Assembly (NCBI GenBank): GCA_029555085.1
Contig: JAKPTO010000026.1
Location: forward strand, 1 to 37,216
Direction of reading: 5' to 3'
Source of the DNA: a bacterium
GTDB lineage: Bacteria; Patescibacteriota; Patescibacteriia; UBA1558; S5-K13
DNA: 37,216 nt
This document shows positions 1 through 37,216 of the stretch, in pieces. Both the position numbers and the translations under genes were made by a program. The first letter of the stretch is position 1. Each line of letters opens with the position of its first letter. The notes beneath the pieces were generated by a model that was not told the origin of the DNA, searched no databases, and saw only the letters and a program-made list of their open reading frames with translations.

Positions 1-2262
1 GATAAACTAAAAGGAAATCATGAAAATTGGACAGATGAACAAAACATAATAACACCATTTGAATCTGGTTCTGAGATATTTGGCCATTCTAAGATGTTTA
101 AATATATTTTTAGAGAAGACATTACTAAACATGATGCTTTATATGACTTTTTAAGAATAATAGATTTGTATAATGCATCTGGATTATCTTCAAATGAATT
201 TTTTAATAACATACTACAACAAGTTAAAGATGATACCTCTAATTATGAATCTGGTGCTTCATATCATTTATTAAATAATATTGCTAGAAATGTAAATATT
301 AATTTTGAAGAAACATTACAGAAAGCAAAACAATATGAATTACCAACACTAAATCAACTATTAGAAAGCATATCTAGTTCACAAGACATCTTTTCATCTT
401 GGAAAATGTTAAAAAAATACAATGAATTATGTAGTATCTTAAACAAAAGTGAAGTATTAGAACAGTTAAAAGGATTAAAAGAAACTGGGGGAAGTATAGA
501 TCTGCATAACTACATAGAAACTTTAGCATTTCATCCAAACATTGCTATGGCTAAAGTTATACAATTCTGGAAAAATCCAGAAGAATTTTTAGAAATTAAT
601 GACACTCTCACACCAGATGATGTTCATAACAGAAAAAAACCATCCAACTATGTTGATATTCCAAACCTTGATTTATCAGCTAAAGAGCTAAGAGATGCGC
701 TTGTTGAGGGTTATTATGATCACTTACAAGTATTTGAACCGCTTGAAATTAATTACAAAATACTTACTGAAGGTAAATACAAAGATAAGGAATTAAATGA
801 ATTAATATCAATAGCAGTAGGAAAAAGAAGTGAAAGAATAAAAGGAGAAGCAAAGAATCCAGATAAACTATTTTCTGAATTTCAAAAACTATTTAAAAAA
901 AATGGAATAAATTTAACTGAATATCTTCGAGATACAGCAGTTGATAAAAAACAACAAGAAGATGTAGTAAATAGCATAAAAAAACAAATAATGGATTTGG
1001 TGTATGATAAAAATATTGGCCTTAAAGATGATAGAAAGTTTGAAGAATATCGTGCAGTAATAAATTTAAAATCAGATCCAAATGGTGTTGTTGCTGGTAA
1101 TGATACTGCTTGCTGTATGCCATTTGGAAGTGGAAAAAACAATATATATACATTTAATCCAATTTGTTCACTATTTACAGTTCGAAGACTTGTATCAGTA
1201 GATGAAAATGGAAAAAAACAATGGAAAACTGTTGCTCAAAGTGTTTTGACAGAAAACATAGACATAGAAAAAAATATATCAGGAGTAATAGACAAATTAA
1301 ATCAATCTGATGTACATATGCACGATATTGTAGATGATCAAGCTTTGTTAGATAAACCAGGCGTGATTACTTGCGACAACATAGAGGTTGAGCATAACTT
1401 TGAATCAAAAGCAGGTAGTTTTAACATATTAAAACATATATATTTAGATTATTTCAAAGAATATATTAAACGATTTGCAAAAACACATAACCTAGATGAA
1501 AACAGGGTAATAGTAGGATTAGGAAGCACAGATGCAAATATTTCATATGATAGAATAGAAAATACATATGCTCCAAAAGCACCTGTTGGTTACAGTGATA
1601 ATTTACATAATAAAGCTATGTTACTTGACTTAAGTAAATATCAAGGTAGTAATATGTTTGCATCAAGAGATGTAAGAATTCAAGAAAAGAAAGCAAAAAT
1701 AAAAGAACAAGAACAAATTGATTTACCTAAAGGTGTTACTGAACTTACATTTAAAGATTCAATTCCTGTTGCATACATAGAAGGAAAAGCATACAAAGAT
1801 AATCAAAAATTGATTGAATATTTACATAACATGGAAAATGCTTTAATTGCCAAAGATGTTTACAATACTTACAAAGGTAAACCTAATATGAGCTTTAAAT
1901 ACACTGGAAGTGATAGAAAAATGCATGGATATATTCTTGCATATGAAGGTAAGATGGATAAAGAAGATAAGGACTCAAAAGATATTGTTTATGTATCAGA
2001 TCTTGCTTCAGATGGTAATTTAAGAGCCGGAGGATCATTAATACTAGCTTTTGCAGAAGCATACAAAAAACACCATATTGATAAAAATAATATAATTCCA
2101 ATTCTTGCCCAATTTAGAGAAAAAACATCATATCAGATTATAGCTAAACAACTAGAAAAATTGACTAAAGATACTGGTATTGAATTTGAAACAGAAGAAT
2201 TAGATTCTTACAAAGTTGGAGATGATACAATGCATGAAGTGATTATACGGAAGAAGAAATAG
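1..2262 (+). CDS. large protein of unknown function, 5' end outside window; GNAT-like C-terminus
   Basis: The reading frame is open from base 1 without a stop before the first in-frame ATG at 94, so the gene very probably starts upstream; 753 residues are visible. I do not recognise the family. The protein is soluble-looking, with no signal peptide or membrane segment. A central conserved-looking stretch (about 1093-1185) reads DTACCMPFGSGKNNIYTFNP and has paired cysteines. The last ~120 residues (about 1900-2250) show a pattern like GNAT acetyltransferases: a strand ending YVSDLAS, then a loop with LRAGGSL and a helix, followed by a strand and REKTSY. That domain guess is inference from pattern only. 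A terminator follows the stop codon at 2304, so it is the last gene of its transcript. Confidence 0.8.
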   Translation, partial: DKLKGNHENWTDEQNIITPFESGSEIFGHSKMFKYIFREDITKHDALYDFLRIIDLYNASGLSSNEFFNNILQQVKDDTSNYESGASYHLLNNIARNVNINFEETLQKAKQYELPTLNQLLESISSSQDIFSSWKMLKKYNELCSILNKSEVLEQLKGLKETGGSIDLHNYIETLAFHPNIAMAKVIQFWKNPEEFLEINDTLTPDDVHNRKKPSNYVDIPNLDLSAKELRDALVEGYYDHLQVFEPLEINYKILTEGKYKDKELNELISIAVGKRSERIKGEAKNPDKLFSEFQKLFKKNGINLTEYLRDTAVDKKQQEDVVNSIKKQIMDLVYDKNIGLKDDRKFEEYRAVINLKSDPNGVVAGNDTACCMPFGSGKNNIYTFNPICSLFTVRRLVSVDENGKKQWKTVAQSVLTENIDIEKNISGVIDKLNQSDVHMHDIVDDQALLDKPGVITCDNIEVEHNFESKAGSFNILKHIYLDYFKEYIKRFAKTHNLDENRVIVGLGSTDANISYDRIENTYAPKAPVGYSDNLHNKAMLLDLSKYQGSNMFASRDVRIQEKKAKIKEQEQIDLPKGVTELTFKDSIPVAYIEGKAYKDNQKLIEYLHNMENALIAKDVYNTYKGKPNMSFKYTGSDRKMHGYILAYEGKMDKEDKDSKDIVYVSDLASDGNLRAGGSLILAFAEAYKKHHIDKNNIIPILAQFREKTSYQIIAKQLEKLTKDTGIEFETEELDSYKVGDDTMHEVIIRKKK

Positions 2263-2303
2263 ATAGTTTTAGGTGTTGGTTGTAAAATTTATTTACGACA
2301 TTC

Positions 2304-2336
2304 AAAAATACACAACTAATCTGTGTATTTTTATTT
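2304..2336 (+). terminator. intrinsic terminator after the large unknown gene
   Basis: Ten-base arms AAAATACACA and TGTGTATTTT flank a 7-nt loop and run into a T-rich tail. It lies 42 bases after the stop of the gene ending at 2262 and before the tspO promoter. Confidence 0.8.
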
Positions 2337-2354
2337 TATATTTATTCATAAATC

Positions 2355-2363
2355 TGTTATAAT
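2355..2363 (+). promoter_or_regulatory. extended -10 promoter of tspO
   Basis: TGTTATAAT is a perfect extended -10 element 27 bases before the tspO ATG, giving a leader of about 20 nt. No clear -35 hexamer or ribosome binding site is visible. Confidence 0.65.
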
Positions 2364-2390
2364 TACATTATAAAATTAACTACAACAAAT

Positions 2391-2882
2391 ATGTTATTTT
2401 TTCGTAAAAAAAAGAAATTATCCGATGCAATAATACTTACAATAGCGCTAGTAATCCCTCAAATAGCTGGACTAGTTGGTTCGCTTTATACAATACCAAA
2501 TATAAAATCATGGCACTCTTCTTTAAACAAACCATGGTTTAGTCCACCAAATTGGATCTTTGCTCCTGTATGGATAATACTTTTTTTATTAATGGGAATT
2601 GCATCATTTTTGGTTTATAAAAGCAATAGCAAGTTAAAAAATAAAGCACTACAATTATATTTCGCGCAACTTACATTAAATATAATGTGGTCTGTTGTTT
2701 TTTTTGGCGCACACAATCCATTAGGTGGTTTTCTCGTAATAGCTGCATTGTGGATTGAAATAGCATATACAATGGATGTCTTTTACAAGGTTAATAAAAC
2801 TGCTGGTTATTTATTTATCCCATATTTTTTATGGGTAACATTTGCATCAATATTAAATTTTTCAATTTATATTCTAAATTAA
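2391..2882 (+). CDS. tspO: TspO/MBR family membrane protein
   Basis: The protein has 163 residues, normal length for the TspO/peripheral benzodiazepine receptor family, with five predicted membrane helices. Family signatures are visible in order: W41HSSLNKPWF with SPPNWIFAPVW (41-61), MGIA (68-71), LNIMWSVVFFG (96-106) and the last helix with PYFLWVTFASILN (144-156). The family binds porphyrins and other tetrapyrroles or sterols and acts in stress responses; its role in a reduced genome is unclear. It follows its own extended -10 promoter, and a DUF4342-like gene begins 17 bases after its stop. Family assignment is firm; ligand is unknown. Confidence 0.93.
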   Translation: MLFFRKKKKLSDAIILTIALVIPQIAGLVGSLYTIPNIKSWHSSLNKPWFSPPNWIFAPVWIILFLLMGIASFLVYKSNSKLKNKALQLYFAQLTLNIMWSVVFFGAHNPLGGFLVIAALWIEIAYTMDVFYKVNKTAGYLFIPYFLWVTFASILNFSIYILN

Positions 2883-2899
2883 TCATTATATATAAATAA

Positions 2900-3160
2900 A
2901 TGAAATCTAAAAAACAAAACAACTGTAAAGCATTTTGTGCAAAAGGAAAAGAAATAATAAATAGTATCAAAAAAATCACAAAAGCAAAAAATGCAAGAAG
3001 AATAATAATAAAAAATTCAAAAGATAAAAAAATTATTGCAATTCCGCTTGCAGTAGGAATAATTATAGTGATATTAATACCTTTATTAATTGCGCTTGGA
3101 ATCCTCGTAGCTCTTATTACAAAATGTACAATTATATTTGAAAAGAACCAAGAAAAATAA
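2900..3160 (+). CDS. small DUF4342-like membrane protein
   Basis: This 86-residue protein has a basic N-terminal half (about 1-45) and a C-terminal half with hydrophobic segments around 48-78. The pattern ARRIIIKNSKDKKIIAIPLA (32-51), then a glycine/proline-broken hydrophobic stretch and a CTII ending, matches my memory of DUF4342, a small family with no established function that binds the inner membrane. Two cysteines near the N-terminus (residues 9 and 13) are not typical. Its stop TAA shares its last A with the ATG of the amidohydrolase gene, so the two are probably translationally coupled. Confidence 0.75.
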   Translation: MKSKKQNNCKAFCAKGKEIINSIKKITKAKNARRIIIKNSKDKKIIAIPLAVGIIIVILIPLLIALGILVALITKCTIIFEKNQEK

Positions 3161-4158
3161 TGACAAAAAAATTTAATATTCCCTTTGTGAATTGTCATAC
3201 TCATGCTTCAATGATTGCTTTCCGTGGTTTAGCAGAGGATATGACGCTAGACAAATGGTTAAATGATTGTATTTGGCCAAAAGAAGCAGAAAATGTAAAT
3301 CAAAAATTTGTATACAAAAATTCACTACTTGCTATAAAGGAAATGAAAAAAAATAACATATCAATTTTTGCTGATATGTATTTTTTTGAGATGGAAACCG
3401 CTCGTGCTTGTGAGAAATTAAAAATGCATGCAGTTTTAGGCGAAGGAATACTAGATTTCAAAACTCCCAGCGCAGAAAACTCCGAAAAAGCACTTAAAAT
3501 AACACGAAAATTACTTGAAAAATATAAAAATAATCAATATATAAAAATTTCCGTCTGTCCTCATTCAATTTATACAGTTTCAAAAAAAACCTTAATAAAA
3601 GCTAAAGAATTGGCAAAAAAATATAATTCGATTTATCATATTCATTTATCTGAAACAAAAAAAGAATTTGATGATTGTGTTAAAAAAAATAAATGCACTC
3701 CAGTTGAGTATTTGAATAATTTAAATATTTTGGACAACATGACGCTTTTAGCTCATTGTGTTTATTTAACTGATAATGATATAAAAATTTTAGCAGAAAA
3801 AAAAGTAAATGTTTGTCACTGCCCACTTAGTAACTTGAAATTAGGTTCTGGAATTGCGCCAATTTCAAAAATGATTGATGCTGGAATAAATGTATGTTTA
3901 GGAACAGATGGACCAGCTTCTTCAAATAGATTAGATATATTAGAAGCTGGAAAGTTTGCGGGATTATTACAGAAAGGAATTACAAATGACGCATCGGTTC
4001 TTCCCGGAAAATTAATTCTAGAAATGATGAGTGTAAACGGATTAAAAGCGCTTCACATAAATGAAATAAATGGAAAAACCATAAAACACATTCAAAGACA
4101 GATTGATGAAATGAAAGATTATAGTTTTATTTATAATTTAAATATAAACGAATTATAA
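3160..4158 (+). CDS. minimal amidohydrolase (MtaD/chlorohydrolase-type deaminase family)
   Basis: A metal-dependent hydrolase of the amidohydrolase superfamily, closest in pattern to 5-methylthioadenosine/S-adenosylhomocysteine deaminases and related chlorohydrolases. Visible metal and catalytic residues: H13 and H15 (NCHTH), H135 (PHS), H162 with E165 (IHLSE), H199 (AHC) and D250 (GTDG). The segment FRGLAEDMTLDKWL (21-34) is typical of the MtaD-like group. It has 332 residues against about 400-440 in the family: it begins right at strand 1 of the barrel and ends soon after it, so the flanking beta-sandwich domain is missing on both sides. The coupled start at 3160 argues against a recent truncation. 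Substrate cannot be read from the sequence. Confidence 0.85.
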   Translation: MTKKFNIPFVNCHTHASMIAFRGLAEDMTLDKWLNDCIWPKEAENVNQKFVYKNSLLAIKEMKKNNISIFADMYFFEMETARACEKLKMHAVLGEGILDFKTPSAENSEKALKITRKLLEKYKNNQYIKISVCPHSIYTVSKKTLIKAKELAKKYNSIYHIHLSETKKEFDDCVKKNKCTPVEYLNNLNILDNMTLLAHCVYLTDNDIKILAEKKVNVCHCPLSNLKLGSGIAPISKMIDAGINVCLGTDGPASSNRLDILEAGKFAGLLQKGITNDASVLPGKLILEMMSVNGLKALHINEINGKTIKHIQRQIDEMKDYSFIYNLNINEL

Positions 4159-4209
4159 ATTTTAATAAATCTGGACTAATTTGATCTATTTTTTATTTAT
4201 CTTATATTT

Positions 4210-4218
4210 TGCTATAAT
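4210..4218 (+). promoter_or_regulatory. extended -10 of rarA, implying a leaderless mRNA
   Basis: TGCTATAAT ends 6 bases before the ATG at 4225. With the usual 6-7 nt between the -10 box and the start site, transcription would begin at or next to the A of the start codon. No Shine-Dalgarno sequence is present. Confidence 0.65.
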
Positions 4219-4224
4219 TCCTAT

Positions 4225-5433
4225 ATGGAAACACATAAAGCACCACTTGCTGATCGCATGAGGCCTCAAAAATTTGAGGATTTTTTGGGTCAAGATGAAA
4301 TATTAGGAGAAGGAAAATTACTGCGTCGCGCAATTGAGCAGGATGTAATTCCGTCAATGATTTTCTGGGGACCGCCAGGAAGTGGGAAAACAACGCTTGC
4401 GTCAATTATTGCAAAAATTACAAAATCAGAATTCAAGGAATTAAGCGCAACTCAATCTGGCGTAAAAGAATTAAAAACTATAATTGACAAAGCAATCGAA
4501 GGAAAAAGATTAGGACTAAAAACAATTTTATTTATTGATGAAATTCATCGCTGGAACAAAAAACAACAAGATGCATTACTCCCACATGTAGAAAGGGGGA
4601 ATATAATTTTAATCGGGGCAACAACAGAAAATCCAAGTTTTGAAGTTATAAGCGCCCTACTTTCACGATGCCGAGTTTTTGTTTTGAAGCAACTAGAAGT
4701 AGAGCATTTGGAACAAATTATAAAAAACGCATTAAAAGATAAGGATAGGGGATTAGGCAATCTTAATTTAAAAATTGATAAACCAACAATAAAACTACTA
4801 GCTCAAATGTCAAATGGCGATGCAAGAACAGCGCTCAATGTAATTGAATATGCGTCTACATTTTCAAAAGACAATAAAATCACAAAAAATGAATTAAAAG
4901 AAGCATTTCAAAAATCATATTTAATGTACGATAAAAACGGCGAAGAGCATTATAATGTTATTTCAGCGCTTCATAAATCAATGCGTGGTGGAGATGCAAA
5001 TGCATCCATTTATTGGCTTGCGAGAATGATTGAGGCGGGCGAAGATCCACTTTACATTGCAAGACGAATTATAAGATTCGCATCAGAGGATATTGGACTC
5101 GCAAATTCTCGCGCACTAGAGCAAGCTGTCGCGTGTTATCAAGCATGTCATTTTATAGGATATCCGGAATGTAATGTAATTTTAGCTCAGGCAGTAGTAT
5201 ATATGGCAAAATGTAAAAAATCAAATGAACTATATACTGGATACAACAAAGTAAAAGATGATGTAATTAAATTTGGTAATTTACCCGTCCCACTTCATAT
5301 CAGAAACGCTCCCACAAAATTAATGAAAGAATTAGGATATGCAAAAAATTATAAGTATAGCCCTGATTATAATTACAAAGAAGAGCAAACTTATTTACCA
5401 GAAAAATTAAAAAATAAAAAATATATCAAGTGA
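4225..5433 (+). CDS. rarA: replication-associated recombination protein A (AAA+ ATPase)
   Basis: RarA/MgsA/Mgs1 family clamp-loader-like ATPase that acts at stalled replication forks. The protein is 402 residues, slightly short of the usual ~430-450. Walker A is GPPGSGKT (49-56) and Walker B is LFIDEIHRW with D105 and E106; TTENPS (about 131-136) is sensor 1 and MSNGDART (about 194-201) carries the sensor 2 arginine. The C-terminal tetramerisation region contains YNVISALHKSMRGGDANAS and the late PLHIRNAPT motif, all characteristic of RarA. It has its own promoter and the following HD-domain gene starts 66 bases downstream. Confidence 0.96.
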   Translation: METHKAPLADRMRPQKFEDFLGQDEILGEGKLLRRAIEQDVIPSMIFWGPPGSGKTTLASIIAKITKSEFKELSATQSGVKELKTIIDKAIEGKRLGLKTILFIDEIHRWNKKQQDALLPHVERGNIILIGATTENPSFEVISALLSRCRVFVLKQLEVEHLEQIIKNALKDKDRGLGNLNLKIDKPTIKLLAQMSNGDARTALNVIEYASTFSKDNKITKNELKEAFQKSYLMYDKNGEEHYNVISALHKSMRGGDANASIYWLARMIEAGEDPLYIARRIIRFASEDIGLANSRALEQAVACYQACHFIGYPECNVILAQAVVYMAKCKKSNELYTGYNKVKDDVIKFGNLPVPLHIRNAPTKLMKELGYAKNYKYSPDYNYKEEQTYLPEKLKNKKYIK

Positions 5434-5499
5434 GGTTGAAATAATAATTTTTTCAAATTTCATATTTCGAAATTATTTTAAACTTAATAATCTAAAATT

Positions 5500-6165
5500 A
5501 TGTTGACACTAAAACAAGTCAAAGAAAACAAATTTGTTCAAGAATTCATAACTCAATCAGAAAAATATTTAGACGCAATTGGTTATACAGATCATGGTAG
5601 ACGTCATGTTAATATTGTTTCAGATCGCGCTAGATCGCTCGCAAAAGCGATTGGATTATCCGAACAAGAACAGGAAATGTGCGCAATTGTCGGCTATTGT
5701 CATGATATGGGAAACTTCATGGGCAGAACAAAGCATCATTATTGGTCTTCCATGCTATTTATGCAAACATTTCTAAGAGAAACTGATGATCCGCAAGAAC
5801 TAGCAACAATTATGCAAGCAATTGCGTCTCATGATAAAGATGAATTAAAAATTGTAAGCGCAGTTTCTGCAATTTTAATTCTTGCTGATAAATCAGATGT
5901 ACACCGCACCAGAGTAAAAACTAAAAAAACAATTGATAGAAATAGTGACATTCATGATAGGGTAAATTACGCTGCAATAAAAAATGATTTTTCTGTTAAT
6001 AAATTAAAAAAAGATATAAAATTAAAAATCCAAATTGACACAAAACTTACGAACGCAATGGATTATTTTGAAATATTTATAGCGCGTATGACATTTTGTA
6101 AATTAGCAGCTGACTATTTAGGTTATAATTTCACTCTTATAATAAATAATTTTAAATTATCTTAA
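5500..6165 (+). CDS. HD-domain phosphohydrolase
   Basis: A 221-residue protein with an HD-superfamily metal site: H32 and H36 (DHGRRH), H68-D69 (CHDMGN) and D130 (LADKSD), with H111-D112 (SHDKDE) as further candidate ligands. HD proteins hydrolyse phosphate esters, nucleotides or cyclic dinucleotides; nothing here fixes the substrate. It has no sensor or membrane domain. The gene is followed after 3 bases by the alpha/beta hydrolase, so they are probably co-transcribed. No ribosome binding site or clear -10 box is visible upstream; the 66-base gap after rarA is AT-rich. Confidence 0.85.
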   Translation: MLTLKQVKENKFVQEFITQSEKYLDAIGYTDHGRRHVNIVSDRARSLAKAIGLSEQEQEMCAIVGYCHDMGNFMGRTKHHYWSSMLFMQTFLRETDDPQELATIMQAIASHDKDELKIVSAVSAILILADKSDVHRTRVKTKKTIDRNSDIHDRVNYAAIKNDFSVNKLKKDIKLKIQIDTKLTNAMDYFEIFIARMTFCKLAADYLGYNFTLIINNFKLS

Positions 6166-6168
6166 AAA

Positions 6169-6804
6169 ATGAAAAATAAAACTCAAATACTTTTAATTCA
6201 CGGTGGATCAACTTTTAAAAATTATAAAGATTATTTAAAATTTTTAAAAACAAGAAAAATATCAATAAAAGAAAAAATTGACTGGCGAAATGAGTATCTT
6301 AGCAATGCGCTAGGTAAAAATTTTGAAATTATAAAACCAAAAATGCCATCAAAAGATAATGCAAAATACAATGAGTGGAAAATCCATTTTGAAAAATATT
6401 TTCAATTTATAAAAGATAATATAATCTTAATAGGAATTTCATTGGGGGGAATATTTCTAGCTAAATATTTATCTGAAAATAAATTTCCTAAAAAAATATT
6501 ATCTGTTTATTTGATTTGCCCTCCATTTGACAATACATTATCAAAAGAGAATTTAGTTGGAGGATTTAAATTAAAACCAGATTTATCAAAAATAGAAAAG
6601 AATTGTGATAATATAAAATTATTATTTTCAAAAAATGACGATATTGTACCGATATCGCACGCTTATAAATATAAAAAATTGCTAAAAAATGCAAAAATAA
6701 TAATATACAAAAATAAAAATGGGCATTTCAAAATATCAAAATTTCCCGAACTTATAAAGATGATAAAAAATGATCTAAAACATAAAATAAAAAATACTAA
6801 ATAA
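6169..6804 (+). CDS. small alpha/beta hydrolase (RBBP9/YdeN-like)
   Basis: A 211-residue serine hydrolase. The oxyanion segment HGGS (11-14), nucleophile elbow GISLGG with S91, an acidic residue at D157 or D158 (SKNDDIVP) and H186 (NGHF) make a complete catalytic triad in the right order. Size and the late ICPP/NDDIVP/GHF pattern resemble the RBBP9/YdeN group. Substrate unknown. It lies 3 bases after the HD-domain gene and before a terminator-like hairpin at 6863. Confidence 0.85.
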   Translation: MKNKTQILLIHGGSTFKNYKDYLKFLKTRKISIKEKIDWRNEYLSNALGKNFEIIKPKMPSKDNAKYNEWKIHFEKYFQFIKDNIILIGISLGGIFLAKYLSENKFPKKILSVYLICPPFDNTLSKENLVGGFKLKPDLSKIEKNCDNIKLLFSKNDDIVPISHAYKYKKLLKNAKIIIYKNKNGHFKISKFPELIKMIKNDLKHKIKNTK

Positions 6805-6862
6805 CAAATTAATCGAAAATTAAAAATAGTAAATTAAAAATATTTTCACATTTGACAAAATA

Positions 6863-6890
6863 AAAATATTCGTTCTCAGCGAATTTTTTT
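6863..6890 (+). terminator. probable intrinsic terminator
   Basis: ATTCG and CGAAT arms, extended by A/T pairing on the outside, close a TTCTCAG loop and are followed by seven T. It lies about 60 bases after the hydrolase stop. The stem is short, so strength is uncertain. Confidence 0.6.
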
Positions 6891-6914
6891 AAATTTCTAA
6901 AATACTAGACATTG

Positions 6915-6923
6915 TGGTAAAAT
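6915..6923 (+). promoter_or_regulatory. extended -10 promoter of the exonuclease-rlmN pair
   Basis: TGGTAAAAT, an extended -10 with one mismatch in the hexamer, sits 26 bases before the exonuclease ATG and just after the preceding terminator. No -35 hexamer is evident. Confidence 0.5.
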
Positions 6924-6949
6924 ATATATATTAAACACTAAATAAACAA

Positions 6950-7579
6950 ATGTACCTTTTCTTTGATACAGAAACAACCGGATTACCAATTAACTGGAAT
7001 GCTCCTATTTCAGATTTTTCTAACTGGCCAAGAATAGTTCAAATCGCATGGGCTCACTATGATGAAAATGGCAAAGAAATAAAATCTAAATCTTATATTA
7101 TAAAACCTGAAAATTTTTTTATTCCAATAGAGTCGGCTAGAGTGCATGGAATCACTACTGAAATAGCAAACGAAAAAGGCGTTGCTATAAAAGCTGTCCT
7201 AAACGAGCTAACTAGAGCATTAAAAGAAGCAGAATATTTAATAGCTCATAATATAAGTTTTGACGAAAAAATTGTTGGCGCAGAATACTTGAGAAAAAAT
7301 ATGCCCAATGCAGTTCAATTTAAAAACAAAATATGCACAATGGAATCATCGGTTGATTTTTGTAAAATTCCAGGGAATGATAAGTATAAATTTCCGAAAC
7401 TTGAAGAACTATATTATATATTATTCAAAAATCATTTTTCAAATGCTCATGATGCGCTTGTAGATGTAAAAGCTTGCGCAAAATGTTTTTTTGAACTTAA
7501 AAAATTAGGTGTTATAAAAATTCATGAGAAAAAACAAGAAATAAAATCTCTATTACAACAAAGTATTTTTAACTTTTAA
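6950..7579 (+). CDS. DEDDh-family 3'-5' exonuclease (DnaQ-like)
   Basis: A 209-residue exonuclease of the DnaQ/epsilon fold. The DEDDh residues are visible: D6 and E8 (FDTETTG), the aspartate in AHNISFDE (about 106), then histidine and aspartate in AHDALVDV (about 166-171). HGIT (about 65-68) is a further family signature. There is no polymerase-binding tail or additional domain, so it could be a proofreading subunit or a stand-alone repair or RNA-processing exonuclease. The rlmN gene starts 2 bases after its stop, so both share a transcript. Confidence 0.9.
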   Translation: MYLFFDTETTGLPINWNAPISDFSNWPRIVQIAWAHYDENGKEIKSKSYIIKPENFFIPIESARVHGITTEIANEKGVAIKAVLNELTRALKEAEYLIAHNISFDEKIVGAEYLRKNMPNAVQFKNKICTMESSVDFCKIPGNDKYKFPKLEELYYILFKNHFSNAHDALVDVKACAKCFFELKKLGVIKIHEKKQEIKSLLQQSIFNF

Positions 7580-7581
7580 TT

Positions 7582-8577
7582 ATGAATTTAGAAAAATTGG
7601 AACAATTATTAAAAGACGAAAAAAAATATCGTCTTTTTCAGATTAAAAAAGCAATTTTTGTTGATTTAATAGAAGACCCACATTTGATTTCATCTTTACC
7701 AAAAGAACTCCGTGAAAAATTAAACAAAGAGCTAGATTTAAAAATAAATGCTAAACTTTTTGAGTCGCAAAAAACAAACACAAAAAAAATTTTAATAACA
7801 TTAAATGACTCATCACAAATTGAATCAGTTTTAATGCAATATGAAAGCGGTAGAAATACGGTTTGTGTTTCTTGCCAAGTTGGTTGTCCGATGAATTGTT
7901 CATTTTGTCTTACGGGACAAATGGGATTTAAAAGAAATTTAACTGTATCTGAAATAATAGAACAAGTTTTGTACTTCCAAAGATTGTTAAAAAAACACAA
8001 TGATAGTGTTAAAAATATCGTATTTATGGGAATGGGAGAACCAATGTTAAATTACGAAAATGTAATTAGCGCTATAAAAATATTAAACGATAAAGATGCT
8101 TTTAATATTGGTGCAAGAAAAATTTCAATTTCAACCTGTGGAATAGTTAATGGTATTAATAAATTAGGAGATGAAAATATTCAATCAAATTTAGCAATTT
8201 CACTTCACGCGCCAAATGATAAAATAAGATCAAAAATCATGCCAATAAACAACAAAGACAATATTGAAAGCATACTAAAAGCTGTGAAAAATTATATTAA
8301 AACAACAAACAGAAAAGTAATGTTTGAATATGCTTTAATAGATGGAATCAATGATAGTGAAAAAAACGCTCTAGAATTAGCAAAATTAATGAAAAATAAA
8401 CTATTTATGGTAAATCTCATAAAGTACAACAAAACCGGCGTTTACAAATCGCCAAAAACTGAAGTTATAAAAAAATTTAAAGATATTTTAATAAAAAATG
8501 GCGTAAATGTAACTGAAAGATACAGATTTGGAGAGGAAATTAACGCTGCATGTGGACAATTAGCTGGAAAATCCTAA
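7582..8577 (+). CDS. rlmN: dual-specificity 23S rRNA/tRNA adenine-C2 methyltransferase RlmN
   Basis: Radical SAM enzyme that methylates C2 of A2503 in 23S rRNA and A37 of some tRNAs. The CX3CX2C cluster motif is C102-C106-C109 within CQVGCPMNCSFCLTG, the family motif GMGEP is near 147-151, SLHAPND is near 213-219, and the methyl-accepting cysteine is C324 in ACGQL. Length, 331 residues, is slightly shorter than the typical 350-380. It is coupled to the preceding exonuclease gene. A short hairpin at 8609 may end the transcript. Confidence 0.96.
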   Translation: MNLEKLEQLLKDEKKYRLFQIKKAIFVDLIEDPHLISSLPKELREKLNKELDLKINAKLFESQKTNTKKILITLNDSSQIESVLMQYESGRNTVCVSCQVGCPMNCSFCLTGQMGFKRNLTVSEIIEQVLYFQRLLKKHNDSVKNIVFMGMGEPMLNYENVISAIKILNDKDAFNIGARKISISTCGIVNGINKLGDENIQSNLAISLHAPNDKIRSKIMPINNKDNIESILKAVKNYIKTTNRKVMFEYALIDGINDSEKNALELAKLMKNKLFMVNLIKYNKTGVYKSPKTEVIKKFKDILIKNGVNVTERYRFGEEINAACGQLAGKS

Positions 8578-8600
8578 AACTTTAATTTTAGACCTATTTA

Positions 8601-8609
8601 TGATAAAAT
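8601..8609 (+). promoter_or_regulatory. extended -10 promoter of the trxB operon
   Basis: TGATAAAAT, an extended -10 with one mismatch, lies 26 bases before the trxB ATG. The predicted start site falls inside the small hairpin at 8609-8625, so terminator and promoter overlap. Confidence 0.5.
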
Positions 8610-8632
8610 ACTGACATAATCAGTAATTTTTT
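8609..8632 (+). terminator. short hairpin plus T-run after rlmN
   Basis: TACTGA and TCAGTA arms around a CATAA loop are followed by AA and six T. This looks like a weak intrinsic terminator for rlmN, placed directly before trxB. It may instead be a 5' leader element of trxB. Confidence 0.45.
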
Positions 8633-8635
8633 ATT

Positions 8636-9559
8636 ATGGAAAATACATATGATTTAGTAATTATTGGTACTGGGCCAGCTGGTTACACTGCTTCTATTTA
8701 TGCATCAAGATATAAGTTGAAAAATGTAATAATTGGGGAGATTTTTGGTGGCTATGTAACACAAGCTCATATCGTTGCTAATTTTCCTTCTGAGGAAGAA
8801 ATTGAAGGCACAAAACTCGCGGAAAAAATGCATAACCATGCAAAAAACCTTGGAGCAAAAATAATTCAACAAAAAGTAATTAATATCAAAAAAAACGATA
8901 ATAATTTTGAAATTACAACTGATGATAATAAAACCTTTACTGGGAAAGCAGTTATTATAGCAATCGGCACAAAACAAAGAAAATTAGGATTAAAAAACGA
9001 ATCAGAATTTGTTGGTCGTGGAGTTTCATATTGTACTACTTGTGACGCAATGTTTTTTAAAAATAAAACAGTCGCGGTTTTGGGCGGTTCAGACAGTGCA
9101 AACAAAGCATCTCTTTATTTAACAGATATTGCAAAAAATGTTTATCAAATTTATAGAGGCAAAGAACTCAGGGGCGACAAAAAGCAAATTGAAAGTATTC
9201 TTGAAAATAAAAAAATTCAAGTCATTTATGAAACAAATATAATTGAATTGCAAGGCGATAAAAAATTACAAAAAATAAAATTAGACAAAGAATTTAATGG
9301 AAATCTAGAATTGGAAATTGACGGATTATTTATAGAAATAGGATCTGAGCCAGAATACGGACTTATAGAAAAACTTAATTTAAAAACAGATGATTTGGGA
9401 TTTATAATTGTAGAAAAAGATCAAAAAACAAATGTTGAAGGAGTTTTTGCAGCAGGTGATATTACAAATGCTAGTGGTAATTTTCGACAAATTATAACAG
9501 CATGCGCTCAAGGAGCAATATCTGCAAACTCAGCTTATAATTATATAAAATCCAAATAA
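8636..9559 (+). CDS. trxB: thioredoxin reductase-like flavoprotein
   Basis: Class II pyridine nucleotide-disulfide oxidoreductase of 307 residues, normal length. The FAD site is GTGPAG (11-16), the redox pair is C133 and C136 (CTTCD), the NAD(P) site is GGSDSA (150-155) in place of the usual GGGDSA, and the second FAD motif is FAAGDI (about 273-278). The segment that normally carries the NADPH-selective HRRxxxR reads YRGKELR (173-179), so cofactor preference may be altered. It leads an operon: thpR overlaps its stop by one base (TAATG). Confidence 0.93.
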   Translation: MENTYDLVIIGTGPAGYTASIYASRYKLKNVIIGEIFGGYVTQAHIVANFPSEEEIEGTKLAEKMHNHAKNLGAKIIQQKVINIKKNDNNFEITTDDNKTFTGKAVIIAIGTKQRKLGLKNESEFVGRGVSYCTTCDAMFFKNKTVAVLGGSDSANKASLYLTDIAKNVYQIYRGKELRGDKKQIESILENKKIQVIYETNIIELQGDKKLQKIKLDKEFNGNLELEIDGLFIEIGSEPEYGLIEKLNLKTDDLGFIIVEKDQKTNVEGVFAAGDITNASGNFRQIITACAQGAISANSAYNYIKSK

Positions 9560-10086
9560 TGAGATTATTTTTAGCAATTAAACCAGATTTAGAAGCACAA
9601 GAAAAATTGTATAAACAAATACAAACTCTCCCACAAAATTCAAATTTAAAACCAGTAAAATTACAAGATTTACACATAACATTACAATTTTTCGGAGAAG
9701 TAGAGGATAGTAGAATTAATGAGTTAATATGCCTTATAAATGACAATTTAGACACAAAAGATTTCAAAATAAAAACACAGAACTCAATATTTTTCCCAAA
9801 ATATGGAGACACAAAAATAATAGGAATCAAATGTTTTATTCCAGATAAAGAATTTCAAAGTATTTTAAAATTGAACAAAAAATGTGTTCAATTTAATTTC
9901 TCAAAAGAGGAGAGGAGATTCATACCACACATAACAATTTTTAGAGTAAATGGAGTTATAAACAAAGATAATTATAATATATCAACAAACATAGATTTTT
10001 GTGTAAAAAAACTTGACTTAATAAAAAGCGATTTAACGCCATCTGGACCAATTTATACAACAATAAAAGAATTTAAATTAAAATGA
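9559..10086 (+). CDS. thpR: RNA 2',3'-cyclic phosphodiesterase (2H family, LigT/ThpR)
   Basis: A 175-residue 2H phosphoesterase with both HxT motifs: H39-I-T41 (LHITLQF) and H124-I-T126 (PHITIFR), and the family N-terminus MRLFLAI. Such enzymes open 2',3'-cyclic phosphates at RNA ends and can reverse RNA 2'-5' ligation. The start codon overlaps the trxB stop by one base, and the next gene starts inside its last codons (ATGA), so it sits in a translationally coupled chain. The physiological substrate is not known for most of the family. Confidence 0.93.
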   Translation: MRLFLAIKPDLEAQEKLYKQIQTLPQNSNLKPVKLQDLHITLQFFGEVEDSRINELICLINDNLDTKDFKIKTQNSIFFPKYGDTKIIGIKCFIPDKEFQSILKLNKKCVQFNFSKEERRFIPHITIFRVNGVINKDNYNISTNIDFCVKKLDLIKSDLTPSGPIYTTIKEFKLK

Positions 10087-11288
10087 AAACTAATATTTTA
10101 ACAGTAAATATAGATAATATAAATTACGAAAAAACTCTTGAAAAAATACAAGAATTTATTAATGATGATAAACAACATTATATCGTAACTCCAAATCCTG
10201 AAATAATTTTAAAAGCAGCGAAGGATCTAAAATACAGAATGATTTTAAATAATGCTGATTTATCATTACCAGATGGATTTGGTATAATACTTGCTTCAAT
10301 ATTTTTAGGAAATCCAATATACACGAGAGTTACTGGATCTGATTTAAGTAATAGATTATTTAAGTTAGCAAACGATAAACAATATAAAATATTTTTACTT
10401 GGTGGTATGGGAGACTCAGCTCAGACTGCAAAAACTAAATTAGAGTTAAAATATAAAGATATAAAAGTTGTGGGCGCCACCAGTGGGTTTGAAAATATAA
10501 AAGACATAAAAGCAGAAGAAAATGAAAGTATTATAAACTCTATAAACAATAGTGGCGCCCAAATACTTTTCGTAGGATATGGCGCGCCATTTCAAGAACA
10601 ATGGATATTTGATAATTTATCAAAAATGCAAAATGTTAAAGTAGCTCTTGGAATTGGCGGGGTGATAGATTTTGCATCTGGATACGCCACAAGAGCGCCA
10701 AAAATATTTCGATGTATTGGTATGGAATGGTTCTGGAGATTAATAACAGAACCATATAGAATAGATAGAATTTTTAATGCGGTTGTAATTTTTTCATGGA
10801 ATGTTTTAAAATGGAAAATACATCTATTAAAACCTTTTAGAAAAAATATAGTCGCTGTAATTATAAATGATAATAATGAAATTCTCGCAATAAAAGAAAA
10901 ATTTGATAAATTTGGTTACAGATTTCCTCAAGGCGGTGTAGAAAAAAATGAAGATCAAAAACAAGCTTTATTAAGAGAAGTATATGAAGAAACTGGATTT
11001 TCAAAATTAAAAATTTTGGGAACAGCCAATAAAGTAATTTCATATTATTGGCCAATGGAATGGAAAGATATACCGAAAGACAAAAAAACATACAATAAAC
11101 AATTTTGTGGTCAAAAGCAAACTGTATATTTTTTAAAAATGACTGAAAATGAAAAATTCAATCCACAAGAAGAAGAAATTGAAGATCACAAATGGCTCAA
11201 AAAAGAAGAATTAGAAAATATAATAATGCCAATTAAAAAACAACTTATAGAAGTAATTTTAGATGAAATTGATAAATATTTAAAATAA
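10083..11288 (+). CDS. WecG/TagA/CpsF (GT26) glycosyltransferase fused to an RppH-like Nudix hydrolase
   Basis: Residues 1-245 are a complete WecG/TagA/CpsF glycosyltransferase: TPNPE (36-40), LPDGFG with the likely catalytic D64, LGGMGDSAQ (106-114), VGYGAPFQE (164-172) and GIGGVIDFASG (190-200). This family adds an N-acetylmannosamine-type sugar to lipid-linked sugars in the membrane. Residues 253-401 are a complete Nudix domain with a perfect box (G284 to F306, ending REVYEETGF) and features seen in RppH/Ap4A hydrolases: YRFPQGG before the box and GQKQTVYFLK (343-352) after it. There is no stop or frame change between the halves. It overlaps thpR by ATGA and gltX starts 5 bases later. How the two activities are linked is unknown. 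Confidence 0.93.
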   Translation: MKTNILTVNIDNINYEKTLEKIQEFINDDKQHYIVTPNPEIILKAAKDLKYRMILNNADLSLPDGFGIILASIFLGNPIYTRVTGSDLSNRLFKLANDKQYKIFLLGGMGDSAQTAKTKLELKYKDIKVVGATSGFENIKDIKAEENESIINSINNSGAQILFVGYGAPFQEQWIFDNLSKMQNVKVALGIGGVIDFASGYATRAPKIFRCIGMEWFWRLITEPYRIDRIFNAVVIFSWNVLKWKIHLLKPFRKNIVAVIINDNNEILAIKEKFDKFGYRFPQGGVEKNEDQKQALLREVYEETGFSKLKILGTANKVISYYWPMEWKDIPKDKKTYNKQFCGQKQTVYFLKMTENEKFNPQEEEIEDHKWLKKEELENIIMPIKKQLIEVILDEIDKYLK

Positions 11289-11293
11289 ATAAC

Positions 11294-12727
11294 ATGAATA
11301 TAATAACTCGTTTTGCGCCATCTCCAACAGGATATTTACATATAGGCGGACTTCGTACAGCGCTTTATAATTATTTATTTACCAAAAGTAATAAAGGTAA
11401 ATTTATTTTAAGAATTGAAGATACTGACAGAACTCGTTATGTAAAAGACGCTGACAAACAATTAGTTAACACTATAAAAGCTTTTGGATTAAATTTCGAC
11501 GAAGGTCCAATTTACCAATCACAGAGATTAAAAATATATCAAAAATACGCAAAACAATTAATCAAAGAAAAAAAGGCATATTATTGTTTTTGCACAAAAG
11601 AAAGATTAGATAACTTAAGAAAAAATCAGGAAAAAAATAAACAAGTACCGAAATACGATAGACATTGCCTAAGTTTAACTGATTCAGAAATTCAAAAAAA
11701 ATTAAAAAACAAAGAGCCATATGTAATAAGAATGAAACTCCCAGACAATGAAATTATAAATTTCAATGATTTAGTTTATGGAGAAGTAAAAATAAACACA
11801 AATGATTTAGATGATCAGGTTTTAATAAAATCAGATAGCTTTCCAACATATCATTTAGCTGTTGTTGTTGACGATCATGAAATGAATATAACTCACATAA
11901 TTCGTGGCGAAGAATGGCTCCCATCAACACCAAAACATATTATTCTTTACAAAATGTTTAATTGGGAAATTCCAAATTTCGCGCACTTACCATTACTATT
12001 AAATCCTGATAGATCAAAACTTTCAAAAAGACAAGGAGATGTTTCTGCGGAAGATTTTATAAAAAAAGGATACTTGCCACAAGCGCTAATAAATTATGTT
12101 GCTTTCTTGGGTTGGAATCCAAAAACAGAAAAGGAAATTTATTCAATACAAGAATTAATAAATGATTTTGCAATTGAAAAAGTTAATAAAGCCGGCGCTG
12201 TTTTTGATATAAATAAATTAAATTGGATAAACGCAACTTATATTAGAAATATTGTAGAAAATAAAACAAAACTTGAAAAAGATTACAAATATATTTTAAA
12301 TTTTATAAAAAATATTTTACCAAACACAAATAGGGCAGAGGACATATTAAAAGTATTTTCGCCGAGATTAAATAATATTCAGGAAATAAAAGAATTATCT
12401 AGCTTTATATTTGAACTCCCAAATTATGACAAGAATTTATTAATATTTAAAAAAAGTAATAAAGATTTAACATTAAAAGGATTAGAGGTTGGGCTTCAAA
12501 TTTTAAGCTCAGTAGAGGAGAGTCGCTGGGATCAGGAAAATCTCAATAATGTCCTAAATAATGCCTTAAAACCATCAAATTTGGCCCCAGGAGACTTATT
12601 TTGGCCTATTAGAACCGCTCTTTCAGGACTTGATAAAAGTCCGAGTCCAGCTGAAATACTTTGGGTATTAGGAAAAACTGAAAGTTTAAATAGAATAAAA
12701 ATTGCCATAGAAAAATTAAATACTTAA
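11294..12727 (+). CDS. gltX: glutamate--tRNA ligase
   Basis: Class I aminoacyl-tRNA synthetase of 477 residues, usual length. HIGH-type motif HIGG (16-19) follows FAPSPTG, and the KMSKS-type loop is KLSKR (242-246). A zinc knuckle like that of E. coli GltX is suggested by C98-x-C100 and H124-C125. The stretch IIRGEEWLPSTPKH (202-215) is typical of GluRS. Whether it is discriminating or also charges tRNA-Gln cannot be decided here. It is the last gene of the trxB-thpR-GT26/Nudix-gltX operon; no terminator is evident before the next promoter. Confidence 0.97.
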   Translation: MNIITRFAPSPTGYLHIGGLRTALYNYLFTKSNKGKFILRIEDTDRTRYVKDADKQLVNTIKAFGLNFDEGPIYQSQRLKIYQKYAKQLIKEKKAYYCFCTKERLDNLRKNQEKNKQVPKYDRHCLSLTDSEIQKKLKNKEPYVIRMKLPDNEIINFNDLVYGEVKINTNDLDDQVLIKSDSFPTYHLAVVVDDHEMNITHIIRGEEWLPSTPKHIILYKMFNWEIPNFAHLPLLLNPDRSKLSKRQGDVSAEDFIKKGYLPQALINYVAFLGWNPKTEKEIYSIQELINDFAIEKVNKAGAVFDINKLNWINATYIRNIVENKTKLEKDYKYILNFIKNILPNTNRAEDILKVFSPRLNNIQEIKELSSFIFELPNYDKNLLIFKKSNKDLTLKGLEVGLQILSSVEESRWDQENLNNVLNNALKPSNLAPGDLFWPIRTALSGLDKSPSPAEILWVLGKTESLNRIKIAIEKLNT

Positions 12728-12758
12728 ATTGTTTCTCGACTAGAATCAATAAAAATAT

Positions 12759-12764
12759 TATAAT
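12759..12764 (+). promoter_or_regulatory. -10 box of the M23 peptidase gene, leaderless
   Basis: TATAAT ends 6 bases before the ATG at 12771, so the transcript probably starts at the start codon. No ribosome binding site and no convincing -35 hexamer are present. Confidence 0.55.
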
Positions 12765-12770
12765 TATATT

Positions 12771-13979
12771 ATGAATATAAAAATAAAACAGAATAAAAAA
12801 ATTCTAGTAATTTTATTAATTGCTTTTGTTTTTTTTCCTGTTATAAAAATAAAATCAGAAACTATTGATGAATTAAATCAAAAAATTACTGAACAAAAAA
12901 GAGCAATAGAAGAATTAAACAGTCAACAACAAACATACAAAGTAAAGATTAGACAAAAACAACAAGAAGCAAAAAGTTTAAATAATGAAATTTCAATACT
13001 TGATAATCAGATAGCTGCTAGAACCCTAGGAGTTCAGACAACAAAGCTCCAAATAGACAACATGGATATGGAAATGAAAGCAATTCAACTTGAAATAGAA
13101 AAAAAAGAAAAAGAAATTGAAGTAAATAAAGAAAGTTTAAAAAATTCAATTCAAGAATTATACAAAAAAGAAGCGAAAAATGACGCATTAAAAATCTTAT
13201 TACTAAACGACAATATAAGTGATTTTTTTGATGAAATAAATCAGTTAAAATCTCTTCAATCAAATCTACAACAAAAAGTAAATGAATTAAATAATTCAAA
13301 AACTTGGCTTGAAGAAAAAAACAAAACTTTAGAAAATTCAAAAGCAGAGTTAGTAAGATTGGAGCAACAATTAGAAGGAGAGCAATTGCGATTAAAAGGC
13401 GATCAAGATGTAAAATTTATGTATTTATCTCGTGCGCAAAACGACGAGAAGAAATTCCAAAATCTACTTGTTGAACTTAGAAAAGAACAACAGCAAGCCA
13501 ATGCCATGATTTCTCAATATGAGACAAAGGCAAGGACATTATTAGCATCAAAAAAAGGACAAATTCAAGATACTGGCGATTTCATTTGGCCAGTTCCATC
13601 AAAACATGTAACCGCGTATTTTCATGATCCAGATTATCCATTTAGAACAGTATTTGAACATCCTGCTATAGATATAAGAGCATCTCAAGGTACTCCTGTT
13701 AAGGCCTCGGCTTCTGGCTATGTAGCAATAGCAAAAGACAATGGAATGGGATATAATTATATATTATTAGTTCATAATAATGGTATTTCTACGGTTTATG
13801 GTCATATTTCAAAAATATATGTAAAAACTGGGGACTTTGTAATGCAAGGTGATACAATAGGACTATCTGGCGGTATGCCAGGAACTCCTGGTGCAGGACG
13901 ACTTACAACAGGACCACATTTACACTTTGAGGTAAGAGTTAATGGTGTTGCTGTAAATCCTTTAAATTATTTAAAATAA
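12771..13979 (+). CDS. murein hydrolase activator EnvC-like / M23 peptidase with coiled coil
   Basis: A 402-residue exported protein. Residues 10-27 form a signal peptide or anchor; 32-260 are a long, glutamine- and glutamate-rich coiled coil; 270-402 are an M23 (LytM) domain. Zinc ligands and catalytic residues appear intact: H297 and D301 (HPAID), H345 (GHIS), H383 and H385 (HLHFE). Architecture matches EnvC/NlpD-type proteins that open peptidoglycan or activate amidases during division. Because the metal site is complete it may be an active endopeptidase, unlike degenerate E. coli EnvC. A strong terminator follows. Confidence 0.93.
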   Translation: MNIKIKQNKKILVILLIAFVFFPVIKIKSETIDELNQKITEQKRAIEELNSQQQTYKVKIRQKQQEAKSLNNEISILDNQIAARTLGVQTTKLQIDNMDMEMKAIQLEIEKKEKEIEVNKESLKNSIQELYKKEAKNDALKILLLNDNISDFFDEINQLKSLQSNLQQKVNELNNSKTWLEEKNKTLENSKAELVRLEQQLEGEQLRLKGDQDVKFMYLSRAQNDEKKFQNLLVELRKEQQQANAMISQYETKARTLLASKKGQIQDTGDFIWPVPSKHVTAYFHDPDYPFRTVFEHPAIDIRASQGTPVKASASGYVAIAKDNGMGYNYILLVHNNGISTVYGHISKIYVKTGDFVMQGDTIGLSGGMPGTPGAGRLTTGPHLHFEVRVNGVAVNPLNYLK

Positions 13980-13994
13980 AAAATAAATAAAATG

Positions 13995-14024
13995 AAAAAT
14001 AGATCGCGTATGATCTATTTTTTA
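13995..14024. terminator. bidirectional terminator between M23 peptidase and xer genes
   Basis: Eleven-base arms AAAAATAGATC and GATCTATTTTT close a GCGTAT loop, with A-rich and T-rich flanks suited to both strands. It lies between two convergent genes ending at 13979 (+) and 14035 (-). Confidence 0.88.
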
Positions 14025-14034
14025 TTATAAAAAA

Positions 14035-15009
14035 TTATTGTAGTGGGTGAAATTTATGATGGACACTTTCTGCAAACTTGTCAGATGCATGAACATATCT
14101 AGTTGTTGTATCTAGCGATTCGTGACCTAAAAGTATTTGTATGGCCGCAGGACTCGCTCCGTTTTCCGCTAAATAAGTCGCAAATCCATGTCGAAGCGAA
14201 TGTGCTGATATTGGAATGTTTATATCTAACATTTCTCTGTATTGTTTTATTTTAGCTTGCAAATAATTAGTTGAAATACATGCGTCTCTTTTAGATGAAT
14301 TTCTCCCACGCAATGGCGCAAACAATCTTTTTTGATTATCTTTGCGCATTGATAAATAAGTATTTAAATATTTTTTTGATCTTTCTGTTAAATAAACAAA
14401 TCTTTCTTTCTTTCCCTTTCCTAAAACAAAAACCCTGCCTTGTTTATCAATTGCATCAATATTTAAAGAAACAAGTTCTGAAATTCTCATTCCAGTTGAA
14501 AACAAAACTTCAAGCATTGCGCGATTACGAGCAGCTACGATTTTATTCGTTTCTATTTGCGATGGAAATTCAATCAATTTTATAAGCGCTTCAAGTTCTG
14601 GAACTTTTGGATGCTTTTTTATATTTTTAACGAGTTTAATATATTCAGGAAGAATTGAAGTTTTTTGATCATGTTCGATTAAGTATCTTAGATAAGCGCG
14701 AAGAGATGATAACATTCTATTTACAGAATACGATGATAATTTAGATTGTGCCTTTTTCTGATTACTTGTTGATCTGTCAATAGAGTAGAGGTATGCTTTA
14801 TATCTATCAATGTGTAATTTATCCAATTTATTAAAGTCCAAATTCTCTGAATCTAAAAAATTTATAAAACAATTTACATCTCGTTCATAATTATAAATTG
14901 TTTCAGGGGAATAATTATTAACTTTTAAAGAAAGCAAAAAATCATCAAAAAGAGGGAGTACAGGTCTTTTTTTTGATGTTTTGTTTGATTGTGACTTATT
15001 TTGGCTCAT
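14035..15009 (-). CDS. xerC: tyrosine recombinase of the XerC/XerD family
   Basis: A 324-residue site-specific recombinase. The N-terminal SAM-like core-binding domain spans about 17-115 and the catalytic domain 140-320. The full active site is visible: R175 (GMRISEL), K198 (GKGK), H270 and R273 (HSLRH), H296 (LLGHES) and the nucleophile Y305 (TTRYVH). No second Xer gene is in the window, so it may act alone, as single-recombinase systems do. Its promoter is TGCTATAAT at 15048-15056, and a 12-6-12 palindrome resembling a Xer target site overlaps its transcription start. An integron, phage or transposon origin is unlikely given the housekeeping neighbours. Confidence 0.93.
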   Translation of the reverse strand: MSQNKSQSNKTSKKRPVLPLFDDFLLSLKVNNYSPETIYNYERDVNCFINFLDSENLDFNKLDKLHIDRYKAYLYSIDRSTSNQKKAQSKLSSYSVNRMLSSLRAYLRYLIEHDQKTSILPEYIKLVKNIKKHPKVPELEALIKLIEFPSQIETNKIVAARNRAMLEVLFSTGMRISELVSLNIDAIDKQGRVFVLGKGKKERFVYLTERSKKYLNTYLSMRKDNQKRLFAPLRGRNSSKRDACISTNYLQAKIKQYREMLDINIPISAHSLRHGFATYLAENGASPAAIQILLGHESLDTTTRYVHASDKFAESVHHKFHPLQ

Positions 15010-15015
15010 ATATTT

Positions 15016-15045
15016 AACTGAGTATAATATCCCTTACACTCAGTT
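15016..15045. other. candidate dif-like Xer site / operator palindrome upstream of xerC
   Basis: Left arm AACTGAGTATAA, centre TATCCC, right arm TTACACTCAGTT: the 12-base arms are inverted repeats with one mismatch. Trimmed to 11-6-11 it has the length and layout of a dif site, and the inner bases (TATAA, six bases, TTA) resemble known bacterial and archaeal dif cores as I recall them. It lies between the xerC -10 box and its ATG, overlapping the predicted start site, so it could also be an operator. No recombination evidence is available from sequence alone. Confidence 0.45.
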
Positions 15046-15047
15046 AT

Positions 15048-15056
15048 ATTATAGCA
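15048..15056 (-). promoter_or_regulatory. extended -10 promoter of xerC
   Basis: Read on the minus strand, TGCTATAAT is a perfect extended -10 element; the start site would fall near 15041, inside the palindrome at 15016-15045. This leaves a leader of about 32 nt. Confidence 0.65.
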
Positions 15057-15394
15057 TATGCTCAATTTTTATCAAATCAATAAAGAAGTATGTATCTTCT
15101 TTTATCTTCTTTATAATTATATAAGTGATAAATATTTTTTGTGATTTTTTATAGTTTTTTACTTATAAAAATTACTTTTTTAATATGTTTTATGAACAGA
15201 TTTTATTTTGACTAGGACTTGTATCACAAATTTTTTAAATTTATCAACTTTTATATAAATTTTTTAAAATACCCTATATTACTCTATTTATAAAAAAATT
15301 TTAATTACGAAGAATAATTTACTAAACCTAGACATTGTTTAAATAAATACTTCTCTACCCCGGAATCTTTCTATTCTCTACACTACTCTTTTAT
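15057..15394. other. AT-rich intergenic region between ftsQ and xerC
   Basis: This part of the 415-base gap contains no supported gene on either strand. Near 15080-15114 there are overlapping inverted repeats: ATAAAGAAG at 15080-15088 and CTTCTTTAT at 15106-15114, with another CTTCTT at 15096-15101. These may be a weak terminator after ftsQ or binding sites upstream of xerC. The rest, including a pyrimidine-rich CTCTACCCC stretch near 15353, shows nothing I can name. Confidence 0.5.
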
Positions 15395-15423
15395 TTGACA
15401 ATATTATATAAAAATGTTATAAT
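15395..15423 (+). promoter_or_regulatory. full consensus sigma70-type promoter pointing antisense into ftsQ
   Basis: TTGACA at 15395-15400 and TATAAT at 15418-15423 are both perfect hexamers with a 17-base spacer, and the -10 is extended (TGTTATAAT). Transcription would run rightwards across the end of ftsQ, which is on the minus strand. No plus-strand gene is apparent downstream. Confidence 0.55.
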
Positions 15424-15424
15424 A

Positions 15425-16465
15425 TTATTTAATAATTATTTGATCTTTGTATCTCAAATCAATGTATTCAATATTTTGAATATCATAATTTTTTTCTTCT
15501 ACTACATACTTATATAAATTTGTAATTTGAGTATCTATATCTGAATTAAATTCAAAAAATATTTTAAAATTATTTTGAGTTATTGCAATCATTGTATTTG
15601 GTTTTAACTTTTCGTATTCATAATTTACAATTTGCATCTGTGAAAATTTTTTCTCATAACTATCATTTAGATAAATCAATTTACCTAAAAAATCTTTGTC
15701 TAAAAATTCTTTTCCTATTTCTGGAATGCTTTCAAATTTTTCTTCATAAAGTTCCTGAACTCTCGAAACTTCTTTTATAATTTTTTCCCCATCTACATCT
15801 TCCAATATATAAACACTTGAAGAGCTTTGTTTATATTGGGGATCGTTTACTAATAATTCATTTTGTTCATCAATTTCTTTTTGATTAACTAAAACTTTTT
15901 GAGGAATTTCATTTATTTTTATCACTTCGCTTGTAATCAATTTTCCACTTGCATCAGACAGGGCGACTCCATCTCTGTCAATTAAAAATTCACTATCTTT
16001 TTGTTTATACAAAACAACTCCGGTCTTTTCTTTCAAAACAATCGAAAGTCCATGAATTCCTCGTCTTTTTATCTTTAAATAATCTAAAAAATATTTTGAC
16101 GAAAGTTGTTTTTCTAATTTTTTTGTAGAAAAAAAGAAATAATTATCATTGGCAAATATTAACAAATTATTTTTACTTAAATAATTCATGGTTTCATTCT
16201 CTATTTCTTGAGTTGGTATTTCATTATTGCCTTCAATTATAATAGATTTAATTTGAAAATAAGGGGAAAAAAAGAAAAAATAAATGCAGTACATCCCAAC
16301 AAAAATAAAAAAAAGCTGCAATACTCTTTTTTGCCAAGATACAGAGCTTGAAAAATATTCATTCACTCTATGTTTAACGCATTTTCTTTTTGGTTTTCTA
16401 AAAAAACCTCTTTTGTTATTGAAGTTATTTACTCTCCTTGGTTTTAATGCGTAATTATTATACAT
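15425..16465 (-). CDS. ftsQ: FtsQ/DivIB-type cell division protein
   Basis: A 346-residue bitopic membrane protein. A basic N-terminal tail (1-45), one membrane helix (about 50-68) and a POTRA domain beginning FQIKSIIIEGNNEIPTQEI (about 71-89) match FtsQ/DivIB, which links early and late divisome proteins. The segment KIKRRGIHGLSIVLKEKTGV (about 131-150) is the family's second conserved stretch. Normally ftsQ sits in the division and cell wall cluster; here it follows serS after 43 bases and no ftsA or ftsZ is nearby. Confidence 0.85.
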   Translation of the reverse strand: MYNNYALKPRRVNNFNNKRGFFRKPKRKCVKHRVNEYFSSSVSWQKRVLQLFFIFVGMYCIYFFFFSPYFQIKSIIIEGNNEIPTQEIENETMNYLSKNNLLIFANDNYFFFSTKKLEKQLSSKYFLDYLKIKRRGIHGLSIVLKEKTGVVLYKQKDSEFLIDRDGVALSDASGKLITSEVIKINEIPQKVLVNQKEIDEQNELLVNDPQYKQSSSSVYILEDVDGEKIIKEVSRVQELYEEKFESIPEIGKEFLDKDFLGKLIYLNDSYEKKFSQMQIVNYEYEKLKPNTMIAITQNNFKIFFEFNSDIDTQITNLYKYVVEEKNYDIQNIEYIDLRYKDQIIIK

Positions 16466-16508
16466 ATCAAAAAAAATTTCAAAAACACAAATTAAAATAC
16501 AAATTTAA

Positions 16509-17753
16509 TTATTTTTCTAAGCTAATTTTTTTAAATGGTAAATATGCTTGTAAAACTTTTGGAATTTTTATTGAACCGTCTTTTTGCTGAAATTGTTCTA
16601 CTATCGCTGGAAACAAACGGCTAGTTGCAAGCCCTGATGCATTAAGTGTGTGCACAAATTCATTTTTATCTGTCTTTTTATCTTTAAACCTGATATTTCC
16701 TCTTCTCGCCTGATAATCAAGCGCATTTGAGATACTGCTTACTTCTTTATAGTTATTCATACTTGGAATCCAAACCTCTATATCTACTGTCTTGCTCATT
16801 GCCGCACTAGCATCTTCAGCTGCAAGCTGAACTGTTCTAAAATGCAATTCCAATCCTTCCATTAATTTTTCTGCATTGTCTTTTAATTCTTCAAATGATT
16901 TCCATGAATCTTTTGGCTTTGTAAATTGAAACATTTCTATTTTATTGAATTGATGGCCTCTTATCATACCTCTCTCCTCTGTTCTGTATGATCCAGCTTC
17001 GCGCCTAAAACACGGAGAATATGCAAAATATTTAATTGGTAATTTTTTTTCATCGAGTACTTCATCTCTATGATAATTATCAAGCATCATTTCGCTTGTC
17101 GCATTTAAACATAGCCCATCCTCTACCCAAAATAAATCTTCTCTGAATTTTGGTAAATGTCCAGAAGCATAAGCAGATGCTTCGTTTAACATAAATGGCG
17201 GAATTATAAATGTATATTTATTAGCTTTATGAAAATCAATAAAATAATTAAGCAATGCCCACTCTAAAAGCGCTCCATTTCCAGTATAAGCCCAAAAACC
17301 GCTTCCTGATATTTTTACAGCTCTTTCATAATCAATAAGTCCGCATAATTTACAAAGCTCAACATGGTCTTTTATCGGAAAATCAAATTTAGGCTTATCT
17401 TTGTATGTATTTATAACTTTATTATTTTCTTTTCCACCTGGCAGAACATCATCAGCTGGAATATTTGGAAGTTCTGATAATTTCTCCTTAAATTCTTTTT
17501 CTACATTTTCTAAATCTTCATCGAATTTTTTAATTTTTTCACCAAGCTCTCTCATTTTCTTAATGATTTCTTCAGATGGTTTTGTTTTTGAATATTTATT
17601 TCTTTCTGATTTTAACTCATCAGTTTCTTGAATTAATTTTTTTCTTTTGTCGTCTAAACTTATAATAATATCCAAATCAACACTTTCCATTCTTTTTAAA
17701 AGCGCTTTTTTTACTTCCTCTTTTTGTTCTCGTATTTTATTTATATCAAGCAT
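16509..17753 (-). CDS. serS: serine--tRNA ligase, divergent
   Basis: Class II synthetase of 414 residues, usual length, with the N-terminal coiled-coil tRNA-binding arm (about 5-100). The serine-binding TxE loop is T219-S220-E221; motif 2 is CFRREAGSYRTEERGMIRGH (248-267). Several normally conserved segments differ: the usual STGDIG-like region is AAEDAS (311-316), the ISSCSN-like region is VSSISNALDYQARR (338-351), and motif 3 is NASGLATSR (371-379) where GSGLAVGR is usual. The motif 3 arginine is kept, so activity is likely. It starts 13 bases after the cyclophilin stop and ftsQ follows. Confidence 0.93.
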   Translation of the reverse strand: MLDINKIREQKEEVKKALLKRMESVDLDIIISLDDKRKKLIQETDELKSERNKYSKTKPSEEIIKKMRELGEKIKKFDEDLENVEKEFKEKLSELPNIPADDVLPGGKENNKVINTYKDKPKFDFPIKDHVELCKLCGLIDYERAVKISGSGFWAYTGNGALLEWALLNYFIDFHKANKYTFIIPPFMLNEASAYASGHLPKFREDLFWVEDGLCLNATSEMMLDNYHRDEVLDEKKLPIKYFAYSPCFRREAGSYRTEERGMIRGHQFNKIEMFQFTKPKDSWKSFEELKDNAEKLMEGLELHFRTVQLAAEDASAAMSKTVDIEVWIPSMNNYKEVSSISNALDYQARRGNIRFKDKKTDKNEFVHTLNASGLATSRLFPAIVEQFQQKDGSIKIPKVLQAYLPFKKISLEK

Positions 17754-17766
17754 ATAATTTTAATTA

Positions 17767-18453
17767 TTATTTTTCAATTATAATATCTTTTATTTCATCA
17801 CCTTGCTTAATAGAGTTTACAATATTTTGTCCTGATACAACTCGACCAAAAATTGTATGTTTTCCATTTAGCCATGGCGTTTCTAAATGTGTTATAAAAA
17901 TTTGAGATCCGTTTGTATTTGCGCCTGAATTTGCCATAGCAAGAACTCCAGGTTTATCAAATTTTAAATCACCATTAAATTCATCTTCAAATTTATATCC
18001 AGGACCACCGGTTCCTGCAATTGGTAAATTATTTGGATTTTTTTGTGGATCATAAACAAAATCTTTATCTACTGTTCCTTTTGTGTTTGGATCTCCGGTC
18101 TGAATCATAAAATCCTCTATAACTCTATGAAATTTTATTCCTTTATAGAATCCTCTATTTATAAGATAAACAAAATTCCCTACTGTAATAGGGGCTTTGC
18201 TTCCATAAACATCTAGTTTTATGTCGCCTCTATTTGTCTTTATTGTAACATTTATATCTTTATCAAATTTTTCAAATGGATATTGCATTTTATTTTCTAC
18301 CTCGCTCTGTCGAGATGAATTATTTGTTAAATTATTCTTTGCGATATTTTGATTTTGAGTGTTGTCTGTATTATTAATTTCCTGATTGGTATTTTTTATA
18401 GAACACGCAGTCAAGATTAATAAAAGAAAAACAACGACAAATATTTTTTTCAT
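17767..18453 (-). CDS. cyclophilin-type peptidyl-prolyl isomerase, lipoprotein
   Basis: A 228-residue exported isomerase. The N-terminus is a lipoprotein signal with lipobox LTAC, so C17 would be lipidated; a low-complexity asparagine-rich linker (20-55) follows. The cyclophilin domain (about 66-228) keeps the active-site pattern FHRVIEDFMIQTGDP, GSQIFIT and WLNGKHTIFG. A loop insertion after GDPN is like that in other small bacterial cyclophilins. It would assist folding of proteins outside the membrane. The gene is preceded by a palindromic repeat and followed closely by serS. Confidence 0.93.
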   Translation of the reverse strand: MKKIFVVVFLLLILTACSIKNTNQEINNTDNTQNQNIAKNNLTNNSSRQSEVENKMQYPFEKFDKDINVTIKTNRGDIKLDVYGSKAPITVGNFVYLINRGFYKGIKFHRVIEDFMIQTGDPNTKGTVDKDFVYDPQKNPNNLPIAGTGGPGYKFEDEFNGDLKFDKPGVLAMANSGANTNGSQIFITHLETPWLNGKHTIFGRVVSGQNIVNSIKQGDEIKDIIIEK

Positions 18454-18491
18454 AAATTTATTGAGAAAACTTTTACTTGTTTCTACTCCTC

Positions 18492-18571
18492 TTTGTAATC
18501 CTGAATTTATTTCAGAATCTCAAAAATCACCTTTCTATTTTGAGATCCCGGATCAAGTCCGGAATGACAAA
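18492..18571. repeat. GC-rich palindromic intergenic element
   Basis: Two 34-base arms (18492-18525 and 18538-18571) are inverted repeats with 24 matching positions; most mismatches are transitions that still allow G-U pairs in RNA. The right arm contains the inner palindrome CCGGATCAAGTCCGG, much richer in G+C than its surroundings. The motif TCATTCCGGACTTGATCCGG resembles dispersed palindromic elements that I recall from many bacterial genomes. It lies between lysS and the cyclophilin gene, both minus strand. Only one copy is in this window. Confidence 0.7.
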
Positions 18572-18602
18572 TGGGTAAAAATTTTCTTTTTAATGTATTA
18601 AA

Positions 18603-20087
18603 CTAATCCCTAGGTTTCATAAGTGGGAATATCTGACACTCTCTTGCTGATTTATTCATTAAAAATGAAAAAACTCTTTCACTTAATCCAAATCCACAAG
18701 TTGGTGGCATTCCATGTTCAAGCGCTTCTACGAATTCATGATCGTACATTTGCGCTTCATCATCTCCTTCTTTTCTTAACTGTTCTTGTCTCTGAAATCT
18801 TTGCGCTTGATCAATCGGATCATTTAATTCGCTATAACCATTTCCAAGCTCAGACCCAGCTATAATTGGTTGAAATCTCTGAGTTAATCTTCCATCTGTT
18901 TCCAATTTTTTAGCGAGCGGTGAGACAATTTCAGGAACATTTATTAAAAATCCCGGTCCAGACATTTGCTTTCTGCAATATTTTAATAAATTATCAATTG
19001 CCCTTGTAATGTTAAATCCTTTCGTATCATATTCAATTTTCAATTCTTGTAATTTTGATATTATTTGTTTTTCATCAGTTTTTAAAATATCAACCCCTGT
19101 GTATTTCATGATTGTTTCTCTATAATCATATCTTTCCCATTTTTTCCCTAAATCAATATCAAAATTTTTAATCTTAAATTTTAAAGTTCCAAATGTTTCA
19201 TTCGCAACATATTTATACATTTCTTCAACTAATTCCATTCCCATTTCATAATCAGCATAAGCCCAATAAAATTCCATTTGTGTATAATCCTGTAAATGTT
19301 CCGCATCCATTCCTTCGTTTCTAAATTGCCTTCCTATTTCAAAAGTTTTATCATATCCTGCAACCATAAGCTTTTTTTGCCATAATTCTCCGGTAGAAAT
19401 TCTCAAATACACATCAACATCAAGTGCGTTGTGGTGAGTTATAAATGGTCTTGCATCAGCACCTCCGGTTGTTATTTCAAGTGCTGGTGTTTCTACTTCT
19501 AAAAATCCACGATCTAATAAAAATTTTCTTAATGCATTCCAAAACTTTGATCTTTTTATAAACATGTCTTTTATTTCTGGATTGCACAATATATCTAAAT
19601 ATCTTTTTCTTAATCTTTCTTCCTCATCTTTAAATCCGTGCCATTTTTCCGGAAGCGGTCTTAAAGTTTTTGTAAGAAGCTTCCAGTCAGAAACCATTAC
19701 GCTTTTTTCACCTTTGTGAGTTACAAAACAATTTCCATTAATTTCTAAAAAATCTCCGATATCAATCAAATCTACAAATTGTTTATATTTTTCATCTCCA
19801 ATTTCTTTTTTTGAGAACGCTATTTGAATCGCGCTTGTCCCATCTTGAATTTGAGCAAATGTTAAATTTCCATGACTTCTTATACTTCTAATACGCCCCA
19901 CAATAAAAAATTTCTTATTACTTTTTTCTAATTCTTCAAAGTCGGATAAAACAGACGAAATTTCAAAATCTCTCCTTGCTTTTGCTGGATATGGATCAAT
20001 TCCCAATTCTCTTATTTTATTAAGCCTTTGTACTCTAATATCATATTCATCGCTTGGATTTATTTCTTTTTTGATGTCTTGTTTCAT
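18603..20087 (-). CDS. lysS: lysine--tRNA ligase (class II)
   Basis: Class IIb synthetase of 494 residues. The OB-fold anticodon-binding domain spans about 60-140; class II motif 2 contains GRQFRNEGM (252-260), and MEFYWAYADY (271-280) and GSELGNGYSELNDP are LysRS signatures. Motif 3 reads GFGLSER (465-471), one residue shorter than the usual GLGIGIDR form and with Glu for Asp. The arginine is kept. The promoter is probably TATAAT at 20149-20154 on the minus strand, giving a leader of about 55 nt that contains a small CTGTT/AACAG hairpin. Confidence 0.95.
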   Translation of the reverse strand: MKQDIKKEINPSDEYDIRVQRLNKIRELGIDPYPAKARRDFEISSVLSDFEELEKSNKKFFIVGRIRSIRSHGNLTFAQIQDGTSAIQIAFSKKEIGDEKYKQFVDLIDIGDFLEINGNCFVTHKGEKSVMVSDWKLLTKTLRPLPEKWHGFKDEEERLRKRYLDILCNPEIKDMFIKRSKFWNALRKFLLDRGFLEVETPALEITTGGADARPFITHHNALDVDVYLRISTGELWQKKLMVAGYDKTFEIGRQFRNEGMDAEHLQDYTQMEFYWAYADYEMGMELVEEMYKYVANETFGTLKFKIKNFDIDLGKKWERYDYRETIMKYTGVDILKTDEKQIISKLQELKIEYDTKGFNITRAIDNLLKYCRKQMSGPGFLINVPEIVSPLAKKLETDGRLTQRFQPIIAGSELGNGYSELNDPIDQAQRFQRQEQLRKEGDDEAQMYDHEFVEALEHGMPPTCGFGLSERVFSFLMNKSARECQIFPLMKPRD

Positions 20088-20148
20088 AAATAATATTTAA
20101 TAATGTTAATAAAACTAAAAATTGCTGTTTATAACAGATTTTAATATA

Positions 20149-20154
20149 ATTATA
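20149..20154 (-). promoter_or_regulatory. -10 box of lysS
   Basis: On the minus strand GGGTATAAT contains a perfect TATAAT. The leader to the ATG at 20087 is about 55 nt and includes an inverted repeat at 20124-20136 (CTGTT, TAT, AACAG). Confidence 0.5.
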
Positions 20155-20199
20155 CCCACTAAAATGATTAAAATCAACCTCGAAGGTTGTTTTCTATAC

Positions 20200-20228
20200 T
20201 TCACACTTCTTCCTTTATAATCTATACT
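20200..20228 (+). promoter_or_regulatory. promoter of priA, leaderless
   Basis: TTCACA (20200-20205) and TATACT (20223-20228) are separated by 17 bases, and the -10 ends 6 bases before the ATG at 20235. A second TATAAT overlaps at 20216. No ribosome binding site is visible. Confidence 0.6.
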
Positions 20229-20234
20229 TAAATT

Positions 20235-22082
20235 ATGAAGTATGCACTCGTAAAACCCCTTATAAAACTCAAAAAAGGTCTAAATTTACTTGATTATAGT
20301 ATTCCTGGGGCATTATCCGAAAACTTAAAAATAGGCCAATTAGTTGAAATTCCGTTTAGAAATTCGTCTAAATTTGGAATTATTTTTGATATAAAAAACG
20401 AAACACAAGAAAACATAAAAATAAAAGATATTTTAAAAATTTCAAACCAAAATCCCATCATATCAGAAAACCAGATAAAATTTTATAAATGGTTTTGTGA
20501 TTATAATTTTTCTTCTTTAAACTTTTTAAACAACATCATTCCTCTACCGATGAAGAATAAAATAAAAGAGAAAGACGAAAAATTTTTTATTTATAAAACC
20601 CCCTTTAAATTAAAAAACATAAACTCTTCTATTTTAGAAAATAAACAGTTTATTTTTAAACATAATTTTTTCGATGAAAAACTAACGCTTATAAAAAATA
20701 CTATTGATAAAAATTTTAAAAATAAAAAGATAACTTTAATAATTTGTCCTACAAAAATTCACATTGAAAAAATCCTCTCCTCTCTTTTAAATTTTTACAC
20801 GGAAAAAGATTATAGAATTATCACAGGATTAACACATTTATCAAAATTAAAACACAACGAGATTTGGAATTCTATAAAAAATAATAAATTAAGATTTATA
20901 ATTGGAACAAAAATATCGATTTTTTATCCGATGGAAAACACTAAAACAATAATAATTGACGAATCAGAAAATGAAAATTTAAATCAAATTGATATAAATC
21001 CAAGATTTGAATTTTTACCAAATGTTTTAGAGCTTTCAAAAATAAATAATTCACAAATAATTTTTACCACATACTCACCAAACGCTTATTTATACAATTT
21101 AGCAAAAGAAAAACAATTGAAATTATTAGAAACAAAAGAAAAAGTTAATACTGAAATTTCTGTGCTCGATATGAGTACAAAATACTTTGAAAATTATTTA
21201 CATTTTTTTACAGAGGAAGAGGTTAAAAATAATCAAAAAATATTATTTTTATTAAATAAAAAAGGTTATAGTAAAAATTTAAAATGTCGTGATTGTAATT
21301 TTGTTTTTAGATGTGAAAAATGTAATTCTGTATTATCTATAAAAAATGAAAAACTACATTGTTACAATTGTGAAAAATCATTTGATGCGCCAATTACTTG
21401 CCCAAATTGTAATGGCGCAAAATTTAATAATTATGGAGTTGGAACAGAACAATTTACAAAAATTATAAAAAACAATTTTCAAAACAAAAAAGTAATAACA
21501 ATAGATAAAGATAATTATAAAAATTTAAAATTAACCAATCAGAGCGATATTGTCGTTGCGACAAGAATAATTATTGATTATATAAAAGAAAATGAATATG
21601 ATCTTATTGTAATTCCGTTTTCACATCAATTTTTAAATAATAACTTTGATTCAAATGAAGATTTTTTTGAACTCATCGCAAAATTAATCTCCCTAAAGCC
21701 AAAAAAAATTATCGTACAATGTATTGGTGAGCAAAAAATTCATGAATACATTAGAAATAATAATTATAAATCCATGATTGAGGATGAACTGAATATGAGA
21801 AAACTTTTAAAATATCCTCCATTCGAAAATATATTAAAAATTACAATAAAAGATAAAGATAAATCAATGCTTGATAAAAAAACAAATGAATTGTATGATA
21901 AAATTAAATTAAATATTGGAAATAATGTAGATTTATTAGAGATTGTTGATAAAAACACAAAAGTCCGCTCTTTTTACATGAAATACATATTATTAAAATA
22001 TAAAGATGAAAGCGATATTTCAAGTATAAAAAAATTATTAAATGAATTTGATATAATAGAAAAAAATTATTTTAAACTATGA
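20235..22082 (+). CDS. priA: PriA-like replication restart protein without a functional helicase site
   Basis: A 615-residue PriA homologue, shorter than the usual ~730. The N-terminal 3' DNA-binding domain spans about 1-105 and the zinc region has all eight cysteines (C351, C354, C360, C363, C376, C379, C389, C392). The ATPase core is degenerate: no GxxGSGKT Walker A is found where expected (about 138-155), the DEEH box is DESEN (242-246), and the GRAGR motif VI is absent from the C-terminal region (about 450-490). It therefore probably acts as a structural loader rather than a translocating helicase. It overlaps def by ATGA, keeping the common priA-def-fmt order. Confidence 0.9.
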   Translation: MKYALVKPLIKLKKGLNLLDYSIPGALSENLKIGQLVEIPFRNSSKFGIIFDIKNETQENIKIKDILKISNQNPIISENQIKFYKWFCDYNFSSLNFLNNIIPLPMKNKIKEKDEKFFIYKTPFKLKNINSSILENKQFIFKHNFFDEKLTLIKNTIDKNFKNKKITLIICPTKIHIEKILSSLLNFYTEKDYRIITGLTHLSKLKHNEIWNSIKNNKLRFIIGTKISIFYPMENTKTIIIDESENENLNQIDINPRFEFLPNVLELSKINNSQIIFTTYSPNAYLYNLAKEKQLKLLETKEKVNTEISVLDMSTKYFENYLHFFTEEEVKNNQKILFLLNKKGYSKNLKCRDCNFVFRCEKCNSVLSIKNEKLHCYNCEKSFDAPITCPNCNGAKFNNYGVGTEQFTKIIKNNFQNKKVITIDKDNYKNLKLTNQSDIVVATRIIIDYIKENEYDLIVIPFSHQFLNNNFDSNEDFFELIAKLISLKPKKIIVQCIGEQKIHEYIRNNNYKSMIEDELNMRKLLKYPPFENILKITIKDKDKSMLDKKTNELYDKIKLNIGNNVDLLEIVDKNTKVRSFYMKYILLKYKDESDISSIKKLLNEFDIIEKNYFKL

Positions 22083-22573
22083 TAGTAAAATATCCAAATA
22101 AAATTCTCAGGACAAAACTCAATGAAGTTTCTGATTTTTCATCTCCAAACTTAAGATCAATAATTAGAAAAATGAAAAATAATATGATTAAATATGATGG
22201 AATCGGAATCGCCGCGAATCAAATTGGAATAAACATGAAAATTATTGTAATTAACTCTAAAGAAGGTCCTAAAGAATTTATAAATCCAAAAATTATAAAA
22301 AGATCTTTTGTAAAATCAAAATCTATTGAGGGTTGTTTATCATTCCCCGGAATAAGTGGCAAAGCAAAAAGACACAAAACAATAACAGTAGAATATCAAA
22401 CTCTAAACGGTGAGAAAAAAAATATTTGCGTATCTGGACTTTACTCGTTTGTATTTCAACATGAAATAGATCACATAAATGGAATAATTTTTACAGATAG
22501 ATTGTATAAATTTACAGAAGGTAAAAAATTATTTAAAGAATTACAAAAGCAAGCAAAATTAGATGAAAAATAA
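22079..22573 (+). CDS. def: peptide deformylase
   Basis: A 164-residue metalloenzyme that removes the N-formyl group from new proteins. All three motifs are present: GIGIAANQ (41-48), EGCLS (84-88) with metal ligand C86, and HEIDH (128-132). The gene starts within the priA stop (ATGA) and fmt starts 11 bases before its end, so the three genes are translationally coupled. The pairing with fmt is functionally logical, since one adds and the other removes the formyl group. Confidence 0.97.
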   Translation: MIVKYPNKILRTKLNEVSDFSSPNLRSIIRKMKNNMIKYDGIGIAANQIGINMKIIVINSKEGPKEFINPKIIKRSFVKSKSIEGCLSFPGISGKAKRHKTITVEYQTLNGEKKNICVSGLYSFVFQHEIDHINGIIFTDRLYKFTEGKKLFKELQKQAKLDEK

Positions 22574-23483
22574 TATAATATTTTTTGGTTCAGATATAAA
22601 TGCAAAAAATTTATTAGAAAAATTAGTAAATTCTAATTTTAATATTTGTCTTACAATTACAAAATCAGAGAAAAAAACAGGGCGTGAAAAAAAACAAAAT
22701 CCCGTTAAATTATTTTGCGTAGAAAAAAATATAAACTTTCTGGAAATTGATAAAATTGAAAAAAATCATATTAAAATAATAAAATCGCATAATCCTGATG
22801 TTGGAATTTTACTTGCTTATGGAGTTCTTATTCCACAAAATGTTATAGATTTATTTACTTATGGCATTATAAATATCCATCCATCAATGCTTCCAAAGTA
22901 TCGCGGATCTTCTCCCATACAAAGCGCGCTTTTAAATGGAGATTCGGAAACCGGTGTAAGTGTAATGCTTTTATCAAAAAAAATGGATGCTGGTCCAATA
23001 ATAGCTCAACAAAAATTAAAAATAGAAAAATCTGATAACTATTCTGATCTATCAAAAAAATTATTTAATTTGGGAATTGAATTATTACTACAAAATCTAG
23101 AAAAATATTTAAAACAAGAAATAATCCCAACTCCACAAAATGAAGAACAAAAAACAATTACAAAAATGATTGAGAAATCCGATGGACTTATAAACTGGGA
23201 AACAAATGCTAAAGATATATTTAACAAAATTCGCGCTTTTGAATTGTGGCCAGGAGCATACACAAAATTTAATGGAAAGATATTAAAGATAATTGAAGCT
23301 GATTTTGAGGAAAAAATTACTGAAAATAAAATCGGAAAAGTATTTATTGAAAGTGATAAAGTTTTCATACAGTGCAAAAACTCAGTTCTTGAATTAAAAA
23401 AAGTACAACTTGAAGGTAAATCAAGTTGTGATATAAAATCTTTTATAAATGGTTATAGAAATTTTGTTGGAAGTATATTATAA
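22563..23483 (+). CDS. fmt: methionyl-tRNA formyltransferase
   Basis: A 306-residue enzyme that formylates initiator Met-tRNA using 10-formyltetrahydrofolate. The catalytic core has LLAYGVLIP (79-87), INIHPSMLPKYRGSSPIQSA (98-117) with the catalytic asparagine and histidine, and a later aspartate in KKMDAGPI. The C-terminal OB-like domain begins around 205 with INWETNAKDIFNKIRAFELW. It overlaps def by 11 bases and ends before a terminator shared with the convergent GT2 gene. Confidence 0.96.
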   Translation: MKNNIIFFGSDINAKNLLEKLVNSNFNICLTITKSEKKTGREKKQNPVKLFCVEKNINFLEIDKIEKNHIKIIKSHNPDVGILLAYGVLIPQNVIDLFTYGIINIHPSMLPKYRGSSPIQSALLNGDSETGVSVMLLSKKMDAGPIIAQQKLKIEKSDNYSDLSKKLFNLGIELLLQNLEKYLKQEIIPTPQNEEQKTITKMIEKSDGLINWETNAKDIFNKIRAFELWPGAYTKFNGKILKIIEADFEEKITENKIGKVFIESDKVFIQCKNSVLELKKVQLEGKSSCDIKSFINGYRNFVGSIL

Positions 23484-23501
23484 AAATATATTTAAAATTA
23501 T

Positions 23502-23524
23502 AAGACATTATTTATGTCTTTTTT
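23502..23524 (+). terminator. intrinsic terminator after fmt
   Basis: AAGACA and TGTCTT arms around a TTATTTA loop run into T6. The right arm overlaps the last codons and stop of the convergent GT2 gene ending at 23512. Confidence 0.75.
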
Positions 23525-25032
23525 GTTACCTGAAATCCTAATCTATATTTTCCACCAAGCATAAGCCTTGTCTGTGCCTCAAGTGCTGGAATAGAGCCAA
23601 AAAATATCATTGTAAATGGAAATAAAATCCATTGTATGGCCATAATAGGATAAACAAGCCAAGAAACATTTTTTGGCTTTTTAGGTAAAAAGAAAAAATT
23701 TAAAGAAGCGATTGCAAAAATTCCAGTCATTCCAAATTGCATTATATATTTTAATAAAATAGGAGCATTGTGAATTATCACATCATAATGAATTTTCATA
23801 TCTGCAACAAAAATTGGCAATTTTCCCATTGTAAGAATTAATATTGGTAATGTTGCCCAACTGTAAGTTCCCTCTGCTTGATTAAATAAATATTTAAATT
23901 TTTGCGCAAAAGGAATTTTTTTATTTGGTATAAGTTTAGTCATCATCCACGGAAAATGCTCGACTCCCCAACCCCATCGTCTAATTTGAATGTATTGATT
24001 TTTCAATGATTCAAAAAAATTTCCAAGATCAACTGTTTGCATTGAAACAGGTGTGTACATAGGACAAACTCTATAATTACCATTAAAATGATTTAGCGCG
24101 TGCAAAAATATACGAGTATCCTCTGTTACAATATCTCTTGGATGAAATCCAACCTCAACAAGCGCCTTAAAACTCATACTATGAGAAGAAAAAGTAAATA
24201 ATCTTTCAGGTCTTGATAAATCAGTTAACAGCCAATATGTTGTTGAATGCGCTACAACTCTAATAATTGGATTTGACTTCCAAACATTGTTGTTAAATAA
24301 TACTAATGGTTGATAGCTGAATCTCTCTGGATTATCCATTGTTAAATATTTATAAGTCAAACAATTAAAATATTGTTTATCTGGCCAGGTCTCTATATCA
24401 AACATTGAAATTATAACTTTTGAAATATCAATATTTTTTTCTAAAAAATACTTATACATTTCTGTTCCTATGTGATACATATTCGAACCTTTTCCTGGAA
24501 TTTCTCCAGGGATGCCTCTTGGATGAACTGTTACTACTATATCTTTAAATTTCCCGTCAAATTCAGATTTAATTTTTTCAGCAATTTTTAGAAAATTGTC
24601 CTTATCGCCTTCTTCACCGCCTAATGTTATAATCATCTTATCTTTATCATAATCAGACTCTATTAATTTATCAAAAGTGTCTTTCACTACACTATATGGC
24701 TCCTTGTATGTAGGAAGCGCTACCAAATGAATATAATTTTCCCAATTTTTACAAGCCAATCTTTTTGCTCTCCAGTCAATTCTCTTAGCTTTCATATACT
24801 TAAACCAAGAACTTAAAAGAAAAATAAACATATAATAAATCCTTACAACCCAATAAACATCAAGTACTATTATAAAATAAATTCCCCAAATTGGTTTCGC
24901 TATAGCAATTACAATGCAAAAAATTAAAGTAAACCAAGCTGCAAAACCGGGCATAATTTCGTATATTCTAAGTTGCACATAATCGCGTTTATCCTCCTTA
25001 ACTCTCAATATTTTTAGTAGCATTTTTATCAT
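23512..25032 (-). CDS. membrane-bound family 2 glycosyltransferase
   Basis: A processive-type GT2 protein related in layout to cellulose synthase-like enzymes. It has two or three N-terminal membrane helices, a cytoplasmic catalytic domain (from HLVALPTYKEP) with the likely nucleotide-sugar acidic motif FDIETWPD, a TEDTR catalytic aspartate segment, the acceptor motif QIRRWGWG, and several C-terminal membrane helices. I placed the start at the ATG at 25032. The longest frame begins at 25149, but that would overlap the start of the divergent gene at 25106, whose N-terminus is convincing; ATG 25023 is a close alternative. Product and sugar are unknown. Confidence 0.85.
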   Translation of the reverse strand: MIKMLLKILRVKEDKRDYVQLRIYEIMPGFAAWFTLIFCIVIAIAKPIWGIYFIIVLDVYWVVRIYYMFIFLLSSWFKYMKAKRIDWRAKRLACKNWENYIHLVALPTYKEPYSVVKDTFDKLIESDYDKDKMIITLGGEEGDKDNFLKIAEKIKSEFDGKFKDIVVTVHPRGIPGEIPGKGSNMYHIGTEMYKYFLEKNIDISKVIISMFDIETWPDKQYFNCLTYKYLTMDNPERFSYQPLVLFNNNVWKSNPIIRVVAHSTTYWLLTDLSRPERLFTFSSHSMSFKALVEVGFHPRDIVTEDTRIFLHALNHFNGNYRVCPMYTPVSMQTVDLGNFFESLKNQYIQIRRWGWGVEHFPWMMTKLIPNKKIPFAQKFKYLFNQAEGTYSWATLPILILTMGKLPIFVADMKIHYDVIIHNAPILLKYIMQFGMTGIFAIASLNFFFLPKKPKNVSWLVYPIMAIQWILFPFTMIFFGSIPALEAQTRLMLGGKYRLGFQVTKKT

Positions 25033-25105
25033 AAAAAGTGTAATATTAATAATATTAATCAATATATCAATACTATCTATTTTACAACAAAAAATCAACC
25101 CTAGT

Positions 25106-26665
25106 ATGAAAAAATTTATTCCAATAATAATACTTTCAATATTTCTCATTATATTAAGGATTCCTTTTGTGAGTCACTATTTATTTGATTGGGATGCTGT
25201 TCAACTTGCCATGGGAATGGATCATTTCGATATATCTCTTCACCAACCACATCCACCGGGATATTTTCTTTATATATATTTTGCAAAATTCATAAATATA
25301 TTTTTGAATAATCCTAACTTGGCAATGATAGTTGAAAATATCATATTATCAATTATTGGATTAATAATTTTCTATAAAATTTCAAAAAAAATATTTAAAG
25401 ATGAATTTTTAAGTATTTTATCCTCGCTGATATTTATTACAAATCCATTTATATGGTTTCACAGCGAATTTCCAAATGTTTACATGATAGACTTTTGCTT
25501 TTCTTTAATTTATTTCTATTTATCATATTTAATAATAATTGAAAATAAAAATTTGCTATGGTTATTTTCAACGCTACTTGCTCTTGGGATTGGTTTTAGA
25601 CAAAGTTTAATAATATTCTTTTTGCCAATTTATATTTACACTTGCTTTTTTAATTTTAATTTTTCCAAGAAGAAAATTTTAAAATTATTATTCAATATTT
25701 TAATTTTTGCTTTTGTGCTTTTATTGTGGCTTATTCCAAATTGTCTTGTAATGGGTGGTCTTGATAAATTTATAAATATTTCTAAAAATCAATTTCTATC
25801 AGCTTCAAAACCAACATCAATATTTTCTTTTGCAAAAATAGAAGCACTGTTAAAACAATTTTTCAACACAACAAAAATATTATTATATTCCGCTAGTCTA
25901 TTATCAATATTTTCATTAATTGCAATTTTTTCTAAAAAAATAAAAATATCCAAAAAAAATTCAATTATTTTTTTACTATGCCTACTTCCATCTTTTTTAT
26001 TTTACTCATTTGTTCATTTAGGAAAAATTGGATACATAATGACAATAAGTGGAATTTTTATGACTCTTGGAATTTTTGCTATAAATAAATTATTTAAAGA
26101 AAGATCTCAGATTACAATAATGTTTTTTATATTCGTTCTACAAATTCCTCTTTTTATATATGGAATAGATGGTTTTATTAAAAATAAAATTTTTCTTATA
26201 AATGTATCCCCCTACGATGTGTCTTATTTAAATTTAAGAAATAGTGACTCGAGAATTAAAAGAACCTTATATGAAATTAAAAAATATAACCCAGACGATA
26301 CAATTTTAATAACTGAAGCAGATAGCCCATATATAATCCCAAAATCAAATTTCATAAAAAATATGAGACTTGGCGGATATTATTTACCGGAATATAATTT
26401 ATATAATATTTTTAATGATGGGGTAAAGAAAAAATATTATTATATAAACAACAAAAACACACGATTAATACATGATTTTCAAATACAAATTCCTCAAAAC
26501 ACTAAAAATGTTCTTCTTGTTACAGATAATTTTAATTACGATATCTATGATTTTAAAAAATATCCGAAATTTGAAGAAGTGTTTTATATGAACATTGAAA
26601 ATCAAAATGAGTTTGAATATATTGGTTATAAGTTTATAAAAAATCAAAACAATAACCACTATTGA
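25106..26665 (+). CDS. GT-C fold membrane glycosyltransferase (PMT/ArnT or DUF2723-like)
   Basis: A 519-residue protein with about ten membrane helices and a soluble C-terminal tail (about 385-519). The first loop after helix 1 contains DWDAVQLAMGMDHFD and HQPHPPGYFLY, the pattern of dolichyl/undecaprenyl-phosphate sugar transferases, where an early aspartate is catalytic. Its genomic partner is the divergent GT2 gene, which might make the lipid-linked sugar donor; that link is inference. The start at 25106 gives a proper hydrophobic N-terminus. The stop codon lies inside the -35 box of the following RNA gene. Confidence 0.82.
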   Translation: MKKFIPIIILSIFLIILRIPFVSHYLFDWDAVQLAMGMDHFDISLHQPHPPGYFLYIYFAKFINIFLNNPNLAMIVENIILSIIGLIIFYKISKKIFKDEFLSILSSLIFITNPFIWFHSEFPNVYMIDFCFSLIYFYLSYLIIIENKNLLWLFSTLLALGIGFRQSLIIFFLPIYIYTCFFNFNFSKKKILKLLFNILIFAFVLLLWLIPNCLVMGGLDKFINISKNQFLSASKPTSIFSFAKIEALLKQFFNTTKILLYSASLLSIFSLIAIFSKKIKISKKNSIIFLLCLLPSFLFYSFVHLGKIGYIMTISGIFMTLGIFAINKLFKERSQITIMFFIFVLQIPLFIYGIDGFIKNKIFLINVSPYDVSYLNLRNSDSRIKRTLYEIKKYNPDDTILITEADSPYIIPKSNFIKNMRLGGYYLPEYNLYNIFNDGVKKKYYYINNKNTRLIHDFQIQIPQNTKNVLLVTDNFNYDIYDFKKYPKFEEVFYMNIENQNEFEYIGYKFIKNQNNNHY

Positions 26666-26690
26666 CAAATTTATAATAATAACCTATACT
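26662..26690 (+). promoter_or_regulatory. strong promoter of the structured RNA
   Basis: TTGACA (26662-26667), 17-base spacer and TATACT (26685-26690). The -35 box overlaps the TGA stop of the preceding glycosyltransferase gene. The start site would be near 26697. Confidence 0.8.
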
Positions 26691-26696
26691 AACCTC

Positions 26697-26884
26697 ACTA
26701 TTCAACAGGAGGATTATGGTAAATTTTTTAGCAGGGGCGCGAAACCCCAATTTCAAATTCTCATTGGAGCAAATGAAGATTGATATTTATAGGGCACACA
26801 GAGAGACCTCCCATAATACTACCTCCTCCGAAAAAATGGTCCTGCTCAGACCAACCTGATGGGAGTGCCCACCATCAGGTTTTT
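26697..26884 (+). ncRNA. structured RNA of about 190 nt, class not identified
   Basis: This stretch is far richer in G+C than its surroundings and is framed by a promoter and a terminator. A long-range helix joins AGGAGG + ATTATGG (26707-26719) with CCATAAT + CCTCCT (26811-26827, with an ACTA bulge): 13 pairs. Inside is a GGGG/CCCC hairpin (26734-26748). After the helix comes a TGGTC/GACCA hairpin (26837-26853), whose loop CCTGCT (26841-26846) can pair with AGCAGG (26730-26735) as a pseudoknot. I compared it from memory with 6S, SRP, tmRNA and RNase P RNAs and saw no clear match. A 47-codon frame (26716-26859) lies inside, but its start region is buried in the helix. Confidence 0.7.
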
Positions 26885-26885
26885 A
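26853..26885 (+). terminator. intrinsic terminator of the structured RNA
   Basis: AACCTGATGG and CCATCAGGTT form a perfect 10-pair stem with a 9-nt loop, followed by T5. It is the strongest terminator in the window. Confidence 0.92.
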
Positions 26886-26912
26886 AAAAAGAAAAAGGAC
26901 AATAATGTCCTT
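26885..26912 (-). terminator. terminator downstream of mltG
   Basis: On the minus strand AAGGACA and TGTCCTT close a TTAT loop and are followed by TTTCTTTTTT. It would stop transcripts arriving from manC-mltG before they cross the RNA gene. Confidence 0.75.
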
Positions 26913-26923
26913 AAATAAATTAA

Positions 26924-26952
26924 CCCCACACATTCTTGTGTTGGGGATTTTT
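26924..26952. terminator. second hairpin between the RNA gene and mltG
   Basis: CCCCACACA (26924-26932) pairs with TGTGTTGGGG (26937-26946) with one bulged base; T5 follows on the plus strand. It can act as a backup terminator for either direction. Confidence 0.6.
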
Positions 26953-26969
26953 ATTATAATAAATATAAA

Positions 26970-27971
26970 TCAATCCAAATATTTGGCTTTATTTATTTTG
27001 TGCTCATCAAAGGTTCTACTAAATATGGTATTTCCTGTTTTTGGATCGGTTAAAAAATAATTATAATCCGACGCTAAAGGATATATTGAGGATGTTATTG
27101 AATTAAGCCCTGGATTATTTATTGGCGATGGTGGAAGATCTTTATTTATATAAGTATTATATGGGGATTGAATTTTAGTATCCTCATAAGAATACTGGGG
27201 TTTATTTTCGCCTAATATATATGCTAATGTAGCGCATGATTCTAAAGCTTGCCCATATTTAATTCTATTCCAAAATATACCAGAAACTATTTTCATATCA
27301 TCCTGACTTCTAACTTCTTTTTCTATAATTGAAGCCATTGTAATAATTTCATCTATTGATTTTCCTTGATTTTTAATATCTCTTCTCATTTGTTCTGTTA
27401 ATTTATCATCAAAATTGCTTAATAATTTATTTATTACATCATAACAAGTTGAATTTTTATAAACTCTATAAGTATCTGGAAATAAATAACCCTCTAAATC
27501 TGTATTTTTTGGTTTTTGTTTTATAAAATCATAATCATAATCATTTGATTTACTTAAACTGCTCCACTCTTCTTCACTGCAAAATCCCTCTGCGTTTAAA
27601 TAATCACCTATTTGTTGAAGGTTCCAACCCTCGATGATTTTGATTTGCTTTTCATTAAAACTCACGCCTCTTGATTTTTTTATTATTAAATTCGAGATCT
27701 CAATTGAATTCATTGAATCAGATATTTGAAAAGTTCCGGGCATTATATTTCTATATTTTCCCGAGAGTTTCATATATAAATCAAAGAAAAAAGCATTTTT
27801 TATTAAACTGTGCAACTCTAAATTTTGAGCTACTTGATATGATGACTCTCCTTCTTTTATTGTAAATTCTGTTTTTATATTATTATTTATTGGAAAAAAC
27901 AAAGCATTAAAAAATAAATAGCCACCAATTGCTATAATTAAAAATATAATCAAGTAAATAATCTTTCTCAT
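26970..27971 (-). CDS. mltG: endolytic murein transglycosylase MltG
   Basis: A 333-residue membrane-anchored enzyme that cuts nascent peptidoglycan strands. A single N-terminal membrane helix (3-25) precedes a LysM-like segment (about 33-105) and the YceG catalytic domain. The catalytic glutamate is E217 in ASIIEKE (213-219); EGYLFPDTY (160-168), LPPSPINNPG (279-288) and YFLTDPKTG are family signatures. Its ATG overlaps the manC stop (ATGA), so the two are coupled. Two terminators follow. Confidence 0.96.
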   Translation of the reverse strand: MRKIIYLIIFLIIAIGGYLFFNALFFPINNNIKTEFTIKEGESSYQVAQNLELHSLIKNAFFFDLYMKLSGKYRNIMPGTFQISDSMNSIEISNLIIKKSRGVSFNEKQIKIIEGWNLQQIGDYLNAEGFCSEEEWSSLSKSNDYDYDFIKQKPKNTDLEGYLFPDTYRVYKNSTCYDVINKLLSNFDDKLTEQMRRDIKNQGKSIDEIITMASIIEKEVRSQDDMKIVSGIFWNRIKYGQALESCATLAYILGENKPQYSYEDTKIQSPYNTYINKDLPPSPINNPGLNSITSSIYPLASDYNYFLTDPKTGNTIFSRTFDEHKINKAKYLD

Positions 27972-29038
27972 AAATATTTTTTATATTTATTGTTTTTTTT
28001 CAAAATAGATATAATACTTTTTACCTCTTGTGATCTATTTTTTGGGCAAACGAATAGAGCATCTTTCGTATCAACTATTACCATATCATCCACCCCAACA
28101 AGAGAGATGATTTTTGACTTATCTTTATTTACAATCAAATTATTTCTTGAATCAACAGATACTACATTTGCATCAACAAGATTTTCTCCCTGTTTTCCAA
28201 AACAATCAGCTATAGCGCCCCATGTTCCTATATCGCGCCATACAATACGAGATGGCAAAATTAACATATTTTTTATTTTTTCTATAATACCATAGTCAAT
28301 AGAAATATTATCTACTTTTCTGAATTCTTTAATTATTGTATTTGAACAAAAATTGTGTTCAATATTGTCTAGTGATTTAAAATGATTTGGTAGATGTTTT
28401 TTAAAAAGTGAAATCATTGTATCTGCTCTAAAAACAAACCACGCTGGATTCCACAAAAATCTGCCACTCTTTAAATATTTGCGAGCGGTATTTAAATCTG
28501 GCTTTTCTTTAAATTTAATAACCTTGAAAAATTTATTTGAATTATAGTTTTTAAAAAATTTCCCAATCTCTATATAACCATATCCGGTTTCCGGATATGT
28601 AGGACTAATTCCTATCAAAGAAACACCTTGTGGATTATCTTCAATTGAGGCAAGACACGATTTGATTTCTTTTTTATAAGTTTGTAAATCATCAATATAA
28701 TGATCTGAATTTACCATTACAATTTTTGCATTTTTGTCACGACGCAAAATACTAATACAAGCAAAACCAATCGCCATTGCAGTTCCCCTTGCTTCTGGTT
28801 CTATTATAAAATTTTCTTTTTTTATACCCTTTAATTGTTTCTTAAAAATTGGATATTGAGAAACGCCACATGATATAAAAATATTTTGTTTTGGAAAAAT
28901 TGAACAAGTTCTTTCGTATGTAATTTGCAAAAGCGTTTTATTATTAAAAAAACGCTCTGTCTGTTTTGGACTATTTTTCCTAGAAATCGGCCACAGTCTA
29001 GTGCCATGACCTCCGGCTAATATGACTGCGTAATTCAT
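27968..29038 (-). CDS. manC: mannose-1-phosphate guanylyltransferase
   Basis: A 356-residue nucleotidyltransferase making GDP-mannose for glycan synthesis. The N-terminal signature LAGGHGTRLWPISRKNSPKQ (7-26) is the GTP-binding motif of the GMP-PP family; VNSDHYID holds the metal-binding aspartate; FKEKPD and NPAWFVFRADTM are typical later motifs. The C-terminal isomerase domain of bifunctional ManC/AlgA enzymes is absent, so it is single-function. It is the first gene of a manC-mltG pair with its own extended -10 promoter. Confidence 0.95.
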   Translation of the reverse strand: MNYAVILAGGHGTRLWPISRKNSPKQTERFFNNKTLLQITYERTCSIFPKQNIFISCGVSQYPIFKKQLKGIKKENFIIEPEARGTAMAIGFACISILRRDKNAKIVMVNSDHYIDDLQTYKKEIKSCLASIEDNPQGVSLIGISPTYPETGYGYIEIGKFFKNYNSNKFFKVIKFKEKPDLNTARKYLKSGRFLWNPAWFVFRADTMISLFKKHLPNHFKSLDNIEHNFCSNTIIKEFRKVDNISIDYGIIEKIKNMLILPSRIVWRDIGTWGAIADCFGKQGENLVDANVVSVDSRNNLIVNKDKSKIISLVGVDDMVIVDTKDALFVCPKNRSQEVKSIISILKKNNKYKKYL

Positions 29039-29070
29039 AATTATAAAAATTTAAATTCCTTATATGTTTT

Positions 29071-29079
29071 ATTATAACA
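29071..29079 (-). promoter_or_regulatory. extended -10 promoter of manC
   Basis: On the minus strand TGTTATAAT is a perfect extended -10, giving a leader of about 26 nt before the ATG at 29038. Confidence 0.65.
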
Positions 29080-29117
29080 TGATTATTAATTTTTCTAAAA
29101 CTTAAAAATTTTTCAAC

Positions 29118-29146
29118 TTGACACAAAGAAAAATATATGATATACT
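29118..29146 (+). promoter_or_regulatory. promoter of the CAP-domain gene
   Basis: TTGACA (29118-29123), 17-base spacer, TATACT (29141-29146). The predicted start near 29153 leaves a leader of about 140 nt, very long for this window. Confidence 0.8.
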
Positions 29147-29152
29147 TATATT

Positions 29153-29293
29153 ATATGGAGTAAAATCCACTAAAATCAAAATCAAAAGGATTAGCCTTAT
29201 TAAAAATGATAGAGCTAAACCAAAAACCAAAAACAGAATATTTGCATTATTAGGGTACCTTGATTTTGATTAGGGTATTTTTTATTTAAATAC
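29153..29293 (+). promoter_or_regulatory. riboswitch-like or attenuator leader of the CAP-domain gene
   Basis: Two exclusive structures can be drawn. AATCAAAATCAA (29174-29185) pairs perfectly with TTGATTTTGATT (29260-29271), enclosing about 75 nt with an inner hairpin GGATTAGC/GCTAAACC (29188-29195 with a partner ending near 29222). Alternatively TACCTT (29256-29261) pairs with AGGGTA (29272-29277), a hairpin followed directly by T6. The second is terminator-like and shares bases with the first. I recognise no known riboswitch class. Confidence 0.5.
29256..29283 (+). terminator. possible conditional terminator in the CAP gene leader
   Basis: A six-pair stem (with one G-U) closes a 10-nt loop and is followed immediately by six T, 11 bases before the ATG. 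It is weak and shares its left arm and loop with the long-range helix of the leader. Confidence 0.5.
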
Positions 29294-29881
29294 ATGACAA
29301 CAGTTTCACAAAAAAACACCATTAAATTCACTGCTCTATTTCTTATCGTAAATATGATGTTTTTGTTTCTTCACACTGATGTTGCTATGGCTTATAGCAA
29401 TATACACCCTGAAAAAATTATAGAACTTGTAAATAAAGAAAGAATAAATAACAACTCCCAATCACTACGTATAAACAAACAATTAATGGAAGCTGCAAAT
29501 AATAAAGCAAAGTATTTAATAGATAATAATATTTTTGAACATAATTCTAATAATAAAAAATTCTCTGATTGGGTAAAAGAAGTTGATTATGATTATTCTT
29601 TTATTGGAGAAAATCTAGCTGAGAATTTTAAAAATAGCGAGACAGCTGTAAATGCCTGGTTAAACTCTCCGTCGCATAAAGAAAATATGCTAAACAATAA
29701 TTTTACTGAAACTGGAGTTGCTGTCATTCAAAAAAATAACAGAATTATTGTGGTACAAATTTTCGGTAGACCTATTTCTAAACAATTACCAATAGAAAAA
29801 ACAATAAAAAATCACATATCTGAAAATATTTTAAAAATAGACGCTAAATACAAAATTCAAATAGTTTCAAATCTTTCCTAG
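29294..29881 (+). CDS. secreted CAP (SCP/PR-1) domain protein
   Basis: A 195-residue exported protein. A signal peptide spans about 1-33 (hydrophobic core 13-29, likely cut after AMA). The CAP domain (about 39-160) carries the family pattern: ELVNKERINNNSQSL, AANNKAKYLIDNNIFEHN with a histidine, IGENLAENF with a glutamate, and WLNSPSHKENMLN, then TETGVAV and IIVVQIFGRP. Bacterial CAP proteins are extracellular with mostly unknown activity. Its 3' end overlaps the convergent uppP gene by 15 bases. The long leader suggests regulation absent from its neighbours. Confidence 0.9.
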   Translation: MTTVSQKNTIKFTALFLIVNMMFLFLHTDVAMAYSNIHPEKIIELVNKERINNNSQSLRINKQLMEAANNKAKYLIDNNIFEHNSNNKKFSDWVKEVDYDYSFIGENLAENFKNSETAVNAWLNSPSHKENMLNNNFTETGVAVIQKNNRIIVVQIFGRPISKQLPIEKTIKNHISENILKIDAKYKIQIVSNLS

Positions 29882-30649
29882 TTTTAAAAGAATAAAAATT
29901 ATAATAGCAAGTAAAATTCTATAATAAGCAAAGATATGTAGTTTAAATCTTTTTAAGAGGTTCATAAAAATATAAATAGATACGAGACTTAAAACAAAAG
30001 AACAAAAAATTCCAAAAACAACTAAATTAATATTTCCAACTGACCCGATGTCAGTTATTTTTTTTATGAAGGCGCCAAATATAAGTGGAATTGCCATGAA
30101 AAAAGAAAATTTTGCAGCATTGGTTCTGTTTAAACCACTTATCATACCAGCTGAAACAGTTACTCCACTTCTTGAAAATCCTGGAATAAGAGATAAGCAT
30201 TGCATAATTCCTATAAATATAGAATTTTTAAAATTTATATTAGTTAAATCTTTTTTGTTCTTCGCAATTTTTTCCGCAAAGATAAACAGTATTGCTCCCA
30301 ATACTAATGTTACTAAAACAATATAAATAGATCTTAGATTTTCTATAAATGAATCTAAAAAGTACCCACAAATCCCCGCTGGTATTATTCCCACAAGCAC
30401 ATATAACAATAAATTATTTTTCCTATCTTTTGAAAAAAAATCTAATATTAATTTTTTTATATCTCGCCAAAAATAAATAATTACAGCAAAAACACTTCCT
30501 AAATGAAGTGAAACATCAAATGAAATATTATTGATAATAGAAGAATCTTTTAATATATTATGTAATAATATTAAGTGTCCGGAACTTGAAACAGGTAAAA
30601 ATTCCGTTAAAGATTGAACTATTGATAAAAGAAATGCTTGTAAATACAT
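29867..30649 (-). CDS. uppP: undecaprenyl-diphosphatase (BacA family)
   Basis: A 260-residue integral membrane enzyme recycling the lipid carrier for peptidoglycan and other glycans. Both catalytic signatures are visible: EFLPVSSSGH (16-25) and GFSRSGVTVSAG (about 157-168), with the expected set of membrane helices. It is divergent from the DUF212 gene, sharing a 45-base promoter region full of TATAAT-like boxes on both strands, and its 3' end overlaps the CAP gene. Its product is needed by every lipid-linked sugar pathway in the window. Confidence 0.96.
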   Translation of the reverse strand: MYLQAFLLSIVQSLTEFLPVSSSGHLILLHNILKDSSIINNISFDVSLHLGSVFAVIIYFWRDIKKLILDFFSKDRKNNLLLYVLVGIIPAGICGYFLDSFIENLRSIYIVLVTLVLGAILFIFAEKIAKNKKDLTNINFKNSIFIGIMQCLSLIPGFSRSGVTVSAGMISGLNRTNAAKFSFFMAIPLIFGAFIKKITDIGSVGNINLVVFGIFCSFVLSLVSIYIFMNLLKRFKLHIFAYYRILLAIIIFILLKLGKI

Positions 30650-30659
30650 ATTTTTGTTG

Positions 30660-30688
30660 TTGAATATTTTTTATAATACTATTATAAT
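30660..30688 (+). promoter_or_regulatory. promoter of the DUF212 gene, leaderless
   Basis: TTGAAT (30660-30665), 17-base spacer, TATAAT (30683-30688), then 6 bases to the ATG at 30695. Minus-strand TATAAT boxes at 30681-30686 and 30687-30692 probably serve uppP, so the promoters overlap. Confidence 0.6.
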
Positions 30689-30694
30689 TATAGT

Positions 30695-31123
30695 ATGAAA
30701 TTCGCATTTATAACAATCCCAGCAATTACTGTTATTTTATCTCAGTTTGTATTAAAACCACTTATGTCTACAATAAGAGGCCGTTTTTCTATAAAAAATA
30801 TCTTTGCCTATGGTGGAATGCCATCTTCTCATAGCGCGCTTGTGTCCTCTCTTGCAACAACTGTTGGCATTTTAAAAGGTTTTAATTCTTCGGAATTTGC
30901 AATAAGTTTATTTTTTGCTCTAATAGTGATAAGTGATGCGGTTGGACTTCGTGGATTTATGACAAAACAGGGAATAGCTATAAATAAATTAATAAAAGAC
31001 CTACCAGATGAATTAGAATACAAATATGAAATAATGAACGAGAGTATTGCGCACACAATATCACAGGTAATAATTGGAACATTGATTGGAGTACTAATTC
31101 CTAGTCTAATTCTATTATTATAA
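30695..31123 (+). CDS. divergent PAP2 family membrane protein (DUF212)
   Basis: A 142-residue membrane protein with about four helices. GGMPSSHSALVSSLATTVG (40-58), SDAVGLRGFMTKQGIAIN (79-96) and HTISQVIIGTLIG (about 122-134) are hallmarks of the DUF212 group related to acid phosphatase/vanadium haloperoxidase proteins. The family may dephosphorylate a lipid, and its placement divergent from uppP fits lipid-carrier recycling, but no activity is established for it. Confidence 0.92.
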   Translation: MKFAFITIPAITVILSQFVLKPLMSTIRGRFSIKNIFAYGGMPSSHSALVSSLATTVGILKGFNSSEFAISLFFALIVISDAVGLRGFMTKQGIAINKLIKDLPDELEYKYEIMNESIAHTISQVIIGTLIGVLIPSLILLL

Positions 31124-31145
31124 TTATAAATACACAATATAAATA

Positions 31146-31176
31146 AAAAATGAACACAAAATTTGTTCATTTTTAT
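31146..31176. terminator. bidirectional terminator
   Basis: AAAAATGAACA and TGTTCATTTTT form a perfect 11-pair stem with a 7-nt loop, with A-rich and T-rich flanks. It separates the convergent DUF212 gene and the glycolytic run. Confidence 0.9.
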
Positions 31177-31186
31177 TTTTTAAATT

Positions 31187-31978
31187 TTATATTAAAGAAT
31201 TGCCTCTCATCTCATTTGGTTTTGATATGCCCATAACTTTCAATATTGTTGGAGCCATATCATAAGTATTACCGGCTAATATTTGCTGATTTAATTGTTT
31301 TGAATGATTGTGATTTACAAAACTTTTATCTTTCCAAATTTTCGAAATCATAAAAAGGGGAACAAAATTATTGTCCTTGTTTGTGGAAGTATTTGATGTT
31401 ATAAAAATAGCCCCATTAAAAGTTAAAATCGTATCAACTATAGTCTTAACTTTTGAAGAAAGTATTTGAGACACCCTGTCAATATTATTATTCATAAAAT
31501 TTGGATATGCAATAACGGCAAAGTCATATATTTTTTTCTCTATTTCCTTTAAAAACTTTAAAGTTATATTACTTGCCATCATATCTGTATCGTTTATATA
31601 ATTATCAGATTTTGTTTCACTTATAAGTATTTTATTTACTTTTTGATCGCTTATTTTTTTATTATTGTTAAAAAAATAAGAAATGTTTGGGTATAATTCA
31701 GATTCAGCAACATAAAGCTGTTTTAATCCTGCATCACTTATAACATCCTGCAATGATACGCGCACTAATTCATCTTTTATATAAGAACCAGTCCCGAGTT
31801 CTATATAAGAATTCCACGGATAATCAATATTTGTATCAGTGGATCTTAGCATAAAAAATGGAAAAATATTTGCTAAGGTTTTAAAATATAAAAAATTATT
31901 TGTATCACTTGACAAATAATTTATATCAAAAGAATCTATAATTATAAGACATATTGGTTTTAATCTAGATTTATCCAT
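31187..31978 (-). CDS. shortened, probably inactive paralogue of GpmI (alkaline phosphatase superfamily)
   Basis: A 263-residue protein aligning to the phosphatase half of the neighbouring gpmI: LIIIDSFD (11-18) against ILDGWG, NSYIELGTG (56-64) against NSEAGHMNIGAG, YVAESELYPNISYFFN against YISESEKFSHVTYFFN, and MAPTILKVMGISKPNEMRGN against IAPTILDVMDIKKPSQMTRN. The inserted transferase domain is missing. D15 and S57 are kept, but the DxxxH metal motif is replaced by NFMNNNID, TADHGN by TSNTST, and the later metal-binding histidine is lost. It follows gpmI by 5 bases and ends at a terminator. It probably arose by duplication; a catalytic role as a mutase is unlikely. Confidence 0.85.
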   Translation of the reverse strand: MDKSRLKPICLIIIDSFDINYLSSDTNNFLYFKTLANIFPFFMLRSTDTNIDYPWNSYIELGTGSYIKDELVRVSLQDVISDAGLKQLYVAESELYPNISYFFNNNKKISDQKVNKILISETKSDNYINDTDMMASNITLKFLKEIEKKIYDFAVIAYPNFMNNNIDRVSQILSSKVKTIVDTILTFNGAIFITSNTSTNKDNNFVPLFMISKIWKDKSFVNHNHSKQLNQQILAGNTYDMAPTILKVMGISKPNEMRGNSLI

Positions 31979-31983
31979 AATAA

Positions 31984-33540
31984 CTATTTTATAATTAAAC
32001 TATTTCTCGTCATTTGAGATGGCTTTTTAATATCCATTACATCTAATATTGTTGGCGCTATGTCTCCTAAAATTCCATTTCCTCTTAATTTTTTGTTTTT
32101 ATATTTTTTATTCACCAATATAAAAGGAACCGGATTTGTTGAATGCGATGTGTTTACTTCCCCAGTGTCTAAATCTATCATTTCTTCAATATTCCCATGA
32201 TCAGCTGTTATAAACATTGTGACATCCATTCCCTTAAAAGACTCTTTCATATTGTTTAAACATTTATCCACGGCCTCAACAGCCCTAATTCCTGACTTTA
32301 AAACACCGGTATGCGCAACCATATCAGGATTCGCAAAATTTACTGTAATAAAATCATATTTATCTGCCTTTGTATAATCTATCACCTTTTTTACTAATTG
32401 AAAACAACTCATTTCTGGTTTTTGCGCATAAGAATCAACACTTGGAGATGGAATCATTTCTCTATGCTCGTTAGCTACGGGATCTTTATATCCTCCATTA
32501 AAAAAATAAGTAACATGTGAAAATTTTTCACTTTCAGATATATACAATTGTCGTAAATTAGAAAGTTGCATTGGTAATGTTTGCTTCACATCTCTCGATG
32601 GAAATGCAGTTAATATACTATCTAAATCTGGCCCAAAGTCTGTCATCGAAACAAATTTAATATTTTTCAAGTGCTCGCTTCTTTTAATTGAACATTTATT
32701 TTTTTCACAAACATCGACCTGTACAAATAATTTTGTAAGTTGTCTTGCTCTATCAGATCTAAGATTAAAAAATATTATTGAATCATTGTCTTTTATTTGA
32801 CCAACTGGCTTTCCATTTTTACAAATCACACTTGGCTTGATAAATTCATCTGTCTCTCCTCTATTATATGCCTGACTTATCGCTTCTTCCGCTGAATTAA
32901 CTTTTATACCAACTCCATTTACAATGGCATCATAAGCCATTTCTGTTCTTTGCCATACTTTATTTCTATCCATTGCATAAAACCTACCCACAATTGTTGC
33001 AATAACCTCTCCATTTCTAAAACCAGATCTTAAATCTTTTAAAAATCTAATACTACTATATTGTGAGGAGTCGCGACCATCTGTAAATAAATGTAAAAAA
33101 ACCTTTTTTAGACCTCTTGATTCAACAAGTTTTAAAATTGCTTTTACATGCTCTGGATTAACATGTGGACTCTGATCTCCACTTAAAACACCCATTAAGT
33201 GAACATTAGATTTATTTTGCCTTGCGTGATTTAATGCTTCTAAAAAAGCTGGATTTCTAAAAAATGTCCCATTTTCAATAGCTTTTGTAATGAAAATATC
33301 ATCCTGCAAAACAATTCTTCCCGCGCCAATATTCATATGACCTGCCTCAGAGTTTCCGTCTTGATGCTTCGGCAAACCAACACTAACTCCATGAGCAGAT
33401 AATTGTGTATTTGGATAATTTTTAATAAAAAAATCATATGTAGGGGTTTTAGCAAGCGTCACAGCATTTCCAATTGATGGTTTTGCAATACCCCAACCAT
33501 CTAAAATTATTAAAATATATTTTTCCTTGCGAGTTTTCAT
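31984..33540 (-). CDS. gpmI: 2,3-bisphosphoglycerate-independent phosphoglycerate mutase
   Basis: A 518-residue two-metal enzyme converting 3- to 2-phosphoglycerate. All motifs are canonical: ILDGWG with metal ligand D14, the phosphoserine S64 in GNSEAGHMNIGAG, FTDGRDS, VGRFYAMDR, LRSDRARQLT, DMVAHTG and TADHGN with metal ligands, and SHSTNPVPF. Nothing suggests loss of activity. It sits between the enolase homologue (19-base gap) and its own shortened paralogue (5-base gap) in a pgk-eno-gpmI run. Confidence 0.98.
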   Translation of the reverse strand: MKTRKEKYILIILDGWGIAKPSIGNAVTLAKTPTYDFFIKNYPNTQLSAHGVSVGLPKHQDGNSEAGHMNIGAGRIVLQDDIFITKAIENGTFFRNPAFLEALNHARQNKSNVHLMGVLSGDQSPHVNPEHVKAILKLVESRGLKKVFLHLFTDGRDSSQYSSIRFLKDLRSGFRNGEVIATIVGRFYAMDRNKVWQRTEMAYDAIVNGVGIKVNSAEEAISQAYNRGETDEFIKPSVICKNGKPVGQIKDNDSIIFFNLRSDRARQLTKLFVQVDVCEKNKCSIKRSEHLKNIKFVSMTDFGPDLDSILTAFPSRDVKQTLPMQLSNLRQLYISESEKFSHVTYFFNGGYKDPVANEHREMIPSPSVDSYAQKPEMSCFQLVKKVIDYTKADKYDFITVNFANPDMVAHTGVLKSGIRAVEAVDKCLNNMKESFKGMDVTMFITADHGNIEEMIDLDTGEVNTSHSTNPVPFILVNKKYKNKKLRGNGILGDIAPTILDVMDIKKPSQMTRNSLIIK

Positions 33541-33559
33541 TTTATTAAAATTTTTTAAA

Positions 33560-34816
33560 CTATATTAGTTCTTCTATTTCAAGTAATCTGTTATATTTAC
33601 AAATTCTCTCACCTCTTGAAATAGCTCCTGCTTTTATATATTCAGCGCCAACTCCAACTGATAAATCAGCTATAAAATCATCACATGTTTCACAACTTCT
33701 ATTTGCTATAATTATTTTATATGAATTTTCTTGAGCCATTTTGATACAATTTATCGTTTCGGAAACACTTCCTATTTGACTTGGTTTGATAGTAATAGAA
33801 TTCGCGCAATCTTTTTCTATTCCAATCTTTAATCTTTTTGTATTTGTGACAAATAAATTATCACCTATTAATTTTGCATCTTTATTTATTTTATTTAAAA
33901 TATTCTTAAATTGGGTCCAGCTTTCTAAATCATCAGAATCAAATGGGTCCTCAAAATAATCAATTTTATATTTATTAATCCAATCAGAATAATAATTTAT
34001 TAATTCAGTTTTAGATAATTCTAATTTATCTAATTTTATAGAATACTTATTTTTATGTTGATTAAAAAAATTTGAAGCATTAGAATCAATACCGAGTTTT
34101 ATCTTATCCTTATATCCAGATCTTTTTATAGCTTCTAATATGAATAACCACACCTCTTCTGTTTTTGAAAAACTTGGAGCATAAGCACCAACGCTACACA
34201 TTTTTGAATCTTTTCCATTTTCAGACAAAACATTTCCGAGTATATGAAATATTTCAGAACCAGCTCTTAATCTATCATTAAAATTATTAAAATCTTCTGG
34301 AATTACCCAAAATTCCTGAAAATCTAAAACAGAATCACAATGTCTTGCTCCGTTTATAACACTAATAATCGGAGTTGGCATACTAACTTTATTTGAAAAA
34401 TTATAATAACTATTTATAAAATTATACAATTGTTTATTTTCCGAAATAGCGCATAATTTATGTAAAGCTGTTGATACTGACAAAATTGTATTTGCTCCCA
34501 AATTTTCCTTATTTTCTGTTCCGTCAAACTCTATCATTTTCTTATCAAGTTCTATTGGATCGTCAATATTAAAATTTCTTAAAAGACTATTTATTTTCGT
34601 GTTGACATTATCAACCGCTTTTAAAACTCCCATTCCCTTGTATCTATTATTGTCTCTATCTCGAAGTTCGTGTGCTTCATTTTTCCCCACTACAACGCCA
34701 AAAGGCACTGAAGCAAAAGCATATTTATCATTATCTAAAAATACAGTAGTGCTAATTGTAGGCACGCCATAACTATCTAAAATTTCCCTAGCAAATATTT
34801 TTTCTATTTTTGGCAT
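33560..34816 (-). CDS. enolase homologue with altered catalytic residues
   Basis: A 418-residue member of the enolase family, full length, in the expected operon slot. Retained (compared with yeast enolase from memory): H159, E168 (DFQEF), metal ligands D244, E289 and D319, lysines K344 and K395, R373 and S374. Changed: the mobile loop PSGASTG is PFGVVVG (38-44); SRGNPT is SYGVPT; GDEGGFAP, carrying the catalytic acid E211, is SVGAYAP (208-214) with valine at that place; SHRSGET, carrying H373, is ANRSCET (371-377). The metal site survives but acid catalysis and substrate closure look impaired. It may have another role, or a very unusual active site. I leave the gene symbol blank for that reason. 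Confidence 0.88.
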   Translation of the reverse strand: MPKIEKIFAREILDSYGVPTISTTVFLDNDKYAFASVPFGVVVGKNEAHELRDRDNNRYKGMGVLKAVDNVNTKINSLLRNFNIDDPIELDKKMIEFDGTENKENLGANTILSVSTALHKLCAISENKQLYNFINSYYNFSNKVSMPTPIISVINGARHCDSVLDFQEFWVIPEDFNNFNDRLRAGSEIFHILGNVLSENGKDSKMCSVGAYAPSFSKTEEVWLFILEAIKRSGYKDKIKLGIDSNASNFFNQHKNKYSIKLDKLELSKTELINYYSDWINKYKIDYFEDPFDSDDLESWTQFKNILNKINKDAKLIGDNLFVTNTKRLKIGIEKDCANSITIKPSQIGSVSETINCIKMAQENSYKIIIANRSCETCDDFIADLSVGVGAEYIKAGAISRGERICKYNRLLEIEELI

Positions 34817-34821
34817 ATTTG

Positions 34822-36003
34822 TTATTTTAATTTATTTTTTTCTAAATATGTAATTGCTGGCAATTTTTTACCTGATAAAAACTCTAGCATTGCTCCTCCA
34901 CCTGTAGATATAAAATCAAATGTATTTTTCATTTTTAACTCATTTAAAAGTCCAACTGTTTCTCCCCCACCTGAATATCTCAATGATTTAGATTTTTTAA
35001 TTTCCTTTATCATTGTTTCTGTAGCATGTCTATATTTTTTAATTTCAAAATATCCCATTGGTCCGTTCCATAAAATAAACTTAGCTCTCTTAATATAATC
35101 TGAATAAATTTTCATTGTTTTTGGACCTATATCTAAAATTATATCATCGTTCTGTAATTTTTGCATATCTTTAATTTCTGATCTCGATTTTTCATTAATA
35201 TTTTTTGAAACAACAACATCAATGGGAGCAATAATTTTTTTTGAGTCCATTTTTCTTGTCGCATCTATCAATTTCACTTCAAATATAGATTTTCCTATAT
35301 TTACACCCCTTGAATATAAAAAATTATTAGCGATTACTCCACCCAGCAAAACTCTATCAAATTTATTAATCAGTTTAGAAATAACTGGGAGTTTTGTATC
35401 TGCTTTTGCTCCCCCCATTATGAGTATAGCATTTTTAAATTTACTATTTAAAACTTTATTTAATTCTTTTATTTCATAGTCAAACCTAAATCCCATATAA
35501 CTTGGTAAATATTTTGTTATTGCGCACGCTGACATGTGTTCTCTATGCGCATTTGAAAAAGCATCATTTACATACAAATCAAATAACTTTGCTAAATCGC
35601 TCGCCATTTTATTATCATTTGTCATTTCTTCCTTATAAAATCTTATATTTTCCAATAGAATAACCTCTCCTTCTTTCATTTTTTCTATATCTTTTGAAAT
35701 ATCCTTTGGCATAGCACTGTCTAATTTTTTTACTTTTTTATTTAAATATTTTGACAAAACATTTGCCACTTTATCCATTTTGTATTTAGCATCATATTTT
35801 CCATCGGGTCGTCCTATATAGGAAATTATTACGGTTTTAGATTTTTTAGAAATTAAATATTTTATTGTTTTCAACGATGATTCTATTCTAAATGTATTTT
35901 CAGGATCAACTTGACCATTTTTTAAAAACGATAAATTTAAATCAAGCTTTAAAAGAACTTTTTTTGATTTTAAATTCACGATACTTTCTAATTTTTTATA
36001 CAT
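34822..36003 (-). CDS. pgk: phosphoglycerate kinase
   Basis: A 393-residue glycolytic kinase making ATP from 1,3-bisphosphoglycerate. Conserved segments: LKLDLNL (18-24), SYIGRPDG (60-67; the usual His is Tyr), LLENIRFYKEE (116-126), VNDAFSNAHREHMSA (about 140-154), GGAKADTKLPVI (about 197-208), LWNGPMGYFE, SGGGETVG (usually GGGDT/S) and STGGGAMLEFLSGKKLP. Substrate and nucleotide sites are essentially complete, so it is probably active. It overlaps the preceding small membrane protein gene by 8 bases, and the enolase homologue follows after 5 bases. Confidence 0.96.
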   Translation of the reverse strand: MYKKLESIVNLKSKKVLLKLDLNLSFLKNGQVDPENTFRIESSLKTIKYLISKKSKTVIISYIGRPDGKYDAKYKMDKVANVLSKYLNKKVKKLDSAMPKDISKDIEKMKEGEVILLENIRFYKEEMTNDNKMASDLAKLFDLYVNDAFSNAHREHMSACAITKYLPSYMGFRFDYEIKELNKVLNSKFKNAILIMGGAKADTKLPVISKLINKFDRVLLGGVIANNFLYSRGVNIGKSIFEVKLIDATRKMDSKKIIAPIDVVVSKNINEKSRSEIKDMQKLQNDDIILDIGPKTMKIYSDYIKRAKFILWNGPMGYFEIKKYRHATETMIKEIKKSKSLRYSGGGETVGLLNELKMKNTFDFISTGGGAMLEFLSGKKLPAITYLEKNKLK

Positions 36004-36430
36004 ACTTTTCTTTTTTAATTATATTTAAAATATTTTCTGCTTCATCAGAGCTAACGAAAAAAGTAACACCATCTTTTAATTTAATTGAAAGACCGTCCCC
36101 TCTCTTCGCAATAAAAGCAAATTTTTTAACTCTTGAAATAATTCCTAATCCAAAAAAATTCCCCACTGAATTATCTATATAAACCGAATCAATATATTCT
36201 TTTTTTATAAGCCTTTTAAAAATACCAAAACCAAACTCCAGTCCCACGCTAGTAACTTTAAAAGTTAAATAAAAAAAATTAATTACAACAAAAATATCTA
36301 AAACCAATATAGCGAGCCACAAATAATTAAAATTGTTTTTTAAAAAAAACAAAGACACAATAAATACTAAAAAATATATAGATAAAAAAGCAATACTCAT
36401 TCTTTGTTTACTTTTATAAATTATATACAT
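35996..36430 (-). CDS. small membrane protein with PH-like domain
   Basis: A 144-residue protein with two membrane helices (about 11-30 and 36-58) followed by a beta-rich domain (65-140). The pattern VTSVGLEFGFGIFKRLIKKEYIDSVYI and a closing amphipathic helix (SSDEAENILNIIKKE) resemble bacterial PH-like membrane proteins. No function can be given. It begins one base after the histidine kinase stop and its end overlaps pgk by 8 bases, so kinase, this protein and glycolytic genes are probably one transcript. Confidence 0.7.
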   Translation of the reverse strand: MYIIYKSKQRMSIAFLSIYFLVFIVSLFFLKNNFNYLWLAILVLDIFVVINFFYLTFKVTSVGLEFGFGIFKRLIKKEYIDSVYIDNSVGNFFGLGIISRVKKFAFIAKRGDGLSIKLKDGVTFFVSSDEAENILNIIKKEKYV

Positions 36431-36431
36431 A

Positions 36432-37216
36432 TTATTTTAAATTGTTTGGAATTGTAAATTGGAAAACTGAACCCTTCCCAAGACCCTCACTTTCAACCCA
36501 AATTTTACCTCCATGAATTTCTACCATTTTTCTAGCTATATAAAGACCGAGTCCAGAGCCATCAGTATTAATCTTTGCGCTGTCATTTCCTCTGGAAAAT
36601 TTAGAAAACAATCTATCTATTTCTTCTTCGCTAAGACCTACTCCGGTATCTTTAATTTTCACAATTATATTTTTATCATCACAATTTAATTCAATATTCA
36701 CAGCACCTTTTGGAGTGTATTTAATAGAATTATCTATTAAATTTAAAAATACGTCTTTTATTTTATCTACATCTAATTTAATTTTTGTTTGATCTTGTTT
36801 CTTCCTTAAATCTTTAAATAACAATGTAATACCTTTTGATTCTGCATTTGGTTTCAAATTTTCAACAGATTCTTTTATAATTTCGGAAATTTCTACTTCT
36901 TGTAAGTCTAATTTCAATCTCCCGGATTCAATTCTTGAAACATTTAAAAACACATTAACAAGTTTTGACATTCTATCGCTCGCAAGAAATATATCTTTTA
37001 AAACTGAATTTTGCTTTGAAGAGAATTTTCCAAAGTCCCCCTCTAACATCATTGACAAATAACCTTTTATTCCAGTAAGCGGTGTTCTAAGTTGGTGAGA
37101 CGCAATTGACAAAAATTCTGATTTTGCTCGATCCAGTTGTTTTAAGTGTTCATTTGCGTCTTCAAGTTCTTCATTTTTTCCCCTTAATTCTTTATATAAA
37201 TTAATATTTTTTATAA
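36432..37216 (-). CDS. sensor histidine kinase, 5' end outside window
   Basis: The frame is open to the window edge on the minus strand; 260 residues are visible. The first 34 are a charged coiled coil (signalling helix), then the HisKA phosphorylation site in SIASHQLRTPL and the HATPase domain with N box NLIDNSIKYTP, G1 DTGVGL and G2 GSGLGLYIARKM. A start at 37112 would use a TTG inside the conserved SEFLSIASHQL segment, so I reject it; the sensor region and true start lie beyond 37216. No response regulator gene is visible here. It runs into the small membrane protein and pgk genes. Confidence 0.93.
   Translation of the reverse strand, partial: IKNINLYKELRGKNEELEDANEHLKQLDRAKSEFLSIASHQLRTPLTGIKGYLSMMLEGDFGKFSSKQNSVLKDIFLASDRMSKLVNVFLNVSRIESGRLKLDLQEVEISEIIKESVENLKPNAESKGITLLFKDLRKKQDQTKIKLDVDKIKDVFLNLIDNSIKYTPKGAVNIELNCDDKNIIVKIKDTGVGLSEEEIDRLFSKFSRGNDSAKINTDGSGLGLYIARKMVEIHGGKIWVESEGLGKGSVFQFTIPNNLK

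Follow-up and report, generated by a model that had tools for sequence, protein, structure and literature searches.

What is a 263-residue relative of phosphoglycerate mutase doing at the end of a lower-glycolysis operon, directly behind a full-length GpmI, in a bacterium with a genome of only 1.02 Mb? The window analysed here comprises the initial 37,216 nucleotides of contig C5, one of the 53 contigs of this genome. The reading frame in question, designated gpmIΔ, lies at 31187..31978 on the minus strand. The original prediction described it as an intact, selectively retained and non-catalytic duplicate of the adjoining gpmI. The results indicate that gpmIΔ is a real, conserved, domain-deleted pseudoenzyme derived from GpmI, and that the stepwise series seen in its relatives is the most useful part of the case.

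The operon and the residues lost from its last gene

From 37.1 to 31.2 kb, the minus strand encodes a histidine kinase, a 144-aa protein, pgk, an enolase, GpmI and gpmIΔ, in that order. The conserved block begins with the C-terminal part of the histidine kinase (36432..37112), which runs beyond the window and has 922 aa in the contig. The 144-aa protein (35996..36430) has no Pfam match and overlaps pgk; its orthologues hold the equal position before pgk in the other three genomes of the family (G001, G002 and G003). The sole phosphoglycerate kinase found in the genome is encoded by pgk (34822..36003), followed by the genome's second enolase (eno', 33560..34816), probably inactive as an enolase, and by the full-length GpmI of 518 aa (gpmI_A, 31984..33540), which has kept every metal and catalytic position read. 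After a gap of 5 nt comes gpmIΔ, the last gene of the operon, with an ATG start codon and an intact frame of 263 codons. Just past its stop codon, an A/T-rich hairpin followed by a U run (31135..31180, minus strand; dG -9.6 kcal/mol, z -3.06) has the form of an intrinsic terminator and likely marks the end of the operon. A search of the operon for Rfam elements gave none. Beyond the hairpin lie a convergent PAP2-like (DUF212) gene on the plus strand (30695..31123) and, on the minus strand, uppP (BacA, 29867..30649), a conserved synteny marker.

The similarity of gpmIΔ to GpmI is far beyond chance, as the original prediction had proposed. BLASTP aligned it with the C-terminal part of the adjoining GpmI (E=4e-18, 29% identity), the iPGM profile TIGR01307 matched it over profile positions 306-504 (E=9e-21), and the iPGM structure 1ejj in the PDB matched it at E=9.4e-14. 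The Pfam Metalloenzyme domain PF01676 of the alkaline phosphatase superfamily scored 31.3 bits against a cut-off of 24.3, and 27.8 and 59.3 bits in the two orthologues. An AlphaFold2 model based on 30 aligned sequences reached a pLDDT of 87.3 and a pTM of 0.90, and in Foldseek the 22 best PDB matches of this model were iPGMs without exception (E 5e-15 to 1e-10); sulfatases and other superfamily members came next. The model of the more distant G002 orthologue also folds (pLDDT 79.9), with the region of the former Ser loop poorly modelled. Both models rest on alignments rich in GpmI_B, the second GpmI of related operons; that of the window protein predicts with confidence a GpmI phosphatase fold for gpmIΔ. 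An origin in a different alkaline-phosphatase family whose metal site is complete was rejected, as no such match was obtained and no other family outscored GpmI in Pfam, TIGR01307 or Foldseek.

Cofactor-independent mutases consist of a phosphatase and a transferase domain connected through two hinges; seven metal ligands have been listed for them (PMC5382265). Compared with the enzyme of G. stearothermophilus (1EJJ/1O98), gpmIΔ shares the phosphatase-domain fold, the N-terminal strand, the Asn-Ser motif and the C-terminal tail 'APTIL.VMG...M.G.SLI', but is without the transferase domain, the metal ligands and Lys336, and its TIGR01307 score of 73.9 bits lies far below the curated cut-off of 330.65, outside the family. 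The inserted transferase domain that belongs to this family is missing, as originally proposed: the alignment leaps from the region of iPGM residue ~72 (~77) to ~310-316, and a Pfam search found no PF06415 in gpmIΔ, a domain that is present in the adjoining GpmI_A. The cut falls at about the two iPGM hinges.

The loss of DxxxH, DHG and a further, last His ligand, also claimed at the outset, was borne out by the alignments, and the equivalent of Lys336 is absent as well, replaced by Leu, Met and Asp in the three orthologues. Fifteen metal, nucleophile and substrate positions, numbered by 1EJJ, were read. The other complete GpmI_B proteins retain D12, S62, H123, R153, D154, R185, R191, R261, R264, K336, D403, H407, D444, H445 and H462, and almost all of these are gone from gpmIΔ. 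Within the two-metal site (D12/S62/D403/H407/D444/H445/H462), the Ser alone is found in all three orthologues, the Asp12 equivalent in two of them, and five of the seven ligands are gone from all three. The claim that D15 and S57 survive holds for the window protein; D15 is also kept in the G003 orthologue and is Ser in that of G002, and the Asn-Ser pair containing S57 aligns with the GpmI nucleophile motif in 24 of 24 sequences, with a second alignment placing S57 in a gap. As both the glycerate-binding transferase half and the serine-activating metals are missing, no mutase activity is expected, and gpmIΔ is most probably not a mutase. The residue losses favour the earlier view of a non-catalytic protein and make gpmIΔ an enzyme homologue that has shed its catalytic residues, one mark of a pseudoenzyme.

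Origin in the second gpmI of the order

Across the order, the locus reads pgk-eno-gpmI_A-gpmI_B-PAP2-uppP and encodes two full-length GpmIs with their catalytic residues kept; in the other families the operon mostly ends in these two genes. In six genomes of three families that were read gene by gene (G017, G020, G023, G026, G031 and G034), a PAP2-like gene and uppP come closely after gpmI_A and gpmI_B, and in most cases manC and mltG lie beyond them. All complete GpmI_A and GpmI_B proteins outside gpmIΔ are intact at the 15 positions. In G027, G028 and G032 gpmI_B looks split; this was taken as assembly damage, since two of the genes contain N runs and the other has a stretch missing. Because the PAP2-like gene comes after gpmI_B in relatives, it marks the gpmI_B slot, and gpmIΔ occupies precisely this slot, between gpmI_A and PAP2/uppP.

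Sequence comparison points the same way. gpmIΔ scored 83-100 bits against 19 GpmI_B proteins and 25-48 bits against the 19 GpmI_A proteins of the same genomes. In a tree of the phosphatase domain, it falls inside the GpmI_B clade (28 rows, support 99/99) on a long branch of 1.29 changes per column, and a tree uniting it with the GpmI_A of its own family (f1) was rejected (AU p=0.009). On the strength of the slot, the GpmI_B clade and the AU rejection, gpmIΔ is very probably a gpmI_B reduced in situ, and by tree and gene position it is the direct orthologue of the GpmI_B proteins of the order. Those of them that were examined whole differ from it in having the full length and every catalytic residue. 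This contradicts the original prediction of a tandem duplicate of the adjoining gpmI: an independent local copy of gpmI_A would account for the adjacency and the 29% identity, but the far better match to GpmI_B, the AU test and the conserved slot leave it almost no probability.

A solo GpmI encoded on contig C45 of the same genome could be joined with gpmIΔ without rejection (AU p=0.164) and may be a moved copy of gpmI_B. The gpmI duplication is old, since further orders of the class also have GpmI genes in tandem. Full-length pairs of one canonical and one divergent GpmI were seen in these orders at L101:6642-9825, L102:5293-8646, L104:5124-8284, L105:6730-9894 and L106:7169-10411. A search of 238 genomes of the class for other short gpmIΔ forms gave none beyond the family among the matches listed, and the domain loss is confined, as far as seen, to this Patescibacteria family. 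The order's GpmI_A carries a rearranged loop around His123 (SPH/SAH for GGVH) and NLRSDRA for NFRxDRA, with the residues kept; its substrate or partner specificity may differ. The full tandem pair is standard in the order, and why both copies have been kept is a question in itself.

Constraint and possible functions

Carriers of gpmIΔ so far number only three genomes, out of four of one Patescibacteria family: G000, the genome of the window; G003 (71% identity; JAQVMR010000050.1, Patescibacteria STF1_138, the single record in a scan of named genomes); and G002 (44%). The gene is intact and stop-free each time and directly behind gpmI: the two genes are 5 nt apart in one genome and 2 nt in another, and overlap by 8 nt in the remaining one. 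In G001 the contig stops inside the operon eno gene, and the missing enolase and gpmIΔ are attributed to this assembly break and were not counted as a loss. Between G000 and G003, NG86 estimates gave a dN of 0.178, a dS of 1.08 and a ratio of 0.165, with zero indels in 263 codons; with dS near saturation the ratio is approximate and its direction firm. For G000-G002 dS was saturated; only NG86 was used for dN/dS, and ML dS values were unstable. The neighbours gave similar values in the same pair of genomes (pgk 0.145, PAP2 0.129, gpmI_A 0.124, eno' 0.203), so that gpmIΔ is under purifying constraint like these neighbours. When neutral drift was simulated, 0.1 substitutions per site left 1% of runs with an intact frame, and 0.25 left none of the 5000. 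The constraint, the intact orthologues and the simulations sustain the earlier claim of retention by selection and exclude a pseudogene. gpmIΔ thus carries also a second mark of a pseudoenzyme, maintenance by selection, and it can be said with high confidence that it is under selection and therefore does something. Constraint on the fold does not name the function.

The best explanation, held at about even chances, is that gpmIΔ is a non-catalytic pseudoenzyme and probable partner of the co-translated GpmI_A. On the evidence of sequence, tree and synteny, the ancestral operon pgk-eno-gpmI_A-gpmI_B encoded two full GpmIs, of which gpmI_B was stripped of the transferase domain and almost all metal ligands, without leaving its site, in the ancestor of the three genomes. 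The remnant was kept as a 263-aa protein with the predicted alkaline-phosphatase fold. Translated a few bases after gpmI_A, it would bind the residue-complete GpmI_A or another enzyme of the operon, a pairing for which the balance is again about equal, and would tune the stability, assembly or activity of its partner. The loss of gpmI_B catalysis would have been affordable with two other intact GpmIs elsewhere in the genome. The operon enolase followed later, in one genus only. Against a complex of two GpmIs stands the description of iPGMs as monomers (PMC5382265), which leaves such a pairing without precedent.

Comparable cases come from other families. The periplasmic domain of PbgA/YejM has an alkaline-phosphatase-superfamily fold; it has been reported that the catalytic residues typical of the superfamily are absent from it and that its role is non-canonical (PMC7018646). 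Others have called YejM a metalloenzyme (PMC7576196). PbgA/YejM was among the fold matches of gpmIΔ and shares with it the superfamily fold and the reported loss of catalytic residues, but is membrane-anchored and not derived from GpmI. Inactive PRPS paralogues have evolved repeatedly in eukaryotes and have been proposed to regulate the enzyme (PMC13252144). These too are catalytically dead paralogues of a metabolic enzyme, but they belong to another enzyme family, are described from eukaryotes and have a known partner, whereas a partner of gpmIΔ is only presumed. A full-text literature search combining cofactor-independent phosphoglycerate mutase with 'pseudoenzyme' found no paper in the collection covered, and glycolytic pseudoenzymes in streamlined bacteria have been little described.

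The Asn-Ser motif kept in all three orthologues may reflect residual or new chemistry. gpmIΔ could accordingly be read as a new enzyme, a re-invented hydrolase or transferase, metal-poor or metal-free, that uses the nucleophile Ser (with Asp15 in genus g1, comprising G000 and G003) on another substrate. The invariance of the Asn-Ser pair in all 24 aligned sequences, the constraint, and the residues newly fixed in the three orthologues (e.g., D444 to Asn and H66 to Tyr) are consistent with such a role. With five of seven metal ligands gone throughout, Asp15 replaced by Ser in G002, Lys336 replaced by three different residues and no other superfamily family scoring above GpmI, a new enzyme is nevertheless unlikely.

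The altered enolase and the spare enzymes

In genus g1, the operon enolase has changed the Glu of GDEGG to Val and the His of SHRSGE to Asn, and its SGAST loop is lost or altered; that of G003 is additionally without the Glu of QEF. The protein still scores 437.1 bits against TIGR01060 (cut-off 300) and is without the catalytic acid/base and S-loop residues of that family. In G002 the operon enolase keeps all catalytic residues read, and it is complete across the order at large.

The original prediction held that two altered glycolytic homologues in one operon were unlikely to be a coincidence. One could suppose that gpmIΔ serves the altered enolase as a structural or regulatory partner, both forming one repurposed complex, as both are altered in the same operon in genus g1 and eno' is still constrained (NG86 dN/dS 0.203). 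The family tree branches into G001, then G002, then G000 plus G003, and G002 combines an already degenerate gpmIΔ with an intact operon enolase. The losses were therefore sequential and lie on different branches: by the residues read, gpmI_B was reduced first, and the catalytic residues of the enolase were lost later, only in genus g1. The argument from coincidence needs correction on this account, and a shared complex with the altered enolase is improbable.

Canonical copies of both enzymes exist outside the operon. All three genomes with gpmIΔ contain a spare canonical eno-gpmI set plus a third, solo GpmI, and all encode a single PGK, in the operon. In the genome of the window, the spare GpmIs are on C45 and C50 and the eno on C50; in G003, eno and gpmI of the spare set are on contigs C61 and C14. 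Given the spare pair, the co-occurrence of gpmIΔ and eno' can be explained by shared relaxation. Such redundancy most simply accounts for the loss of catalysis in two operon enzymes; a common complex may exist but is not required. It is doubtful that the operon is turning into a non-catalytic assembly in which gpmIΔ, and after it the enolase, became constrained pseudoenzymes that hold the sole PGK together with GpmI_A or regulate them, catalysis of these steps having moved to the second eno-gpmI pair.

The same spare enzymes would allow gpmIΔ to be a slowly decaying relic, made dispensable once a second eno-gpmI pair was acquired and lasting by chance. The long branch (1.29 changes per column) and the degeneration of the enolase of the same operon in genus g1 also fit this reading. 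It is opposed by the frame that three genomes keep intact (identities of 71% and 44%), dN/dS of ~0.17 without indels between G000 and G003, the rapid loss of the frame in neutral simulations and the folding of both models. Slow decay is largely refuted for the G000-G003 split and is, overall, even less probable than a new enzyme or a complex with the enolase.

A constrained pseudoenzyme acting as a partner within the operon is thus the preferred reading. The relatives, which pass from two intact genes through a reduced gpmI_B to an enolase that is dead too, offer a natural experiment on the conversion of enzymes to non-catalytic proteins in a metabolic operon under genome reduction.

Other observations concern the glycolytic complement of the family. 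GAPDH (PF02800) was found in three of the four family genomes and not in G002, which is listed as 99% complete; all four encode pyruvate kinase. The 1.02 Mb genome of the window encodes three full-length, residue-complete GpmIs (L014:8437-10017 and L015:8671-10179), two enolases and one PGK.
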